The notes under the pieces: generated by a model | Database searches by the model: none | Told to the model about the DNA's origin: nothing | What the model saw: only the letters and a program-made list of their open reading frames with translations | In this document: positions 1-64,000 of the stretch, in pieces | Layout of the letters: every line of letters begins with the position of its first letter | How positions within the stretch are numbered: position 1 is the first letter of the stretch | Assembly: GCF_001278035.1 (NCBI RefSeq) | Contig: NZ_CP009453.1 | Coordinates: 1-64,000 of the forward strand | Reading direction: 5' to 3' | Source of the DNA: Sphingopyxis sp. 113P3 | Lineage (GTDB): Bacteria; Pseudomonadota; Alphaproteobacteria; Sphingomonadales; Sphingomonadaceae | Length of the DNA: 64,000 bases | Translations under genes and position numbers: made by a program

Positions 1-9
1 GGGCTTCAG

Positions 10-588
10 TGTGAGGGCTCGGGGGCGTCTGTGCGAGCCAGGGGGGGCTGGAGCCTGAGTGATCGGGGGACAATGTGAGTTCTCGGGGGACTCAGGCGAA
101 ACGGGCTAAAGAGCTGCCGGGAAATCCCTGAATCCCCGTATGTTTTTGCTTCGGGGAAGATCGCCGACATCGGAGATGCTCTTTTATGTGAGCGATTGGG
201 GGATCGTGGCCGAGGCGTGCGGATCTTTGCGTGAGGTCTCGGGGGCGGCCCGCGAAAATGGGGCGTTCGAAATAAGGAATTTCTCCACCTTTATGTGAGC
301 GATTGGGGGATGCCAAGAAAAGCCAATTAAACCAACATGATATGAAGATCTATATGTGAGTCGGCGGGGGTCACGCGCTGCGCGGCCCTGCTCGCCGCTT
401 CGACGCGGCCACGCGACACGAATCTTTTATGTGAGTTTTCGGGGGAGTGATCGCGACTCGGCTCGGGAACGCGAGTCGCGTGCCGAGGGCTCGGCGGCTT
501 TATGTGAGCGCTTGGGGGCTGGTGATCGCATGGGCCAACGACGTCTCTATGAGCGTCTGGGGGCACGTCTATGTGAGTGAACGGGGGG
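10..588 (+). repeat. Iteron array at the plasmid origin
   Basis: About ten direct repeats of the form TATGTGAGnnnTnGGGGG lie upstream of repA in the same orientation. The clearest copies start near 73, 185, 292, 353, 428, 501, 546 and 570, with degenerate copies near 10, 30 and 230. The copies at 185 and 292 share TATGTGAGCGATTGGGGGA exactly. Spacing is irregular (roughly 24 to 107 bp). Iterons of about 19 bp before a Rep_3 initiator are the standard binding sites for replication and copy control, so this is very probably the vegetative origin. No protein-coding gene was recognised in 1-626. Confidence 0.85.
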
Positions 589-626
589 CGGTTCTCATTA
601 TGACAAGCTGATGGTATGCAACTCAC

Positions 627-1760
627 ATGAAGCTCGATTCGGACACCGTGGAAATCGAGGTTCCGCCTGACCTGGAGGGTCTGAGTCGGACGTTGCGGGT
701 TGCTGACGTGATTCGCCGCCGCGACCTCGACTTTGTAAGTAAACCTGGGGAATTAGTCGAATCCGAGTTCGAGACGGGGTCGTTGAGTGCGGCCGGAAGA
801 AAGGCTTTCGCACTGATGTTGCGGAAAGCGGGACCGGAAGCCGGCGAAGACAGCAAGACTTTCACGATCACCAAGAAGGAACTGCGCGGCTCGCACAAGG
901 GTAACGAGCGCATCCAGCCGGTAATGGACGAACTGCTACGCGTGATCGTCCGTATCCGGACCACCTCGAAGAAGGGTAAGCCTGCGATCATGTCGCAGTC
1001 GCTGCTGTCGAGCTGCGTCGAGGAAATCTCCGAAGACGGCATGAGCGTCGTGGAGTTTCAGTTCTCAGAGAGCTTCAAGCGCGTGATCCAGCGTTCGGAT
1101 TACTATGCGCGGGTGAACCTCGGGGTGATGCTTGCGCTCCAGTCGCGCTATTCGCTCACCTTGTACGATCTTGGCTGCCTGATCATCAATCGGCAGAACC
1201 GCGTCGTCAAAATGAACGTCGATGAACTGCGCCGACGCCTGGGTGTGCCCGACGGCAGCTTCAAGAACTTCGCCGAGTTTCGGCGTGACGTGCTCGTCAA
1301 ATCGAAGGCGGAGATCGACCAGCTCGCCGATTTCATCGTGGAATGGGAAGAAATCCGGGGGTCCGGGCGCGGCCGGCCGGTCGAGGCGGTCAAGCTGACC
1401 TTCAGCCCCAAGGACCCTGTTGAGCAGGAAGAGACGGCAAAGGAGCTCGATCGGCCCAAGGTCGGACGCCGTGCCAGGCGCGATGGCAGCGTCGAGGAGG
1501 TCGCGGCCATTCCGGCGGCCGCCCCTGTGGCGGCATTGCCGTCGAGCAAGCCCTTCCCCACTGGATCGATGCATTTCTGCGGGGATCAGCGCCTGTTGAC
1601 GATTGTGGCCGATTTCGGGGGCGGCTGGGACAAGGATCTGATCGCCGGGGCGTTTCGCGAGAAGATGGGCGACCGGCTCAAGACCCTGACGGGCGTGCCG
1701 CTCTACAAATCCTGGGAAGGCTTCTGCAAAAGTTTCGTCGGGCTTCGTGGCCGGCCTTAG
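627..1760 (+). CDS. repA: Plasmid replication initiator, Rep_3 (RepA/RepB) family
   Basis: This 377-residue protein has the layout of a Rep_3 initiator: a first winged-helix domain (about residues 50-160, with basic helices around KKELRGSHKGNERIQ) and a second one (about 170-265, with a YSLTLYDLGCLI helix and a WEEIRGSGRGRP segment). It should bind the upstream iterons and open the origin. The C-terminal 100 residues are low-complexity and then a conserved-looking tail (GGWDKDLIAGAFREKMGD). The ATG is the first one after the iterons, and an inverted half-iteron (CTCACAT, 622-628) overlaps the start, a typical place for autorepression. Family assignment is by fold pattern and context. Confidence 0.85.
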   Translation: MKLDSDTVEIEVPPDLEGLSRTLRVADVIRRRDLDFVSKPGELVESEFETGSLSAAGRKAFALMLRKAGPEAGEDSKTFTITKKELRGSHKGNERIQPVMDELLRVIVRIRTTSKKGKPAIMSQSLLSSCVEEISEDGMSVVEFQFSESFKRVIQRSDYYARVNLGVMLALQSRYSLTLYDLGCLIINRQNRVVKMNVDELRRRLGVPDGSFKNFAEFRRDVLVKSKAEIDQLADFIVEWEEIRGSGRGRPVEAVKLTFSPKDPVEQEETAKELDRPKVGRRARRDGSVEEVAAIPAAAPVAALPSSKPFPTGSMHFCGDQRLLTIVADFGGGWDKDLIAGAFREKMGDRLKTLTGVPLYKSWEGFCKSFVGLRGRP

Positions 1761-1784
1761 GGATAGCCTGCCCTCCCCCGTTTC

Positions 1785-1794
1785 CTCACATAAA
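1785..1794 (-). repeat. Inverted iteron half-site after repA
   Basis: CTCACATAAA is the reverse complement of the TTTATGTGAG half of the iterons upstream of repA. A second inverted half-site (CTCACAT) sits at 622-628 across the repA start. Inverted half-iterons are known as Rep_3 operators that bind initiator dimers. The downstream copy lacks the G-run half and could be chance. Confidence 0.35.
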
Positions 1795-1806
1795 GCGAGA
1801 CCGGGC

Positions 1807-2202
1807 CTATTCGGGCGCCCTCCCCTCCCCTTCGGCCAGATCGATCAGCGCCATGATCCCGTCCGGGAGGCTGAGGTTGCGGTCGTCGCACCAGCGCACG
1901 AGGCGGTCGCGCTCAGGAGGCGACAGGCGCATGCTGATATGGAGCGACCGGGCCGGACCGCGCTGGGGCTTGCGCTTGGGTGTGACGCCGAGATCGGCAG
2001 TAACCTGCGGAAAATAGTTGGCTGGGAGCGCCGATCCGGCGGGTTCGCGTTGGACTGGCGGCGTGCTGGCAGGTTTGGGCGCGGCTGTAGCGGCAACGAG
2101 CCCGCGGAGACGATCGGCGGGCGCTTCTGGCTGCTCCAGGCGCTGCCGTGTCGATCCGATGATGTCGCCCATGCTGCTCACGGCGGCTTTTTCTTCAGGC
2201 AT
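1807..2202 (-). CDS. Small partition partner protein (ParB-like, RHH-type)
   Basis: This is a 131-residue protein with a disordered Ala/Pro-rich N-terminal half and a C-terminal module of about 45 residues that reads like a ribbon-helix-helix fold (RSLHISMRLSPPERDRLVRW, then a second helix). It follows parA directly. Its ATG lies 8 nt inside the end of parA and is served by a strong AAGGAGG within parA, so translation is coupled. In type Ib partition systems the second gene encodes the centromere-binding protein. That role is inferred here from size, order and fold. The second module at 57-58 kb has the same arrangement. Confidence 0.65.
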   Translation of the reverse strand: MPEEKAAVSSMGDIIGSTRQRLEQPEAPADRLRGLVAATAAPKPASTPPVQREPAGSALPANYFPQVTADLGVTPKRKPQRGPARSLHISMRLSPPERDRLVRWCDDRNLSLPDGIMALIDLAEGEGRAPE

Positions 2203-2881
2203 CGACTGCCTCCTTGTTCTGAATTTCGCTGAGAATATCGGCGAGGACGCTTTGCGCGATGCGGCGCGCTTTCTCCGTCTTGGCGAGGTTGGCAGCTTCG
2301 ACCTCAGCGAGGGTCATCCGGTAGTTCGACATGGCGCGAAAGGCGTCGAGGGTGAACATCTGGTCGGTGAAGGTCGGGAGAGCTTTCCTGATTTGACCGT
2401 CGATCTCCCACTCGGCTTTGGAGCGGGCCACCTGCCCTGTCTGGGTGATGAGCACGCGGTATGGGACGCCGCGGCACATTTTCTCGAGCATATCGCTGGT
2501 TTCGACGGTTCGCTCGAGATCGAGCCGCGATGACCGTGTCGGGATGACGACAAAGTCGGAATCCATAGCGGCATAGGCGGTCTTGAAGTTCGACGTTCCC
2601 TCGGAATCGACGACGACGAGCTGGGCCGCCTCGCGCGCTCGTCCGATCGCGGCACCGATATCCGAGTCCCGCAGCTGCGAGGCGTCCTCGACGGCGATGC
2701 GCGAGTCCCCTCCCCTGCCCGCTGCGATCCGATCCCGGTGCCAGTTCAACAGGCTGTTTTGACGGTCGGCGTCGAGCATGAACACCGAGCCGCCCAGTGC
2801 CTCGAATTCCGATGCGAGGGCAAGCGCAAGCGTCGTCTTGCCTGCTCCACCCTTGCTCTGCGCGATAGTGATGACTGGCAC
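2195..2881 (-). CDS. parA: ParA-family partition ATPase
   Basis: A small ParA/MipZ-like ATPase of 228 residues, lacking the N-terminal HTH of P1-type ParA. The deviant Walker A KGGAGKTT lies at about residues 10-17, followed by the ADRQNSLLNW loop and the VVVDSEGT Walker B segment. The longer open frame begins at 2944, but I chose GTG at 2881 because the deviant Walker A then sits at the usual distance from the N-terminus and AGGGAG lies just upstream. It should form the nucleoid-bound gradient that moves plasmid copies, with the overlapping downstream gene as its DNA-binding partner. Short ParA plus tiny partner is the type Ib pattern. Confidence 0.85.
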   Translation of the reverse strand: MPVITIAQSKGGAGKTTLALALASEFEALGGSVFMLDADRQNSLLNWHRDRIAAGRGGDSRIAVEDASQLRDSDIGAAIGRAREAAQLVVVDSEGTSNFKTAYAAMDSDFVVIPTRSSRLDLERTVETSDMLEKMCRGVPYRVLITQTGQVARSKAEWEIDGQIRKALPTFTDQMFTLDAFRAMSNYRMTLAEVEAANLAKTEKARRIAQSVLADILSEIQNKEAVDA

Positions 2882-2953
2882 GAAATAGCTCCCTGTGGGT
2901 CGCGGGCGCGGCACCCATGTGACGTGGCACAGGCAGCGCGGCACAATTGATCT

Positions 2954-3193
2954 GCGCTTCTCATAGCGCCTGTGTAAGCGCGGTGCAAGGCGACCGCGCT
3001 ACTGACCGCGCTGGGAATGGCACACGCGCAACAGCAAGCGCCGTTAGCAGCGAGGACGCAAGCGCCAGTAAACGCACAAGCGCACGCGCTGCGGCTCGCG
3101 ATGCCGCACGCGCCAGCGCGCTGCGCCGCGCGAACGCTAGGCAGAGCGCAATCGCGGCACCCAGCGCGTTACAACACGCGGCACATAACGCGG
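2954..3193 (-). repeat. 12-bp-phased GCGC array, candidate centromere of par module 1
   Basis: Upstream of parA, GCGC (or a one-base variant such as GCGA or GCAC) recurs on a 12-bp grid. Positions 2954, 2966, 2978 and 2990 form one run, 2996, 3008 and 3020 a second, and 3026, 3038, 3050, 3062, 3074, 3086, 3098 and 3110 a third. Further copies at 3116, 3128, 3146, 3178 and 3190 keep steps of 6 or 12 for the most part. About one helical turn between cores puts them on one DNA face, as in centromeres bound by RHH proteins. No real gene was recognised here; open frames through it are alanine-rich artefacts of the repeat. 3194-3277 holds nothing recognised. Confidence 0.65.
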
Positions 3194-3277
3194 CACAGGG
3201 AGAAAACGGCGGAAATCGGCCAAACCGCAGCACGCGACTCTCGCGTCGACGGCGTCTTCATCGCGACGATAGCTGGA

Positions 3278-4025
3278 TCAAGAGCGGGACAGAAGGCGAT
3301 CGATCTCCGCCATCTGCTCATCGAACGAGTCGAAAACCTGCCTGAGGCTTCGATCGGCAGGTGGGGGAGGGGGCTCCAATCGCGGTCGACCGCGCTGGGG
3401 AGAGGCATATCCGAATGCCACCGCGAGATCACCGGCCACGAAAACGCGCCAGGAACGACGCCGCGTGACTTCGACCAGCAACCCAGACCCGACACCGCGC
3501 TCGAGGAGCTTGCTCGCACCAGTTATAGTGAGGCCGAGAGCCTCGGAGACAAATTGCGGTGAGAGAAGAGGACGGTGAATGGTCAGAGCGGCCAAAGAGG
3601 GGAGGGCGCCCGGTCTGTACTCGCTGACGATCGCGCGCTGCGCGTCACGATAGAGTCGTTCGAGTTGATCGAGCCGCTCAGTCCCATCAGCGGCTGCACG
3701 TTGCAGCGACCTCACGATCGGCAGCCAGTCCGCGTCGGACAGCCGCGGCTTCAGCCGCATAGCCTTGGCGCCGCCGCAGAGGCAGGGCAGTGGGACGTGG
3801 GATAGACCCTGATCACGAAGGGAGAAGGGTAGACCAAGCCAGGGCGTGATCGTGCCGAGTTGCCGTGAATATTGCCGGACACGGTCGATGGCACGAATGA
3901 GGGGAGGGTGCTCGGCCGCCCCGGGTGGATCGACCACCGACGTGGGAAGAGCATCGCGCCATTCAAGCGGCTCGTTTGAGAGCAGCGCTTGCCGCCAACC
4001 GTCAAATTCAGCGAACTCGTCCAGA
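3278..4025 (-). pseudogene. Truncated RHE_PE00001/DUF1612-like HTH protein
   Basis: The frame encodes the C-terminal two thirds of a protein resembling the RHE_PE00001 family: a WLGLPF...LPCLCGGAKA segment, a coiled helical stretch with ERLDQLERLYRDAQ, a winged-helix-like part (SPQFVSEALGLTITGASKLLE), then a tail ending in EIDRLLSRS. Reading upstream, the frame continues past the GTG at 3937 (residues such as EWRDALPTSV) to about 4025 and hits a TGA at 4028-4030 contributed by the transposon terminus TGTCA. The N-terminal part is therefore missing. A full-length relative lies at 7839-9056. Whether GTG 3937 still gives a product is unknown. Confidence 0.6.
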
Positions 4026-4160
4026 TGTCAGCCGACAGAATAGGCTGCATTTCCATAATGCCTAGTAATATCAATAGATTATGTCGAATGAGCTGCAAGT
4101 AAATCTGTCCAGGGCGATATGCACGTCGCGGCCTTAGACAAAATAAGCTACATTCCGCGG
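4026..4160 (+). repeat. Left end of Tn7/Tn5053-like element 1, with transposase-binding-like repeats
   Basis: The stretch starts with TGTCA and holds three similar direct repeats, around GAATAGGCTGCATTTCC (near 4036), GAATGAGCTGCAAGTAA (near 4086) and AAATAAGCTACATTCCG (near 4138). Repeated sites of about 20 bp inside the ends are characteristic of TnsB/TniA-type elements. The TGTC end coincides with the break in the DUF1612-like gene. I could not find a matching inverted right end between 7770 and 9187, so the right boundary is unresolved. Confidence 0.5.
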
Positions 4161-4189
4161 GCAGCAAAAATCGTTGGGGAGCCCGTTCC

Positions 4190-5857
4190 ATGATTGAGCG
4201 CAAGCCGTCTCCTGCGCCCCGTCGGCGCCTCAAATCTCTCGAGACGGGCCTGGCGCTCTACCCGCATTTCCGGCGACATATATCGCTTAGCGGCCCGGTG
4301 ACTGCGGCGCAGGTTCAGGCGATATCCGAGGCAACCGGCCTCAAAGAGCGGCGGATACGGACACTTGCCGCGCGCTTCCGGCTGCATCCCGTTGCCGAAA
4401 CGCTGGCGCCAAAACCGCGCGGACCCGCTATCGGATCGCACAGGATCGATCCCGAGGTGAGGGTCGCCATCGATACGCTGATTGACGAAATCGCGCTCAA
4501 GATGGTCGCGCCATCGCGCGCGGAAGCGGCGCGGCAGATCTGGGGCCTGCTGCACGCGTATAACGGAGATCATCGGTTTCCCGCCGATCTGATCCCGAGC
4601 GAGAAGACGATCGAGCGGCTGCTGGCCGAGATTCCGAGCCGTGTTTGGGCGAAAGCGACGATGGGATCGAAGACGCGGAGCGCGCATGAGCCGCACCCCG
4701 GCGAATATGCCAGCGAGGGATTTCTCGATCTGGTGCAGATGGATCATACCAAGGGCGATGTGATCCTGGTCGATAGCCTGCGGCGCGAACATCTCGGAAG
4801 ACCGTGGATCACCTTCCTCATCGACATCTGGACCCGGTCGATTCTGGGCTATTATGTGAGCTTCGGCGACCCTTCGATCTTCCGGTGCGGGCGGGCGGTA
4901 GCGAGCGCTGTGTTGCCCAAAGAGCCGGTCCTTTCCCACCTGCGCGTCGACGTCAGCTATCCGATGCACGGCCTCTTCCGGCGCTGGCATGCCGATCAGG
5001 CCAAACCGCATCGCTCGGAGGCTTTTAGGCGCGCCTGTATCCGAAACGGGATCGCCCCCGATGTTCGGCGGCCCGGGCCGGCTCACCTTGGCGGACATAT
5101 CGAGCGGCTGATCGGCACGATGGTTGGAAAGCTGCGGCTCTTGCCCGGTGCGACCGGATCGAATGTGGCGGCGCGCGACGGCTATGATGCCGAGGCGAAC
5201 GCGGCGATGACGCTTGCAGAATTCGAGCGCTGGCTCTTGTGCCAGATCGCGATCTATCATCACGCGCCGCATAGCGCGCTGGGCGGCCTGTGCCCGGCCC
5301 AGATGTGGGCGCGCGAAGCGGCGAAGCACGGCCCGCTGCTGCCCGTGTCGGTCGCTTCCGACGCGCTGTTCCGCCAGTTTCTGCCGTCGAAGTCGCTGAC
5401 GGTCCATGCCAAGGGCATTCAGATCAAATATCGCCATTACTGGCATCCGGAGCTTGCCGTTCGGATCGGCCAAAAGATCGAAATCAGCTGGGACGAGCGG
5501 ACGATTCAGCATGTCTACGCCGATCTCGATGGCCGCTATGTCGAATTGCCGGTTATCGGCGACTATCCCGATGTCTGGGAGGCGGACTGGGAAGCCGCCA
5601 GGGCAGGCGTGCGGGCGCTGGGGCGGGCCTACCAGGCCGATGGCGGCCGCGCGGCGACGGCGCGGGCGGTGGCCGCCGCAAATCAGGAAATACACCGCGC
5701 CCGCGTTCGCACGAAGGAGGCGCGGCGCCAGGCCAAGCGCCGCGAAGGGGAGGGGGCGACCGTGGCCGATCTGCGGCGTCCAAAAACGCCGGCGGCCAAG
5801 CCCGTGATCTGGAAACCCGCGGCCGAACTCGGCGAAGACTGGGACCGGATCGGCTGA
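4190..5857 (+). CDS. tniA: TniA-type DDE transposase, element 1
   Basis: This 555-residue protein is a TnsB/TniA-type transposase with an N-terminal HTH region (about 35-65), a linker, and an RNase-H fold core carrying D185 (VQMDHTKGD), D269 (HADQAKPH) and E305 (GGHIERLIGT). The second catalytic motif reads DQAK where relatives, including the second tniA here, have DNAK. It cuts and joins the transposon ends as a DDE enzyme with help from TniB and TniQ. GGGGAG precedes the ATG. The stop TGA overlaps the ATG of tniB by one base, so the tniA-B-Q trio is one operon. Confidence 0.88.
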   Translation: MIERKPSPAPRRRLKSLETGLALYPHFRRHISLSGPVTAAQVQAISEATGLKERRIRTLAARFRLHPVAETLAPKPRGPAIGSHRIDPEVRVAIDTLIDEIALKMVAPSRAEAARQIWGLLHAYNGDHRFPADLIPSEKTIERLLAEIPSRVWAKATMGSKTRSAHEPHPGEYASEGFLDLVQMDHTKGDVILVDSLRREHLGRPWITFLIDIWTRSILGYYVSFGDPSIFRCGRAVASAVLPKEPVLSHLRVDVSYPMHGLFRRWHADQAKPHRSEAFRRACIRNGIAPDVRRPGPAHLGGHIERLIGTMVGKLRLLPGATGSNVAARDGYDAEANAAMTLAEFERWLLCQIAIYHHAPHSALGGLCPAQMWAREAAKHGPLLPVSVASDALFRQFLPSKSLTVHAKGIQIKYRHYWHPELAVRIGQKIEISWDERTIQHVYADLDGRYVELPVIGDYPDVWEADWEAARAGVRALGRAYQADGGRAATARAVAAANQEIHRARVRTKEARRQAKRREGEGATVADLRRPKTPAAKPVIWKPAAELGEDWDRIG

Positions 5858-6678
5858 TGGGACCAGCACCATCGCTGCCCTTCTGGATCGCCTTTGACGA
5901 AGCGCGCAATGCCGTCGAGACGATCGTCGACGTGGCCCATGACGATCCCGAGGAACGGCCAACGTGCATCGTCCTAGTCGGCGATTCAGGCATGGGCAAG
6001 ACCTCGATCCTGCGTGAAGTGCAACGGCGGCTGACCGCGGACTTTCCCGAGCCGCCCGATTGGGGTGATGCGCGCTATCAGCCGGTGCTGAGGACGGTCA
6101 TCCCCTCAAGCCCGACCTCGCTCAAGATCAATCTCGCTCTGCTGTGGCAGCAAGGCTGGCCTGTCACCAGCACGACCCACAAGGTCGCGGACCTCAGGGT
6201 CGTCGATCTGCTCGGCAAGCAGGGCACCCGGCTTGTCGCGGTGGACAATGTCCATGTGATTCTGACGGCCAGCGGCAAGGCGCGCCGCGATACGCTCGAT
6301 ACTTTCCGCTATTTGATGAGCGCCGGCAATGTGCCGTTGGTTGTGGCGGGCCTGGACGTGGCCGAGTATATTTTTTCCGAAGATGTCGAACTCGCCTCGC
6401 GCTCGATCATCCTGCGCTTGCCGCTGTGGGAGCCGGGGGAGGCGTCACAGCGGCTGATCCGGGCGCTGGCGCGCGGCATGGGCCTTGTCGAGCCTAACCG
6501 GCTCGCCGAGCCCGATCTCGCCGAACCGATTTGCACTGCGAGCCATGGCGTGACGGGCAATTTCAAGCGGATCCTGCACTGGTCGGCCAAGGTCGCGAAA
6601 AGCGATGGTCGCAGCGTCATTAGGCGCGACGATATCGACAATGCGCTGAAGCGTTTTCCGCCCTACCGGCTCTTATGA
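5857..6678 (+). CDS. tniB: TniB-type AAA+ ATPase, element 1
   Basis: A 273-residue TniB/TnsC-like regulator. Walker A is VGDSGMGKTS at about 41-50. The expected Walker B aspartate-glutamate reads VAVDNVHVI (D130, N131), so the catalytic Glu is replaced by Asn. A winged-helix-like C-terminal segment follows. Such ATPases form target-selecting filaments and activate the DDE transposase. The replaced Glu would reduce ATP hydrolysis if the pocket works as in relatives; the second TniB in this window keeps DE (LVLDEIDKM). The gene is translationally coupled on both sides. Confidence 0.83.
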   Translation: MGPAPSLPFWIAFDEARNAVETIVDVAHDDPEERPTCIVLVGDSGMGKTSILREVQRRLTADFPEPPDWGDARYQPVLRTVIPSSPTSLKINLALLWQQGWPVTSTTHKVADLRVVDLLGKQGTRLVAVDNVHVILTASGKARRDTLDTFRYLMSAGNVPLVVAGLDVAEYIFSEDVELASRSIILRLPLWEPGEASQRLIRALARGMGLVEPNRLAEPDLAEPICTASHGVTGNFKRILHWSAKVAKSDGRSVIRRDDIDNALKRFPPYRLL

Positions 6679-7769
6679 AGCCGGAAGCGCCGGAGCGCAC
6701 GCCGCTCGCGTTCCGGGTGCGCCCCCAGCCTGCGGAGGGCTTCGATTCGTGGCTGGACCGGATCGTGCGCCGCCACGAAACCTCGCGGAGAACCTTGTTC
6801 CGCTATCTCGATGTCGATCCCGATCTGGCAAATTATGACCTCGCGAGGGGTAAGCTCGGCCTGCCGGCGCGGCATCATGCAACATTCGACGGGCTCGTTG
6901 CCGGGCTGGGCTGGGCGGTGGACGTCGATCGCGATGCGGTGATGGACGGTTTTGCCGCTGGGCCTGCGCATTGGCTATTGCCGCTGACCCTGCGCCGCTA
7001 TGGCTGCGCTTGCTGCTGGTCCGGGCTGATCGCCGAAGGGCGGCCGCTCTATATCCGCAAGGACTGGATATGGAGCGCGAGCTGGTGGTGTCACGAGCAT
7101 CAGCTGCCCTTGTCGGTGATGCCGGCATGGGACTGGCCGCGCCGGGAGGGTAGCCTTGCGGCGATGCTGGGACGCCTCGAGGCGGCCGCGCGCGAGATCG
7201 TGCGCGCGGCGCGCCCGACGGCGCGGCTGATCGCGTACAATCGGGCCGTGATCGAATTTCTCCGCAAAGGCGACGATGGCGTCACTCCGCAGCGGTACAG
7301 GCGCTATGTCGAGACCATCGTCGCGAACCGTTTTCATTTTTCGAGCGAGCGGATCCGGTTGCTGGCCTTGCGGCACAGCAGCGGAGCGCAACCGGCGCGG
7401 CGCTTCGAGCGCTTTGTCGCGCTCAGCCGGAGCGAGCTTGCGAAGGAGGGGAGGGGGTTCTTCCGGCGCCCGCAGCCGAGGGTCGAGGGAATCGATATCG
7501 AGGCGGCTATCGACAGGCCCAGGCGCGGCCGCCGCTGGGAACCCGATTTGCCGATGCTGTTGCAAACCTATCTGTCCATTGCCCAGCGCGCGGAAGCGCG
7601 GGGCGAGCCGCTCGGTCGCCCCGCGGGGCCTGGAGACAATTATGGCTTCTATCGCTCGATGAACAGCGCATCGGCGCAAAAATGGACGAATGATCGCGGG
7701 CCGGGCGGCCTCGGTTGGCAAAATCGCCCTCAGAAGCCCGTACAGCGCGATTTGGGGTCGCTGCCGTAA
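6675..7769 (+). CDS. tniQ: TniQ-family protein, element 1
   Basis: This 364-residue TniQ/TnsD-like protein begins with FRVRPQPAEGFDSWLDRIVRR, the usual opening in which the element recruits its target-site factor, and has a CACC...C/H zinc-binding-like stretch near residues 112-140 (YGCACCWSG, then WWCHEHQLPL). Only one Cys cluster is evident, fewer than in the second TniQ here. It overlaps tniB by 4 nt (ATGA). TniQ proteins link TniB to a target or host factor. No resolvase gene accompanies this element. Confidence 0.75.
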   Translation: MKPEAPERTPLAFRVRPQPAEGFDSWLDRIVRRHETSRRTLFRYLDVDPDLANYDLARGKLGLPARHHATFDGLVAGLGWAVDVDRDAVMDGFAAGPAHWLLPLTLRRYGCACCWSGLIAEGRPLYIRKDWIWSASWWCHEHQLPLSVMPAWDWPRREGSLAAMLGRLEAAAREIVRAARPTARLIAYNRAVIEFLRKGDDGVTPQRYRRYVETIVANRFHFSSERIRLLALRHSSGAQPARRFERFVALSRSELAKEGRGFFRRPQPRVEGIDIEAAIDRPRRGRRWEPDLPMLLQTYLSIAQRAEARGEPLGRPAGPGDNYGFYRSMNSASAQKWTNDRGPGGLGWQNRPQKPVQRDLGSLP

Positions 7770-7838
7770 GTCTGGGCTGGCCTACGCCCGTTTTGGCGCT
7801 GTAAGGGGCATTTGCGGGGGCAAAATTTTTGCCGGTTT

Positions 7839-9056
7839 TCAGGCCTGGTCGTCCGACTGATCGTCATAGCGTGCCAGCAAGGCGTCGATCTTGGCGAGGG
7901 CGGCATCATAGTCCTCGATCGCCTCGCTGGAAAACTGGCTCGGTTCGTCGGCCAGGGCGGTGGGGGGAACGGACGGTCTGCCGCGCGTGACCGAGTAGAG
8001 CTTGACGCCCGAAACGGTTTCGATGGCCAGGTCGCCGGCTTCCGACAAGGCCTCCAGCATTTTCCGGACCCCAAGGCGGGTGACGCCCAGCACTGCCTCG
8101 ATCTGCGACGACCGCAGCGGACCGAAGCTGGCGAGGAGGCCATAGAGCTGGGGCACGCGCGAATTCGCCCGCTTCGCACGGTAGCGATCGGCCAGCGCCT
8201 GGCGCGTGTCGCGGGCTTTCGCGACCAGGCTGTAGAGGTGCTCCAGGACATCGCGCAACGCCTCGGCCTGAACAATGGCGGCGTGCGCCGGGTTGTCGTC
8301 GACGTCGGCCGCGCGCACCGTGTCGAGCCGGATCAGACCGTTCAGCGGCAGCGCCGCACCATGGGCGCCGGTGGCTTGGAGATGCGCACCAAAGGCGCAT
8401 TCGATCGCCCAGCGCGGGGAAGGTGGGCGCGGCCGCTCGATCACGACTTGCCGGTTCGCGAGCGCGATCGTGTCGGTCGTCCGCTCGGCGGGAGCGAAGC
8501 GCGGGCTCTGGCCGATGGCGCGGTGGAGGGCGGCGAGAGCGGTGAAGGGGAGGGGGGCCGGCTCGAGCGCCGCGACCAGGGCCGCGGCCTCGTCGATCGC
8601 GGCCTTTGCGGTTTCGACGGCGGCAGCGCTGTCGGGATCGCGCAGCGCCAGACAGGCTTTTTCCAGCCCCAGCGCCGCGTCGGCGAGCGGCGTCCAGCGG
8701 CTGCGGGTCATCTCCGCGAGCAGGGTGGTCGCGAGCGCGCGGGGGGCAAGTGCGAACTGGAGTGGTTCGTCGGAAAGGGGTATAAGGCCAGCAAACCAGG
8801 CGTGGAAGCGTGCGTCGGTGAATGGATGCCCTTCCTGCCGGAGCGCCGAGATCAGCGTCTCACGGATGAGGCGCGAAGCGAAGATGGGATGGATGTCGGG
8901 CGGGCACCAGGCGAGCGCCGCATCGAGCTTACCGAGCGCGAGGGCCGCGTGCGCCTGGGCTGTTCCCAGCGCCTCGAGATCCGCCAGCGAGGGCGGTTCG
9001 GTGGTCTCGAAGTCAGGAAACGCATGAGACACGGCCAAAAAATCCAGTAAAAACAA
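7839..9056 (-). CDS. RHE_PE00001/DUF1612-like HTH protein
   Basis: A protein of about 400 residues related in layout to the fragment at 3278-4025. A helical N-terminal half (Fic-like PSLADLEALGTAQAHAAL opening, then FASRLIRETLISALRQEG) is followed by a helical linker rich in Arg and Ala, a winged-helix segment (LRSSQIEAVLGVTRLGVRKM), and an acidic tail (EAIEDYDAALAKIDALL). Members are common on rhizobial and sphingomonad plasmids and have no established function; DNA binding is inferred. The TTG at 9056 gives the longest form; GTG at 9032 is an alternative start. It is convergent with tniQ of element 1 and may or may not be part of that element. Confidence 0.6.
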   Translation of the reverse strand: MFLLDFLAVSHAFPDFETTEPPSLADLEALGTAQAHAALALGKLDAALAWCPPDIHPIFASRLIRETLISALRQEGHPFTDARFHAWFAGLIPLSDEPLQFALAPRALATTLLAEMTRSRWTPLADAALGLEKACLALRDPDSAAAVETAKAAIDEAAALVAALEPAPLPFTALAALHRAIGQSPRFAPAERTTDTIALANRQVVIERPRPPSPRWAIECAFGAHLQATGAHGAALPLNGLIRLDTVRAADVDDNPAHAAIVQAEALRDVLEHLYSLVAKARDTRQALADRYRAKRANSRVPQLYGLLASFGPLRSSQIEAVLGVTRLGVRKMLEALSEAGDLAIETVSGVKLYSVTRGRPSVPPTALADEPSQFSSEAIEDYDAALAKIDALLARYDDQSDDQA

Positions 9057-9187
9057 TCATATGTAATCTATGTATAACGAAGGGAGGATTACTATACAAC
9101 CACTCTGATGCTTTGCATTATATACCTTTGATAATTGCACTTATCACATAAGCAGATTTGACCGTTCTTTATAAGGTGGGCTACAAG
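9057..9187. other. AT-rich spacer left of transposon 2
   Basis: This 131-bp stretch is distinctly AT-rich against its GC-rich neighbours and has no gene. It likely holds the promoter for the leftward DUF1612-like gene. It ends in GGGCTACAAG directly before the TGTCGG terminus of transposon 2, and that GGCTACAAGT motif resembles the repeats in the left end of element 1 in the same orientation. Confidence 0.35.
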
Positions 9188-9509
9188 TGTCGGTTTCCCT
9201 ATACGACCGGACTCCAGCGTTTCCCGCGATGTAGCGCGTCAGGCTGACCCCAAACCTCCGGACTCCGATACCAAACCACTGGACTGGCATTGGCAAAGCG
9301 CCGGAAAGTCGCGGATTGGGGCGCTTTTGAACCTTTGAGTGGGGAGGGGGCTCAATCCCTCACGGGTATAGGCGCTGGCGCGGCGCGCAACATTCTCTCC
9401 TTGGATCACCGGCGCGCGTTCATGGCGATCAAGACCAGCCGCCACTTGCTCAAAACTCTATCGTACGGGGACAACCGGTCGGTTGCTAGCGTTATACGGA
9501 ATGTGACAA

Positions 9510-10409
9510 ATGGCTCTGATCGGCTACGCCCGCGTTTCAACCGAGGAACAGGACACCTCCGGTCAGCGCGACACGTTGCGCGCGGAGGGCTGCAGCGTGA
9601 TCATCGAGGACAAGGCAAGTGGTGGCAGCCGCGAAAGGCCCAACCTGGCTCGAGCGCTCAAACGGGTGGGGCATGGTGACACACTGCTCGTCGTGCGGAT
9701 TGACCGCCTTGCACGTTCGCTGTCGCATCTGCTCGAGATCGTTGAGATCCTGCGCGCGAAGGGTGCCTACTTTCGATCCATCAACGATCCCATCGACACA
9801 TCGAGCCCTCAGGGCATGCTGATGACGCAGATGCTCGGTGCTTTCGCCGAGTTCGAACGCGCGTTGATCAAGGAACGCACACGGGCAGGGTTGAAGGCTG
9901 CGATTGCCCGCGGCGCCAAGCCCGGCAACCCGAAGATGCGTGCGCGTGATCCTGCGGCGATTGCCGACATCCGTTACAGCCTCAATGAACGCTATCTCAA
10001 CAGCCTGCTGGACGGCCGACAGCGTTGGCTTCCGACCGTCCAGCGGCTGAGGCCGGACCTCCCGTGGGCACTCGTCCTGAGGCAAATCCGCGCGATCACG
10101 CCGCCGGTACGCTCATTCACCGAGCGCACGCTCATCAAGGCGTGCAAGGCATTGGTCAAGGCTGGCTATGCCGACGCCTCGATGCTTGAGCCGGCGAAGC
10201 GCCTGCCGCCGGACACGCGCGTGGCCCTGCTAGTGGCCGACAGACTTCGCACGCATCCGGACTCAACCTTGCGCGACATTGCCACTTGGCTGTCGCGAGG
10301 CCTGCGCGAACCGACCCCGCGGGGCGGCCTGGCGTGGTCTCCAGAGGGCGTCAGGCGGGTCATTGCGCAAGCAGAGGCGCTGCATTTGATCGGTGAGCCT
10401 CAGGGATAG
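9510..10409 (+). CDS. tniR: Serine resolvase of transposon 2 (TniR-like)
   Basis: This 299-residue protein has a serine-recombinase catalytic domain: IGYARVSTEEQ at the N-terminus with nucleophile Ser10, the RIDRLARS motif near 67-74, and the EFERALIKERTRAGL helix. The C-terminal 150 residues are longer than in Tn3 resolvases and include two helical DNA-binding-like segments. It should resolve the cointegrate formed by TniA/B/Q at a res site, probably in 9300-9500. Its last 147 nt overlap the end of tniQ on the other strand. Confidence 0.85.
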   Translation: MALIGYARVSTEEQDTSGQRDTLRAEGCSVIIEDKASGGSRERPNLARALKRVGHGDTLLVVRIDRLARSLSHLLEIVEILRAKGAYFRSINDPIDTSSPQGMLMTQMLGAFAEFERALIKERTRAGLKAAIARGAKPGNPKMRARDPAAIADIRYSLNERYLNSLLDGRQRWLPTVQRLRPDLPWALVLRQIRAITPPVRSFTERTLIKACKALVKAGYADASMLEPAKRLPPDTRVALLVADRLRTHPDSTLRDIATWLSRGLREPTPRGGLAWSPEGVRRVIAQAEALHLIGEPQG

Positions 10410-11483
10410 CTCCTTGTGTCGTCGTCTGTCCAACGCTGCGGAAATTTGGCTACGAAACGACGGTGACCATCTCTTCGGCTCGGCCATGCAGTTATCGAGT
10501 GCAGATCCTTCGACCGACCTGATAAAGATATCAATGGCTTGGTCGGATCCCTGGCCGAACAGGGTTGTGCCAATGTGCCGCAGTGGTTGGATGATGGCCG
10601 CTACCGCCCCAAGCAGGGCCCGGCGCTGCGCCAAAGTGGCGGTGGCAAGCGGGAAGGTCGTATCGATTGGAAGAAAGTCGACTTCTGTCCGAGCCGGGCT
10701 CAGGGCTGGGCATTTGAAACTGTTGAGCGCGGTGTCAGATCGCGGGGGCACGCGATTTCTTCGGGTAAGGAGGCGGCAGATATCACGGACAGCGTTGATC
10801 AAATGGCTCGCTGAAGTGAAATTGAAGCGGAACTGGTCTGGTGTTTTGCCCCTTACTGCGTTCAGCAATTCGGTCTCGAGCCCGATCACGCAGTCCCAGC
10901 ACTCTTGGGAGTCTTGTGCGCTTTCAAGTGTAGCGGAATTGGCGCGTTCCAGCGGTCGCCAACAACTCCTACAGATCATGCGAAGCGGGCCGCGAGGGGG
11001 CGCTGCAAATCGCCATTGGCCGGCACCGCACGCGCTGCATTGGTCATCGAGCGGCCATCTGTGCATATGGCAAAAGCCTGCGGCTGCCATAACCCAAATT
11101 TGCCGGATATGTGCTGGTCGACCAGCGGCAAAATCGTCAGCCAGGCACCGGGTGCACCAAGAAATTCGCAGCCTTGGTGCTGGCCCGGTTTCGTCGGGAC
11201 GGCCAAGAAAGAATGCAAGATTCCACGCCGCAAAATCAGGCGGTAACGCGGGATAGCGGCGTGCAAGCGCGCATGCATTCAACTCTGACGTCGACACATT
11301 GAACCGTGCCGATGCGGCTTTGAGCCAAGCCTTGGTCGGATTGATGTCAGGGTGGCACCACTCGGCGTTGCGATTGAGGACGGCGTGCGTCGCGACTTGC
11401 TGCGGCCCGCATTCCTCTACCCGGCGCCGAGCATGCCACGATGCCAGTAGCTCATCGGCAAAGGGCGCGTGATACGCTTTCAT
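10263..11483 (-). CDS. tniQ: TniQ-family protein, transposon 2
   Basis: A TniQ protein of 406 residues. It opens with FADELLASWHARR, then has zinc-finger-like Cys clusters: SWCTRC near 110, FCHMHRWPLDDQCSACG near 136-152, and MICRSCW near 170. This is the canonical TniQ pattern of Cys/His pairs. It acts with TniB in target selection. The ATG overlaps the tniB stop by 4 nt. The 3' end runs 147 nt into the 3' end of tniR on the opposite strand. Confidence 0.82.
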   Translation of the reverse strand: MKAYHAPFADELLASWHARRRVEECGPQQVATHAVLNRNAEWCHPDINPTKAWLKAASARFNVSTSELNACALARRYPALPPDFAAWNLAFFLGRPDETGPAPRLRISWCTRCLADDFAAGRPAHIRQIWVMAAAGFCHMHRWPLDDQCSACGAGQWRFAAPPRGPLRMICRSCWRPLERANSATLESAQDSQECWDCVIGLETELLNAVRGKTPDQFRFNFTSASHLINAVRDICRLLTRRNRVPPRSDTALNSFKCPALSPARTEVDFLPIDTTFPLATATLAQRRALLGAVAAIIQPLRHIGTTLFGQGSDQAIDIFIRSVEGSALDNCMAEPKRWSPSFRSQISAALDRRRHKELSLRLTDQMQRLCLRNDPPDALWRPRQAAPRGRFAQASRQPSGNVAQG

Positions 11484-12403
11484 GCCGCGCGTCGGCGCAA
11501 TGAGCGATTGGTGTTGGCTATAACCTGCATCGATACCAAGGGCAGCAACAGCTTCTCGTCGTCAAAGCTCGCAGCATCGATCATCTCTCGGCCGCTGCGT
11601 ATTGCGGCTATGGCGATGGCTTCGATCAACCTGAAAATGCGGCCCGTTACACCTTGGGTCAGCGCAATGACACGTTGCCGTACCTCCGGCGCGTCGAGCA
11701 GGGAAGCGCGGCGCAAAGGCAGCAAGCCAGAGAAACTCGCCATGAGTTGGCGCAGTTCGTGATCGTTGCGCCAGGGGAGCAGTTCAAATACGCCGAAACG
11801 GTCAGCGAGATTGGGATCGGTGAGGACCGCGATGCGCGCGTCTTCGGTGCCAGCGCACACAATCGGAATCTTCAGGTCATTGGTCAGGAAACGAATGGTA
11901 TTGAGGAATATCCGTTGCTGACGCGGAGTGCCGGCCAACATCTTGTCGATTTCGTCGAGGACCAGGACTTTCGTGCCGAATTCTGTGAGCATGCGGCGGG
12001 CAAGCCCGCGTAGCGAGCGCAGGGGTAGGCGTTCGAACTCGACATAGTTCATTGCCAGCATCAACTCGGTGTAGAATTCTTCCTCGGTCGGCTGCGGCGG
12101 CATCTGGACGACCACCACCGGCATGGTCGCCATGCCAGCTCGCACGTCGTACGATCCGGCGTGGAGCTCGGCGAACCGGTTCAGTATCTCGCTTTTGCCC
12201 ATACCGGTTGAGCCAAACAACAAAAGGCACGGCATCCGTCCACGCGGCGGGTAGGTCAGAAGGTCCTCAAGCCGGGACACAGCTGCCTCGGCTTGCGGCA
12301 ACGATAGCCACCGGTCGCGCCTCAACCAGTCAATCCGCGCTTCGTCACTCAAATTCGCCTGTTCGCGATAGGCTGGGAACAGATGATCGTAAGGGCCGGT
12401 CAT
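11480..12403 (-). CDS. tniB: TniB-type AAA+ ATPase, transposon 2
   Basis: A 307-residue TnsC/TniB-like ATPase. Walker A is GSTGMGKSE at about 64-72, Walker B LVLDEIDKM around 148-156, sensor-1-like IVCAGTED follows, and then a C-terminal lid with TQGVTGRIFRLIEA. The canonical DE motif is present, unlike in element 1. It is coupled to tniA and tniQ by 4-nt overlaps. It should bind target DNA and activate TniA. Confidence 0.88.
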   Translation of the reverse strand: MTGPYDHLFPAYREQANLSDEARIDWLRRDRWLSLPQAEAAVSRLEDLLTYPPRGRMPCLLLFGSTGMGKSEILNRFAELHAGSYDVRAGMATMPVVVVQMPPQPTEEEFYTELMLAMNYVEFERLPLRSLRGLARRMLTEFGTKVLVLDEIDKMLAGTPRQQRIFLNTIRFLTNDLKIPIVCAGTEDARIAVLTDPNLADRFGVFELLPWRNDHELRQLMASFSGLLPLRRASLLDAPEVRQRVIALTQGVTGRIFRLIEAIAIAAIRSGREMIDAASFDDEKLLLPLVSMQVIANTNRSLRRRAA

Positions 12404-14055
12404 AATCGCTCCTCGATCTGGAAGGGGACGATGGGTTGGTCGTTACCCGCTGGGCCGATGTCAGGCAGGGCCGGGTGAGGGGGGCTGCTGGTCAGGGGCT
12501 GCCCGTCATGCAAAGCGTAAGCGATACGCTGGGCGGTCTTGCGAGCAGATTTTGTCTTGGCGAGAGCATCGACGACGATCCGACGCTGCTCGGCAATCAT
12601 CGAGAAGAGCGATTGCTCATCGACTGACTGTCGCCCGCGATCGCGCAATGTTTTTAGCGCAAGATCGTGTTCGAACTTGGTGATCGGCGGACGCCGGTGG
12701 TCCCGGAGCGGCACCGTCAGATATTTGCCATCGGGCAGCTCGACATAAACCGCTGAGAGATTGAGCGGATTGTATTTGACCGGGACCTTCCGGTCGGAGT
12801 TCGCGATCAGAGGGGCGAGCGCTCCGTGCCAGTAGAACAGGTGGAATAATTCGATGCCCTCGCGCCGTGCCTTGCGCATTTCGAAGGGCAGGAAATCCAG
12901 GAGGAAAGCGCCGGTATCGGCAGGCAGACGCGGTGGTAGCGGGCGGATGCCAAGCGCGTCGGTCCACGCAGTCAGCGGGGGAAGGCCGAGCTCACTATGG
13001 ATGGTGCCGTGATAAACCCCGATCTGAATGGCGAACCAGCGCTCGAAGTCCCGGAGGGTCATGCACGCCTGACCTTCGGCGTCGTAGTCGCCCTTTTCCT
13101 TGATGTTCGAGAACGTCGTGCCGGGCAAAAGATGCACTTCGCCGATTGTGGTGCCGATAAGCCGTTCGATGTGGCCTCCATAATGCGGCGTGCGTATGGG
13201 GCGGTAGTTGAGTTCAATCCCGTGTTGCTGGCAGCCGCGCTCGAGAGCGCGGGAGTGGAACTCCTTGGCATTATCGAGGTGGAGAGTGTCGGGAATGCCA
13301 TAAATCGGGTAATCGATCTCAACTTCCCGTTCCTGCAGCCAATCGGCCTTCGGCAAGACGGCATGGCGGATCGCCATGCCCACGGACGTATTCGAGGGAC
13401 TTTCCAGCGAAATGTAGAAGCCGGGGATACAACGCGTCGCGACGTCGATCTGAAGCGTCAGTGTGGGTCGACCCAAAGGTCTGCGAAAGTGCTCATCAAC
13501 CACGATGATGTCCGCAGGGGTATGGTCCATCTGAACGACTTGCAGCGGGTAGTCTGCGGTGAACGATCCAGTGATCGGTCGATATCGGTCATCGGCGGCC
13601 TTCCGGCCGTCTCGCGCAGCGACCAATCGCTCGCGATCGATTGCAACGACGCGCGCCTCGATCGTTTTGCGCGAAGGTGGCGGCAATTCGCGCTCGAGGC
13701 AGGAGAACTTGATCCGTCGAACAAGTTGCGAAAGTTTAGGCTTGGGGCGGGACAAATGGAACTGCTCGATCTCATCCGCGATGACTTGGTCAACGTCGGG
13801 GGCGAGGCGCTTGAAGCCCTTCGCGACCCCTCTTGATCTGTTGAGCAAGGAACTGGTTACCGGATCGGCGCGGTAGCGCCCGACAAGTTCGAATATTCGC
13901 GTCCGGCTCAGGCTGAGCTCGTCGCAGGCCTCCGCGATCGCTGCCGGGGTCAATTTCGGCAACGTGGCAAGGGCACGGATGACCGGCTCGCGGCTGCAAG
14001 CGATGCTCCAAGCGGTTGAATCGGCCCTCGTAAGGGCAGTGCCGGTTTGGGCCAT
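12400..14055 (-). CDS. tniA: TniA-type DDE transposase, transposon 2
   Basis: This 551-residue transposase carries D177 (VQMDHTPADI), D261 (LHLDNAKEF) and E297 (GGHIERLIG) in an RNase-H fold, with an N-terminal HTH region and a C-terminal beta-barrel-like part ending in a basic tail. The frame opens two codons earlier at a TTG (14061); I prefer the ATG at 14055. The gene starts about 150 bp inside the right end, the usual spacing for this family. It performs end cleavage and strand transfer. Confidence 0.9.
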   Translation of the reverse strand: MAQTGTALTRADSTAWSIACSREPVIRALATLPKLTPAAIAEACDELSLSRTRIFELVGRYRADPVTSSLLNRSRGVAKGFKRLAPDVDQVIADEIEQFHLSRPKPKLSQLVRRIKFSCLERELPPPSRKTIEARVVAIDRERLVAARDGRKAADDRYRPITGSFTADYPLQVVQMDHTPADIIVVDEHFRRPLGRPTLTLQIDVATRCIPGFYISLESPSNTSVGMAIRHAVLPKADWLQEREVEIDYPIYGIPDTLHLDNAKEFHSRALERGCQQHGIELNYRPIRTPHYGGHIERLIGTTIGEVHLLPGTTFSNIKEKGDYDAEGQACMTLRDFERWFAIQIGVYHGTIHSELGLPPLTAWTDALGIRPLPPRLPADTGAFLLDFLPFEMRKARREGIELFHLFYWHGALAPLIANSDRKVPVKYNPLNLSAVYVELPDGKYLTVPLRDHRRPPITKFEHDLALKTLRDRGRQSVDEQSLFSMIAEQRRIVVDALAKTKSARKTAQRIAYALHDGQPLTSSPPHPALPDIGPAGNDQPIVPFQIEERL

Positions 14056-14213
14056 GGCCAATCCGCAAATTTACCAGGGACTCGGGCTGCCTGGTCCGGG
14101 CATATTCTACCAAAATCTGCTTTCGAACGCTACAGTCCACTCATTCTGGGAAAGCAAAGTCTTGCGATTCCGCCGATCTTCAGTCCGGTCATTTGGGGAA
14201 ACCGACAATATCG

Positions 14214-14228
14214 CCCGCGTCCGAAGGC
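14214..14228 (+). repeat. 15-bp direct repeat, left copy, beside a tyrosine recombinase
   Basis: CCCGCGTCCGAAGGC occurs here and again at 15539-15553, on either side of the tyrosine recombinase gene. It lies 6 bp outside the right end of transposon 2. This is a candidate recombination core, inferred only from position and identity. Confidence 0.45.
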
Positions 14229-14273
14229 TGAGGTAAGGCACAGCAGCGGCATTGAAACTTGAGGAGTGTCGCC

Positions 14274-15284
14274 GTGGACGATGACAGCAGTAGGGCCTTG
14301 GGGCTTTCAGATGAGGCCGCGCTTGCGCCGCTAGGGAATGTGATCCCGCCGCAGCTCGCGGCTGAGATCGAGGCGGCCCGCTCGTACCGGGCGCGCTCCA
14401 AGGCCGCCAACACCGTGCGGGCCTACGACAGCGACTGGCGGCAGTTCGAAGAATGGTGCTGGACGCGCGATCTTGAGCCTATGCCGGCTATGCCAGAAGC
14501 AGTGGCAACGTATCTGGCCTCGCTGGCGCAGGCGGGGAGGGCGGACAGTACCATCGGGCGGCACCTTGCGGCCATCGCCTGGCACCACAGGCGGGTAGGG
14601 CAGGTTGCGCCCCAGCACCGCGATCCGCGCGATGTCATTGGCGACACACTTGCGGGGATCCGGCGCGAGCAGCGCGCGCGGCCGAAGCGTAAGAAGAGCG
14701 CAATACTGGTAGCTGATCTGGCGCGGATGATTGCAGCTGCTGAAGGCCAAAGTCCGCGGGCTATCCGCGACCGGGCCGTCATGGCACTTGGGTTGGCGGC
14801 GGCGCTGCGGCGTTCCGAATTGGTCGCGCTACAACTGGCTGACCTCGAACTGGTGCGGGAAGGGCTCAAGCTGACGATCAGGCATTCCAAGACCGACCAG
14901 GAAGGGGAAGGGCAGGTCATTGCGGTGCCGTTGGGCAAGGTTCTCAAGCCCGGCGCGCGCCTCAACGAATGGCTCAGCGTAAGGGGAGGAGAGGCGGGTC
15001 CTTTGTTCTACCGCACCGACGCACAAGGGATGATGACCAAGGAGCCCATGTCAGATCGCTCGGTTGCCCGCCTTATCCAGCGCTACGCCGAAAAGGTTGG
15101 GCTCGATCCTGCCGTGGTTGGCGCGCACTCGTTGCGATCCGGATTCCTGACTGAAGCGGCCAAGGCAGGGGCTTCGTTGCCCAAAATGCAAGAGGTGTCG
15201 CGCCAGAAAAAGGTCGAGGTGTTGCTTGGCTATGTCCGTGATGCTGCTCTGTTCGAGAACCATGCGGGCGAGAGATTTCTGTAG
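14274..15284 (+). CDS. Tyrosine recombinase (phage-type integrase)
   Basis: A 336-residue site-specific recombinase. The N-terminal SAM-like core-binding domain holds NTVRAYDSDWRQFEEW and LASLAQAGRADSTIGRHLAAI; the catalytic domain holds R (AALRRSELVAL), K (IRHSKTDQ), HxxR (GAHSLRSGF) and Tyr (LGYVRDAALF). The frame opens at a TTG (14259), but GTG 14274 has AGGAG 7 nt upstream and is the likelier start. It is not part of transposon 2, which ends at 14207. Direct repeats of 15 bp flank it. It could be a stand-alone mobile unit, an XerC-like dimer resolvase for the plasmid, or the leftover of an integrated island. Confidence 0.85.
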   Translation: MDDDSSRALGLSDEAALAPLGNVIPPQLAAEIEAARSYRARSKAANTVRAYDSDWRQFEEWCWTRDLEPMPAMPEAVATYLASLAQAGRADSTIGRHLAAIAWHHRRVGQVAPQHRDPRDVIGDTLAGIRREQRARPKRKKSAILVADLARMIAAAEGQSPRAIRDRAVMALGLAAALRRSELVALQLADLELVREGLKLTIRHSKTDQEGEGQVIAVPLGKVLKPGARLNEWLSVRGGEAGPLFYRTDAQGMMTKEPMSDRSVARLIQRYAEKVGLDPAVVGAHSLRSGFLTEAAKAGASLPKMQEVSRQKKVEVLLGYVRDAALFENHAGERFL

Positions 15285-15668
15285 TCCGTGTTTTTGAGCG
15301 CTCACCGTGGCCGAATTGACCGGGTCTGGGACAATGCTGCCGTTCGACGTGCGCCGCTCAAACGGCAGGCTTCGCCGCAACCCGCCTTAGCTAGCGTGAG
15401 ATGGGGCGGATGGGGGTCTGGGGCAAAAGGTTTCCGGCTCAGGTGTCAACACCGGGACAAAAAACGGGCCAGGCTGTCAAAACCGGTCGACAGTCGAGCA
15501 CTGGCGCACTTCGGTGATTACCTCTGCGGTCGGGGATCCCCGCGTCCGAAGGCGTAGTCGCTAATCAGCGAGCCGCAGACACCGTTATTCCCGCTACATC
15601 ATCTAGTGGCAGCTGTGCACCACAATGATGGCCGGCGGCCTCACCGACACGCTGGATCTGGCTTTGCT
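15285..15668. other. Intergenic stretch without a recognised gene
   Basis: About 380 bp between the recombinase and the end of the cob cluster. I see only short unconvincing frames. It contains the right copy of the 15-bp repeat (15539-15553) and a small palindrome CGCTAATCAGCG near 15559. Base composition resembles the neighbourhood. Confidence 0.5.
15539..15553 (+). repeat. 15-bp direct repeat, right copy
   Basis: Exact second copy of CCCGCGTCCGAAGGC, 1325 bp from the first. Together the copies bracket the tyrosine recombinase gene. Confidence 0.45.
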
Positions 15669-15713
15669 CCATACCACCTGCCCCCACGAGTTGCACAGTG
15701 GCAAGTGGTATGG
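15669..15713 (-). terminator. Hairpin after the last cob gene, possible terminator
   Basis: CCATACCACCTGCC (15669-15682) pairs with GGCAAGTGGTATGG (15700-15713), 14 bp with one mismatch and a 17-nt loop, placed 8 nt after the cobU stop. On the leftward strand there is no T-run after the stem, so it would be a weak or factor-dependent terminator or an mRNA 3' stabiliser. A recombination site is an alternative because of the nearby recombinase. Confidence 0.4.
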
Positions 15714-15721
15714 CTAGCCGC

Positions 15722-16249
15722 TCATCCTTTAGGTTTCAGCGTCAAGGGAAGGCCGGCGAACATTATGACTGCCTCTTCAACCAATGCCGCTATTTCCTGA
15801 TTGATGCGGCCCGCAACATCGCGAAACCTTCTGGCAAGGGCGTTGTCGGGTACAATGCCCAGACCCACTTCGTTGGCGACCAGAATGACCGGCCCCCGTG
15901 CGGCTGAAAGCGAGCGCGTCAGTCCTTCCGTAGCGGCAGCCGTATCGCGTTCCGCCAGCATCAGGTTCGAAGCCCACAGCGTCAGGCAATCGACCAGCAC
16001 CACCGTCTCGGGCGTGCTATATACCGTGATCGCCTCCGCCAGTTCCAGGGGGGCCTCGACGGTTGACCAGCGCGGCCCACGATCGGCACGGTGCAGGGCA
16101 ATCCGCTCGCGCATCTCGTCATCGAAGGCCTGGGCTGAGGCCAGATAGATCAGTTCACCCGCCAGGGCCTCTGCCCTGCCTTGCGCATAGCGGCTCTTGC
16201 CCGAACGCGCGCCGCCCAGCACCAGCAAGTGGGACAAGGCGCTGCTCAT
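15722..16249 (-). CDS. cobU: Adenosylcobinamide kinase / adenosylcobinamide-phosphate guanylyltransferase
   Basis: A 175-residue CobU (CobP) protein that phosphorylates adenosylcobinamide and then attaches GMP, giving AdoCbi-GDP for CobS. The P-loop GGARSGKSRYA lies at about 12-22, and the middle carries VLVDCLTLWASNLM and LVANEVGLGIVPDN, all family hallmarks. It is the last gene of the cob operon; its ATG overlaps the cobQ stop by 4 nt. Confidence 0.95.
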   Translation of the reverse strand: MSSALSHLLVLGGARSGKSRYAQGRAEALAGELIYLASAQAFDDEMRERIALHRADRGPRWSTVEAPLELAEAITVYSTPETVVLVDCLTLWASNLMLAERDTAAATEGLTRSLSAARGPVILVANEVGLGIVPDNALARRFRDVAGRINQEIAALVEEAVIMFAGLPLTLKPKG

Positions 16250-17733
16250 GCGCTGTCTCCCGCCGGGACGGAAGCGGGTCTCTCCGCCATGGCCAGCGCC
16301 ACCAGCGCGTCAATATCGAGATGCTCCTCAAGCGCGGCTGCGATCTCGTCCAGCGCCGCCTCGACAGAGGCGCCATAGTCCACGCCCCCGGCTTCTACAT
16401 CCATGCGCGACAGCAGCGCCCGGCGCAGCTCCGCATCAGCCAGCAGGCCGTGGACATAGGAACCAAACACCGTGCCGCCCGCATTTATCGCGCCATCGCG
16501 GCGGCCATCGGCGAAAACGGCGAAGGGCTGTTCCGTATCCGGCCCGTTGGTTTGCCCCATGTGCATTTCATATCCCTGGAATGGCGCGCCCATCGCCAGC
16601 CCGCTGACCGGACGCAACGCCTTGTGCGCGTGCAAGGTCGTTTCAACATCAAGCAGGCCAAGGCCGCTGGCAGCGCTGGCCGAACCTTCAAACCCATCGG
16701 GATCGGCGATGCTTTTGCCGAGCATCTGGTAACCACCGCAAAGCCCAAGGATCAGCCCGCCGCGCCGGTGATGCGCAAAAATATCGATGTCCCAGCCCTC
16801 TGCACGCAGAGCGGCCAGATCGGCGATTGTCGACTTTGACCCGGGCAGGATGATGAGTGCGGCCTCTGCCGGGATCGGCTGGCCGGGCGGAACCATGTGC
16901 AGGTCCACACCATGTTCGAGCTTCAGCGGATCGAGGTCATCGAAATTAGATATGCGCGGCAGGATCGGACAGGCGATCAGCTTGCGGCTTTCAGCCCGCG
17001 CCTTGCCGCTCTCCAGCACCACGGCATCCTCGCTGGGGAGCCGCGCCGCCGCGCTCAACCATGGGACAACGCCGAAGCCGCGCCAGCCTGAGAGGCTTTC
17101 GATCTGGGCGTAGCCATCGGCGAACAGGGCGGGATCCCCCCGAAACTTGTTGATGATGAAACCCTGGATCATCGCCGTGTCGGCGGGGTCGATGATCGTT
17201 CTCGTGCCAACGATGGCGGCAATGACTCCGCCGCGATCAATATCGCCGACCAGCACGACGGGCACGCCTGCCGCTCGCGCAAAGCCCATATTGGCGATGT
17301 CGCCAGCGCGCAGGTTGATTTCCGCAGGAGAGCCGGCACCCTCGACAACGACGATGTCGCACGCCCGGCGGAGCCGGTTATAGCTGGCCAGAACTTCGCC
17401 GAGCAGCGCGCCCCGTGCCTGCCGAAAATTGCCCGCGCCCAATGTGCCGCGCACCCGACCATGCACGATCAGTTGCGATGTGCGGTCGGCCTGCGGTTTC
17501 AGCAGCACCGGATTCATGTCGGTATGCGGCTCCACCTTGCAGGCGATTGCCTGCAAGGCCTGCGCCCGGCCGATCTCGCCGCCATCGCTGGTGACGGCAG
17601 CATTGTTCGACATGTTCTGCGGCTTGAACGGCAAGACCCGCAAACCCCGCTGCACCAGGGCGCGGCACAGCCCCGCCACCAGCACGGATTTGCCCACATC
17701 AGAGCCGGTGCCCTGAAGCATTATAGCGCCCAT
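16246..17733 (-). CDS. cobQ: Cobyric acid synthase
   Basis: A 495-residue glutamine-dependent amidase that converts adenosylcobyrinic a,c-diamide to adenosylcobyric acid by four amidations. The N-terminal ATPase-like domain has MLQGTGSDVGKSVL; the C-terminal class I GATase domain has GLCGGYQMLG with the nucleophilic Cys and a terminal GSYVHGLLADAELR His motif. The frame opens further upstream at 17811, but the ATG at 17733 follows GCAGGAGG and gives the usual MGAIMLQGTGS start. It overlaps cobD by 13 nt. Confidence 0.95.
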   Translation of the reverse strand: MGAIMLQGTGSDVGKSVLVAGLCRALVQRGLRVLPFKPQNMSNNAAVTSDGGEIGRAQALQAIACKVEPHTDMNPVLLKPQADRTSQLIVHGRVRGTLGAGNFRQARGALLGEVLASYNRLRRACDIVVVEGAGSPAEINLRAGDIANMGFARAAGVPVVLVGDIDRGGVIAAIVGTRTIIDPADTAMIQGFIINKFRGDPALFADGYAQIESLSGWRGFGVVPWLSAAARLPSEDAVVLESGKARAESRKLIACPILPRISNFDDLDPLKLEHGVDLHMVPPGQPIPAEAALIILPGSKSTIADLAALRAEGWDIDIFAHHRRGGLILGLCGGYQMLGKSIADPDGFEGSASAASGLGLLDVETTLHAHKALRPVSGLAMGAPFQGYEMHMGQTNGPDTEQPFAVFADGRRDGAINAGGTVFGSYVHGLLADAELRRALLSRMDVEAGGVDYGASVEAALDEIAAALEEHLDIDALVALAMAERPASVPAGDSA

Positions 17734-18671
17734 GCTGCACCTCCTGCAATACCGGCCGCCATGAACCACAGGCACAGACATGCACGGGCGTAGATGCCCA
17801 ATCCGCGCCAAATATCCTCTGTCCGGGCCGGGCGGTCTCCCTCCCCAATCCAGAGCTTGTCCGAAAGAATCCCGTCATAAGCGATTGGCCCAGCCAGGCG
17901 CAGCCCCAGCGCCCCAGCCATCGCGGCCTCGGGCCAGCCCGCATTGGGCGAGGCGTGCCTGGACGCATCGCGCCACAATATCCGCCAGCCACCCCCGCCG
18001 CACAGGCAGATCAGCAATCCCGACAGGCGCGCTGGAATGAGGTTCATCGCATCGTCGGTGCGGGCCGCAGCCCAACCATAGGCGCGCCATCGCTCCTCGC
18101 GGTGCCCAATCATGCTGTCGGCGGTGTTGATCGCCTTATAGGCCCAGATACCGGGCAGCCCCAGCACCAGCAGCCAGAACAACGGCGCGACCACCCCGTC
18201 GCAGAAACTTTCCGCCAGACTCTCGATCGCCGCGCGGGCAACACCCGCGTCATCAAGCGCGGCTGTATCGCGGCCAACGATCATGCCGACTGTGGCGCGC
18301 GCGGCTGGCAGATCCTGCCGCTCCAGCGCATCGGCAACGAGGCGGACGTGGTCGTACAGGCTGCGCTGCGCCAGACCCGGCCAGGCCAGCACAGCGATCA
18401 GGGGCCAGGCCCAAGGCCCGGCGATTGCCACGAGCAGACTTTGCAGCACCCAGCCCGCACCGCCCGCCATACCCAGCAGGATCAGGACGGTGACCGCCCC
18501 GGCCATGCGCCGCTGTCCATCGGAACGCGAGGGGACATTCCAGCGCCGTTCCAGCGCGGCGATAATCCGCGCAAAGATGCCCACAGGATGGCCGATCCGG
18601 CGATACAGCGGCTGAGGCCAGCCCACTGCCGCGTCGAGCACCAAGGCCAGGAAAGCAGTCAGATCAATCAT
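17721..18671 (-). CDS. cobD: Adenosylcobinamide-phosphate synthase (CbiB/CobD)
   Basis: A membrane protein of 316 residues that joins the aminopropanol phosphate arm to cobyric acid. Several hydrophobic segments (for example AVTVLILLGMAGGAGWVLQS and SFCDGVVAPLFWLLVLGLPG), the VDAALERQDLPAARATVGMIVGRD-type loop, and YKAINTADSMIGHR are typical. I took ATG 18671 (MIDLTAF), which overlaps the cobC stop by 8 nt; ATGs 15 to 18 nt upstream are possible. Confidence 0.93.
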   Translation of the reverse strand: MIDLTAFLALVLDAAVGWPQPLYRRIGHPVGIFARIIAALERRWNVPSRSDGQRRMAGAVTVLILLGMAGGAGWVLQSLLVAIAGPWAWPLIAVLAWPGLAQRSLYDHVRLVADALERQDLPAARATVGMIVGRDTAALDDAGVARAAIESLAESFCDGVVAPLFWLLVLGLPGIWAYKAINTADSMIGHREERWRAYGWAAARTDDAMNLIPARLSGLLICLCGGGGWRILWRDASRHASPNAGWPEAAMAGALGLRLAGPIAYDGILSDKLWIGEGDRPARTEDIWRGLGIYARACLCLWFMAAGIAGGAAWAL

Positions 18672-19647
18672 CAGCCAGCGCCGCATCAAGGCGATCCAGC
18701 GCCTGTCGGTCGGCGGGCAGGCCCAGGCGCAGCCAGCGCGGATCGTAATCGAACGGCCGCGTCAGGATGGAATGGCGCGCAAGGCGTTCGAACAGCGCGG
18801 CGGCATCGTCCGTTTCGATCAGCCGGAACAGCGGGCAAGCACCTATCGCGCTGTAGCCCCGCCGCGCCAGCACCGCGTCCAGCGCATCCGCCTGTTCACG
18901 CAAGGCCATCCGCATGGCGGCTGTCCAGTCCACATCCTGATATGCCGCTGTGCCGATGGCCAGCGCCGCTGCCGATAGCGGCCAACTGCCCAGCCGCTGC
19001 CGATATTGCGCGATCAGCGCGCGCGGTCCCAGCACAAAGCCGAGCCGCACCCCGGCCAGCCCGAAGAATTTGCCGAACGAGCGGAAGATAATCAGCCGCT
19101 GTCCGTCCTGCACATGGGCGGCAAGGCTGCTGTGCGGGGCGGCATCGGCAAAGGCTTCGTCCACGACCAGCCACGCTGCGCTGTCGCGCCGCGCCGCCAG
19201 CCAGCCAAGCAGGGTGGCAGGCGACATGATCCGGCCATCGGGGTTATTGGGATTGGCAAGGATGATGGTCGCCTCCTCCGTTCCGGTCAGCTCGGTCAGG
19301 GCTACGGGGCGGCTGCGGGGAATCATTTCGCCATGGGTGCGATAGCTGGGCTGGGCGTGGATGGCAGCGCCGGGCAGGATGTCACCCAGCATCCGCAGGC
19401 CGATCTCCGTGCCTGGTACGGCACAGACATGGGCTGGGTCAGTGCCGAAACAGGCGGCGGCAGCGGCCTCCAGATCGTTCAGCGCGCCGGTGTCGGGCAG
19501 CGCCTGCCAGTCCACTGCCAGATTGTCCGCGCCGGGCCAGCCATGCGGATTGATGCCGGTGGACAGGTCGATCCACGGCGCCTTGCCCATGCCGAACTGC
19601 GCCATGGCATCGGCCAACCTGCCGCCGTGAAAACTGAAGCTGTTCAT
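18664..19647 (-). CDS. cobC: L-threonine-O-3-phosphate decarboxylase-type aminotransferase
   Basis: A 327-residue PLP enzyme of the CobD(Salmonella)/CobC family that makes (R)-1-amino-2-propanol phosphate. Seen are FHGGRLADAM and IDLSTGINPHGWP near the N-terminus, ANPNNPDGRI, VVDEAFAD, and the PLP-lysine region FRSFGKFFGLAGVRLGF. ATG 19647 overlaps the cobS stop as ATGA; ATG 19662 is the alternative. The open frame upstream of that is spurious. Confidence 0.92.
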   Translation of the reverse strand: MNSFSFHGGRLADAMAQFGMGKAPWIDLSTGINPHGWPGADNLAVDWQALPDTGALNDLEAAAAACFGTDPAHVCAVPGTEIGLRMLGDILPGAAIHAQPSYRTHGEMIPRSRPVALTELTGTEEATIILANPNNPDGRIMSPATLLGWLAARRDSAAWLVVDEAFADAAPHSSLAAHVQDGQRLIIFRSFGKFFGLAGVRLGFVLGPRALIAQYRQRLGSWPLSAAALAIGTAAYQDVDWTAAMRMALREQADALDAVLARRGYSAIGACPLFRLIETDDAAALFERLARHSILTRPFDYDPRWLRLGLPADRQALDRLDAALADD

Positions 19648-20384
19648 GTCGTGTGTATCCATAGGCCCGTGATTGCCACGCTCAGCAGCAAGCCGGTTTC
19701 GATCAACTCGATGCCTGCACCATGGCCATCGCCGGAAATCCCGCCCAACGCGCGGCGCACGTGCCACCCCCACCACAGAACGAGCAATGGTGTGACAAGC
19801 AGCGCCGGAGTGAACCACGCCGCCGCTGCCAGCGCGGCCGCCCAGCCCGCAAGATCGATCGGGCCGATGGCGGAACGGAATCGAGCCGCCAGCCCCTGAT
19901 GCAGCGGCATCAGCCACCATGTCCACACCAGCGGGCCGATGCGCGCGGCAAACGGCACCAGTACCAGCGCGCCAAACGCCCGTGCATCCACCAGCATATC
20001 CAGCAGCACCAACTTGCTCAGCAGTTGGAGCACAATCGCGACAACGCCGAAGCTGCCGACATGGGGATCGGCCAGAACGGCCAGCAGCCGCTCGCGATCT
20101 TTATGCGCCGCGCCGCTGGCATCGGCGAGGTCGGCCAGGCCATCAAGGTGCAGCGCGCCGGTCACGCCCACCCAGACGATCAGTGCGGCTAATGCGCCCA
20201 GCCGGTGATCGACCAGCGCGCCTGCCCATGCGGCTCCCGCAACCGCTGCACCAATAACCAGGCCTACAGCGGGAAACCAGCGCATCGACCGGGCAAACGC
20301 GGCATCATCCACGACGATTGTCCGCAGTGGAGCTGGCATAGGCAGCCGCGTCAGGAATTGCAGGGCGATGATGAAGCCCCTCAC
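19644..20384 (-). CDS. cobS: Adenosylcobinamide-GDP ribazoletransferase (cobalamin synthase)
   Basis: A 246-residue polytopic membrane enzyme that joins AdoCbi-GDP with alpha-ribazole (phosphate). The N-terminal FIIALQFLTRLP, the metal-binding GALHLDGLADLADA and AHKDRERLLAVLADPHVGSF segments and GGISGDGHGAGIELIE near the C-terminus are diagnostic. GTG 20384 overlaps the preceding stop as GTGA and gives the family-length start. This is the CobV-type synthase, not the chelatase subunit also called CobS. Confidence 0.94.
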   Translation of the reverse strand: MRGFIIALQFLTRLPMPAPLRTIVVDDAAFARSMRWFPAVGLVIGAAVAGAAWAGALVDHRLGALAALIVWVGVTGALHLDGLADLADASGAAHKDRERLLAVLADPHVGSFGVVAIVLQLLSKLVLLDMLVDARAFGALVLVPFAARIGPLVWTWWLMPLHQGLAARFRSAIGPIDLAGWAAALAAAAWFTPALLVTPLLVLWWGWHVRRALGGISGDGHGAGIELIETGLLLSVAITGLWIHTT

Positions 20385-20950
20385 GGATAAAGCCCCGCGA
20401 TCTGTGCCGTGGGGGTTGCTCCGGGCCAGACGCGCAACGTCAGCAGGCAATTGTAGGGCAGGTCAACGGCCCACGTCTGGTGCATGTCAAACCCGCACAA
20501 CACCGCCAGCGCCGCCCGCATCGCGCCTCCATGCGTGACGATCAGCGTCGGCCGCGCGGCCAGATCGCCAAGGGCGCTGGATACTCGTTCCACCAGCGCC
20601 GACCAGCGTTCTCCACCGGGCGGCGCATGGCCATCGGGATCGTCCCAGAACCGCGCCAGTGCCGCGCCTTCTACATCGCCGGGAGCCATCCCGTCCCATG
20701 CGCCAAAGTCCAGTTCGCGCCAGCGCGGATCGATTGACAGCGGCGCACCGGTCGCAAGGGCAATGGCCTCGCCCGCCAAACGCGCCCGCGACAGGTCGGA
20801 AGCGATCAGCACTTCAGCCGCCAGATTCCGCGCCTGATCGGCGCAGGCCGCGATACCGGCGGCAATAGGCGGCGCATCGGTAAGACCAATCAGCCGCCCC
20901 GCGCCTTCCGGTTCACCGTGGCGCAGGAGATAAAGGGGAAAGCTGCTCAC
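20381..20950 (-). CDS. Histidine phosphatase, alpha-ribazole phosphatase-like
   Basis: A 189-residue phosphoglycerate-mutase-fold protein with the catalytic LLRHGEPE motif near residue 9, ASDLSRARLAGEAI, the WRELDFGAWDGM acid segment, and the second histidine in VTHGGAMRAAL. In this operon position such enzymes are taken to dephosphorylate alpha-ribazole-5'-phosphate or adenosylcobalamin-5'-phosphate. Substrate is inferred from context. It is coupled by 4-nt overlaps to cobT and cobS. Confidence 0.88.
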   Translation of the reverse strand: MSSFPLYLLRHGEPEGAGRLIGLTDAPPIAAGIAACADQARNLAAEVLIASDLSRARLAGEAIALATGAPLSIDPRWRELDFGAWDGMAPGDVEGAALARFWDDPDGHAPPGGERWSALVERVSSALGDLAARPTLIVTHGGAMRAALAVLCGFDMHQTWAVDLPYNCLLTLRVWPGATPTAQIAGLYP

Positions 20951-21963
20951 AGGCCGTCTGCCACCCCGGCCTGCGCAAAAGTGGCCATGCCGTTGTGCGT
21001 GGCCAGCGCTGCCCGGATTACCGACACGGCCAGCGCCGCGCCGCTGCCTTCGCCCAATCGCATCCCCAGCGACAGCAGGGGATCAAGGCCCAGATGCTCC
21101 AGCAAGCGGATATGCCCCGGTTCAGCCGAACAATGGCCCGCCAGACAATGATCGGTGATCGCCGGAACGGCGGCGGCCAGCGGCGCCAGTGCGGCGCAAC
21201 TGATGAACCCGTCCAGCACCACCGGGATGCGCAGACGGCGCGCCTCCAGCACGGCCCCGGCAACGCCTGCGATTTCGCGCCCGCCCAACCGGCGCAGGAT
21301 TTCAAACGGGGTGTCCGGCGCATCGGCATGAAAGGCCAGCGCCCGCTCTACCACGGCTACCTTGCGCGCAATTCCGCCCGCATCAACGCCCGTTCCCGGC
21401 CCGGCCCATTGCGCGGGACTGCCGCCATAACTGCGCGCGCAAAGCGCGGCGGCGGCGGTTGAATTGCCAATGCCCATTTCGCCAACGACCAGCAGGTGCA
21501 GCCCCGGCTCCACCACCGCCGCTCCGGCAGCAAGTGCAGCAAGGCACTCCGTCTCGTCCATTGCCGCAGCGATGGTGAAGTCCGCCGTGGGCCGGTCCAG
21601 ATCGAGTGCGATGACCCGCAGATCAAGTCCGGCGGCCCCGGCCAGTGCGTTGATGGCGGCACCTCCGGCAGCGAAATTGCCGACCATCGCGGCAGTCACG
21701 CTGGCGGGAAAGGCGCTGACCCCGTGGACAACGAAGCCATGATTCCCGGCAAAGATCGCCGCGCGGCCCTGTTCGATCACCGGCTGCGCCGTGCCCTGCC
21801 ATCCGGCCATAAACACCGCGATGTCTTCCAGTCGCCCCAGCGATCCGGCGGGCTTGGTCAGGCTGGCCTGCCGCGCCCGCGCAGCGGTGATGGCGTCCGC
21901 ATCGGCCACAGGCAAACGCTCAAGCGCCGCTTCAAAGGCGGCAAGGGACGCAAACCGGCTCAT
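20947..21963 (-). CDS. cobT: Nicotinate-nucleotide--dimethylbenzimidazole phosphoribosyltransferase
   Basis: A 338-residue CobT (CobU of P. denitrificans) that activates 5,6-dimethylbenzimidazole to alpha-ribazole-5'-phosphate. Hallmarks are TKPAGSLGRLEDIA, FAGNHGFVVHGVSAFP, GEMGIGNSTAAAAL and the C-terminal LDPLLSLGMRLGEGSGAALA with its catalytic Glu. ATG 21963 overlaps the upstream stop as ATGA; the open frame beyond it is spurious. Confidence 0.95.
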   Translation of the reverse strand: MSRFASLAAFEAALERLPVADADAITAARARQASLTKPAGSLGRLEDIAVFMAGWQGTAQPVIEQGRAAIFAGNHGFVVHGVSAFPASVTAAMVGNFAAGGAAINALAGAAGLDLRVIALDLDRPTADFTIAAAMDETECLAALAAGAAVVEPGLHLLVVGEMGIGNSTAAAALCARSYGGSPAQWAGPGTGVDAGGIARKVAVVERALAFHADAPDTPFEILRRLGGREIAGVAGAVLEARRLRIPVVLDGFISCAALAPLAAAVPAITDHCLAGHCSAEPGHIRLLEHLGLDPLLSLGMRLGEGSGAALAVSVIRAALATHNGMATFAQAGVADGL

Positions 21964-22367
21964 TCCGCAACGAAGCCCTGCGGCGGGGTGCGGGTTATGA
22001 AATGCCCCTTCACGCCTTGCGGCCATTGCTTGAACGGCACCCGGCCATGTTCGCTGGCGGCATAGTGGACCGCATAGTCCAGAATGGCGGTGGCGGCGTC
22101 CTCGTCCGGCGTGAACCGGCCCAGAACATAGCCGACCTTGCCGGGCGCGCGCAGGTGGATTGTGCAGAAATCGGTGCAGGCGAACAGGCACGGCATCTCC
22201 TGCACCGCCACCCCGGCATAGCGCGCGTCGCTCTCCTGTACCTGTCGCAGCGCCGCCACCAGTTGCGCGCCGCCGCGCGTCCCGGCGGAGTCCTCACGCG
22301 CATCGGCGCTATGGCGGCAAGTGTTGCAGGCCACGATAGCGGGGCCGTCCTCCACGGGTATCAGCAT
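21960..22367 (-). CDS. DUF1636 predicted metal-binding protein of the cob operon
   Basis: A 135-residue protein with CNTCRHS near residue 14 and a second cluster CLFACTDFC near 61, a Cys pattern suiting a thioredoxin-like [2Fe-2S] ferredoxin or metal site (DUF1636/COG5469). The start MLIPVEDG at 22367 has AAAGGA upstream. It sits between bluB and cobT, overlapping cobT by 4 nt. Relatives are recurrent in alphaproteobacterial B12 clusters, but no reaction is known. Electron delivery to CobG or BluB, or cobalt handling, are guesses. Confidence 0.8.
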   Translation of the reverse strand: MLIPVEDGPAIVACNTCRHSADAREDSAGTRGGAQLVAALRQVQESDARYAGVAVQEMPCLFACTDFCTIHLRAPGKVGYVLGRFTPDEDAATAILDYAVHYAASEHGRVPFKQWPQGVKGHFITRTPPQGFVAE

Positions 22368-22392
22368 GGTTTTCTGGTCCTTTGATTGAAAA

Positions 22393-23058
22393 TCATCGTT
22401 CGAACACCCGGTCGCTCCACGGTTCACGCGGTTGCCAACCGTGCCGTTCCAGTTCGGGTGTGTCGGATGTGTCTGCCGGATAGCCAATGCACAGCAGCGC
22501 GATCAGCGACCAATGCGCGGGTACATCCAGCATGGCCTGAACCAAAGGCGGATCAACGATCGACACCCAGCCAAGGCCAATGCCGCGCAGCCGTGCCGCG
22601 AGCCAGAGATTGTGGATCGCCAGCACACAGGAATATCGCAGCATTTCAGGCATGGTGGCAATGCCAAGGCCGTGCCCCGCCTCGGGCAGTTCATCGCAGA
22701 ACACCGCCATCAGTTCGGGCGCTTCACGCAAGCCGTGCAGCTTTAGCGACAGGTAGTGATCGTGCCGCGCCTGCCCGGCATAACGCTCCGCCGCTTGTGC
22801 ACTTTGCCCATCGGCATGGGCGGCCAGCGCCTCGCGGATGTCAGGCGTCCGCACCCGCACAAATCGCCACGGCTGCGCATTGCCGACCGACGGCGCAAGC
22901 GAGGCACAGGCCAGCAGCGCGCGCATGTCCGCTTCGCCCACGGCGCGGCGGTCGAAATGCCGGACATCGCGCCGCCAGCGCAGCAATTGCATGAATTGCT
23001 CCGCAAATTCCGCGCCGAACACAGGCGGGACCGCGCTCAGAACTCGATCCCCGGTCAA
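22393..23058 (-). CDS. bluB: 5,6-dimethylbenzimidazole synthase
   Basis: A 221-residue BluB, the flavin-destroying enzyme that turns FMNH2 and oxygen into dimethylbenzimidazole, the lower ligand of B12. It shows RRDVRHFDRRAV, LACASLAPSVGNAQPWRFVRV, and DPPLVQAMLDVPAHW characteristic of the family. Its oxygen requirement fits the aerobic pathway of the cluster. The gene overlaps cobO by 4 nt. Confidence 0.93.
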   Translation of the reverse strand: MTGDRVLSAVPPVFGAEFAEQFMQLLRWRRDVRHFDRRAVGEADMRALLACASLAPSVGNAQPWRFVRVRTPDIREALAAHADGQSAQAAERYAGQARHDHYLSLKLHGLREAPELMAVFCDELPEAGHGLGIATMPEMLRYSCVLAIHNLWLAARLRGIGLGWVSIVDPPLVQAMLDVPAHWSLIALLCIGYPADTSDTPELERHGWQPREPWSDRVFER

Positions 23059-23681
23059 AATTCAATGCCGGCCTGGGCCTTCACGCCGGAGCGGAATGGA
23101 TGCTTGACCATGGTCATTTCGGTAACAAGGTCGGCCGCCTCGATCAGCGCCTCGGGGGCGTTGCGGCCTGTGACGATAACGTGCTTCATCATGTCGCGCG
23201 CGGTCAGCACCGCCACCACTTCATCGACCGGCAGATAATCATACCGCAGCACGATGTTCAGTTCGTCGGCCAGCACCATGTGATAGCTGGGATCGGCGAT
23301 CATGCGCTTGACCTCGTCCCAGCCGGCGCGGGCGGCCGCGATATCGCGTGTGCGGTCCTGCGTGTCCCAGGTAAAACCCTCGCCCATCGGCTTGAATTCG
23401 ACATTGTCGGGAAAGGCATCGAACACGGCCTTTTCACCCGTTTTCATCGCCCCTTTGACAAACTGGACCACCCCCACTTTCATGCCGTGGCCAATGGCGC
23501 GAACCACCATGCCCAGCGCCGCGCTGGTTTTGCCCTTGCCCTTGCCGGTGTGGACGATCAGCAGGCCCTGTTCGCGGGTCTTGCTGGCCATGATCTTGGC
23601 CTGCGCGGTCTGCTTCTTGCGCATCTTTTCGGCGTGGCGGGCATCGCCGCCTGCAACTTCTACTTGGTTTTCAGGTTCCAT
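23055..23681 (-). CDS. cobO: Cob(I)yrinic acid a,c-diamide adenosyltransferase
   Basis: A 208-residue CobA/CobO/BtuR-type adenosyltransferase. The P-loop GKGKGKTSAALG follows IVHTG, with VVQFVKG, VLADELNIVLRYDYL and VTGRNAPEALIEAADLVTEM later. It moves the adenosyl group of ATP onto reduced cobalt. ATG 23681 gives the standard MEPENQVE-like start and overlaps the cobF stop by 11 nt; the longer frame is not real. Confidence 0.95.
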   Translation of the reverse strand: MEPENQVEVAGGDARHAEKMRKKQTAQAKIMASKTREQGLLIVHTGKGKGKTSAALGMVVRAIGHGMKVGVVQFVKGAMKTGEKAVFDAFPDNVEFKPMGEGFTWDTQDRTRDIAAARAGWDEVKRMIADPSYHMVLADELNIVLRYDYLPVDEVVAVLTARDMMKHVIVTGRNAPEALIEAADLVTEMTMVKHPFRSGVKAQAGIEF

Positions 23682-24435
23682 CGGCCAATTCCCTTCGCAT
23701 GAGATAGACATCCATGATCCAGCCATGGCGCGCGCGCAGTTCCGCCCGGCGCAACGCGATCCGGGGACCGGCTTGCGCCAGGGGGCCCTGTTCCAGCGCC
23801 TCGTGCGCCATGCCCAGATAAGCGCCCCACCAGATGGTGATGCCTTGCGGTTGCAGCCCCTCGAACGCGCAACCGCTGTCAAGCATCACGACAATCGTGT
23901 CGGCTCCGGCAGGCCAGCCATGGGCGCGCAGCAGCCGCCCGGTGGTGATCGTCACCGGGCCGGCCAGCGGGTTCAACGGCATGGCATGGGCAGCGGTCAG
24001 CGCCTGAATACTGGTGATGCCCGGCACCACCCGCACGGCGATTTCCACCCCCGCGCTGCGCAGCCGGTCAGCAATGCGCAAGGTGCTGTCATACAGCGAG
24101 GGATCACCCCAGACGAGCAGCGCCAGCTTGCCACCGCCGGGCAAATGTTCGGCGATCTGCACCCGCCACGCATCGGCAATGGCATCATGCCAAGCGTTGA
24201 CGTCATCCAGATAAGTGGCCCCATTGCCGCGCACTGGCAAGTCAAATTCCACAATCCGCGTTGGCCCCGTCAGCACCTGCGCGCAGATCTCCCGGCGCAG
24301 GTCGATCAGATCGGACTTGGCCTGCCCCTTGCGCGGCAACAGGATCAGGTCGGCACGGTTCATCGCCGCGACAGCCTGCGCTGTCAGGTGATCGGGGTTG
24401 CCAGTGCCGATACCGATCAGGTGGAGGTCGATCAT
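23671..24435 (-). CDS. cobF: Precorrin-6A synthase (deacetylating)
   Basis: A 254-residue CobF methyltransferase that methylates C1 with loss of acetate. The SAM-binding class III methyltransferase fold shows LHLIGIGTGNPDHLT at the N-terminus and WGDPSLYDSTLRI and VPGITSIQAL in the middle. CobF is a marker of the aerobic route. ATG 24435 overlaps cobB as ATGA. Confidence 0.94.
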   Translation of the reverse strand: MIDLHLIGIGTGNPDHLTAQAVAAMNRADLILLPRKGQAKSDLIDLRREICAQVLTGPTRIVEFDLPVRGNGATYLDDVNAWHDAIADAWRVQIAEHLPGGGKLALLVWGDPSLYDSTLRIADRLRSAGVEIAVRVVPGITSIQALTAAHAMPLNPLAGPVTITTGRLLRAHGWPAGADTIVVMLDSGCAFEGLQPQGITIWWGAYLGMAHEALEQGPLAQAGPRIALRRAELRARHGWIMDVYLMRRELADGT

Positions 24436-25766
24436 TGGGCATCTCGGCACGAAGCGGGCGCGATCATGTGGAAATAGCTGCCGGTGACATGGCCGCGATG
24501 CGATCCGCTTTCGGCCACCGCCGCGCCTTCGGCATCGGTCACAAGCGCCAGCGGCGCGTCGCTCTGTTCGGCAATGGTTGAATAGTGGAACTCGTGCCCG
24601 CGCAGCCTGGTCCCGGCGGCAAGGCGCGATACCGGCACCAGCAGTTCGGCATGGCGATAGCCAAGGTGCATCTTGCGCTGGGCATGGCTGGTGACAAGCC
24701 CCAGCAGCCCGGCCATCCGGTGCCGTTCTCCGCTCTTGTCGATCAACCCCTGCCCCAGCACCATATAGCCGCCGCATTCGCCGTGCACGGGCCGCGTTTG
24801 CGCATGGCAGCGCAGGCCGGACAGGAATGTTGCAGCCGCCGCAATGGTCCCGGCGTGCAGTTCGGGATAGCCGCCGGGCAACCACACCAGATCGGCATGG
24901 GCGGCAGGCGCTTCATCGGCCAGCGGCGAGAATGGCAGGATCTCCGCCCCGGCGCGCCGCCAGCCTTCGATCAGATGCGGGTAGACGAACGAAAAGGCCG
25001 CATCGCGCGCCATGGCGATCCGCTGGGCCGGAGGGGCAGGCAGGTTGCCGCCGTCGGCTTGTGGTGCGGCACCAGCGGCAAGGCGAATAACGTCAAGATC
25101 GACATGGGCGCGCAGGAACGCTGCAAACTCGGCAATCGCGCGATCAAGGTCGGGATGCTCCACCGCCTGAACCAGCCCCAGATGGCGTTCGGGCAGGGTC
25201 AGGTCGCCGCGCCTTGGCAGGGCGCCCAGCACCGGAATGCCCACCGCCTCCATGCCCTTGCGCACCAGCCGTTCATGACGCGGACTGGCCACGCGGTTCA
25301 GGATCACCCCGGCAAATGGCAGCCCCGGATCAAGGCTGCTGAACCCCAGCGCGGTGGCGGCGGCGGACTGCGCCTGCCCCGACACATCCAGCACCAGCAC
25401 GATCGGCCAGCCCATCCGGCGGGCCATGTCGGCGCTGGCACCATTGCCCGACGCACCCTTGCTGGCCACGCCATCGAACAACCCCATCGACCCTTCGGCC
25501 AGCACCATGTCCGCGCCCCCGGCCTGCGCCGCAATGGCAGCGATCAGATCGTCCTCCATCGCCCAGCTATCGAGATTGAACGACGGCCTGCCACTCGCCG
25601 CGCGGTGAAACGCCGGGTCGATATAGTCCGGCCCGCTCTTGAACGGCTGCACCGCCAGCCCGTCTTCGGTCAGGGCGCGCAGCAGGCCCAGCATCACCGT
25701 GGTCTTGCCTGTGCCCGATGCGGGGGCGGCGATCATCAATCCCGGAGTCTGGTGGCGCGCGCTCAT
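24432..25766 (-). CDS. cobB: Cobyrinate a,c-diamide synthase
   Basis: A 444-residue glutamine amidotransferase acting on hydrogenobyrinic acid before cobalt insertion in the aerobic route. Seen are [18 protein letters not shown] (P-loop), [24 protein letters not shown], the GATase nucleophile in [11 protein letters not shown], and the terminal GSYFHM motif. It is coupled to cobM and cobF by 4-nt overlaps. Confidence 0.95.
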
Positions 25767-26548
25767 TCGGCCGCACCGCCAAAACGTGACGTGGCATCCT
25801 GCGGCCTGAACCGGCGATCATAACCGGGCGCATAGAGGCTGCTTTCGGCAAAATCCTGCGCCGCCAGCACCCGCCCGACCAGGATCAGGGCGGTGCGCTC
25901 CATGCTCCCGGCGATGGCCTGTTCAATAGTGTCGAGCGTGGCGCGCACGATCCGCTGATCGGGCCAACTGGCGCGCCAGACCACCGCGACGGGGCAATCC
26001 GCGCCATAGGCCGGCGTCAGGTCCGCCACCACTTGCGCCAGATTGTGAACCGAAAGGTGAATGGCCAGCGTCGCGCCGGTCACGGCAAAGTTGGCCAGGC
26101 TTTCGGCGGGCGGCATCGTGCTGGCGCGGCCCGGTGTGCGGGTCAGCACCAGCGATTGCGCCAGCGCGGGCAGGGTCAGCTCTGCCTCCAGCGCAGCGGC
26201 GGCGGCGGCGAAAGCCGGGACGCCGGGTGTGATCGTAAAGGGAATGTCCAGCGCGCGCAGGCGGCGCAACTGCTCGCCCATGGCAGACCACACCGAAAGA
26301 TCGCCCGAATGCAGCCGCGCCACATCGTGCCCGGCGGCATGGGCGGCGGCGATTTCGGCCATGATCTGGTCCAGTTCCAGCGGCGCGGTGTTCACGATCC
26401 GGGCGCCCGGCGGGCAATGATCCAGCACGGCGACCGGGATCAGCGACCCGGCATAAAGGCACACCGGGCTGCCCGCGATCAGATCGCGTCCGCGCAAAGT
26501 GAGAAGATCGGGCGCGCCGGGACCGGCGCCAATGAAGTGGACGGTCAT
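25763..26548 (-). CDS. cobM: Precorrin-4 C11-methyltransferase
   Basis: A 261-residue class III SAM methyltransferase. [20 protein letters not shown] opens the protein, then [23 protein letters not shown], and [11 protein letters not shown], all typical of CobM/CbiF. ATG 26548 overlaps the cobE stop as ATGA, which excludes the longer frame start. Confidence 0.95.
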
Positions 26549-26940
26549 GTCGGGGTTCCCTGAAGGTTGACACTGGCAGCAATGGCGCACGTCGCCATGC
26601 GATCGGGGGAGATGTGGCGCGGCGACAGCAGGCGCGCACCCGCGCCAGCAGCGGCAAGCGCGGACGCTTCGGCCACGCTGCCGACGTGACGAGCGTTCAG
26701 GCTGGCGATGGAGCGCGTGGGGGTGGAAACGGCAGCCAGTGCATCGGACGCCACGCCCATCAGCGGCAGGCCCAGCGCTTCGGCCAGAGGGAGCAGCGCT
26801 GCGAGCTTGTCTTGCGCCGTGGCCAGATGCGTCACCGGCGGTTGCCCCTGCTCCGCCAGCGCGAACGCCGCGCGCAGCGAAGGCAGGCCGACGCCTGACC
26901 GAAAGCCGAACCCGGCGATGATCACAGCGTCACGCTCCAT
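26545..26940 (-). CDS. cobE: CobE / CbiG C-terminal-domain protein
   Basis: A small protein of 131 residues with the CobE_GbiG_C fold: [20 protein letters not shown] at the start, [15 protein letters not shown], and [21 protein letters not shown]. CobE is needed in the aerobic pathway in vivo but its exact chemistry is not settled; it may carry HBA-type intermediates. ATG 26940 overlaps cobL by 19 nt. Confidence 0.88.
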
Positions 26941-28130
26941 TGCACCACCGGATAGCGCGCGCGCCAGCCGTGCCGGTTGCCCAGCGGTGCGGCGTCGGCC
27001 AGTTCGATGCGCAGGAGGCTCCCGCCCTTCTGGCCATGCCACCGGGCTAGCAGCGCTTCTGATTCCAGCGTCACCGCATTGGTCACCAGCCGCGTTCCGG
27101 CGGGCAAACGTGCCCATAGCGTGTCCAGCAAGGCTTCCGATAAACCACCGCCGATGAACACCGCATCGGGCAATGGTCCCGGTGGCAGGGCATCCGGCGC
27201 AATCCCGACGACAACTTTCAGCCGATCAACGCCCAGCGCAGCGGCGTTGGCCCGCACACGGTCCGCGCGCACCGGATCCGCCTCTATCGCACAGGCCCGG
27301 TTGGCCAGGTGGGCCAGCAGCCATTCGATCCCGATCGATCCCGATCCCGCGCCAATATCCCACAGCAGCTCACCCGCACACGGGGCCAGCGCCGATAGCG
27401 TCAGCGCGCGTACCGGACGCTTGGTCAACTGCCCGTCGGACGCAAACCAGTGGTCCGGTCGGCCCGCCGTCAGCGGCAAGGACGGGCCATGCCCGGCACA
27501 CTCGATCCCGGCCGCTACCGGATGGGCGATGTCGGTGAAAGACAGCCCCTCGGCGCGCGCGGTGCGAACCCGTTCGCGCGGCCCGCCCAGCGCTTCCATC
27601 ACATGCAACGCTGACGCGCCAAAGCCTTGGCCGGTCAGATAGTCCGCCAGCGCGGCCACCGCCGCGCCATCGCGCAACAGTGCAATGACGCGCCGCCCTG
27701 GTGCCAGGTGGGGCTTGAGCCGATCTAACGGCGCGGCATGGAGGCCAAGACAGGCCACATCCTGAACCGGCCAGCCCAGCCGCGCAACCGCCAGCGTGAA
27801 AGTGGAAGGCGCGGGGATCGCCACCCATTCGCCCGGATCAAGCAGGCGCGCCACACTGCTTCCCGCCCCGAACCAGAACGGATCGCCCGATGCCAGCATC
27901 ACCACCCGCTGCCCGCGATGTTGCATCAGCAGGGCAATGCCATCGGCAAAGGGTACTGGCCATTCGATCATGGTACAGGTAATCGCGGGCAGCAGCGACA
28001 GGTGCCGTGCCGGTCCCATGACCAGTCCGGCCTGCGCCAGCGCCGTGCGGGCGGCGGCGGAAAGGCCGTCCGGCCCGTCCTCGCCAATGCCGATGATCGT
28101 CAACCACGCTTCAGGAGCCATATCAGCCAT
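26922..28130 (-). CDS. cobL: Precorrin-6Y C5,15-methyltransferase (decarboxylating)
   Basis: A fused enzyme of about 402 residues. The N-terminal CbiE-like domain ([31 protein letters not shown]) is followed by a CbiT-like domain ([34 protein letters not shown]). It methylates C5 and C15 and decarboxylates C12 acetate. Starts at 28130 and 28121 are both possible; the former overlaps the divergent cobK ATG by 2 nt. The open frame runs further upstream but is antisense to cobK. Confidence 0.95.
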
Positions 28131-28890
28131 GCCCAACGTCCTCCTGCTGGGCGGCACGACAGAGGCCAGCGCGCTTGCCCGCCTGCTTGGCGCGCGGGGC
28201 ATTGCGACGACGCTCAGCTATGCCGGACGGACCGAAAACCCCCGCGCTCAACCGGTGCCGGTGCGTGTCGGCGGGTTCGGCGGTGTGGCGGGGCTGGCCG
28301 ATTATCTGCGCCACCACCGCGTGACTCATCTGGTGGACGCGACCCACCCCTTTGCCGCAACGATGAGCAGCCATGCCGTGGAGGCGGCCCGCCTGGCCGG
28401 AGTGCCTCATGTAGCGCTGACCCGCCGGGCGTGGCAACCGGTCGCCGGAGACCGCTGGACCCGCGTTGCCAGCATCGACGGTGCGGTGGCAGCGCTGGCC
28501 GGGCACTCCCGCCGCGTAATGCTGGCGCTGGGCCGGATGCATGTGGCAGCCTTCGCTGCCCAGCCGCAGCATCATTATCTGTTGCGCTTTGTCGATGCGC
28601 CAGACCAGCCGCCGGGCTTGCCCCATCACACCCTGATCGTCGATCGCGGGCCGTTCACCGCCACAGGCGACAGCGCATTGATGGAGGCGCACGCCATCGA
28701 TCTGGTGGTGTGCAAGAACGCTGGCGGGCAAGGCGCAGAGGCCAAGCTGATCGCCGCACGGGATCTGGGCCTGCCGGTCCTGATGATTGATCGCCCTGCC
28801 GTTCCGGGCCGGGCCGAATGCTATCGCCCGGAAGATGTACTGGTCTGGCTGGGTCATGACGCCGAACCCAAGGCCGAACGCGACGTGTAG
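28129..28890 (+). CDS. cobK: Precorrin-6A reductase, on the opposite strand to the operon
   Basis: A 253-residue NADPH-dependent reductase: VLLLGGTTEASALARLLG at the N-terminus, VGGFGGVAGLADYL, LVDATHPFAATMSSHA, and VCKNAGGQGAEAKLIAARDLGLPVLMIDRP. It is the only cob gene on the plus strand. Its start meets the start of cobL (2-nt overlap) and its 3' end runs 37 nt into the 3' end of cobJ. AGGAG at 28113-28117 could serve translation. Any promoter must lie inside cobL. It is therefore outside the riboswitch-led transcript, which would be antisense to it. Confidence 0.95.
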   Translation: MPNVLLLGGTTEASALARLLGARGIATTLSYAGRTENPRAQPVPVRVGGFGGVAGLADYLRHHRVTHLVDATHPFAATMSSHAVEAARLAGVPHVALTRRAWQPVAGDRWTRVASIDGAVAALAGHSRRVMLALGRMHVAAFAAQPQHHYLLRFVDAPDQPPGLPHHTLIVDRGPFTATGDSALMEAHAIDLVVCKNAGGQGAEAKLIAARDLGLPVLMIDRPAVPGRAECYRPEDVLVWLGHDAEPKAERDV

Positions 28891-29642
28891 AGGATCGGAC
28901 CGAGCTTTCGCCCACTTGTCCGTTCGATGATCCGCGTCAGGCTTGATCCGACGATCACCATGGTCCGCATGTCGGCCATGTCTGCACGGGCCTGACCCAG
29001 CGGTACGATCCGCAATTGCTCGTCGGGCGTCGATACGGCGCGGGCGAACAAGATCGGGCGATCCGGGCCGCACACTTCGCGCAGCAATTCCAGCACACGT
29101 TCGAAACCTTCGGGCCGGGCTTTTGACCTCGGGTTGTAGAAGGCCATGGCAAAGTCCGCCTCTGCCGCCAGCCGCAACCGTTTTTCGATCAAATTCCACG
29201 GCTTGAGATTGTCCGACAGATTGATCGCGCAAAAATCATGACCCAGCGGCGCCCCCGCCCGCGCGCTGGCGGCCAGCATCGCGGTGATGCCGGGCAGCAC
29301 CCGGATGTCGAGATCGCGCCAGTGGGCCGGGCCTGCCTCCAGCGCCTCGAACACGGCGGCGGCCATCGCGAAAACGCCCGGATCGCCCGATGATACCACC
29401 ACCACGCGCCGCCCCTGCGCCGCGAGTTCCAGCGCATGGGCGGCCCGGTCCAGCTCCACCCGGTTATCGGACGGATGCAGTGTCAGCCCGGCGCGCGGGG
29501 CGATCCGGGCGACATAGGGAATATAGCCGATGACATCGCTTGCCCCGGCCAGAGCGGCGGTGACTTCGGGCGTAATCAGCGCCTCGTCGCCCGGCCCCAG
29601 ACCGGCGATGGCCAGCCAGCCGCTCATGGCCCCGGCACTCAT
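28854..29642 (-). CDS. cobJ: Precorrin-3B C17-methyltransferase
   Basis: A 262-residue CobJ that methylates C17 and drives ring contraction of precorrin-3B. GWLAIAGLGPGDEALITPEV, SSGDPGVFAMAAAVFEAL, VLPGITAMLAASARAG, LSDNLKPWNLIEKRL and AFYNPRSKARPE are standard motifs. ATG 29642 overlaps cobI as ATGA; ATG 29627 (MSGWLAIAG) is an alternative closer to the conserved start. The 3' end overlaps convergent cobK. Confidence 0.95.
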   Translation of the reverse strand: MSAGAMSGWLAIAGLGPGDEALITPEVTAALAGASDVIGYIPYVARIAPRAGLTLHPSDNRVELDRAAHALELAAQGRRVVVVSSGDPGVFAMAAAVFEALEAGPAHWRDLDIRVLPGITAMLAASARAGAPLGHDFCAINLSDNLKPWNLIEKRLRLAAEADFAMAFYNPRSKARPEGFERVLELLREVCGPDRPILFARAVSTPDEQLRIVPLGQARADMADMRTMVIVGSSLTRIIERTSGRKLGPILYTSRSALGSAS

Positions 29643-30376
29643 GGCCGGCGCCCCTGGCCGTGAATCAGCAGGATCGAGAAATAGGGCGTGACCGTTTCGG
29701 CCTCGATCAGCCGCGTGACCCGCTGACCTGGCATGGCGGCATGTTCGACCAGCCATGCCGCATCCTCGCGCCCGGCAGCGGCCACCGCGCGGCGCAGTTT
29801 GGGCAGGTTGCGCCCGATCTTCATCACCACCAGCGCATCTGTATCGCGGATGCGTCGCACCAGTTCATCCTCGGGCAGGGTCGCCATCGCGATGGTCAGC
29901 ACATCGTCGCCCCAGGTGATCGGGATGCCGGTTGCGTTCCACGCCCCGGCCATGCCGGTGATACCCGGAACCACTGCCACCGGAACCGTGCCCGCCAGCC
30001 GGGTGTGCAAATGCATGAATGAACCGTAGAAAAACGGATCGCCCTCACACAGCACGACCACGTCTTCGCCTGCCTGCGCCAGCATGACCAATCGCTGCGT
30101 GCATTCGGCATAGAAAGCGGAAAGACAGTCGTTGTAGCGCGGGTCGGATAACGGAATCTCGGTCGTCACCGGATATTCCATCGGGATTTCGATCACGTCG
30201 GGGCGCAGCATTCCTTCGACAATCCGCCGCGCCTGTCCTGGTCGCCCGGCCTTGCGGAAATAGGCCACGTGGCGGGCGCCACGCACCAGCCGGTCAGTGC
30301 GAACGCTCAACAGATCGGGCGCACCCGGACCCAAACCCACGCCGTGGATCGTCCCGCAGGAAAGGGCCGCGCTCAT
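29639..30376 (-). CDS. cobI: Precorrin-2 C20-methyltransferase
   Basis: A 245-residue class III SAM methyltransferase that makes precorrin-3[21 protein letters not shown] opens it, followed by MEYPVTT, LCEGDPFFYGSFMHL, and VPGITGMAGAWNATGIP. It acts directly after CobA (SUMT), which is absent from this window. Coupled to cobH and cobJ by 4-nt overlaps. Confidence 0.95.
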   Translation of the reverse strand: MSAALSCGTIHGVGLGPGAPDLLSVRTDRLVRGARHVAYFRKAGRPGQARRIVEGMLRPDVIEIPMEYPVTTEIPLSDPRYNDCLSAFYAECTQRLVMLAQAGEDVVVLCEGDPFFYGSFMHLHTRLAGTVPVAVVPGITGMAGAWNATGIPITWGDDVLTIAMATLPEDELVRRIRDTDALVVMKIGRNLPKLRRAVAAAGREDAAWLVEHAAMPGQRVTRLIEAETVTPYFSILLIHGQGRRP

Positions 30377-31005
30377 TCGGTGCCGCTCGCCAAAGCGTTG
30401 ATCGCAGCAACCGTGATCGCGCTGCCGCCCAGCCGCCCTTCAACGATGCAGCACGGCACCGGCGGCGCGGCCCATAACGCGGCCTTGGATTCGGCCGCGC
30501 CGACAAAGCCCACCGGACAGCCGATGACCGCCGCAGGGCGCGGGCAATCGGGATCTTCCAGCATATTCAGCAGATGGAACAGCGCGGTTGGCGCGTTGCC
30601 GATGGCCACCACCGCGCCTGCCAGATGCGGCCGCCACAGTTCCAGTGCGGCGGCAGAGCGGGTGTTACCCATTGCCCGCGCCATGTCGGGCACTTGCGGC
30701 GCATTCAGGGTGCAGATGATCTGATTATCAGCAGGCAGCCGCGCACGGGTGATCCCTTCGGACACCATCCGCGCATCGCACAGCACCGGCGCGCCAGCGG
30801 CCAGCGCCGCCCGCGCCGCACTGGCAAAGCCGGGTGAGAAGCGGATATGCGCGGCAAGGTCCACCATCCCGGCGGCGTGGATCATGCGCACCGCCACCGG
30901 TTCCTCATCAGCGAAAAAGGGCGCCAGATCGGCTTCGGCGCGGATCATGGCGAAAGACTGGCGATAGATGGCCGCGCCATCGGTTTCATAGATATGGGGC
31001 ATCAA
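30373..31005 (-). CDS. cobH: Precorrin-8X methylmutase
   Basis: A 210-residue CobH that moves a methyl group from C11 to C12, giving hydrogenobyrinic acid. Motifs are IYRQSFAMIRAEADL, VRMIHAAGMVD with the catalytic His, LCDARMVSEGI, IGNAPTALFHLLNML and IGCPVGFVGAAESK. ATG 31005 or the adjacent ATG 31002 may be used; the overlap with the cobG stop favours coupling. Confidence 0.95.
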   Translation of the reverse strand: MMPHIYETDGAAIYRQSFAMIRAEADLAPFFADEEPVAVRMIHAAGMVDLAAHIRFSPGFASAARAALAAGAPVLCDARMVSEGITRARLPADNQIICTLNAPQVPDMARAMGNTRSAAALELWRPHLAGAVVAIGNAPTALFHLLNMLEDPDCPRPAAVIGCPVGFVGAAESKAALWAAPPVPCCIVEGRLGGSAITVAAINALASGTE

Positions 31006-32147
31006 GCGGCTCCGAAATGGGCGAGAAGCTCGGCTGGGCTGAGCGCAGAGCGAACTGGCAACGCACCGGCGGGTGCGTTCAGGGAAAGATCGAACAGGCC
31101 ATCGCGGCCGGTCAGCGTGACATCGGCGGCGCGCTGGCGGGCGCAGCCCTTGGCACAGCCCGAAACATGCAGCCGCCCGGCGACATGCGGTGCAAGGCGG
31201 CGGGCAAGATCGCGGGTTTCAACCGAGGCCTGCGGGCAGCAGGGCGCGCCGGGGCAAGCATCGACATGCAGCAGCGGGTCGGCAGGATTATCGATCAGCC
31301 CACCGGCGCAAACGGCAGGCGCGCCTTCCACCAGCAGCACACGCCACGGCGTGATCCGCACCGCTGCGGCGGGCGATGCTTCCACCATCCCGGCCAGTAT
31401 CCGCGCCTCTATCCGGCCAAACGGCAAGCCATAGGCCCAACTCCCATCACGGAGGCCCAGATCATGAAGGCCCGGCACGATGCAAGCAGCCGACGGCGCG
31501 GGCAGAATGTCGCCACAGGCCCATTCGGGCAGGACCAGCCGGTGTCGCGCCATGCGCCCCGCTTTCGCGCCGCCGCTGGCCGCAAACCAGTGGGCGAGCG
31601 CGATCAGCGCGTCCACTTCCCTGCCAGCAGCAACCGCCATACCGGTGGCGCGGCCATCGGCGCGCAGGATCAGACCGCCATCGCCGCCGCGCTCAATGCG
31701 GAAATCGCCCGCCTCGCCACCCAGAATGCAGGTCTGACCGGCATCGATGGCAAAGCCCACTTTACCGAGCAGATCGGGCAACTCATCCAGCCGGGTCAGC
31801 AACGCGCCCGCAATGCGATGGCTGTCATCACCGACCCGCCAATCCGGCGCGACCAGAATGTTGCGCCGCTGTTCGATGACAGGGTCAGGGTCCACCAGAT
31901 CCAGCACCAGCAACCGGTCGAGCAGCGCCTGCCAGCCAGTTTCAGGCACCCCGCGAAGCTGGAGATTGGCGCGGGCGGTCATGTCGATCAGGCCATTGCC
32001 GTGCACCACGGCGGCATCGCACAGGCCCAGCACTTGCGCCCGCGTCAGGCGGCCAAGCCGAGGCTTTACCCGCACCAGCAGCCCGTCGCCCGCCATCATC
32101 GGGTGCCAGGCATCGGGGCACCAGCCCTTCACCGCAAAACTGCTCAT
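31002..32147 (-). CDS. cobG: Precorrin-3B synthase
   Basis: A 381-residue iron-sulphur monooxygenase of the sulfite/nitrite-reductase fold that hydroxylates C20 and forms the gamma-lactone, the oxygen step defining the aerobic route. The [4Fe-4S] site is visible as CPGAPCCPQ and CAKGCARQ in the C-terminal third, and LIDMTARANLQLRG near residue 60. Coupled to cobN and cobH. Confidence 0.94.
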   Translation of the reverse strand: MSSFAVKGWCPDAWHPMMAGDGLLVRVKPRLGRLTRAQVLGLCDAAVVHGNGLIDMTARANLQLRGVPETGWQALLDRLLVLDLVDPDPVIEQRRNILVAPDWRVGDDSHRIAGALLTRLDELPDLLGKVGFAIDAGQTCILGGEAGDFRIERGGDGGLILRADGRATGMAVAAGREVDALIALAHWFAASGGAKAGRMARHRLVLPEWACGDILPAPSAACIVPGLHDLGLRDGSWAYGLPFGRIEARILAGMVEASPAAAVRITPWRVLLVEGAPAVCAGGLIDNPADPLLHVDACPGAPCCPQASVETRDLARRLAPHVAGRLHVSGCAKGCARQRAADVTLTGRDGLFDLSLNAPAGALPVRSALSPAELLAHFGAA

Positions 32148-35100
32148 GCCCTGTCCTCAAGCCTTGGCAGGCTGGCGAGGATGGAATTGCGCCGGGTCTG
32201 CCACAGCCCGGCGGCATGGAGCGCGGCAAAGCGGGCTTCCATCGCCGCCAGCGCAGCCGGATTCTCGCGTTCAAGAAATGCGCGAACATCGGTCTGGCCC
32301 AGTGTCGCGTCGTGATAAAGGTCGAACAGATGCGGCGGTACGCTGCCTGAAAGGTGCGCAAAGGCACCCATATGGTCCAGCGTCGCGGCCAGTTCTGCCC
32401 CCCCGCGAAAGCCGTGCCGCATCATGCCCGCCACCCAGCCTGGGTGCGCCGCGCGGGCGCGGACCACGCGGGCGATCTCTTCGGTCAGGGTGCGCGCAAC
32501 GGTGCGCCCCGGATCGCGATTGTCGAGGTGGTAGAGCGCCGCCGAACCACCGATCAGCGCCTTGGCAGCGGCAAAGCCCGCCTCGTGCGCGGCATAATCG
32601 GCGGCCAGCAGCAGATCGGTTTCGGGCAAGTCCTGAAGATGGACAAAGGCGTCCGCTCCTTCAACACGCTGGCGCAGGCCGTCAGGATCGGCAAAGGTTC
32701 CGATCGCATCGGAGGCTGCGTCAAACGCATGGTCCGATGCCGCCAGCCATGCCTCACCAGCAGCGCGCCGGGCCGCTTCAGTATAGACCTCGGCTGCATC
32801 GCCAAGACCCAGTCCATAGCTGCCGGGGGCCGGGCCATAGACGCGCGGTGCCGCAGCCTGCCCTGCAAACGGGTTCCAGTCCGCCGGTTCATCGCACAAA
32901 CACAGCGCGCGCACCGCTTGGCCAAACAGTATCGGCAGCGCAGGAAAGGCATCGCGGAACAGGCCGGAAATCCGCAACGTCACATCGATACGCGGCCGGT
33001 CCAGCAGCGCCAGCGGCAGGATTTCGATGCCTGTTACCCGTTCGGACGCGGTGTCCCACAGCGGCTTTGCGCCCAGCAGGTGCAGCGCCATGGCGAATTC
33101 CTCGCCCGCCGTGCGCATCGTGGCCGATCCCCACAGATCGACCACCAGCCCGCGCGGATAATCGCCGTGATCCTGCAGATGCCGCCGGATCAGCTCCTCT
33201 GCCAGTGTCACCCCTTGGGCATGGGCCGCGCGTGAAGGCACGGCGCGCGGGTCTATCGCATAAAGGTTTCGCCCGGTTGGCAGCACATCGCTGCGCCCGC
33301 GAAAGGGGGAGCCGGAGGGACCGGGCGGAACGCGGCGTCCGTCGAGTGCCGCCAGCAATCCGGCCCGCTCGGCTGCGCCCTGATCTCCCCGCCCGAACAC
33401 ATGCAGCCCGTCACCGAACTGGCTGTCCTTTACATCGCAAACGAAGCGGTCGATCCGGGTGATCGCCTCGACCAGCGTGGCCGCGTCATCAAGGCCCAGT
33501 TCCGCCTCAAGTCCCAGCACGCGCGCTTCGTCGCGGATGTTCACTTGCAGACGGTCGCGGCGGGCCGGGTCCAGCCCGCCAGCGTTGGAGAATTCATCCA
33601 GCAGCGCCTCGATCCGGGCCAGCCCCGCACCGCTTTGCGTTTGCACCAGTGGCGGGGGAACGTGCCCGATCGTAACCGCGCTGATCCGGCGCTTGGCCTG
33701 CGCCGCTTCGCCGGGATCGTTGACGATGAACGGATAGATCACCGGCATCGCGCCGGTCAGCGCCTCGGGCCAGCAAGCATCGGACAGCGCGACTGATTTG
33801 CCCGGCAGCCATTCCAGTGTGCCATGTGCGCCGATATGCACCAGCGCGTCCACGCTTCGCTGGCGCAGCCACAGGTAGAACGCCACATAGCCATGGCGCG
33901 GGCAGCGGGACAGGTCGTGATAGTCGCCGTCGCGATGGGCGCGTTCGCCGCGTTCGGGCTGCAAGGCTACCAGCGCGTTGCCGATGGGCAGCGCGGCAAA
34001 ACGGAACGCGCCATCGGCGGCGGCAGCATCGGCTTCCGGCTCGCCCCATGCGGCGAAAAGTTCAGCGCGCAGGGTATCGGGCAGTGCTGCCAAAGCCTTG
34101 CGGTACTCTGCCATCGGCCAGTGCTGATGTGTGCATTGAAGGAGCGCTGCCAGTCCGGCCTGCGCGTCAGTGGCATATCCCGCCTCGGCCAGATCGGCCA
34201 GGATCGCCTCGGCAGAAGCCAGCGCATCCAGCCCCACGGCGTGGGCCATCTGGTATGTCTTGCCGGGATAAGTAGACAGGACCAGCGCAACCCGCCGTTC
34301 TGCAACCGGCGTTTGGGCAAGTGCGATCCAGCCCGCCACCCGCGCGGTGATCGCCCCAACCCGGCCTGCATCGGCGCGATGGATGGTGCGGGCAAAGCCA
34401 AGCGCGGGATCGCGCGTCCCCGCCTCCTTGAAGCTGGCGACGCCTGCAAACACCCGCCCGTCAATTTCGGGCAAGACCACGTGCATGGCAAGGTCTGCCG
34501 GGGAAAGCCCGCGCGAAGCCGCTGCCCATCCCGCGCGCCCGGACGTGGCCAGCGCCAGCTGAAACACGGGAACGCCCGCGCCATCAAGCGGGGTGGCGCC
34601 GTCATCGCCCCGCGCGGAAAAAGCGGTAGCGTTGATGATCGCTGCCGGGCCAAGCCCGCGCACCCAGCGGTCCACCTGTTCGCGCACCTGCGGGGCTTTC
34701 AGCGAGGGGACGAAGATCGACAATGCATCGAAACCGCGCTGCTCGAACGCGGTATGCAGGGCGGCAAATGGGTCCAGATCGTGGGCGGTCAGGTAAGAAC
34801 GATAGAACACGATCAGGACCAGCGGCCTTGCGGGATCGCGCGCAAAGGCTTCAAGATCGATCACGCCCCGGCCGGGATGCCAGCCTCCCGCCATCAGCAG
34901 CGGATCGAATGTCCGGGCGGGGGCATCAATCAGCCCCGCCAGCTGCGACAGCGCGGCAAGCGCCGCCTGCGCCGCCCTTGCACCGCCAGCATCGCACCAC
35001 TGCGCAAGTTCGCGCAACGCGGTCACCGGCACGGTCGAGGCCGCATCCAGCCGCGCATCCTCAAAGCCGTCGCCGGGCAGCACGGCCAGCACGATCCCGC

Positions 35101-35428
35101 GCGACCGGGCCAGCGCCTCGACCTGTTGCAGCCCGTAGCTCCAATAGGGCGTGCCGCCGATCAGCCGGATCAGGATCGCCTTTGCGCCCGACAGCGTCCG
35201 CTCGGCATACGTGTCGACCGACAGCGGATGCATCAGCGCCGCCAGATTGGCGAGCCGCAGCGAAGGAAATGTCGCATCGTCTGCACGGGCCTGATGCCAT
35301 GCCGCCGCGAACGCCCCCAGATCGCTGTCCGAAAAGGACAGGACCACAAGATCCGCGGGCTCTTGCCCCAGATCCTGCGGGACGGCGGTTTCCTCCATCC
35401 CGTGCGTTTCGCGGAAAATGACGTGCAT
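32144..35428 (-). CDS. cobN: Cobaltochelatase subunit CobN
   Basis: The large catalytic subunit (1094 residues) of the ATP-dependent aerobic cobaltochelatase, which inserts cobalt into hydrogenobyrinic acid a,c-diamide. Long CobN/Mg-chelatase-H sequence with PYWSYGLQQ, HIGAHGTLEWLPGKSVALSD, PFIVNDPGEAAQAKRR and VVDLWGSATMRTAGEEFAMA. It normally works with the AAA+ partners CobS and CobT, neither found here. ATG 35428 lies 10 nt after cobW; the frame is open further upstream but within cobW. Confidence 0.95.
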   Translation of the reverse strand: MHVIFRETHGMEETAVPQDLGQEPADLVVLSFSDSDLGAFAAAWHQARADDATFPSLRLANLAALMHPLSVDTYAERTLSGAKAILIRLIGGTPYWSYGLQQVEALARSRGIVLAVLPGDGFEDARLDAASTVPVTALRELAQWCDAGGARAAQAALAALSQLAGLIDAPARTFDPLLMAGGWHPGRGVIDLEAFARDPARPLVLIVFYRSYLTAHDLDPFAALHTAFEQRGFDALSIFVPSLKAPQVREQVDRWVRGLGPAAIINATAFSARGDDGATPLDGAGVPVFQLALATSGRAGWAAASRGLSPADLAMHVVLPEIDGRVFAGVASFKEAGTRDPALGFARTIHRADAGRVGAITARVAGWIALAQTPVAERRVALVLSTYPGKTYQMAHAVGLDALASAEAILADLAEAGYATDAQAGLAALLQCTHQHWPMAEYRKALAALPDTLRAELFAAWGEPEADAAAADGAFRFAALPIGNALVALQPERGERAHRDGDYHDLSRCPRHGYVAFYLWLRQRSVDALVHIGAHGTLEWLPGKSVALSDACWPEALTGAMPVIYPFIVNDPGEAAQAKRRISAVTIGHVPPPLVQTQSGAGLARIEALLDEFSNAGGLDPARRDRLQVNIRDEARVLGLEAELGLDDAATLVEAITRIDRFVCDVKDSQFGDGLHVFGRGDQGAAERAGLLAALDGRRVPPGPSGSPFRGRSDVLPTGRNLYAIDPRAVPSRAAHAQGVTLAEELIRRHLQDHGDYPRGLVVDLWGSATMRTAGEEFAMALHLLGAKPLWDTASERVTGIEILPLALLDRPRIDVTLRISGLFRDAFPALPILFGQAVRALCLCDEPADWNPFAGQAAAPRVYGPAPGSYGLGLGDAAEVYTEAARRAAGEAWLAASDHAFDAASDAIGTFADPDGLRQRVEGADAFVHLQDLPETDLLLAADYAAHEAGFAAAKALIGGSAALYHLDNRDPGRTVARTLTEEIARVVRARAAHPGWVAGMMRHGFRGGAELAATLDHMGAFAHLSGSVPPHLFDLYHDATLGQTDVRAFLERENPAALAAMEARFAALHAAGLWQTRRNSILASLPRLEDRA

Positions 35429-35438
35429 GGCCCGCGCC

Positions 35439-36491
35439 TTACGCCAGCAGCACCGCGCGAATGGCATCGGCGTCGACGTGATCGTGCTCGGCAATGGCGA
35501 CCAGCGTGGTGCGGCGCGGCTCGTCAGGGCGCCACGGGCGATCGTACTGGTGCCGCACCCGCGCGCCCACCGCCTGCACCAGCAGCCGCATCGGCTTTCC
35601 CGCAACGGCGGCATAGCCCTTTACGCGCAGGATATGGTGATCGCGGGCCAGCGTCTCGATCCGCGCGACCAGCGCCGCCGGATCGGCGATCTCGCCCCAT
35701 TCGATAACGGTGCTGTCAAAGTCGTCGTGTTCGTGATCATCCTCACCATCATGGTGCGATGGGCGCGCGGCGATGTCGTCCTCGGCTGCGGCATCAAGCC
35801 CCAGGATCACACGCGGATCGACCACGCCTTCGGTCAGTTCTATCACCGGAACCGGGCGACTAAGCTCTGCCGCAATGATCGCGCGCGCGGCGGCTACGCC
35901 TTGGGGTCCGGCCAGATCGACCTTGGTCAGCAGGATCATGTCGGCGCAGGCCAGCTGATCCTCGAACACTTCCGACAGCGGCGTCTCGTGATCGATGCTC
36001 GGATCGGCGGCGCGCTGGGCGTCAAGCGCTGCCACATCGGGCGCGAACCGGCCTGCCGCGACCGCTTCGGCATCGGCCAGCGCCAGCACGCCGTCCACGG
36101 TGATCCGGCTGCGGATCGCAGGCCAGTCGAACGCCTTGAGCAGCGGCTTTGGCAACGCCAGACCCGATGTCTCGATCAGGATGTGATCGGGGCGCGGATC
36201 AAGCGCCAGCAGCTTTTCCACCGTCGGGATGAAATCGTCCGCCACGGTGCAGCAGATGCAGCCATTGGCCAGCTCTACGATGTTTTCCGCCGGGCAATCA
36301 GGAATGGCGCAGGACTGCAGAATCTCGCCATCCACACCCAGCGAACCGAATTCGTTGACCACCACGGCCAGCCTGCGGCCACCGGCATTGTGGATCAGGT
36401 GGCTGATGAGCGTGGTTTTCCCCGCGCCCAGAAAGCCCGTGATGATGGTGACCGGCACCTTGGACAGGGACGCCTTGGACAGGTCTGGCAT
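35439..36491 (-). CDS. cobW: CobW-type cobalt GTPase/metallochaperone
   Basis: A 350-residue G3E GTPase. ITGFLGAGKTTLISHLI is the P-loop, GCICCTVADD holds the CxCC metal motif, LIETSGLALPKPLL and LTKVDLAG complete the GTPase motifs, and a His/Asp-rich loop (SHHDGEDDHEHDD) lies near residue 235. CobW supplies cobalt to CobN. First gene of the riboswitch-led operon; ATG 36491 follows GGGGAAG, whereas the longer frame runs into the leader. Confidence 0.95.
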   Translation of the reverse strand: MPDLSKASLSKVPVTIITGFLGAGKTTLISHLIHNAGGRRLAVVVNEFGSLGVDGEILQSCAIPDCPAENIVELANGCICCTVADDFIPTVEKLLALDPRPDHILIETSGLALPKPLLKAFDWPAIRSRITVDGVLALADAEAVAAGRFAPDVAALDAQRAADPSIDHETPLSEVFEDQLACADMILLTKVDLAGPQGVAAARAIIAAELSRPVPVIELTEGVVDPRVILGLDAAAEDDIAARPSHHDGEDDHEHDDFDSTVIEWGEIADPAALVARIETLARDHHILRVKGYAAVAGKPMRLLVQAVGARVRHQYDRPWRPDEPRRTTLVAIAEHDHVDADAIRAVLLA

Positions 36492-36674
36492 AGTAACTTC
36501 CCCGCGCGCCAGAGCGAGACACGGCGGGGCTTGCCGGACAAGTCCGGTCGGCGCGCGACGACGGGCGGGCGCGACAAAGCACCCGTAACCACGCAACCCG
36601 TGCAGCCCCAGCCACACAGCTTCGTCGCTCAGACGGAGAGTTACCGTGCCGTGACCATCCCCTGGATCAGGCAA
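36492..36674 (-). promoter_or_regulatory. Expression platform and leader of cobW
   Basis: The leader between the B12 box and cobW holds an inverted repeat GTCGCTC (36624-36630, pairing with 36675-36681 GAGCGAC as read on the plus strand) enclosing about 44 nt. The conserved block TCGTCGCTCAGACGG at 36622-36636 is repeated in the same place behind the second riboswitch. This is a candidate switching hairpin. Further downstream the leader is GC-rich without obvious structure. Confidence 0.6.
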
Positions 36675-36892
36675 GAGCGACCGGTGCGCCGGCAGGTCTC
36701 CTGGCTCGCGGGTCACAGCTTGATGCACGCCTTCCCAGACTTGGCGCTTGCGCGCTGCCCAGTGGCTGCTCCTGAATTCAGGAGCATGTGCATCGCGCTA
36801 TCCGCTTACAGTTGCAGGGACAGCCACGGATTTGGGAGCACGCTCCCGCACCGCATTCCCGATTAAGCCCCTTGCGGGGCACCGGCGCGATC
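36675..36892 (-). ncRNA. Adenosylcobalamin riboswitch in front of cobW
   Basis: Read on the minus strand, the element starts with GATCGCGCCGGTGCC, continues with GGGAATGCGGTG, and ends with a perfect B12 box AGCCAGGAGACCTGCC (36691-36706). The conserved CTGCAACTGTAAGCGGATAG core is present. It should bind adenosylcobalamin and shut off the cob operon. 36893-36987 to the end of the permease gene holds nothing recognised. Confidence 0.95.
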
Positions 36893-36987
36893 ATTGAAGG
36901 GCGGGTTACCCCGATCCTTCACCGCGCGCTCTAGACGAAAATGCCAGCCAAGCCAATTGATGATGTTGCTTCACGCAACGTGGACGG

Positions 36988-38034
36988 TCAGGCACCGACC
37001 GAAACCTCGATTTCATCGAACCGCTTCCATCGATAGATCGCGTAACTCGCCAGCCAGCAGAACACGAAAAGACCGATGATGGCGAAGCCCAGACCATTGA
37101 AATTTTCACCCAGTTCAATGGCGATCCGCCATGGCGCACCCGTAAGGGCCAGCTTGTCGCCAATCAGGGCCAGCGTTTCGATTCCACCAATGACAATCGC
37201 CACGATGGCCGAGATCAGGGTGATGGTGATGTTGTAGTAGAGCTTGCGGATCGGCTTCACGAAGGCCCATTCATAAGCGCCCAGCATCACCACGCCGTCC
37301 GCCGTATCGATGAGGGCCATACCGACCGCGAACAGGGCGGGCAGGACCAGGATTGTCCCGATCGACAGGCCATCGGCGGCCTGGCTGGCCGACATGCCCA
37401 GAATGGCAACTTCGGTTGCTGTATCGAACCCAAGCCCGAACAGAAACCCCAGCGGGGCCATATGCCAGCTTTTGTTCACGAGGCGGAACATCGGCCTGAA
37501 CAGTCTGGAAAGCAGACCGCGCCCACCCAATAGCAGATCAAGATCGTCCTCGGCATAGCTGCCGCCTGCACGAACATGGGCAAAAGTCCGCCAGACAGAG
37601 CGCAGGATGACCAGGTTCATGCCGGCGATCGTGAACAGGAAAAGCGCGGAAATCACGGTTGCAATCACGCCACCGATTTCCTTGAAGGCGCCGAACTGCG
37701 ACAGCGCGCTGGCCGTCACCGCAATGATGATCGATGCTATGGCAATGATTCCGGAATGCCCGATCGCGAACCAGAATCCGACCGAAACCGGGCGCTGCCC
37801 GTCCTGCATCAGCTTGCGGGTCACATTGTCAATCGCCGCAATATGATCGGCATCAACCGCGTGACGCAGGCCCAGCCCCCAGGCAAGCACAGCGGTGCCG
37901 AGCATTAACGGCTGTGCATGAAACAGGCTGAATGCCCAGACCCAGACCCCAATGTTGGCGGCGATCAATCCGGCAAACAAGGCACCAATTCGTCGGCGCA
38001 GAGACAGGGATGGCAGTGACTTCGTGAGGTGCAT
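36988..38034 (-). CDS. NiCoT-family cobalt/nickel permease
   Basis: A 348-residue integral membrane protein of the HoxN/NixA/NhlF family. The signature RHAVDADHIAAIDNVTR lies in the second membrane segment, with GFWFAIGHSGIIAIASI, FLFGLGFDTATEVAILGMSA, and GMALIDTADGVVMLGAYEWAF following. Placement behind a B12 riboswitch and a TonB receptor, next to the cob operon, points to cobalt. ATG 38034 (MHLTKSLPSL) is chosen; the frame is open to 38106. 81 nt separate it from the receptor stop, so the two are probably cotranscribed. Confidence 0.92.
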   Translation of the reverse strand: MHLTKSLPSLSLRRRIGALFAGLIAANIGVWVWAFSLFHAQPLMLGTAVLAWGLGLRHAVDADHIAAIDNVTRKLMQDGQRPVSVGFWFAIGHSGIIAIASIIIAVTASALSQFGAFKEIGGVIATVISALFLFTIAGMNLVILRSVWRTFAHVRAGGSYAEDDLDLLLGGRGLLSRLFRPMFRLVNKSWHMAPLGFLFGLGFDTATEVAILGMSASQAADGLSIGTILVLPALFAVGMALIDTADGVVMLGAYEWAFVKPIRKLYYNITITLISAIVAIVIGGIETLALIGDKLALTGAPWRIAIELGENFNGLGFAIIGLFVFCWLASYAIYRWKRFDEIEVSVGA

Positions 38035-38115
38035 GATTGGCTCGGCGATTGAGGAATATACAAACGAAGGATGGCGCCGCAGACGTGCTGCAGCGCCGCC
38101 CATCAAGGGATTTCG

Positions 38116-40152
38116 CTAGAAATTGACCTTTGCGCCAATCCTCACAGTTCGAGGCTCGACCACGCGGCTCAACCGGCCTTCCACCGGAGCACCTGCATCG
38201 AAGGCGGGGATGTAGGACTCGTAATAATAGGCGATGTCCTTGTCCCGGCTGTCGAAGATGTTCAGCACTTCTCCAAATATCTCGACCTTCTTGCCCTTCC
38301 ACGCGGCCCGGGCATTCATGACGGTGCTGCCTCGATCCCGGACACTGTTGTCCTCGACAAGCGGAGAAGGTCCAAGGTGGCGCACCCGAATGCTGGCTTC
38401 CCAGGGATCAAGAATGATGGCGGCACCGGCTGAAGCCGCGTTCTCAAATGCATTGGGGATGTGATCGCCATTGTCGAAGCGCGCATGGCTGGCGGTATAG
38501 TTTCCATCAAGCGCAAGCCAAGGGAACGGCCGCCAGAAGGCGACGATTTCATAGCCATGACGCCCACTGGCACCCGACGGTTCAACAGCATTGGAATCGC
38601 CAATGAAACGAAGTTCGCTGCCGACATGCAGCCACCAGTAAGTCGCGGTTAACGTGACCCCGGAGAATTGAATGCGTCCTCCCAGTTCCTTGCCGATGCC
38701 GCGAACCAGAACGGGAACAGGCGTGTCCCTGTTGACCGCACCCCGAACATCGTTGGAATGGAATCCACGGCCCCAGTTGGCGTAGAGTTCAAGATGCGGC
38801 GTAACCTGATAGGCGATTGACGCCTTGGGAGAGAGAATCGACGCTGAGCCACTGCCTTCGCCCAGCGACGCCGCAACAGAATCTCGTGCACGCACGGAAT
38901 AGTGATAATAGTCCCCGCGAAGACCACCTGTCACACGCAGTCCCGCCAAGGGTTTCCAAGCGACTTCGCCGTAGAGCGCGGAAGACAATTCCCCGACCCG
39001 AAAGTGCCCGAGAGATTCAAGAAATGCGCGGGCAGCCGTTCGATCGACACCAACATTCCCGACGGCGTCGTATCTGTTTTCGGTGCCAAGGCTCACAGCC
39101 AGACTGTCAGCGATTTCCCAATGTTTTTGTGCGGACAGCCCGAGGACCCAACGCCGGTCGAACTGCTTGATCTGCGCGCTTGTGCCATCCGGATCGGTGT
39201 AAGTGGGGTTCGAGAACATCGACCAGTCGTAAAACTGGGCATAGACATTGGCGCGCCATGTCGGTTGCTTGACCGCGATGTTAGCCACCAGGCGCGTCGT
39301 CTCACCCCGCGCGGAAGGATCTGGAGAGCAGAACACATCCGCACACAACGCCGTGCCGATAATGCGCTCGGGGATTTGCTCGGTTGGGTGCCATGTCGCC
39401 CGGTAGGCATGGAGAGATGCCTCCAATGTGCCCGCACCGGTCGGCATGCTATATTTCGCGAACCCCGAGTAATGGCGCAGACGTTCAGGTTCCTGCCACG
39501 GTCCGTCATAGGCCTTGGCCTGGGCGACAAGCGTGAGGTCTCCGCCGCCCAGGTCGTGCAATGTTCCACCCGCAGCGACGCGGCGCCAACCATATGAACC
39601 AGTCTCGGCCGATGCCCATGGCCGGTCATAACCCTTGATGGTCGTCATATAGGCTGCTCCCGCCAGAGCGAAATCACCGCCATCGGCGCGGTAGGGCCCT
39701 TTACGAAAATCCTCCCGGCCCACGATCTCCGGAATGAGGCCGTTGAGGTCGAGATAGCCATGACCATGTCCGTGGGTACGAAAGTTCATCTGCACATCAT
39801 CGATATAGGTACTGAAGTCAGACCCATGGTCGAGGTTGAAACCGCGCAGGAAATACTGGTTGGCTTTGCCGCTCCCAGAATGCTGGGCTGCAACCAGCCC
39901 GGGCACCGCTTCCAGCAGTTCGGCCACGCGGAGAAGAGGCCGCACGAGGAGATCGGCCCCTCCGACGCTTCCTTCGCTCGCTGATTTGGCAGTGCCGATC
40001 ATGGCCTCACCGCGACCGAAAACCACAATGTCGTTACCCGCCACGACTGCATCCGCGCTTGTTTGCGATGCCTTTTCAGAGGTTTCGGCAAATGCCGGTT
40101 TTCCGATACAGATCAGCGCAAGGGCGCTGCTGGTAGTAATGGTCTTGATCAC
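38116..40152 (-). CDS. TonB-dependent outer-membrane receptor under B12 control
   Basis: A 678-residue TonB-dependent receptor with a signal peptide ending near AFA-ET, a plug domain (LLEAVPGLVAAQHSGSGKANQYFLRG, then FSTYIDDVQMNFRTHGHGHG), and a beta-barrel ending in RTVRIGAKVNF with terminal Phe. GTG 40152 follows GGGGGA. A TonB box is not obvious. It is not a close BtuB look-alike; with a cobalt-type permease and a B12 riboswitch it may import a cobalt chelate or a corrinoid. The HGHGHG repeat in the plug might touch metal. Substrate is inferred. Confidence 0.9.
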   Translation of the reverse strand: MIKTITTSSALALICIGKPAFAETSEKASQTSADAVVAGNDIVVFGRGEAMIGTAKSASEGSVGGADLLVRPLLRVAELLEAVPGLVAAQHSGSGKANQYFLRGFNLDHGSDFSTYIDDVQMNFRTHGHGHGYLDLNGLIPEIVGREDFRKGPYRADGGDFALAGAAYMTTIKGYDRPWASAETGSYGWRRVAAGGTLHDLGGGDLTLVAQAKAYDGPWQEPERLRHYSGFAKYSMPTGAGTLEASLHAYRATWHPTEQIPERIIGTALCADVFCSPDPSARGETTRLVANIAVKQPTWRANVYAQFYDWSMFSNPTYTDPDGTSAQIKQFDRRWVLGLSAQKHWEIADSLAVSLGTENRYDAVGNVGVDRTAARAFLESLGHFRVGELSSALYGEVAWKPLAGLRVTGGLRGDYYHYSVRARDSVAASLGEGSGSASILSPKASIAYQVTPHLELYANWGRGFHSNDVRGAVNRDTPVPVLVRGIGKELGGRIQFSGVTLTATYWWLHVGSELRFIGDSNAVEPSGASGRHGYEIVAFWRPFPWLALDGNYTASHARFDNGDHIPNAFENAASAGAAIILDPWEASIRVRHLGPSPLVEDNSVRDRGSTVMNARAAWKGKKVEIFGEVLNIFDSRDKDIAYYYESYIPAFDAGAPVEGRLSRVVEPRTVRIGAKVNF

Positions 40153-40327
40153 TAAATAGTCCCCCGGCGTCTTGCGACGTGGCCGGGGCAAACCCGCGCG
40201 AACGGGCGACACGCGCGGCGGCCGGACGCCATGGGCGGCCGACGCACGTCTCCGATGCGGCCCCAGCCGCTCGTTCGTCGCTCAGACGGAGTTCACCGTG
40301 CCGCAGCCATCCTCTGGACCAAGGCAA
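40153..40327 (-). promoter_or_regulatory. Leader and expression platform of the TonB receptor gene
   Basis: The block TCGTCGCTCAGACGG at 40275-40289 matches the cobW leader, and the GTCGCTC/GAGCGAC pair lies at 40277-40283 and 40328-40334, with the same 51-nt offset. Downstream is a GC-rich leader ending in GGGGGACTATTTA before the GTG. Confidence 0.55.
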
Positions 40328-40550
40328 GAGCGACCAGACGCCGGCAGGTCTCCTGGCTCACGGGTCACAGCTTGATGCACGCCTTCCCAGACCTCGCATG
40401 ATTTAGCGTCCGGCCCAGTGGCTGCCCCTTCCAAGAGGAGCGATGTACATCGCGCTATCCGCTTACAGTTGCAGAGACAGCCGCGGATTTGGAAGCAAGC
40501 TTCCGCACCGCATTCCCGATTAAGCCCCTTTCGGGGGCACCGGCGCGATC
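40328..40550 (-). ncRNA. Adenosylcobalamin riboswitch in front of the TonB receptor
   Basis: The minus strand carries GATCGCGCCGGTGCC at the 5' end (40536-40550), GGGAATGCGGTGCGG, the CTGCAACTGTAAGCGGATAG core, and a perfect B12 box at 40343-40358. It closely resembles the cobW riboswitch about 3.65 kb away. It should repress receptor and permease when B12 is plentiful. Confidence 0.95.
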
Positions 40551-40805
40551 AATGAAAGGCGGACTAGTCTGCCCGTCGATACCTCACCTAACTGAAGTGA
40601 TCGGAAAAGCCAATAACGCTTGGAGCAGGGATTGAATCAACGATTACTGCATCCCGCGCCACCATTGCCATTGGCACGGCCAGAGCGCACCAACCGCGCG
40701 CACTCGATTTGAATGGCGGGTGCTCCCCGTCAGCACCAATGGCACAGATTTGAGGTTGTGATTTAAGGAGGATTTGGGCTTCGTCGTAGTGACGAAGGAA
40801 CGAAG

Positions 40806-41192
40806 ATGAAGCCCAAATCCTCCAATGCAAAATCGCCGACCAAGGCCCCTGCGGAGCGGGTGGTGAAGGACATCCGGCGTGCAACCCGCCGGCACTTCTC
40901 GGCCGAAGACAAGATCCGCATCGTGCTGGATGGCCTGCGCGGCGAGGACAGCATCGCCGAGCTGTGCCGCAAGGAAGGCATTGCCCAGAGCCTGTATTAC
41001 ACCTGGTCGAAGGAGTTCATGGAAGCCGGCAAGCGCCGCCTGGCCGGCGACACCGCCCGTGCCGCGACCACTGGCGAGGTGCAGGATCTGCGCCGCGAAG
41101 CCCGCGCCCTGAAGGAATGCGTTGCCGACCTGACCCTGGAGAACCGCCTGCTCAAAAAAAGCATGATCGCGGATGGGGGCGACGACGAATGA
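40806..41192 (+). CDS. IS3-family transposase OrfA
   Basis: A 128-residue OrfA with an HTH (FSAEDKIRIVLDGLRGEDSI, then QSLYYTWSKEFMEAG) and a leucine-zipper-like C-terminus (LKECVADLTLENRLLKKS). It binds the IS ends. The stop overlaps the ATG of orfB (ATGA), and a run of seven A at 41154-41160 could allow a -1 frameshift into orfB, although the codon phase is not the classic slippery one. Confidence 0.9.
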   Translation: MKPKSSNAKSPTKAPAERVVKDIRRATRRHFSAEDKIRIVLDGLRGEDSIAELCRKEGIAQSLYYTWSKEFMEAGKRRLAGDTARAATTGEVQDLRREARALKECVADLTLENRLLKKSMIADGGDDE

Positions 41193-42169
41193 GGTATCCC
41201 GCCTCGGAGAAGCTCGAGATCATCCGGATCGTCGAGCAGTCGCACCTGCCCGCCAAACGCACGCTGGACCAGCTCGGCATCGCCCGTCGGACCTTCTACC
41301 GCTGGTATGACCGGTTCCTCGAAGGCGGCCCGGAGGCCTTGGAGGATCGGCCGTCGGCGCCGACCCGGGTGTGGAACCGCATCGGCGATGATATCCAGGA
41401 CCAGATCGTCGAGATGGCCCTGGACTACAGCGAACTGTCACCGCGCGAGCTGGCGGTGCGGTTCACCGACGAGAAGCGCTACTTCGTGTCGGAAGCCACG
41501 GTTTACCGCCTGTTGAAGGCCCATGATCTGATCACCAGCCCGGCCTATGTCGTGATCAAGGCCGCCGATCAGTTCCACACCAAGACCACCCGGCCGAACG
41601 AGATGTGGCAAACCGACTTCACCTACTTCAAGATCATCGGGTGGGGCTGGATGTACCTGTCGACCGTGCTCGACGACTTCTCGCGCTACATCATCGCCTG
41701 GAAACTGTGCACCAACATGCGGGCCGAGGACGTCACCGACACGCTGGACATGGCGCTGGCTGCCTCGGGCTGCGACAGCGCCACCGTGCTGCACAAACCC
41801 AGGCTGCTCAGCGATAACGGTCCCAGCTACATCGCTGGCGAACTGGCTGAATACATCGAAGCTCAGCAGATGAGTCATGTGCGCGGTGCACCGTGCCACC
41901 CTCAGACCCAGGGCAAGATCGAGCGCTGGCACCAGACTCTGAAGAACCGCATCCTGCTGGAGAACTACTTCCTGCCCGGCGACCTCGAGGCCCAGATCGA
42001 AGCCTTCGTCGAGCACTACAACAATCAACGTTACCACGAGAGCCTGAACAACGTGACGCCCGCCGACGCCTACTTCGGCAGGGCACCAGCCATCATCAAA
42101 CAGCGTGAAAGGATCAAACGACAGACCATCGAATATCGGCGCTTGCAACACCGCAAGCTCGCCGCTTAA
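41189..42169 (+). CDS. IS3-family transposase OrfB (DDE)
   Basis: A 326-residue integrase-core protein. HTH_21-like N-terminus (YPASEKLEIIRIVEQSHLP, ARRTFYRWYDRFLEGG), then the rve core with D in MWQTDFTYF, D in LSDNGPSYI, and E in QGKIERWHQTLK. The chosen ATG overlaps the orfA stop; a fused OrfAB would use the same frame. The gene looks intact. Confidence 0.9.
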   Translation: MRYPASEKLEIIRIVEQSHLPAKRTLDQLGIARRTFYRWYDRFLEGGPEALEDRPSAPTRVWNRIGDDIQDQIVEMALDYSELSPRELAVRFTDEKRYFVSEATVYRLLKAHDLITSPAYVVIKAADQFHTKTTRPNEMWQTDFTYFKIIGWGWMYLSTVLDDFSRYIIAWKLCTNMRAEDVTDTLDMALAASGCDSATVLHKPRLLSDNGPSYIAGELAEYIEAQQMSHVRGAPCHPQTQGKIERWHQTLKNRILLENYFLPGDLEAQIEAFVEHYNNQRYHESLNNVTPADAYFGRAPAIIKQRERIKRQTIEYRRLQHRKLAA

Positions 42170-42206
42170 AATCCAGCCCCTGACGAGGCCCGCACTCCGC
42201 TAATTT

Positions 42207-43541
42207 ACGCCGCGAGTTGTGCCAAATGTTCTGACGACGGACAATCTCGACAATCGTCGGGCGGTCCAGCACGATCACGTCCGAGCGCAGGCGGTACATG
42301 TCGAACATGCCAAGATCGGCGCCGCCCACGGTGACGATGCCGGTTTCGGGCACGCTCAGCCGCTTGAGCAGGCTGGCGAGGTTGCGTTCCACCCCGGCGG
42401 CGGCCAGCACGCCGACCTGTTCGCCGCTGCCCAGCGCGAAATCGAAGCGGTGCCCGTCGTGCGCCACGTCGCGCAGGCGGATAGCGCCATCGGGCGGGGT
42501 CGGCCCTTCGCCATCGGGCGTGGGTTCAAGCTTCACGTCCCAGAACAACGATAGCTCTTCGAGGCTGGCGGCCAGATCGTAGAACACTTCCAGATAGGTG
42601 CCGAGCTGGGCCACGCCATAGAACACGCCCGAAAGGATCAGTTCGGCAGCCACGAGCTGGCCGATCGACAGTTCGCCCTGCAGGATCAGCCAGCCGCCCA
42701 TCGCCAGCAGGCCCGAACTGGCAAAGGCATAGAGTGTCAGCAGCGCGATGGTCTGGCCGAAGGTGTGGCGGAAATGGCGGCGGTGCGCGGCGATGTAGGT
42801 TGCCGTCACCGCTTCGGTGCGGTCGATGGCGAACTGCATGTGGCGGCTGGATTTGTAGATGCCGTTCGATCCGCCCACGCTGCCCAGCCAGTGGGCGGTG
42901 GCGTGCTTGGCATGGCTCTTGGCGACGGTGCTTTTGAGCGAGGCATTGGCCCAGACCCGCCAGATCGTCACCACCAGCAGCACCAGCACGGCGTTGAACG
43001 CCAGGAAGAACGGGTGGTAGAAGCTGGTCACGATCAGCCCGACCAGGCTTTGCAGGACAATCGTGAACCCGGCGATCAGCAGGCTGGTCAGCGATTTCTG
43101 CACCACCACCATGTCGAAGAAGCGGTTGAACAGATCGCCGCGCCGCGCATCGACGAAGAACGGGTTCTGGGCATGGACCGCGCGCATGGTGATTTCGGCG
43201 GTCAGCCGGGCAAACAGGCGCCGTTCGAACTGCGCCAGCAAGGCCACGCGAAAGGCGCTGAGCATCGCCCATACCAGCAGCAGCACCAGCAGCACCCCGG
43301 CGAGCGTGAACAGCGGCGCGGGCAGGGCGATGTTGGCCACCGAATTGATCAGCAACTGCACCGAGATCGGCGTGGCCAGCGACAAAAGCGAAATTGCCGC
43401 ACCATAGAGCAGCGCCAGCCGCATGAATCCCGCGTCCGGCCCCAGCACCTGCCGGGTCCAGCGCGCGAAATCGCGGTAGGTGGGTGCGCGGTGGGCGTCG
43501 TGCCCGCCGCTGTCCCCATGCTGATCTGCCTGACCCGCCAT
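42207..43541 (-). pseudogene. ABC transporter (TMD-NBD) cut off by the IS
   Basis: The gene encodes a six-helix exporter-type membrane domain (FMRLALLYGAAISLLSLATP to GMSLIL-like segments) and the start of a nucleotide-binding domain. Where Walker A should be, the text is GVLAAAGVERNLASL, with no GK[ST], and the frame enters the IS 50 residues later, losing signature and Walker B. The last 30 residues to the stop at 42114 are IS-encoded. The degenerate NBD may predate the truncation, as some family members have one dead half. No peptidase domain precedes the membrane part. An OxyR-like operator lies just upstream. Confidence 0.75.
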
Positions 43542-43605
43542 TGTGTCCGTCTACATCCTTTCGCACGTGCAGCAAACTAGGTGGCGATACCGGGCCATAG
43601 CTGCA

Positions 43606-43643
43606 ATAGGGTAGTATCTATCTTTTCAATAGGTTTAACCTAT
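43606..43643. promoter_or_regulatory. OxyR-like operator upstream of the ABC gene
   Basis: Four half-sites, ATAG (43606), CTAT (43618), ATAG (43629) and CTAT (43640), lie in a row with gaps of 8, 7 and 7 nt. The OxyR consensus is four ATAG/CTAT elements with gaps of 7. The second pair forms the palindrome ATAGGTTTAACCTAT. The site is in the ABC promoter region and overlaps the end of the LysR-family gene. Confidence 0.5.
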
Positions 43644-44548
43644 GAATTGGCAATGCTTTGCAATACCTGCGCGATCAGCAGCAGGTCTTCGGCCCGGCCT
43701 GCGCCGCTGCGCCAGACCAGCCCGATATCGCGGTAGAGCCGCCCTCCGGCAAAGGGGCGCACCACCACATCGCCATCGTCGCGGATTTCCTGGCGGACAT
43801 AAAGCTGCGGCAACAGCGCCAGCCCCATGCCCATGCCCGCCATCTGGCGGATCGCATCCAGGCTGGTGCCTTCGTAATCGCTGAGCACGCTGGCCCCGGC
43901 GCGTTCGGCCAGCGCGGCCACCTGCGTGCTCATCCGGTATTCGGGCTGAAGCGTCAGCAGGCCGCGCCCGGCCAGGTGTTCGGGGCGGATCGCGCGGACA
44001 TCGCGCAAGGGGTCGTCGGTGGCCATGGCCAGAAACATTGGCTCACGAAAAAGGCGCTCCACGTGCAATCCGGGATCGTCCACCGGAAGCTGCACCAGCG
44101 CCACATCGTGCCGCCCTTGCGCCAGTTGTTCGATCACCGCGCCGGGCTGGCCTTCGCGCACCAGCACTTTCAGGCTGGGGTGGGTGGCGTGCAGCCGCGC
44201 GACCATCTGCGGCAGGATATAGGGACCAAGCGTGGGCGATACCCCCAGCCGGATCGTGCCCGCCAGCCGCCCTTCGGCGCGGCGCGCGGCCAGCGCGGCA
44301 AAGGCATCGGCTTCGGCCAGCACGCGCCGCGCCGCTGCCACCGCATCGCGGCCCAGCGGGGTCAGGTGCGCGCGCCCGCCGCGTTCCACCACGCGATCGC
44401 CCAGCAGTGTCTCCAGCATCTGGATCTGTTGCGAAAACGATGGCTGCGATACCCCGGCAAGGGCTGCGCCGCGGGTAAAGCTGCCCGCTTCGGCCAGCGC
44501 CACGAGATAGCGCAACTGGCGCAGGGTGGGCAGGTTTTCAGCCGGCAT
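43640..44548 (-). CDS. OxyR-like LysR-family regulator without cysteines
   Basis: A 302-residue LysR-type regulator closest in layout to OxyR: LRQLRYLVALAEAGSFTRGA and VSQPSFSQQIQMLETLLGDR form the winged HTH, and the C-terminal part keeps the OxyR-like TSLDAIRQMAGMGMGLALLP and RDIGLVWR motifs. Where OxyR has its peroxide-sensing Cys199 and Cys208, this protein reads LLTLQPEYRMSTQVAALAER, and I see no cysteine anywhere in it. It may respond to a ligand instead, or act constitutively. ATG 44548 (MPAENLPT) is chosen. It follows the SLC13 gene by 22 nt on the same strand. Confidence 0.8.
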   Translation of the reverse strand: MPAENLPTLRQLRYLVALAEAGSFTRGAALAGVSQPSFSQQIQMLETLLGDRVVERGGRAHLTPLGRDAVAAARRVLAEADAFAALAARRAEGRLAGTIRLGVSPTLGPYILPQMVARLHATHPSLKVLVREGQPGAVIEQLAQGRHDVALVQLPVDDPGLHVERLFREPMFLAMATDDPLRDVRAIRPEHLAGRGLLTLQPEYRMSTQVAALAERAGASVLSDYEGTSLDAIRQMAGMGMGLALLPQLYVRQEIRDDGDVVVRPFAGGRLYRDIGLVWRSGAGRAEDLLLIAQVLQSIANS

Positions 44549-44570
44549 CGGCGCGCCCCCTGTCCATCGC

Positions 44571-45905
44571 CTAGAACGGAAAGAACTCGGCAATCGCCAC
44601 GACCGCCACGGCCCATGTCAGCAGGTTCAGCGGCAGCCCGACCTTGACGAAATCGAGGTAGCGATAGCCGCCCATCTGATAGACCAGCACATTGGTCTGA
44701 TAGCCGAACGGGGTGGCGAAGGCGGCGCTGGCCGACATCATGATCGCCACCAGGAACGGGCGCGGGCTGACGCCAAGGCTTTCCGCCAGCGCCACCGCCA
44801 CCGGGGTCAGCAGGACAGCCACCGTGGCGTTCGAAAGCAGTTCGGTCAGCAGCAGCGTGGCCCCGTAAAGCAGGATCAGCGCCGCCAGCGGGCCGACGCC
44901 GTTGACTGACCCCACCAGCCAGCCGGTGGCCTGCGCGGCCAGCCCGGTCTGTTCCATGGCGATGCCGATCACCACCATCCCGGCGATCAGCAGCAGGATT
45001 TCCGGCCGCATCCCCGAATAGGCTTCATCAGGCGAAATGATCCGCAGCACGATCAGCAGCACTGCCCCGGCAAAGGCCGCAGCGGCAATCGGCACCAGGT
45101 CGATCGCGGCAAAGGCGATCACGCCGATGAACACCGCCACCGATACCAGCGCCATGCGCGGCTGGAAGGCGTGCTTCCTGGCGTAGATGCGCGTGTCCTG
45201 CAGCGTATCGCCCGACAGGTCGAGGTGCGTCACGGTGTGGCGTTCCACCTCGGACCAGTCGCGCGCGTCGCCTTCGGTCGCGGGCGTATCGGTCCTCTCG
45301 CCCACCAGCCGCCCGGTGAACAGCAGCAGGTACAGCCCGCCTGCCAGCGCGATGGCCAGCCCTACGGGCGTGATCTCGAACAGCCCGAACTGCGGCTGTC
45401 CCGATGATCGCGCCATGTCATCGACCAGCAGGTTGGTCGATGTGCCGATCAGCGTGCAGCACCCGCCCAGCACCGCGACATAGGACAGCGGCATGAGGAA
45501 GCGGCGGGGGTCGATCCGGATCGAGCGCGCGACATCGCGCACCACCGGCGCTGCGATCACCACGATCGGGGTGTTGTTGAGAAAGGCCGAGGCAAAGCCG
45601 CACAGCCCGATCAGACCCCACAGCCCCGCCGCGCCGGTACGGCGGCACAGCGCCACGGCGCGGTCTATCGCCTTGTCCAGCAGGCCGGACAGCTCCATCG
45701 CGTGGGCGATCACGAACAGCGATGCCAGGGTGATGATCGCCGGGCTGGCAAAGGCGCCCTGCACTTCGCTGGGGCGCACCGCACCGGTCACCAGCAGCAC
45801 TGCCGCCCCGGCGATGGCCACGACATCGGCCCGCATCCGGTCCGCGATCAGCGCGGCGATCACGCTGACCAGGACGACAAGGGTTATGATCTGTTCGAAG
45901 CTCAT
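44571..45905 (-). CDS. SLC13/DASS-type anion transporter
   Basis: A 444-residue polytopic protein with two repeats carrying the family motifs: SAFLNNTPIVVIAAPVV and GCCTLIGTSTNLLVDDM in the first half, LLTELLSNATVAVLLTPVA and FATPFGYQTNVLVYQMGG in the second. These match sodium/sulfate or dicarboxylate symporters of the SLC13 (ArsB/NhaD) superfamily. The cytoplasmic loop (about 205-240) is short, with no TrkA_C domains. Substrate unknown. ATG 45905 (MSFEQIITL) is the likely start. Possible operon with the OxyR-like gene downstream. Confidence 0.85.
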   Translation of the reverse strand: MSFEQIITLVVLVSVIAALIADRMRADVVAIAGAAVLLVTGAVRPSEVQGAFASPAIITLASLFVIAHAMELSGLLDKAIDRAVALCRRTGAAGLWGLIGLCGFASAFLNNTPIVVIAAPVVRDVARSIRIDPRRFLMPLSYVAVLGGCCTLIGTSTNLLVDDMARSSGQPQFGLFEITPVGLAIALAGGLYLLLFTGRLVGERTDTPATEGDARDWSEVERHTVTHLDLSGDTLQDTRIYARKHAFQPRMALVSVAVFIGVIAFAAIDLVPIAAAAFAGAVLLIVLRIISPDEAYSGMRPEILLLIAGMVVIGIAMEQTGLAAQATGWLVGSVNGVGPLAALILLYGATLLLTELLSNATVAVLLTPVAVALAESLGVSPRPFLVAIMMSASAAFATPFGYQTNVLVYQMGGYRYLDFVKVGLPLNLLTWAVAVVAIAEFFPF

Positions 45906-46084
45906 CGCAGCCCACGGCTTACCCGCGACCATGCCCGGCGGCAATCGCAGACCGCGCCGGAACGCGGACTGTCGGGCCGGGTCCGCGAGGGGGCACGCGG
46001 CGTATCGGACAGGCGGCGCGGTGAACCCCTATTTCACCGATCACCCCCTCGCCGGGGCTGACCGGCCATGCTAGAGCACGCGCC

Positions 46085-47008
46085 ATGACTGCACTTCCTG
46101 CCACACTGCCAACCCGGCGCGGCGCGTCGGCGCTGCGGATCATGGCCCTTGCCACAGTGCTGATGCTGCCCGCGTGCAAGGTGGTGAAGGCCCCTTCGCC
46201 CGATGCCACGGCCAGCGATACCCCCGCTGCAGATGCTTCGGCATCGGCCGGGCCCGCACCTGCCGCCACCCCCGCCATCGCCGCGCTGGCCCCGCTGGAC
46301 CGCGCCGCGATTCTCGGCCTTGTCTCTGCCGCGGCGGATGCCACGGCGGCGGGCCAGCCCTTGCCGCCCGCCGGCCGTCCGGCGGTCAACCGCACCTTTG
46401 AACTGCGCCTGCCGTTCGGGTGCGCCGGGCCGGGATCGGCCTGGGGATCGGCCAACGGCGGCATGTGGACTTATGATCCGGCAATGCGGACCTTGCGCAT
46501 CAGCGTGCAGGCGCAGCGGCTGGGGTCCGATCCGCGCTTTGCCGATCTTGCCGGAAAGCAGCCGTTCGATGCCATCGAAGGGTTCTGGCTGGAACGGCCG
46601 TGGACCAGCGCGGAATCCTGCCCGGCGGTGCCGGTCGGCGTGGCCAGCGAACCCGCGCCCGCGCCGCAGACGCTGGCGCTGGCGCAATTCTTTGCCGCCG
46701 ATGCGCCGCGCACCTTGCAGCGTGCCGGACGGCCCTATGCCTACACCGGCCGGTTCCGCGACGATGGCGCCTTGCCCGCGCTGCCGGGGATCAAGCCTTC
46801 GGACACGGTCGGTGCGCCGCCGCCGGGGGCTTCGGGCTTTCGCCTGCGGCTGATCGGGCGCATTGCCGGGTTTGCCGATGGCCAGCCGGTGCATTGCACG
46901 ATGACCGATCCGGCCCGCCCGCCGCTGTGCGCGCTGGCGGTCGATTTCGCGTCCGTGGCCATCGAAGACCCCGCCAGCGGCACGACCCTGGCGGAATGGC
47001 ACAAGTAG
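46085..47008 (+). CDS. Predicted lipoprotein of unknown function
   Basis: A 307-residue protein with a lipoprotein signal peptide (basic MTALPATLPTRRG start, hydrophobic stretch, lipobox MLPAC with Cys near 31), an Ala/Pro-rich linker of about 35 residues, and a globular part with RTFELRLPFGCAGPG, MWTYDPAMRTLRISVQAQ and a C-terminal SVAIEDPASGTTLAEW. I do not recognise the family. Divergent from the SLC13 gene, with about 180 bp between starts and no evident operator. Confidence 0.65.
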   Translation: MTALPATLPTRRGASALRIMALATVLMLPACKVVKAPSPDATASDTPAADASASAGPAPAATPAIAALAPLDRAAILGLVSAAADATAAGQPLPPAGRPAVNRTFELRLPFGCAGPGSAWGSANGGMWTYDPAMRTLRISVQAQRLGSDPRFADLAGKQPFDAIEGFWLERPWTSAESCPAVPVGVASEPAPAPQTLALAQFFAADAPRTLQRAGRPYAYTGRFRDDGALPALPGIKPSDTVGAPPPGASGFRLRLIGRIAGFADGQPVHCTMTDPARPPLCALAVDFASVAIEDPASGTTLAEWHK

Positions 47009-47063
47009 CCGTACCGCCGCGCGGCATGATTCGAACCACGCTTGCGATCAGGGATTTTTGCCG

Positions 47064-47107
47064 ATGAGCACCAGTCAGATCCGGCCGGGCGCCAGCGTCG
47101 CCCAGCT
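47064..47107 (+). pseudogene. 5' stub of a gene cut by the Tn3 element
   Basis: An ATG at 47064 opens a frame (MSTSQIRPGASVAQL) that enters the left inverted repeat after 14 codons. It may be the start of an interrupted gene; its rest is not found at the right side of the transposon. Evidence is thin. Confidence 0.25.
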
Positions 47108-47145
47108 GGGGTCGGTTCCGGCTGAGGGCGAAATGACACCCTAAG
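47108..47145 (+). repeat. Left 38-bp inverted repeat of the Tn3 element
   Basis: Begins GGGGTCGGTTCCGGCTGAGG and ends ACACCCTAAG. The right copy, read inward, begins GGGGTCAGTTCTGGCTGAGG. Confidence 0.92.
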
Positions 47146-47195
47146 GGAATAGCTGTCCTTGCCGTCGCCGCGGCTGCCATTGATCACAAACTGCG

Positions 47196-47735
47196 TCACT
47201 CTCGATGGATAGAACATTCCGTCAGCCACCTTGCAGGCATGACGTTGACCGCTGCCCTCAAAGGTATGCGATAGAAGTTCATCGTTCGATAGCTCCATGC
47301 ATATGGCACGCAGTGCTTCATGACGGCGGTATGCAGGAAGAACTGAAATTCTTCCGGGGCATGCCGGACCGATTCTAAAAACGAGTGTTGGGTTTGCCGG
47401 TCAGCACCGAACTCGTTCAACGCCTTCAATCTCAGATTATCCGCATAAGCTCCGACTGAGAGTAGAGAGCCCGCCAGCGCCACCGCTACAAAAATGGGGC
47501 CTCGAACGATCGAAAACCGAGCCGGTATCAAAAAGCTGGTCGCTCCGACCGCGAAGCAAGCGGATACGATCCAGAGCCAGTGAGGCGCGCCCAGTCTATC
47601 TGACCAGATCGTCGCGAGGAATACTGGCTTCAGCAAGCTACCGAAGACGAAGCCTGCAATCGCCAGGTACGTAATGCATCCAAGCGCGGCGGTCTTCATC
47701 CTGTGCTTTCGTCCGACATCCGGCGCGACGCTCAT
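47196..47735 (-). CDS. Small membrane protein of the Tn3 element
   Basis: A protein of 179 residues with three likely membrane segments (LGCITYLAIAGFVFGSLL, LWIVSACFAVGATSFLIP, GPIFVAVALAGSLLSV) followed by a soluble part ending in WLTECSIHRE. Family not recognised. The ATG at 47735 overlaps the resolvase stop as ATGA, so the two are one transcript; the longer frame upstream is antisense-frame resolvase sequence. It is passenger content of the transposon. Confidence 0.65.
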   Translation of the reverse strand: MSVAPDVGRKHRMKTAALGCITYLAIAGFVFGSLLKPVFLATIWSDRLGAPHWLWIVSACFAVGATSFLIPARFSIVRGPIFVAVALAGSLLSVGAYADNLRLKALNEFGADRQTQHSFLESVRHAPEEFQFFLHTAVMKHCVPYAWSYRTMNFYRIPLRAAVNVMPARWLTECSIHRE

Positions 47736-48361
47736 GCCGCCACCTCGACCTTGTGATCCATGTCCGCCCTGGAGCGTCCGACGATTGCGGCGACAGTATT
47801 CTTGCTGAGGCCGAGGTCCCGGGCTATCCAGCGATAGCTGCGCCCCTCGGCAACAAGGGCTAGCACCTTGGGGGCAAGCCGATCCGACTTCGGGCGGACG
47901 CCGGTCTGCCGCCCGAGTTTCCGACCCCGCGCCCGTGCCGCGGCGAGGCCGGAGCGAACCCGCTCGCTGAGCATGTCGCGCTCGAACTGCGCAATGCCTG
48001 CGAGCATCGTCGCCATCATACGACCGTGCGGCGTATCGACCTCGAAGGTCATGCCGCTCATCGCGACCACCGACACGCGCCAGCCCGACAGCCGGTTGAG
48101 CGTATCGAGCAGGTCCTGCGTCGAGCGCCCCCAACGACTGAGTTCGGTGACAAGGATCGCATCAATGTGGCGCGCCTGGGCCAGCTTCATCACTTCGGCA
48201 CGTGCCGATCGGTTGGCCTTCATCCCCGAGGCGGTTTCTCGAAAGACCTCGACCACCTCATAGCCGCCACGCTCGGCAAAACCGGCGAGGTCGCGAAGCT
48301 GCCGCTCGCACGACTGGTCGGCTGTCGAGACCCTGGCGTAGATGGCGGCGCGCTGTCCCAA
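47732..48361 (-). CDS. tnpR: Serine resolvase/invertase of the Tn3 element
   Basis: A 209-residue serine recombinase. AAIYARVSTADQS holds the nucleophile Ser near 12, followed by LVTELSRWGRSTQDL, GRMMATMLAGIAQFERDML and a C-terminal HTH (YRWIARDLGLSKNTVAAIVGR). It resolves cointegrates at res, probably in the 95 bp before divergent tnpA (48362-48456). Confidence 0.92.
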   Translation of the reverse strand: MGQRAAIYARVSTADQSCERQLRDLAGFAERGGYEVVEVFRETASGMKANRSARAEVMKLAQARHIDAILVTELSRWGRSTQDLLDTLNRLSGWRVSVVAMSGMTFEVDTPHGRMMATMLAGIAQFERDMLSERVRSGLAAARARGRKLGRQTGVRPKSDRLAPKVLALVAEGRSYRWIARDLGLSKNTVAAIVGRSRADMDHKVEVAA

Positions 48362-48456
48362 TTGAACCCTTCTGGAATTAGGCCTCGAAAAGCCTTGATC
48401 TGCGTGGGGTCAGTGTTGTCCAAAACAGACTTCTGTTCAATAGGGACAAGCCGTGC

Positions 48457-51354
48457 ATGCCGAGACGCCATATCCTCAGCGCCCGACAGCGTTCGGCCCT
48501 ACTCGACCTGCCGACTGACGAAGCGGCGCTGCTGCGGCATTATATTCTGGCAGCCGATGACCTGATCCATATCGACCGGCGGCGCCGACCGGAGAACCGC
48601 ATCGGGTTCGCCCTGCAGTTGTGTGCGCTGCGATATCCAGGTCGGACGCTTGCTCCCGGCGAACTGATCCCCCACGCCGTGTCCGCCTTTCTAGGTGCCC
48701 AGCTTGGCATCGCTGGCGACACGCTCGCGTCCTATGCCGTTCGACGCCAAACCCGGCACCAGCACATGGAGGCGCTGCGCCGCATCTACGGATACAGGAT
48801 GTTCCCCGGACAGGGACCGCATGCCAGGGCGTTCCGGGATTGGCTTCTCGCCGAAGCCGAGCAGGCACGCTCAAACGACGACCTTGCCCGGCGCTTCATT
48901 GCCCGCTGCCGTGAAACCATGACCATCCTGCCAGCGATCACGACAATCGAGCGGTTGTGCGCGGACGCGCTCGTCGCCGCCGAACGCCAGATCGAGAAGC
49001 GGATCGCAGCCCGTCTCGATCCCGTCGCCTGTGATGGGCTCGACCGACTGACTACCGAGATGCTGCCGGGGGCGATCAGCCGCTTCATCTGGCTGCGCCG
49101 GATTGAGCCGGGCAACAACTCCGCCGCGGCGAACCGGCTGCTCGACCGGCTCGAGTTCCTGCGCGCGATGAACCTCAATGATGGTTTACTTGCCGGTGTT
49201 CCACCGCATCGCGTCGCCCGGCTACGCCGGCAGGGCGAGCGCTACTTCGCCGATGGCCTGCGCGATCTCGGCGCCGATCGGCGCCGCGCTATCATGGCGG
49301 TTTGCGTCATTGAATGGGCCACTGCGACGGCGGATGCGGTGATCGAAACACATGACCGGATCGTTGGCCGCACCTGGCGCGACGCGAAGCAACTGCATGA
49401 CGCGCGGGTCGTAGAAACCAGAGGCGCTACCACTGCGACTTTGAACGGCTTCACTGCACTCGGTCAATCATTGCTCGAAGCGCATGGCGACGGCGCGTCG
49501 CTGGAAGATGCGGTCGCGCGCGGGGCGGGATGGGAACGGCTCACCAGTCTCGTCGCTACGGCCAAGACGTTGACGGACACCTTGGGCGACGATCCGCTGG
49601 CCTATGTTGATCAGGGGTATCACCGCTTCCGTCGGTATGCCCCGCGCATGCTGCGATGCCTCGACCTCAAAGCTGCGGCGGTTGCACGGCCTTTGCTGGA
49701 CGCGGCTACCGCCATCGCTACCAGGGGCGCAGTTCCGGCGGCCGACGATTTCTTGCGCCCGCATTCCAAATGGCGGCGACAGTTGCGGGCGAAGGGCGAT
49801 GATGATGCCCGCCTCCGGGAAGTCGCGGTCATGTTCCACCTGCGCGACGCGCTGCGCTCGGGCGACATCTGGTTCGACCGCTCGCATCGGTATGGTGACC
49901 TGCGCCACGTCCTCGTGCCGATGGCGGTCGCGCATGCCGCGAAGCTAGCGGTCCCGTCCGACCCGCATGTCTGGCTGGCTGACCGCAAGGTGCGTCTCGC
50001 CGATGGCCTTGCCCGGCTCGGTCGCGCCGCGCGCAGCGGTACAATTCCGAAAGGCAGCATCGAAGACGGCACGCTGCGCATTGATCGCCTCACCGCCGAC
50101 GCGCCGGATGGGATCGAGGATCTGATGCTCGATCTGTATCGCCGCCTGCCGCCCGTCCGCATCACCGATCTGCTGCTCGAAGTCGATACCGCGCTGGGTT
50201 TCACCGATGCCTTCACGCATCTGCGCACCGGCGTGCCGTGCGGCGACCGAATTGGTCTGCTCAACGTCCTGCTCGCCGAGGGCCTGAATTTGGGCCTGCG
50301 TAAGATGGCAGAGGCTTCCAACACCCACGACTATTGGCAACTCTCCCGTCTCGCGCGCTGGCACGTCGAAAGCGAGGCGATCGACCAGGCGCTGGCCAAC
50401 GTGGTCGCGGCGCAAGGGGCGCTGCCGATGGCCCAGGTGTGGGGTATGGGTAGAGCCGCATCGGCCGATGGCCAGTTCTTCCCCGCAGCACGGCAGGGCG
50501 AGGCGATGAACACGATCAACGCCCGCTACGGCAACGATCCCGGAATCAAGGCCTATACTCACGTCAACGACCGCTTCGCGCCGTTTGCATCGCGGACTAT
50601 TCCAGCCACAGTCAGCGAAGCACCTTACCTGCTCGACGGGCTGACGATGAATGAGGCAGGGCGACGGATCGAAGAGCAATACGCCGACACTGGCGGGTTC
50701 ACCGATCATCTGTTCGGGATCAGCGCCATGCTCGGCTACCGCCTTGTGCTGCGCATCCGCGACCTCCCATCCAAACGACTGTACGTATTCGACCCTGCCA
50801 CCACGCCGAGCGAGCTGCGCCCGCTGGTGGGCGGCAAGGTTCGTGAGGCGCTGATCGTTTCCAACTGGCCCGACCTGTTCCGCTGCGCCGCCACCATGAG
50901 CGCGGGGCAGGTCGCGCCGAGCAGCATCTTGCGCAAGCTCGCCGCCTATCCGCGCCAGAACGATCTTGCAGCCGCGCTGCGCGAGGTGGGCCGGATCGAG
51001 CGGACGTTATTCATCGTCGAATGGATTCTCGACGCCGGTATGCAGCGCCGTGCACAGGTGGGCCTCAACAAAGGTGAGGCACATCATGCGTTGAAAAATG
51101 CCCTGCGCATTGGCCGTCAGGGCGAAATCCGCGACCGCACGACGGAGGGTCAGCATTACCGGATCGCTGGCCTCAACCTACTGACCGCCATCATCGTCTA
51201 CTGGAACACCCTGCATCTCGGCCATGCCGTCGAAGCTCGCCGCCGCGAAGGGCTCGATACCCCCGACCATCTTCTCGCCCATATCTCGCCGCTCGGGTGG
51301 GCCCACATCCTTCTCACTGGTGAGTACCTTTGGCCCAAGGACTCCGCCGCTTAG
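48457..51354 (+). CDS. tnpA: Tn3-family transposase
   Basis: A 965-residue Tn3 TnpA. N-terminal DUF4158-like DNA-binding part (FALQLCALRYPGRTLAPGE), then the DDE domain with LLEVDTALGF, SADGQFFPAARQ containing the second Asp, and LNKGEAHHALKNALRIG with the catalytic Glu. Length is typical. The stop TAG lies inside the right inverted repeat, as is usual. It looks intact. Confidence 0.95.
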   Translation: MPRRHILSARQRSALLDLPTDEAALLRHYILAADDLIHIDRRRRPENRIGFALQLCALRYPGRTLAPGELIPHAVSAFLGAQLGIAGDTLASYAVRRQTRHQHMEALRRIYGYRMFPGQGPHARAFRDWLLAEAEQARSNDDLARRFIARCRETMTILPAITTIERLCADALVAAERQIEKRIAARLDPVACDGLDRLTTEMLPGAISRFIWLRRIEPGNNSAAANRLLDRLEFLRAMNLNDGLLAGVPPHRVARLRRQGERYFADGLRDLGADRRRAIMAVCVIEWATATADAVIETHDRIVGRTWRDAKQLHDARVVETRGATTATLNGFTALGQSLLEAHGDGASLEDAVARGAGWERLTSLVATAKTLTDTLGDDPLAYVDQGYHRFRRYAPRMLRCLDLKAAAVARPLLDAATAIATRGAVPAADDFLRPHSKWRRQLRAKGDDDARLREVAVMFHLRDALRSGDIWFDRSHRYGDLRHVLVPMAVAHAAKLAVPSDPHVWLADRKVRLADGLARLGRAARSGTIPKGSIEDGTLRIDRLTADAPDGIEDLMLDLYRRLPPVRITDLLLEVDTALGFTDAFTHLRTGVPCGDRIGLLNVLLAEGLNLGLRKMAEASNTHDYWQLSRLARWHVESEAIDQALANVVAAQGALPMAQVWGMGRAASADGQFFPAARQGEAMNTINARYGNDPGIKAYTHVNDRFAPFASRTIPATVSEAPYLLDGLTMNEAGRRIEEQYADTGGFTDHLFGISAMLGYRLVLRIRDLPSKRLYVFDPATTPSELRPLVGGKVREALIVSNWPDLFRCAATMSAGQVAPSSILRKLAAYPRQNDLAAALREVGRIERTLFIVEWILDAGMQRRAQVGLNKGEAHHALKNALRIGRQGEIRDRTTEGQHYRIAGLNLLTAIIVYWNTLHLGHAVEARRREGLDTPDHLLAHISPLGWAHILLTGEYLWPKDSAA

Positions 51355-51387
51355 GGTGTCATTCCGCCCTCAGCCAGAACTGACCCC
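51350..51387 (-). repeat. Right 38-bp inverted repeat of the Tn3 element
   Basis: Mirror copy of the left repeat with four mismatches over 38 bp; it contains the stop codon of tnpA. Confidence 0.92.
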
Positions 51388-53761
51388 CACCGGCGCATCC
51401 GAAGTCAACAACCTTGCTTACGCCGTCCGGCTCGGACTGTGGGGTCCGGAAACAGCCTTCGCGAATCGCGAAGCATTCATCTCGTCGATCCGTCAGGGCG
51501 GGATCGCGGCCATGGAACTGGTTGCCCGCGACATGAAGGCGACCGGCCTCTACATGGCGCGCGCCCTGTCCTTCGCCGGCGTCGAGTACGAGATCCTGCG
51601 GCACGAGCTCACCGAGGAGCAGATCGCGATCTACGACACTTACGCCGACGCATGGAGCATCATCCACCGCAACATGGAGGCCGCGCTCGAACTGACTGGC
51701 GTGGTCGACGAACTCGACAAGTCGACGCTCAACTCCGGCGCGAAAGCGGCGGCACGTTCCCGCTTTGAAAGCACGAAGCAGCGTTTCTTCGGGCAGGTAC
51801 TTTTGGCCATGAAGCTGCCGACCGTGATCGCCGCTGTCGAACAGCATATCGCCGACGGCACCTCGGTCGTGCTGCAGCTTGTCACCACAGCCGAGTCGAT
51901 CCTGACACGGCGCTTGAACGAGCTGTCTCCGGAAGAACGCGCCGATCCCGAGATTGAGCTCAGCCCGATCGAATACGTCATCGACTACCTCACGCGCGCC
52001 TTTCCGACCCGGCAGATGGAGACCTATACGGATGACACGGGCGAGGTCCGCTCGCGGCCGATGTTCGACGCCGCCGGCAATCCCGTCGTCAATCCCGAAG
52101 CGGAGGCGAAGCGTGCCGAACTGATCGAGCGTCTGTGCGCCCTCCCCCCGATCAAGGCAGCGCTCGACGCAATCCTCGAACGGTTCGGGCACGACAACGT
52201 CGCCGAGGTAACCGGCAGGACCAAGCGTCTCGTGCCCACCGGCCACGGCGGCCAGAAGCTGGAAACACGCACCACCCGGTCGACCCAGGCCGACGCCGCG
52301 GCGTTCATGGAAGGCACGAAGCGCATCCTGATCTTCTCGGATGCCGGCGGCACTGGCCGGTCCTATCACGCCAGTCTCGATGTGCCGAACCAGCAGCAGC
52401 GCGTTCATCTGCTCCTGGAACCGGGCTGGAGAGCCGACAGGGCCATCCAGGGCCTCGGGCGAACCCACCGGACACATCAGGCCTGCTCACCCCTGTTCCG
52501 GCCCGTTACGACGTCCTGCAAGGGCGAGCTGCGCTTCACATCGACGATCGCGCGGCGCCTCGACAGCCTCGGTGCCCTGACGCGCGGCCAACGTCAGACC
52601 GGCGGACAGAACCTGTTCGATCCGGCAGACAATCTCGAGAGCGATTATGCGAAGTCGGCGCTCATCACCTGGTTCCATCTCCTTGTCGGGGGCAAGCTGA
52701 CCAGCATCGACTTCGCCGAATTCACCGAGCGGACCGGTCTGGAGCTCACCGACAGCGACGGGATCCTGAAGGAAGATCTGCCGCCCATCCAGCGCTGGCT
52801 CAACCGTCTGCTGGCGCTCCCCATCGGCCTGCAGAACCTGATCTTCGACGAGTTCCTGGCGCTGGTCGAAACACGCGTGGCGGCCGCCCGCGAGGCAGGT
52901 ACGCTCGACGTGGGTGTCGAGACCATGCCCGTGGAAACCGCGACCGTCCTCGAGGACACAGTGCTTCGCACCGATCCGGTGAGCGGAGCCACCTCGCACC
53001 TCCTGACGATCGAAGTCGCACGGCGTCGGCATCCGGTCAGCCTCGAACGCGCGATCCGCATCGCCGAAAGCGACAGCACCGCGCGGTTCCTCAGGAATGG
53101 ACGTTCGGGCAAGGTCGCCTTGAGCACCAAGGCCCGGTCGGGCATGACCGACGACGGCACATCGGTCCCGCGCATCGAGCTCATGCGGCCGACCCGGCGA
53201 GAATATCTCCGCGAGTTCGACATGTTCGAATCCGCGTGGGAACCCTGCTCGCGAAAGACCTTCGAAGAAGGGTGGACCGCCGAAGCCGACGAGGCAGCCA
53301 CACGGCTCGACCATGAAACCGTCCAGCTGGCGACCGGCCTCCTCCTGCCCATCTGGTCCGCCCTGCCCTCAGACCACCTCGAGGTGAACCGCATCGTCGA
53401 TGCAGAGGGCCGCTCGTGGCTCGGCCGCATCGTGTTCCCGAAGGACGTCGCGAAGCTGCTCACGACGCTGGGCGTCGAGCAGACCTCGTCGCTGACGCCT
53501 GCGCAGATCACTGCAGCGGTAGTCGGCGGCAGCGCGATGCCCATCCAGCGGCCCTTCCCCTGCGAGCTGAAACGCTCGCGCGTGAACGGTTCGCCCCGCA
53601 TCGAGATCGTCGGCGCGCCGGCAAGCCAGCTTCCCTGGCTGAAGTCCCTCGGCTGTTTCAGCGAGATCATCTCGTACCGCACGCGGGTCTTCGTCCCTGC
53701 GGAACGCGCTTCGGAGATCATCGAGCGCTTGGTCGCCTCCACCAATCCGGAGGCGGCCTGA
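51388..53761 (+). pseudogene. Strawberry-notch-type helicase, C-terminal half
   Basis: About 790 residues of the C-terminal half of a large plasmid helicase of the strawberry-notch family. Visible are WGPETAFANREAF...GGIAAMELVARDMKATGLY, typical of the family centre, and the helicase C domain with RILIFSDAGGTGRSYHASLD, LLEPGWRADRAIQGLGRTHR and SLGALTRGQRQTGGQNLFDP. The N-terminal ATPase half with Walker A/B is absent, since the frame comes out of the Tn3 right end. Without it, helicase activity is not expected. It could still be translated from an internal start. Confidence 0.85.
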
Positions 53762-53834
53762 AGAGGAAAGACGAGGGGGATCGGGAAAGGTGTCCGGTGA
53801 AGGTTTCGCCGGGCCATCCACCAGGAGAAGACCG

Positions 53835-55934
53835 ATGACCCAACTGATCCCCCTTTCGAAGCTGCGGCTTTCGGGCAGCAATGTCCGCAAGTCGGGCGCC
53901 ACCTCCATCGAGCAGCTTGCGGCCGACATCGAAGCGCGCGGCGTGCTGCAGAACCTGCTCGTCACGCCGCTGAAGAAGCCGCGCGGCCACTACGCCGTCT
54001 TTGCCGGCGGCCGTCGGCTTGCCGCCCTGCAGCTGCTCGTCGAGGGCGCCCGCATCGATCCCAACACCGAGATCGCCTGCAAGGTGCTCGAAGGCGACGA
54101 AGCCATGCTCAGCGAAACTTCGCTGGCCGAGAATTTCCAGCGCATGGCGATGACGCCCGCGGACGAATGCCGCGCGTTCCAGCACTTCCTCGGCATGGAC
54201 GGCGACGTCGATGGCGTCGCGAAGCGCTTCGGCGTAACCCGCCGCTTCGTCGAAGGCCGCCTGCGGCTTGCTGGCCTTGCTGACCCGGTGTTCGAGGCGC
54301 TCGCCAAGGGTGAGATGACGCTCGACATGGCGAAGGCCTACGCGTCCACCGACGACCAGGCCAAGCAGGTCCGGATCTACGAGCAGTACGCCCGCTACGG
54401 CTACACCACGCCCGACCAGATCCGTCGCGCCATCGCCGGCGATGCCCTGAAGGCCAGCGATCCGATTGCGATCCTCGTCGGCGAAGACGCCTACGTCGCC
54501 GCGGGCGGCACCGTCGAGCGCGAGCTGTTCAGCGAAGACGGTGACCGCTGGTCGGACCCGGATATCGCGCGCGAACTGGCGGGCAAGATCATGGAGGCCG
54601 AGGCCGAACGGCTCGGGGCGGAATCCGGCCTGGCCTGGATCCGCCCGATCGCCAGCTCGCACATCTACAACGCGACCGCGGACCTTCACCGCGTCACGCT
54701 GCCGACCACGCCGCTGACCGAAGCCGAAGAGGCGCGCGTCGAGGAAATCGCGTCGCGCATGGACGACATCGCCGAGCAGATCGAGGCGGGCGGGCTCGAA
54801 GACAATGCGGCCGCGGCCCTCGAGGAAGAGTATCAGAAGCTCGACCGTGAATACGACGAGCTGCAGGACCGTCCCTCGGTCCTGACCGATGAACTCAAGA
54901 CACAGGTCGGCACCTTCCTCACCCTCGCGCCCGACGGCACGATGAAGCTGGAAACCAGCTACTTCAGCGAGACGCCGATCCGCACCGGCGACGACGAGGA
55001 CGCCGGATCGAGCCGGCAGCGCGGCACCGCGGCAGCGCCCGCCCCGGAAGCCGTGGCACCCGGTGGAAAGCCGCTTAGCGCCCGCTTGTCGGACGAATTG
55101 GCCATGCAGCGGCGCGACATTCTCGCCGCGTCGATTCTGGCCAACCCTGCCCTCGCCCTCGATTACGCGCTGTTCGCCATGATCGACGGCAATCGCGGAT
55201 ACGATCGCTATGGCACGACCATGAAGGCGCCGCGGCCGCAGGATCCGGTCATCGGCGGCGAGATGGAGCCGACGCAGGCCCGCATCGCCATCGAACAGGC
55301 CCGCGAGGCGCTGGACAGCAGCTGGATCGAGGCTGGTGACGTCGTCGCGCGCTTCGAAGCCTTCCGAGCACTCGAAGACGACGCGAAGGCTGCCTGGCTC
55401 GCGGTCATGGTCGCAGGGTCGCTCGAGGCGAAGCCCGAGTATTCGGCGACGACCAATCCGCTCCACGCCCGCCTCGCCACGATCCTCGAGATCGACGTCG
55501 CGCAGTGGTGGCGGCCGACGTCGGCCAACTTCTTCGACCGCGTCGCGAAGGGCACGCTGCTCGCGCTTCTGACCGAGGTCGGCGGGACGGTCCTGGCCGC
55601 ACGCTACAGCGCGTCCAAGAAGGGCGAGGTCTCCTCCGCCTGCGAGAAGATCTTCGCCGGCGAAGCGATCACCGAGACCGAGACCAAGGAAGCGGCCCTT
55701 GCCTGGGTGCCCGACGCCATGCGCTTCGACATCGAGCGTCCGACCATCGACGGCCTCTCGGACGACGACGACGAGGCCGACGACACTGGCGAGACTTCGG
55801 CCGACGACACGGATCTCGACCCCGATGCCGATAGCAACGAAGATCCGGATGACGATCCCGCCGACGACTTCGGCGATGACATCAACGACTTCGACGTCGC
55901 GCATCCCGACGAGGCGCTCGAGCCCGCCGAATAG
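53835..55934 (+). CDS. Large ParB-like plasmid protein
   Basis: A 699-residue protein with an N-terminal ParB/Srx domain: LIPLSKLRLSGSNVRKSG, the arginine motif FAGGRRLAALQLL near 60, ETSLAENFQRMAM near 98, and an HTH (VDGVAKRFGVTRRFVEGRLRL). A coiled segment (about 300-370) and an Asp-rich tail (about 640-690) follow. Such ParB-like proteins are common in proteobacterial plasmid accessory blocks with the strawberry-notch helicase and are not the partner of a ParA. ATG 53835 has AGGAGAAG upstream; the frame is open to a GTG at 53790. DNA binding or nuclease activity is inferred. Confidence 0.8.
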   Translation: MTQLIPLSKLRLSGSNVRKSGATSIEQLAADIEARGVLQNLLVTPLKKPRGHYAVFAGGRRLAALQLLVEGARIDPNTEIACKVLEGDEAMLSETSLAENFQRMAMTPADECRAFQHFLGMDGDVDGVAKRFGVTRRFVEGRLRLAGLADPVFEALAKGEMTLDMAKAYASTDDQAKQVRIYEQYARYGYTTPDQIRRAIAGDALKASDPIAILVGEDAYVAAGGTVERELFSEDGDRWSDPDIARELAGKIMEAEAERLGAESGLAWIRPIASSHIYNATADLHRVTLPTTPLTEAEEARVEEIASRMDDIAEQIEAGGLEDNAAAALEEEYQKLDREYDELQDRPSVLTDELKTQVGTFLTLAPDGTMKLETSYFSETPIRTGDDEDAGSSRQRGTAAAPAPEAVAPGGKPLSARLSDELAMQRRDILAASILANPALALDYALFAMIDGNRGYDRYGTTMKAPRPQDPVIGGEMEPTQARIAIEQAREALDSSWIEAGDVVARFEAFRALEDDAKAAWLAVMVAGSLEAKPEYSATTNPLHARLATILEIDVAQWWRPTSANFFDRVAKGTLLALLTEVGGTVLAARYSASKKGEVSSACEKIFAGEAITETETKEAALAWVPDAMRFDIERPTIDGLSDDDDEADDTGETSADDTDLDPDADSNEDPDDDPADDFGDDINDFDVAHPDEALEPAE

Positions 55935-55961
55935 CCCCCTCGCCTCTCTCCTGGGCGACTT

Positions 55962-55999
55962 GGCGGCAGCCGCGACACCCCGGCTGCCGCCATTTTTTT
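55962..55999 (+). terminator. Intrinsic terminator after the ParB-like gene
   Basis: A perfect 11-bp stem, GGCGGCAGCCG (55962-55972) with CGGCTGCCGCC (55981-55991), an 8-nt loop, then A and seven T. It sits 28 nt after the stop, on the plus strand, and is the clearest terminator in the window. Confidence 0.92.
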
Positions 56000-56059
56000 C
56001 ACCGCTTTCCAATCCGCTCGCGCACCCGCGCGAGCCCTTCCCCGCTGAAAGGTTCTCAC

Positions 56060-57019
56060 ATGCGCAAGCCTTCACGCATTTCCCGCCCGCGCCGCGACAT
56101 CGCCAGCGAAATCACGGCCCTTATTCTGTCAAAGCTCGAAGCCGGCGTCTTGCCGTGGGCGAGGCCGTGGGACCGCACCGGCGGCGGCGGCGGCGGCCGC
56201 CCGCTCCGACATTGCGGCACCGCCTACACCGGCATCAACACGCTGTTCTTGTGGGCCATGGCCGACGCAAACGGGTATAACAGCCGGTACTGGATGACCT
56301 ATCGCCAGGCCCAAGAACTCGGCGGTCAGGTCCGCAAGGGCGAAGCCTCGTCGCTGAGCGTGTATTATTCGCAGATCAGCAAGACCGACACGAACAGGAT
56401 CACTGGCGAGGAGCAGAACCGCGCGATCCGTTTTCTCAAGGCGTACAACGTCTTCAACGCCGACCAGATCGACGGGCTTCCCGCGCATTACTACCCCACC
56501 CCGGCGCCGCCCGAGCCTCGTGAGGAAAGCGCTCACCGCGGCGCTATCGACGCGTTCTTCGACGCAATCCCCGTGGAGGTCCGTCACGGCGGAAACGCGG
56601 CGTTCTTCTCACCCGTTGGCGACTACATCCAGATGCCGCCCCGGGGCGCCTTCCATTCGGACGATCTCTACGCGAGCACCCGCGCCCACGAATCCATCCA
56701 TTGGTCCGGCGGGACTGGCCGTCTCGAACGCAAGTTCGGTAAGCGGTTCGGCGACAACGCCTATGCGTTCGAAGAACTCGTCGCATCGATCGGCCAGTGT
56801 CTGGTCTGCGCCGACCTCGGCCTACCGGGCGAACTTCACGACAACCATGCGAGCTATATCGAGCACTGGCTCCGCATCCTTAAAGGCGACGCGAGCGCGA
56901 TCATCCACGCCGCCTCGAAGGCGGAACAGGCGTTCAACTACCTCAAGGCCTTCCGCCCGCCGGAGGAGCCATGCGACGCGGAGAACCATCGCGCAACGGA
57001 GATCGAAGAGCCGGCTTAA
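56060..57019 (+). CDS. ArdC-type antirestriction protein (ssDNA-binding plus zincin)
   Basis: A 319-residue protein of the ArdC/DUF1738 family. The N-terminal ssDNA-binding domain shows ALILSKLEAGVLPWARPW, YTGINTLFLW and YWMTYRQAQELGGQVRKGE. The C-terminal metallopeptidase-like domain has the zinc motif HESIHW near 214 and FEELVASIGQCLVC with the third ligand. ArdC proteins protect incoming plasmid DNA from restriction. ATG 56060 has AAAGG upstream. It ends 10 nt before the end of the convergent par partner gene. Confidence 0.88.
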   Translation: MRKPSRISRPRRDIASEITALILSKLEAGVLPWARPWDRTGGGGGGRPLRHCGTAYTGINTLFLWAMADANGYNSRYWMTYRQAQELGGQVRKGEASSLSVYYSQISKTDTNRITGEEQNRAIRFLKAYNVFNADQIDGLPAHYYPTPAPPEPREESAHRGAIDAFFDAIPVEVRHGGNAAFFSPVGDYIQMPPRGAFHSDDLYASTRAHESIHWSGGTGRLERKFGKRFGDNAYAFEELVASIGQCLVCADLGLPGELHDNHASYIEHWLRILKGDASAIIHAASKAEQAFNYLKAFRPPEEPCDAENHRATEIEEPA

Positions 57020-57029
57020 CGCCAACTCG

Positions 57030-57404
57030 TCAGGACGCCGGTCGGTCCGCATCGGCAGTCTCTTCCTGCTCCACGAGCTTCCTGAAATCCTCGATCGAAT
57101 TCCACAACGCGCGGTGGCCGCGCTGCTCGGTATACCGCTCGAACCACTCGGCCAATTCCTGGGGAGCCCTGATATACAGGGTCTGAGACGGAGGCGCAGG
57201 CGGACGCTTGCGCCCTCCCCTTCCCGCCGCACCGCTCGGCTGCGTATCGGTCTGGCCACGATCGACATAACCAAGCTGCTCGCCGCGCGCCACGGCATCA
57301 CGCTCGCTGGCCGGATCTACCACGATCGGCCCCCGAGGCAGTCCCGCCTTGTCGATGGTCTTTTCACGCTTCTCTGCGGGCTTTCCGAAACCGAAGCTGC
57401 TCAT
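57030..57404 (-). CDS. Small partition partner of module 2 (RHH-type)
   Basis: A 124-residue protein with a flexible N-terminus (Pro/Arg/Gly-rich) and a C-terminal RHH-like segment (SQTLYIRAPQELAEWFERY, then ALWNSIEDFRKLVEQE). It overlaps the parA stop by 4 nt and has AAGGAGG 10 nt upstream inside parA. It should bind the 12-bp repeats upstream of parA. Same architecture as the partner at 1807-2202, although the sequences are well diverged. Confidence 0.65.
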   Translation of the reverse strand: MSSFGFGKPAEKREKTIDKAGLPRGPIVVDPASERDAVARGEQLGYVDRGQTDTQPSGAAGRGGRKRPPAPPSQTLYIRAPQELAEWFERYTEQRGHRALWNSIEDFRKLVEQEETADADRPAS

Positions 57405-58084
57405 CGGCGGTGATCCTCCTTCAGGCTATCGACAACGGCCTGCGCTAGGCCCTGTGCGTTCTCGATGGCCTTGGGCACACCCGAGGTTTGCGATGGATCG
57501 AGCTCGCTCAACCGAAGACCGAATTCATAAATGTCGCGGTACGCCGCACGCTCGACCACGCCGATCGGAAGCATCGGCAGACCGGCTTGCTCGATCGCGC
57601 TGGTGATGCGCTTCGACGTCTTCGTGGCGAAGGCGGCGCTGTCGCGGCTTCGTACCAACCGGAACGGGATCTTGCGCTCCACCGCCTCTTCCTCCTCCTG
57701 AATGAGGGACACAGCGGCAGCGGCCAGTTCGGCATCGACTGGCGATTGATTGAACGGAACCAGCACCAGGTGCGATCGGATCAACGCGCGCGACATCATC
57801 CGGGACGCCGTGCCCTCGAGATCGATGATGACCATGTCATTCTCGTTGGCGAGCTGCGCGATCGTCTCGATCATCGCGGCTTCCTTTGGTTGAGACGTAA
57901 CAGAATAGGGCAATTCACGCCCCGCTTCGGCACGCTTAGCCGCCCACTTTGTGATGATTCCGTTGGGATCGGCGTCGATCACCGCAACGCTGAGCCCATT
58001 TTCGACCAATTGATCGGCAAGGATCATTGCCAGGGTTGTTTTCCCCGCACCGCCCTTCGAGTTGCTGACCGAGATCACCGACAT
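57401..58084 (-). CDS. parA: ParA-family partition ATPase, module 2
   Basis: A 227-residue ParA. VISVSNSKGGAGKTTLAMIL at the N-terminus contains the deviant Walker A; VAVIDADPNGIITKW and MVIIDLEGTASRMM carry the other nucleotide motifs. ATG 58084 has AAGGAG just upstream. It differs from the ParA at 2195-2881 in sequence, so the two modules are not a recent duplication. Function as for other short type Ib ParAs. Confidence 0.88.
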   Translation of the reverse strand: MSVISVSNSKGGAGKTTLAMILADQLVENGLSVAVIDADPNGIITKWAAKRAEAGRELPYSVTSQPKEAAMIETIAQLANENDMVIIDLEGTASRMMSRALIRSHLVLVPFNQSPVDAELAAAAVSLIQEEEEAVERKIPFRLVRSRDSAAFATKTSKRITSAIEQAGLPMLPIGVVERAAYRDIYEFGLRLSELDPSQTSGVPKAIENAQGLAQAVVDSLKEDHRR

Positions 58085-58113
58085 ACACGCTCCTTATCCT
58101 GCAAGCATTTCAG

Positions 58114-58305
58114 CTTGCAACCATGCAGGCGCAATTGCTTTCGCTCGCGCCTGCGCTTTACCTTGCGCATGCGCATTACCTAGCGCTTTCGCTTTTGCAA
58201 TCCCTTGCGCTAGTGCTTGCGCTTTAGCTTGCGCAATCGCCTGCGCAATTGCTTGCGCATACCCAATCGCAATGCTTGCGCACTTGCTTGCACGTTTGCT
58301 TGCAG
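58114..58305 (+). repeat. 12-bp tandem array CTTGCGCnnnnn, candidate centromere of par module 2
   Basis: The seven-base core CTTGCGC or a one- to two-base variant starts at 58114, 58126, 58138, 58150, 58162, 58180, 58192, 58204, 58216, 58228, 58240, 58252, 58264, 58275, 58287 and 58299. Apart from one 18-bp step after 58162 and one 11-bp step after 58264, each interval is 12 bp. Five bases between cores vary freely. The array begins 29 bp upstream of the parA start. On the minus strand it reads through as an Ala/Gln/Lys repeat peptide, which I take as an artefact of the 12-base period. Confidence 0.75.
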
Positions 58306-58369
58306 AACACCGGAACGCCAGGAGAGGGGAGGGGGGGCGGAAAAGGCGATCAGCTTTGGGAGATCGCCG

Positions 58370-59032
58370 GTGCCACCCTTCACCAGATACGACTTGCCGT
58401 TCCGCTTCGAGCGCGCTCTGCAGCCTGACGCTCTGCGCGTGGTCGCCACCTGCACGATAGCCGTCAACGACGCCATAGCCGACGCGACGAACGCGGGTCT
58501 TGATCCGGAGCGCGATCCCGCCGTCCTTCTCCTTGCGCGCCATTTGGGTAGGGTTGCCGCTGGTCAAGACCCCGAAGCGATGCACGATGAGGACCGGGAT
58601 CTGCGAACCCTATGCCGGAGCCGGATCGCGGCGTTGCGATCGGCCGATGTCCTGATTCCCCTGGTGCGTCGCGGCTTTGCTCATGATGCTCATCTGACGA
58701 AGGTCTATCGAAGCGCCGCGCGCGATCGTCTGCGCGCAGTGGCGCACGCGCTGGATCTGGAAGCAGCCGATTACGACCTGAGAACACGCTCCGATCAAGG
58801 GCCCGTACCGATCATGGATCTTCAGGCGGATCACTTTCGCGTCACGATTGCGCCCGAACGGTTGATGCCGGGCCGCGAAGTCCGCTGGCTCAGGACCGCG
58901 ACCCGCAGGGGAGGGTGGGAGGGTTCAGCGACCACCGGCGAGATCGGCCTTCTCGCCGACATCGGTCAATTAGCGCGGACGCTTCGCCGGACGCTCCACC
59001 TGCCGGTTGCCGTGCAGCCGGTCATTCTCTAA
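58370..59032 (+). CDS. Uncharacterised plasmid protein
   Basis: About 220 residues, mostly helical, with RYDLPFRFERALQPDALRVV, DPERDPAVLLLARHLGRV and a C-terminal LLADIGQLARTLRRTLHLP. I do not recognise the family. The frame is open upstream through the centromere-like array; GTG 58370, with GGGAG upstream, starts after the repeat. It opens a rightward block of plasmid genes. Arg-rich and likely soluble. Confidence 0.55.
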   Translation: MPPFTRYDLPFRFERALQPDALRVVATCTIAVNDAIADATNAGLDPERDPAVLLLARHLGRVAAGQDPEAMHDEDRDLRTLCRSRIAALRSADVLIPLVRRGFAHDAHLTKVYRSAARDRLRAVAHALDLEAADYDLRTRSDQGPVPIMDLQADHFRVTIAPERLMPGREVRWLRTATRRGGWEGSATTGEIGLLADIGQLARTLRRTLHLPVAVQPVIL

Positions 59033-59047
59033 CGAAAGGATAATACC

Positions 59048-59692
59048 ATGGGATGGCTATCCATGCCCCTGTCGAGCATGCACCCGCATTCGACCCCCAA
59101 GGCCTATCTCGATGCGCAGCTAACTTACGAGCGCGTGATCGACGAACCGGCCGAGGCCGAAGGGGAGGGCGGTCCGCTTCCAAGCCGGAAGGGCCTGCGC
59201 GTCATCGCGTCGTCGTGCTTGCGCAACAAGGTCTATTACGCCGCGGTGGCACCGACGACCGACGGCGTCGATGGGCCGGTGTTCGCGGTCGTGTGCCTCG
59301 TGCGCTGGAATCCGCGCGCCAAGGACGGCTATGTTTTCGCGTACAAGGACATGGACGAGACCGCCGGGCCGAACGAGGCTGAATGCCCGGAGCGTATCCT
59401 GGCGCTCCTCTCGCCCACCCAGAACCATTCCGCCCTGCAATGGCGCCGGCGCTGCATCCGCAATCTCGCGCGGCCGACGGCGAAACTCGAGGACGGCATG
59501 CGAATACGCTTCGCTTCGCCGATCAAGTTTACCGACGGCTACGAAGGACAGGAGTTCTTTGTCCGGAAGCGCGGGCGCAAGACGGCGCTGGCGATCAGCG
59601 AACATGGCTCGGCCCGCTACCGGGTCACAAACATGGCGCGCATGGCCTTTTCGGTCGTGCCGCAAACGAAGGTCCACCGGACGGTATTCTGA
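59048..59692 (+). CDS. Uncharacterised plasmid protein (DUF6927-like)
   Basis: A 214-residue protein opening MGWLSMPLSSM, with RVIASSCLRNKVYYAAVAPT, VFAVVCLVRWNPRAKDGYVFAYKDMDET (written here in two parts: VFAVVCLVRWNP and YVFAYKDMDET), and an Arg-rich C-terminal half. Proteins with this opening recur on alphaproteobacterial plasmids; I know no function. AAAGGA lies upstream of the ATG, 15 nt after the previous stop. Confidence 0.65.
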   Translation: MGWLSMPLSSMHPHSTPKAYLDAQLTYERVIDEPAEAEGEGGPLPSRKGLRVIASSCLRNKVYYAAVAPTTDGVDGPVFAVVCLVRWNPRAKDGYVFAYKDMDETAGPNEAECPERILALLSPTQNHSALQWRRRCIRNLARPTAKLEDGMRIRFASPIKFTDGYEGQEFFVRKRGRKTALAISEHGSARYRVTNMARMAFSVVPQTKVHRTVF

Positions 59693-59738
59693 CCGTCACC
59701 CGCCACGATCACCCTCACATCAGGAAGCGAGTTCGATC

Positions 59739-59945
59739 ATGCCCGCCGCATCAACCAACGGCCAGTTCAGCAGAAAGCGCCAGGATCTCTGCAGCCGGAC
59801 CCATGCCCAGAGGATCGCGGGCCGATTGCTGGATGTCCTCGGCAAGCCGATGGCCGTCATTCACACCGACAACCCGTTGCAGCCCTTTCGGGTCGGCGAT
59901 CCATCAGAGACCTCGAGAAGGGTGGTGGTCGAGGTGCGCTCGTAA
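59739..59945 (+). CDS. Small uncharacterised plasmid protein
   Basis: A 68-residue basic protein (MPAASTNGQFSRKRQ..., then RIAGRLLDVLGKPMAVIHTD) with AGGAAG upstream. Too short for assignment; kept because spacing and composition fit the operon. Confidence 0.4.
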   Translation: MPAASTNGQFSRKRQDLCSRTHAQRIAGRLLDVLGKPMAVIHTDNPLQPFRVGDPSETSRRVVVEVRS

Positions 59946-59977
59946 CGCGCCCCGACCATCCTCAATCGATTGACCGC

Positions 59978-60463
59978 TTACTCGGCCAGAGTCGGATCGA
60001 GATACCACGAGGCACCCTGCCGGAAATCCCGATCAGGTTTTACCACCGGCCCGTCCGGCTCACTCGCGACGTAAGGCTTGACCAGCGGCATCGTGGCGAC
60101 ACGGCGCTTGGCCAGCTTGCCAGCGACCTTCCCGCGCGCCTTGAGCAACTCTTCAAGCCACATGAGGTCGTCGAGCATCTGCACGACGCCCCGGCCCGCC
60201 AGAATGTAGTAGAGACAGCGCTGGAAATCGTCGCACTCGTTACCGAGGATCATCGACAACTTCAGCTTGGCGCCCGCCACACCCTCGTGAACCCACTCGA
60301 CCGCTTCGCGCAGTTCGACCGTCGAGAAATAGCTGTCCTCGACATCCATACCGATCGCCGCCGCCGCAAGCATGCGCCGGGTCGAGCGATTGCCCAGGTC
60401 GACGCTGGCATCGCGCAGCGTGATATCGAGATCGAACCGATTGATGAATACCGAACGCTTCAT
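59978..60463 (-). CDS. Uncharacterised plasmid protein
   Basis: A 161-residue protein with VFINRFDLDITLRD, MLAAAAIGMDVEDSYFST, and LYYILAGRGVVQMLDDLMWL. ATG 60463 has AAGGAG upstream inside a longer frame from 60490. It is the only leftward gene in this block. No family recognised. Confidence 0.55.
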   Translation of the reverse strand: MKRSVFINRFDLDITLRDASVDLGNRSTRRMLAAAAIGMDVEDSYFSTVELREAVEWVHEGVAGAKLKLSMILGNECDDFQRCLYYILAGRGVVQMLDDLMWLEELLKARGKVAGKLAKRRVATMPLVKPYVASEPDGPVVKPDRDFRQGASWYLDPTLAE

Positions 60464-60529
60464 GACGAGGGTCTCCTTGTCCATGAACATACGGTGAACA
60501 GACTAGACCGTCAACGACCAATGCGGTAG

Positions 60530-61837
60530 GTGTCGCGCATGTGGTTGGTGCCTCGCCATTCGAGAGGCCTGTCTCTCCGCACGGACGTGCCTGTTGTCGT
60601 CCGCGACGCGCTCGTGCGCTGGTACGAAGGGGGGGGCACTGACGCCGATCATCGGGCCAGCGTCACGATGGTGGTCAAAGCGCGGACACACGGCCAGTGG
60701 ATCGCCTGCGACTGTCTGGGCGGTGAAACGCCGCCGCCATTGATGTCGCCGTCCTACCTGTCCGAGGCAGAAACCTACTACCTTCGGCGGCTGACGAGCA
60801 CCCGGCAGAAGCGCCCCGAGCATCTGACAGACTGTCCGTTCTACCGCGAGCAGGCCCCACAGCGATTCCGCGAAAAGCGCAGCGCAATCCCTTCGACGAT
60901 CGATGAGCCGCACGGCCTGTTCAATGCGCACCGCTTGGCGCCGGAGAAGCTGGCGGCCATGCCGGACGACAGTGAACCCGACGACCGAACCCGGGGCGTT
61001 GCGATACCGCGTCTCGCGCGCCTGCTGTGGCTCCTCATGGAAATGGCGCACGTCAACGTCGTCGAACCCCTCCCTCCGGATCAAGGACGGGACACTTCGA
61101 TGGCGAAGGAATTCGCTCGCCTACGCCGCGCTGCAGAGCGACTGGACATCGCGCCAGGTATTCCCCTCGCGAAGCACTTCTACACCCATGTCGACCCCTA
61201 CGATCGGAATGTGGTGTTCGCCCGCCTGCGCAAAGCCGCGGCGAAATGGCCTTCGGGCCTGGCGCCGCAAGCCTTCCTTGCGCTCTACGCTCTCGACATT
61301 TCAGGAACGACCATCACACTCGCCGAAGGCCGCGAGCTCGAGGTCAAAACGCGGGTCCAATATGCCGGAGCGCGGGTCGGACCGCCTTACCTCGTCCTCG
61401 TCGTCGTAGGCGAACACAACCCGCGTGACGGCTTTTCCGCGCTCCGCGGCTATGCGCAGCCGATCGCCCGCCCATCCAGCTTCATCGCGGTGCACAACCA
61501 GGCCGAGCGTGACGCCGTCATCGGCCTTCTCGACCTTCAGTACCGCTGGCGTCGGCGGCAGATCGACATAGGCTTCAAGCGCCCTCTCTTCGATCTCACC
61601 ACCAGGGCAGGTCCGCTAAGGCCGGATCTCGTCCTCGACATCCGTGACAACAGTACCGGCGAACTGATCGAGGCGGCGCTCGAAGTCATCGCCAACGACG
61701 AACCCGACTACATCGACGCCAAGCAGCGCAAGATCTCCGCGCTGGCCGAGCTGGGCCCAACCGTCTTTGCGCGCGCCGCGACGCTTCGCGACCACGGCAT
61801 CGAGGCCATCCTGAAGGCGAACCTGGGCATCGGCTGA
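60530..61837 (+). CDS. DUF1173-like plasmid protein
   Basis: A 435-residue protein with a Cys cluster near 60-105 (WIACDCLGG, then LTDCPFYRE), a helical middle and a C-terminal part with RPDLVLDIRDNSTGELIEAA and YIDAKQRKISALAELG. Layout suits DUF1173, common on proteobacterial plasmids with unknown function. GTG 60530 or ATG 60539 is the start. The C-terminal PDLVL...E/K pattern recalls a restriction-endonuclease-like fold, which is speculative. Confidence 0.55.
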   Translation: MSRMWLVPRHSRGLSLRTDVPVVVRDALVRWYEGGGTDADHRASVTMVVKARTHGQWIACDCLGGETPPPLMSPSYLSEAETYYLRRLTSTRQKRPEHLTDCPFYREQAPQRFREKRSAIPSTIDEPHGLFNAHRLAPEKLAAMPDDSEPDDRTRGVAIPRLARLLWLLMEMAHVNVVEPLPPDQGRDTSMAKEFARLRRAAERLDIAPGIPLAKHFYTHVDPYDRNVVFARLRKAAAKWPSGLAPQAFLALYALDISGTTITLAEGRELEVKTRVQYAGARVGPPYLVLVVVGEHNPRDGFSALRGYAQPIARPSSFIAVHNQAERDAVIGLLDLQYRWRRRQIDIGFKRPLFDLTTRAGPLRPDLVLDIRDNSTGELIEAALEVIANDEPDYIDAKQRKISALAELGPTVFARAATLRDHGIEAILKANLGIG

Positions 61838-61881
61838 AAGAGGAGGGGGAAGAGCGGCTCGAATCCAACAGGAGACGAGCC

Positions 61882-64000
61882 ATGGTTCCCTTCACTTCCT
61901 CGCCGACGATCGTCCGCGACATCCGCCACGCCCACCTATTCTGCGGGATCGGTGGCGGGGCCATCGGCTTCCAGAAGGCGAGGGTGCGCGTCGGCCCGAT
62001 GCAGGGTCGATTCGTCTGCGCCGGCGGAATCGACGTCGACCCCGGTGCCATCCGCAATTTCGAGCGGATCACCGGCACTCCGGGCACCGTCCTCGATCTG
62101 TTCGATCGCGAGCAGTATCGCGCCTTCCACGGCGCCGAACCCCCGTCGGACTGGCGCGAGGCCGCGCCGGCAGACATTCGGCGAATCTTCGGCGAAAACG
62201 TCGACGTCCTCTTCCAGTCCAGCCCATGCAAGGGCTTCTCTGGCCTCCTGTCCGCCAAGCAGTCGAAAACGGACAAGTACCAAGCGCTGAACCGCCTCGC
62301 GCTGCGCGGTGTCTGGCTGACGCTCGAGGCATATCAGGATGACCCCATTCCGATCATCCTGTTCGAGAACGTGCCGCGCATCCTCAATCGCGGCCGCTGG
62401 CTCCTTGACCAGATAACCGCGCTGTTCCGCTGCTACGGTTACAGCGTCAACATCGATGTTCACGACTGCGGCATCATCGGAAATCTGGCGCAGAGCCGCA
62501 AACGTGCGCTGTTGATCGCCCGCCACACGAAGAAGATCCCGCCGTTCGTCTATCAGCCCCGCCACCATCGCCTTCGCGGCGTCGGCGAAGTGATCGGCAA
62601 GCTCCCGCTGCCGGGTGACCCGATCGCGGGGCCTATGCACCGCATCCCGGCGCTGCAGTGGAAGACCTGGCTACGCCTCGCGCTTGTGCCGGCAGGAAAA
62701 GACTGGCGCGCGCTCAACGATCTCGCCGTCGTCGACGGCCAGCTGCGCGATTACGGGATCGTGCCCGAAGCCCACCTGCGGGACAACGCCCTTGGCGTAA
62801 ACGCTTGGACCGACAGCGCGCCCGTCATCACCGGGCAGCGTGCTCCGGGGCAGGGCCGATTTGCCGTCGCGGATCCCCGCCCCGGGGAGGCCTGGCACAA
62901 CGAGGCCCTAGGGGTTCGGACGTGGGCGGACAGCAGCCGTGTCGTCGCCGGCGCGAGCCGCCCGCACAACGGAGCGCACAGCGTTGCCGACCCCCGACCG
63001 GGTTACGGCGCGGGCACCCACCAGAACATTCTGGCTGTCGCCGACTTCGTCCGACCGGCCAAGGCCGTCACGGGTGCTCGTCACCCAGCAGGGGGAGCGC
63101 TCTCGGTTGCCGACCCGCGGCCGAATTACGGACCCGCGACGCATCGCCACGTCCTCGGCGTCAACACCTGGTCGGGCGAGCCGACCGGCACGGTAACCGG
63201 CGATCCGAAACCCAGCACCGGCGCCTTCTCGGTCGCGGACCCTCGCGTGAATGGCCATGCCCGCAGCGTCCAGCTCGGCGTGCGCCCTTGGGACAAGCCC
63301 GCGGCCTGCGTCAAAGGCGACGTCAGCGTCGGAACCGGCCCCTATGCAGTCAGCGACCCGCGTCTGATCGGCGACCGCCCCCGGTATAACAACGTATTCC
63401 GCATCGTGCCGTTCGACACCCCGTCACCAGCGGTAGCCGGACCGGGCGGGGCAGCGGGCGGGATTGCTGTCGCGGATCCGGGCGGCGCTACTAGCGAGAC
63501 CTACAGCAGCCGGAAATACAAGGTTACGCCGTTCTCGGAGAGCAGCCGCGCCGTGATCGGCGCGAGCTCGACGGGCGAGGGTGCCTTCGCCGTCGCCGAT
63601 CCCCGCCCCAGCTGGGGAAACCAGCGGCATCGCAACATCCTGCGAGTCACACCCTACAGCGACCCGTCGGGAACCATCGCGGGCGGCCACAGCGTCACCG
63701 GAGGGCAACCGTGCGTCGCCGACGAACGCCGCGAGCACTACCAGACCGGCGGGCATTACGGTGTCGTCGACTGGAAACAGTCCTCGTACTCCGTGAGCGG
63801 ATCGGCCTGCCACGACAACGGCTTCAATTCGGTGGCGGACCCGCGCCCGACGGATATCGAGGCCGAGCGCTTCGAGTTGCCCGCCGCCAACGACCGCCTC
63901 GTCTGCCGGATCATCGCGACCGACGGCACATGGCATCGGCCGTTCACGACACTCGATCTTGCCGCGCTGCAGGCGCTGTTCGACCCCGAGGAGATCTTCA
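61882..64000 (+). CDS. Cytosine-5 DNA methyltransferase with tandem repeats (partial, runs off the window)
   Basis: At least 706 residues and still open at the window end. Motif I is LFCGIGGGAIGF near 19-30, motif IV SSPCKGFSG with catalytic C116, motif VI FENVP with E162, and motif VIII QSRKRALLIA near 210. Between residues about 289 and 656 lie about nine tandem copies of roughly 41 residues, each ending in a variant of SVADPRP and containing a VTG-like centre. The last portion (PFTTLDLAALQALFDPEE) resembles motif X. It has AGGAG upstream of the ATG and ends the accessory block. A protective modification role is likely. Confidence 0.85.
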   Translation, partial: MVPFTSSPTIVRDIRHAHLFCGIGGGAIGFQKARVRVGPMQGRFVCAGGIDVDPGAIRNFERITGTPGTVLDLFDREQYRAFHGAEPPSDWREAAPADIRRIFGENVDVLFQSSPCKGFSGLLSAKQSKTDKYQALNRLALRGVWLTLEAYQDDPIPIILFENVPRILNRGRWLLDQITALFRCYGYSVNIDVHDCGIIGNLAQSRKRALLIARHTKKIPPFVYQPRHHRLRGVGEVIGKLPLPGDPIAGPMHRIPALQWKTWLRLALVPAGKDWRALNDLAVVDGQLRDYGIVPEAHLRDNALGVNAWTDSAPVITGQRAPGQGRFAVADPRPGEAWHNEALGVRTWADSSRVVAGASRPHNGAHSVADPRPGYGAGTHQNILAVADFVRPAKAVTGARHPAGGALSVADPRPNYGPATHRHVLGVNTWSGEPTGTVTGDPKPSTGAFSVADPRVNGHARSVQLGVRPWDKPAACVKGDVSVGTGPYAVSDPRLIGDRPRYNNVFRIVPFDTPSPAVAGPGGAAGGIAVADPGGATSETYSSRKYKVTPFSESSRAVIGASSTGEGAFAVADPRPSWGNQRHRNILRVTPYSDPSGTIAGGHSVTGGQPCVADERREHYQTGGHYGVVDWKQSSYSVSGSACHDNGFNSVADPRPTDIEAERFELPAANDRLVCRIIATDGTWHRPFTTLDLAALQALFDPEEIF

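Follow-up and report, generated by a model that had tools for sequence, protein, structure and literature searches.

A half-turn GC/AT wave upstream of parA as the putative centromere of a type Ib partition locus on a sphingomonad plasmid

The window analysed here, positions 1 to 64,000 of contig NZ_CP009453.1 of Sphingopyxis sp. 113P3, contains at 58089..58303 an array in which GC dinucleotides recur on a 6-bp grid. It lies upstream of an overlapping pair of genes for ParA and a small partner (module 2), a position that is conserved in homologous loci. By far the best reading is that this array is very probably the plasmid's centromere and an operator too. We consider it likely that module 2 is a type Ib (ParF/ParG-like) partition locus, with the array as its centromere, probably also as the operator of the operon, and with the RHH partner as the protein that binds it. 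The contig measures 243,437 bp, is one of two in the genome and is read as a plasmid because it carries rep and par genes.

The first-pass annotation had described this region as a 12-bp tandem array. Strong periodicity is indeed found there and slightly beyond, and the autocorrelation that the annotation proposed as a check gives identities of 0.556 at lag 12 (z 7.8) and 0.548 at lag 24 (z 7.6) relative to first-order Markov resampling. The basic step, however, is 6 bp, and the 12-bp step is a harmonic of it, because lags 6, 12, 18, 24, 30 and 36 show increased identity (and lags 3, 9, 15 and 21 reduced identity), because the Fourier spectrum peaks at T=6.00 and holds no significant signal near 12 bp, and because the lag-12 value survives a shuffle of the 24 on-grid hexamers of 58124-58267 (0.584 expected, 0.583 observed). 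Under the same shuffle the contrast of even over odd multiples is non-significant (p=0.08). Successive cores of the CTTGCG type are spaced 12, 12, 18, 6, 6, 12, 6, 6, 12, 12, 12 and 23 bp apart, and the steps of 6 and 18 bp, which fall off a 12-bp grid, are in register on a 6-bp one. The number of cores, given earlier as sixteen, hangs on how a core is defined: a strict pattern yields 13 and a looser list of 5-mers 15.

Between 58087 and 58272, all 37 GC dinucleotides occupy two of the six phases modulo 6 (24 and 13), against a maximum of 0.70 in 5000 first-order Markov resamplings of the array stretch. A register slip follows (58269..58275), in which the GC at 58269 is succeeded by one at 58274, a step of 5 bp, and seven more GC steps (58274-58302) then keep the same phase pair shifted by 1 bp. 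This is the single real slip among the GC steps, where two phase breaks had been claimed without positions. In all, GC steps in phase extend from 58089 to 58302, beginning nearer to parA than the 29 bp previously assigned, and form a chain of 28 GC cores spanning about 210 bp. DNA has about 10.5 bp per helical turn, so that a 6-bp step is about half a turn and 12 bp are 1.14 turns, and cores 12 bp apart drift by 51 degrees per step. The earlier argument that one helical turn per step presents all cores on one DNA face therefore fails, the real step being 6 bp.

Scanning the contig in ten pieces with 10,069 windows of 192 bp at periods of 5.2-6.4 bp, we found the module 2 array to be the strongest half-turn window of all, with a power of 11.10 (next 4.41, mean 1.61). 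This standing bears on the explanation that survives best beside our own, namely that the array serves the parA-partner operon as an autoregulatory operator and nothing more, with the centromere lying elsewhere. RHH proteins are often repressors, and the array abuts a ribosome-binding-like site of parA, AAGGAG as read from the sequence (58090..58095, minus strand), which lies 5 nt before the ATG at the array's proximal edge. An upstream array of pB171 is moreover cited as regulating the par operon (PMC7602700). We nevertheless regard a purely regulatory role as unlikely, since 28 GC cores over such a length are more than an operator requires and every other window of the contig is far behind in Fourier power.

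The array lies upstream of parA with its overlapping small gene, just as the first-pass annotation had it. ParA (57401..58084, minus strand, 227 aa) is a deviant Walker ATPase without an N-terminal HTH extension, and its Walker motif KGGAGKTT begins at residue 10. Its best Pfam match is VirC1 (PF07015, 63.2 bits), with AAA_31 also matched, and it scores 131.8 bits with NF041546 ParA_partition, under the cut-off of 180. The partner (57030..57404, minus strand) is a ParB-like protein of 124 aa whose gene overlaps parA by 4 bp. An RHH domain is predicted at about residues 72-119, in line with the RHH-like character suggested before; the protein has no above-cut-off Pfam match and no NCBIfam match. 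The N-terminal tail bears a G-[FY]-x-x-R motif, of which R49 is invariant among the aligned relatives. Among the 7993 candidates scored, 185 proved to be related to the partner at E<=0.001, and the 120 listed of these have no precomputed Pfam domain.

These features agree with a type Ib locus: a ParA within the type Ib size range of 192-308 aa (PMC3235114) that lacks an N-terminal DNA-binding domain, a small partner gene downstream (within 46-131 aa), a DNA-binding domain of predicted RHH type in that partner, and short repeats upstream of the operon, here with a putative centromere role. Adjoining the module are genes for a 714-aa protein with ParB-type domains (53790-55934) and an ArdC-type zincin metallopeptidase (56060-57019). 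The same pair occurs on a Croceicoccus plasmid (L005), where the annotation of the stretch viewed shows no neighbouring parA.

The match to VirC1 raises the alternative that the two proteins are a VirC1/VirC2-like pair and the array an overdrive-like transfer enhancer, that is, part of a conjugation (relaxosome) site. A relaxase gene starts about 1.5 kb downstream of the partner gene in one homologue (L002), and six of the seven partner-bearing plasmid records are typed conjugative or mobilizable. One carrier plasmid is typed non-mobilizable, however, and a relaxase is annotated in only one of the four stretches viewed (about 5.6 kb each). At the equivalog level of NCBIfam, ParA misses VirC1 by far (62.7 bits, cut-off 313), and no VirC2 family is listed for the partner or for any of the 22 members of A3. 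A profile of five ParA homologues, by contrast, aligns over nearly its full length with the structures of a plasmid ParA (5u1g, profile positions 1-202) and of ParF (4dzz, 1-197). A role in transfer thus seems very improbable, and a partition locus remains the preferred assignment.

We then compared 37 partner-bearing loci, comprising the window's locus, four plasmid records, L007 and 31 genome-contig loci. L007 and L029, in which parA is cut by the contig end, were dropped, leaving 35 sphingomonad loci, among which 28 ParA sequences are distinct; L008 and L009 nearly duplicate the window's locus (99.2% and 95.7% identity across 6.4 kb). A significant half-turn wave is present in the 230 bp upstream of parA in 31 of the 35 loci (p<=0.015, corrected over periods), the test failing in L004, L018, L030 and L037. 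In 32 of the 35 the strongest half-turn periodicity anywhere in the locus is also found upstream of parA, the exceptions being L004, L018 and L030; in scans with windows of 96 bp, the array comes first in L004, second in L037, fifth in L018 and 13th in L030. In L013 the array extends more than 300 bp upstream of parA and includes a long run of GCGCAA/GCACAA hexamers, which suggests a recent expansion.

The periods of these waves fall into two classes. In a quick tree of ParA, the clade to which the window's locus belongs (nine rows, support 91) has periods of 5.90-6.00 bp in all nine, and the partner's strand there reads [IL]Y[IV]RAP. Outside the clade, 19 of the 21 K-G-P rows with a readable strand and a significant wave lie at 5.45-5.75 bp; the two misfits, L019 (5.90) and L027 (5.95), have K79 yet a long wavelength. 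L038 (T 5.30) could not be scored for strand type, its partner frame being truncated: at L038:3001-3340 the frame stops after 65 residues, unlike in the close relatives L025, L026 and L031, and the wave is kept. Since R79/R-A-P is confined to one clade of the tree, its association with wavelength is one event and not an independent correlation. The first-pass annotation had named homologous plasmids that keep parA and partner without the 12-bp period as evidence against its proposal. Such loci are found: the wave keeps its position upstream of parA, but outside the window's clade the 12-bp period is mostly absent, giving way to waves of 5.3-5.75 bp. This removes the 12-bp rule and not the centromere, as the wave itself persists in those loci.

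No common word between the two wavelength classes was found by eye; what ties them together is the order of the bases. Over the 28 distinct loci, weak ones included, and with G as the reference, C, A and T have mean phases of 0.13, 0.49 and 0.63 of the period, with Rbar of 0.80, 0.86 and 0.88, compared with 0.28, 0.38 and 0.33 in 84 control windows, and the G-C-A-T order is visible locus by locus in 18 loci. These phases make the wave strand-symmetric, with a GC dyad and, half a period off, an AT dyad. We infer that the site is such a strand-symmetric wave, with one GC dyad per half turn, an AT dyad midway and no fixed word.

The homologues also speak to the idea that the 6-bp period merely reflects an alanine-x dipeptide repeat encoded on the minus strand at 58094-58585. 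No stop interrupts that frame across the array (163 aa), a 6-bp period is a whole number of codons, and in seven of 11 loci (the window's, L009, L001, L010, L012, L013 and L014) at least one frame is stop-free over 220 bp, so that the window taken alone could mislead. Yet all six frames are stopped in the other four (L011, L027, L002 and L034), of which L011 belongs to the 6-bp clade, most arrays outside the clade have periods of 5.3-5.75 bp, which are no multiples of 3, and the wave is strand-symmetric; a coding origin is hardly credible. Equally hard to credit are replication iterons of a second origin, for which one might cite the short tandem repeats on a plasmid and the rep gene near parA in L003, because a Rep3 gene was found at 627-1760 of the window, beside module 1 and about 56 kb from the array, and a rep gene occurs in one of four annotated homologue stretches, whereas the array tracks parA and partner.

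Module 1 consists of a VirC1-like parA (2195..2881, minus strand), whose product is 28% identical to the ParA of module 2, and a gene for a 131-aa partner (1807..2202, minus strand) that has no Pfam match and no BLASTP similarity to the partner of module 2. Upstream of this parA, too, lies a GC comb with a period of 6.00 bp (2935..3135; 35 of 41 GC in phase, p=0.010). It is weaker: by the GC phase measure it comes second in the 64-kb window (z 7.1; third 3.9), and its Fourier power of 3.67 is seventh on the contig list and below the 99.9% level. A motif trained on the arrays of module 2 homologues matches it 11 times on the minus strand (99.9% level 9) and five times on the plus strand (level 8), and cross-talk between the modules is, from these sequences, possible. 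Among 25 relatives of module 1 listed of 165 records, five were fetched. Combs of this type stand upstream of parA on the large sphingomonad plasmids pTK2 (L084), pBAR3 (L085) and Novosphingobium ES2-1 p2 (L087), which peak at 6.00 bp (p 0.005, 0.040 and 0.005), and less clearly on pSWIT01 (L086), with lags of 12, 30, 42 and 18 and a best period of 11.45 (p=0.055); L088 shows no wave upstream of parA (p=0.194). The G-C-A-T phase order is common to L084-L087 and the window's module 1.

More distant ParA relatives carry other arrays. Eleven of them (38-45% identity) were picked by hand from 60 listed of 4078 records, and six have arrays upstream of parA. In four plasmids of Rhodobacterales and Hyphomicrobiales (L074, L076, L078 and L080; ParA 39-44% identical to that of module 2, partner homologous) TAGCTA-type words recur at lag 11. 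Here a palindromic word is seen by eye, in contrast to the degenerate 6-bp wave of the window, and the best half-turn periods lack significance. Phaeobacter piscinae pS26_106 (L081) has 24-bp repeats (lag 24, z 6.5), and Acidisarcina polymorpha pACPOL3 (L082) has 36-bp repeats (lag 36, z 11.4). The partner in L081 has 185 aa and no G-F-x-x-R motif. Nothing clear was seen upstream of parA in L073, L075, L077, L079 and L083. The border of the wave architecture is not sharp, since L074, L075 and L078 have best periods of 5.45-5.90 bp that are non-significant (p 0.08-0.12). In a third lineage, represented by pUT1 (L089), no half-turn wave was found upstream of parA. The plasmid pPDL2, which has the same ParA as pUT1, is reported to lack a parB homologue (PMC3516476). 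In pUT1 (1133-2052) an annotated RHH-domain gene directly adjoins an AAA ATPase gene, presumably that parA, and for this reason is likely the missed ParB.

The anatomy of the array and the predicted fold of the partner suggest how the locus may work. The 124-aa partner would bind cooperatively, its dimers coating the array; by analogy with pSM19035 (PMC9499535), TP228 (PMC7308502) and pESBL (PMC7602700), nucleoid-bound ParA would be engaged or stimulated by the partner's flexible N-terminal tails, with R49 as a candidate arginine finger, and the plasmid would be moved, while the coating beside the parA start would repress the operon. Residues T75, Y77 and R79 of the β-ribbon, which we take to correspond to Arc Q9, N11 and R13, may read the GC-containing major groove. 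A two-fold RHH dimer would most simply cover two half-turn units (about 11-12 bp), and we favour one dimer per two units over dimers on alternating faces because a unit of 5.5-6 bp is tighter than the 7- or 8-bp units of studied systems. Since a 6-bp step is longer than half a 10.5-bp turn, the row of dimers would coil slowly about the DNA and not lie on one face. More tentatively, and with doubts outweighing our confidence, the wavelength (6.0 against about 5.5-5.7 bp) might be heritable, tuned to the β-ribbon pair R79-A80 or K79-G80 and setting the winding of the dimers; individual letters would change over time with wavelength and base-phase order preserved, and two distant modules would share the solution. 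Against this stand the two K79 loci with long wavelengths, the single event behind R79 and the missing wave of pUT1; that both modules of the plasmid peak at the same period is evidence against wavelength as the sole source of specificity.

A periodogram can pick out a half-turn wave of fixed base-phase order with no shared word needed, and this could make it easier to locate parS sites, and the unannotated RHH partners that go with them, on plasmids of sphingomonads; biodegradation genes are present on many of these plasmids. The natural series of wavelengths from 5.3 to 6.0 bp offers a ready test of how dimer spacing affects the partition complex, and the look-alike centromeres of two par modules on one plasmid offer one for cross-talk.

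The array belongs to a known class of centromere and is very probably functional; for its half-turn architecture, for a 6-bp centromere and for this partner family, no description was found in the openly licensed literature searched. The par locus of the Agrobacterium plasmid pTAR likewise has a VirC1-like ParA, a small ParB and an array upstream of parA with a spacing of about one turn. Partners and centromeres of type Ib evolve quickly; ParBs of this type have little homology with one another, and the parS sites of plasmids are highly variable (PMC7602700). The parFGH locus of TP228 resembles module 2 in a ParA close to ours (ParF), an RHH partner (ParG) with an arginine-finger-like N-terminal tail, and AT-rich spacers between the boxes of parH (PMC7308502), but those boxes are degenerate tetramers, and a sequence search of the PDB did not identify the present partner as a ParG. 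The type Ib locus of pESBL (IncI) pairs a ParA with a 100-aa ParB annotated as hypothetical and has tandem short repeats by the operon; unlike here, the repeat is an 8-bp word, GATAACAA, with arrays on both sides, and EMSA suggests one ParB per octamer (PMC7602700). The type Ib parCAB of the Myxococcus plasmid pMF1 has a ParA whose nearest match is a ParA-like protein of Sphingobium, and a ParB that represses the operon and binds imperfect iterons, but the motif is of 8 bp, AGATGTCT, the sites are scattered along the plasmid and there is an extra protein, ParC (PMC3235114). Finally, parS and omega (ParB-pSM) of pSM19035 share with module 2 an RHH partner and contiguous short tandem units of which several are needed together: four or more contiguous heptads are required (PMC9499535), and omega forms a protein helix that winds round unbent DNA (PMC5016525). 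The contiguous 7-bp heptads of its delta-omega-parS are not found in our array (period 6.00 bp; lag 7, z -1.2), and while the unit of pSM19035 is a 7-bp word, either direct or inverted, at three parS sites, each present twice, the array described here is a single one, degenerate and strand-symmetric, with a unit of 6.0 (or about 5.6) bp.
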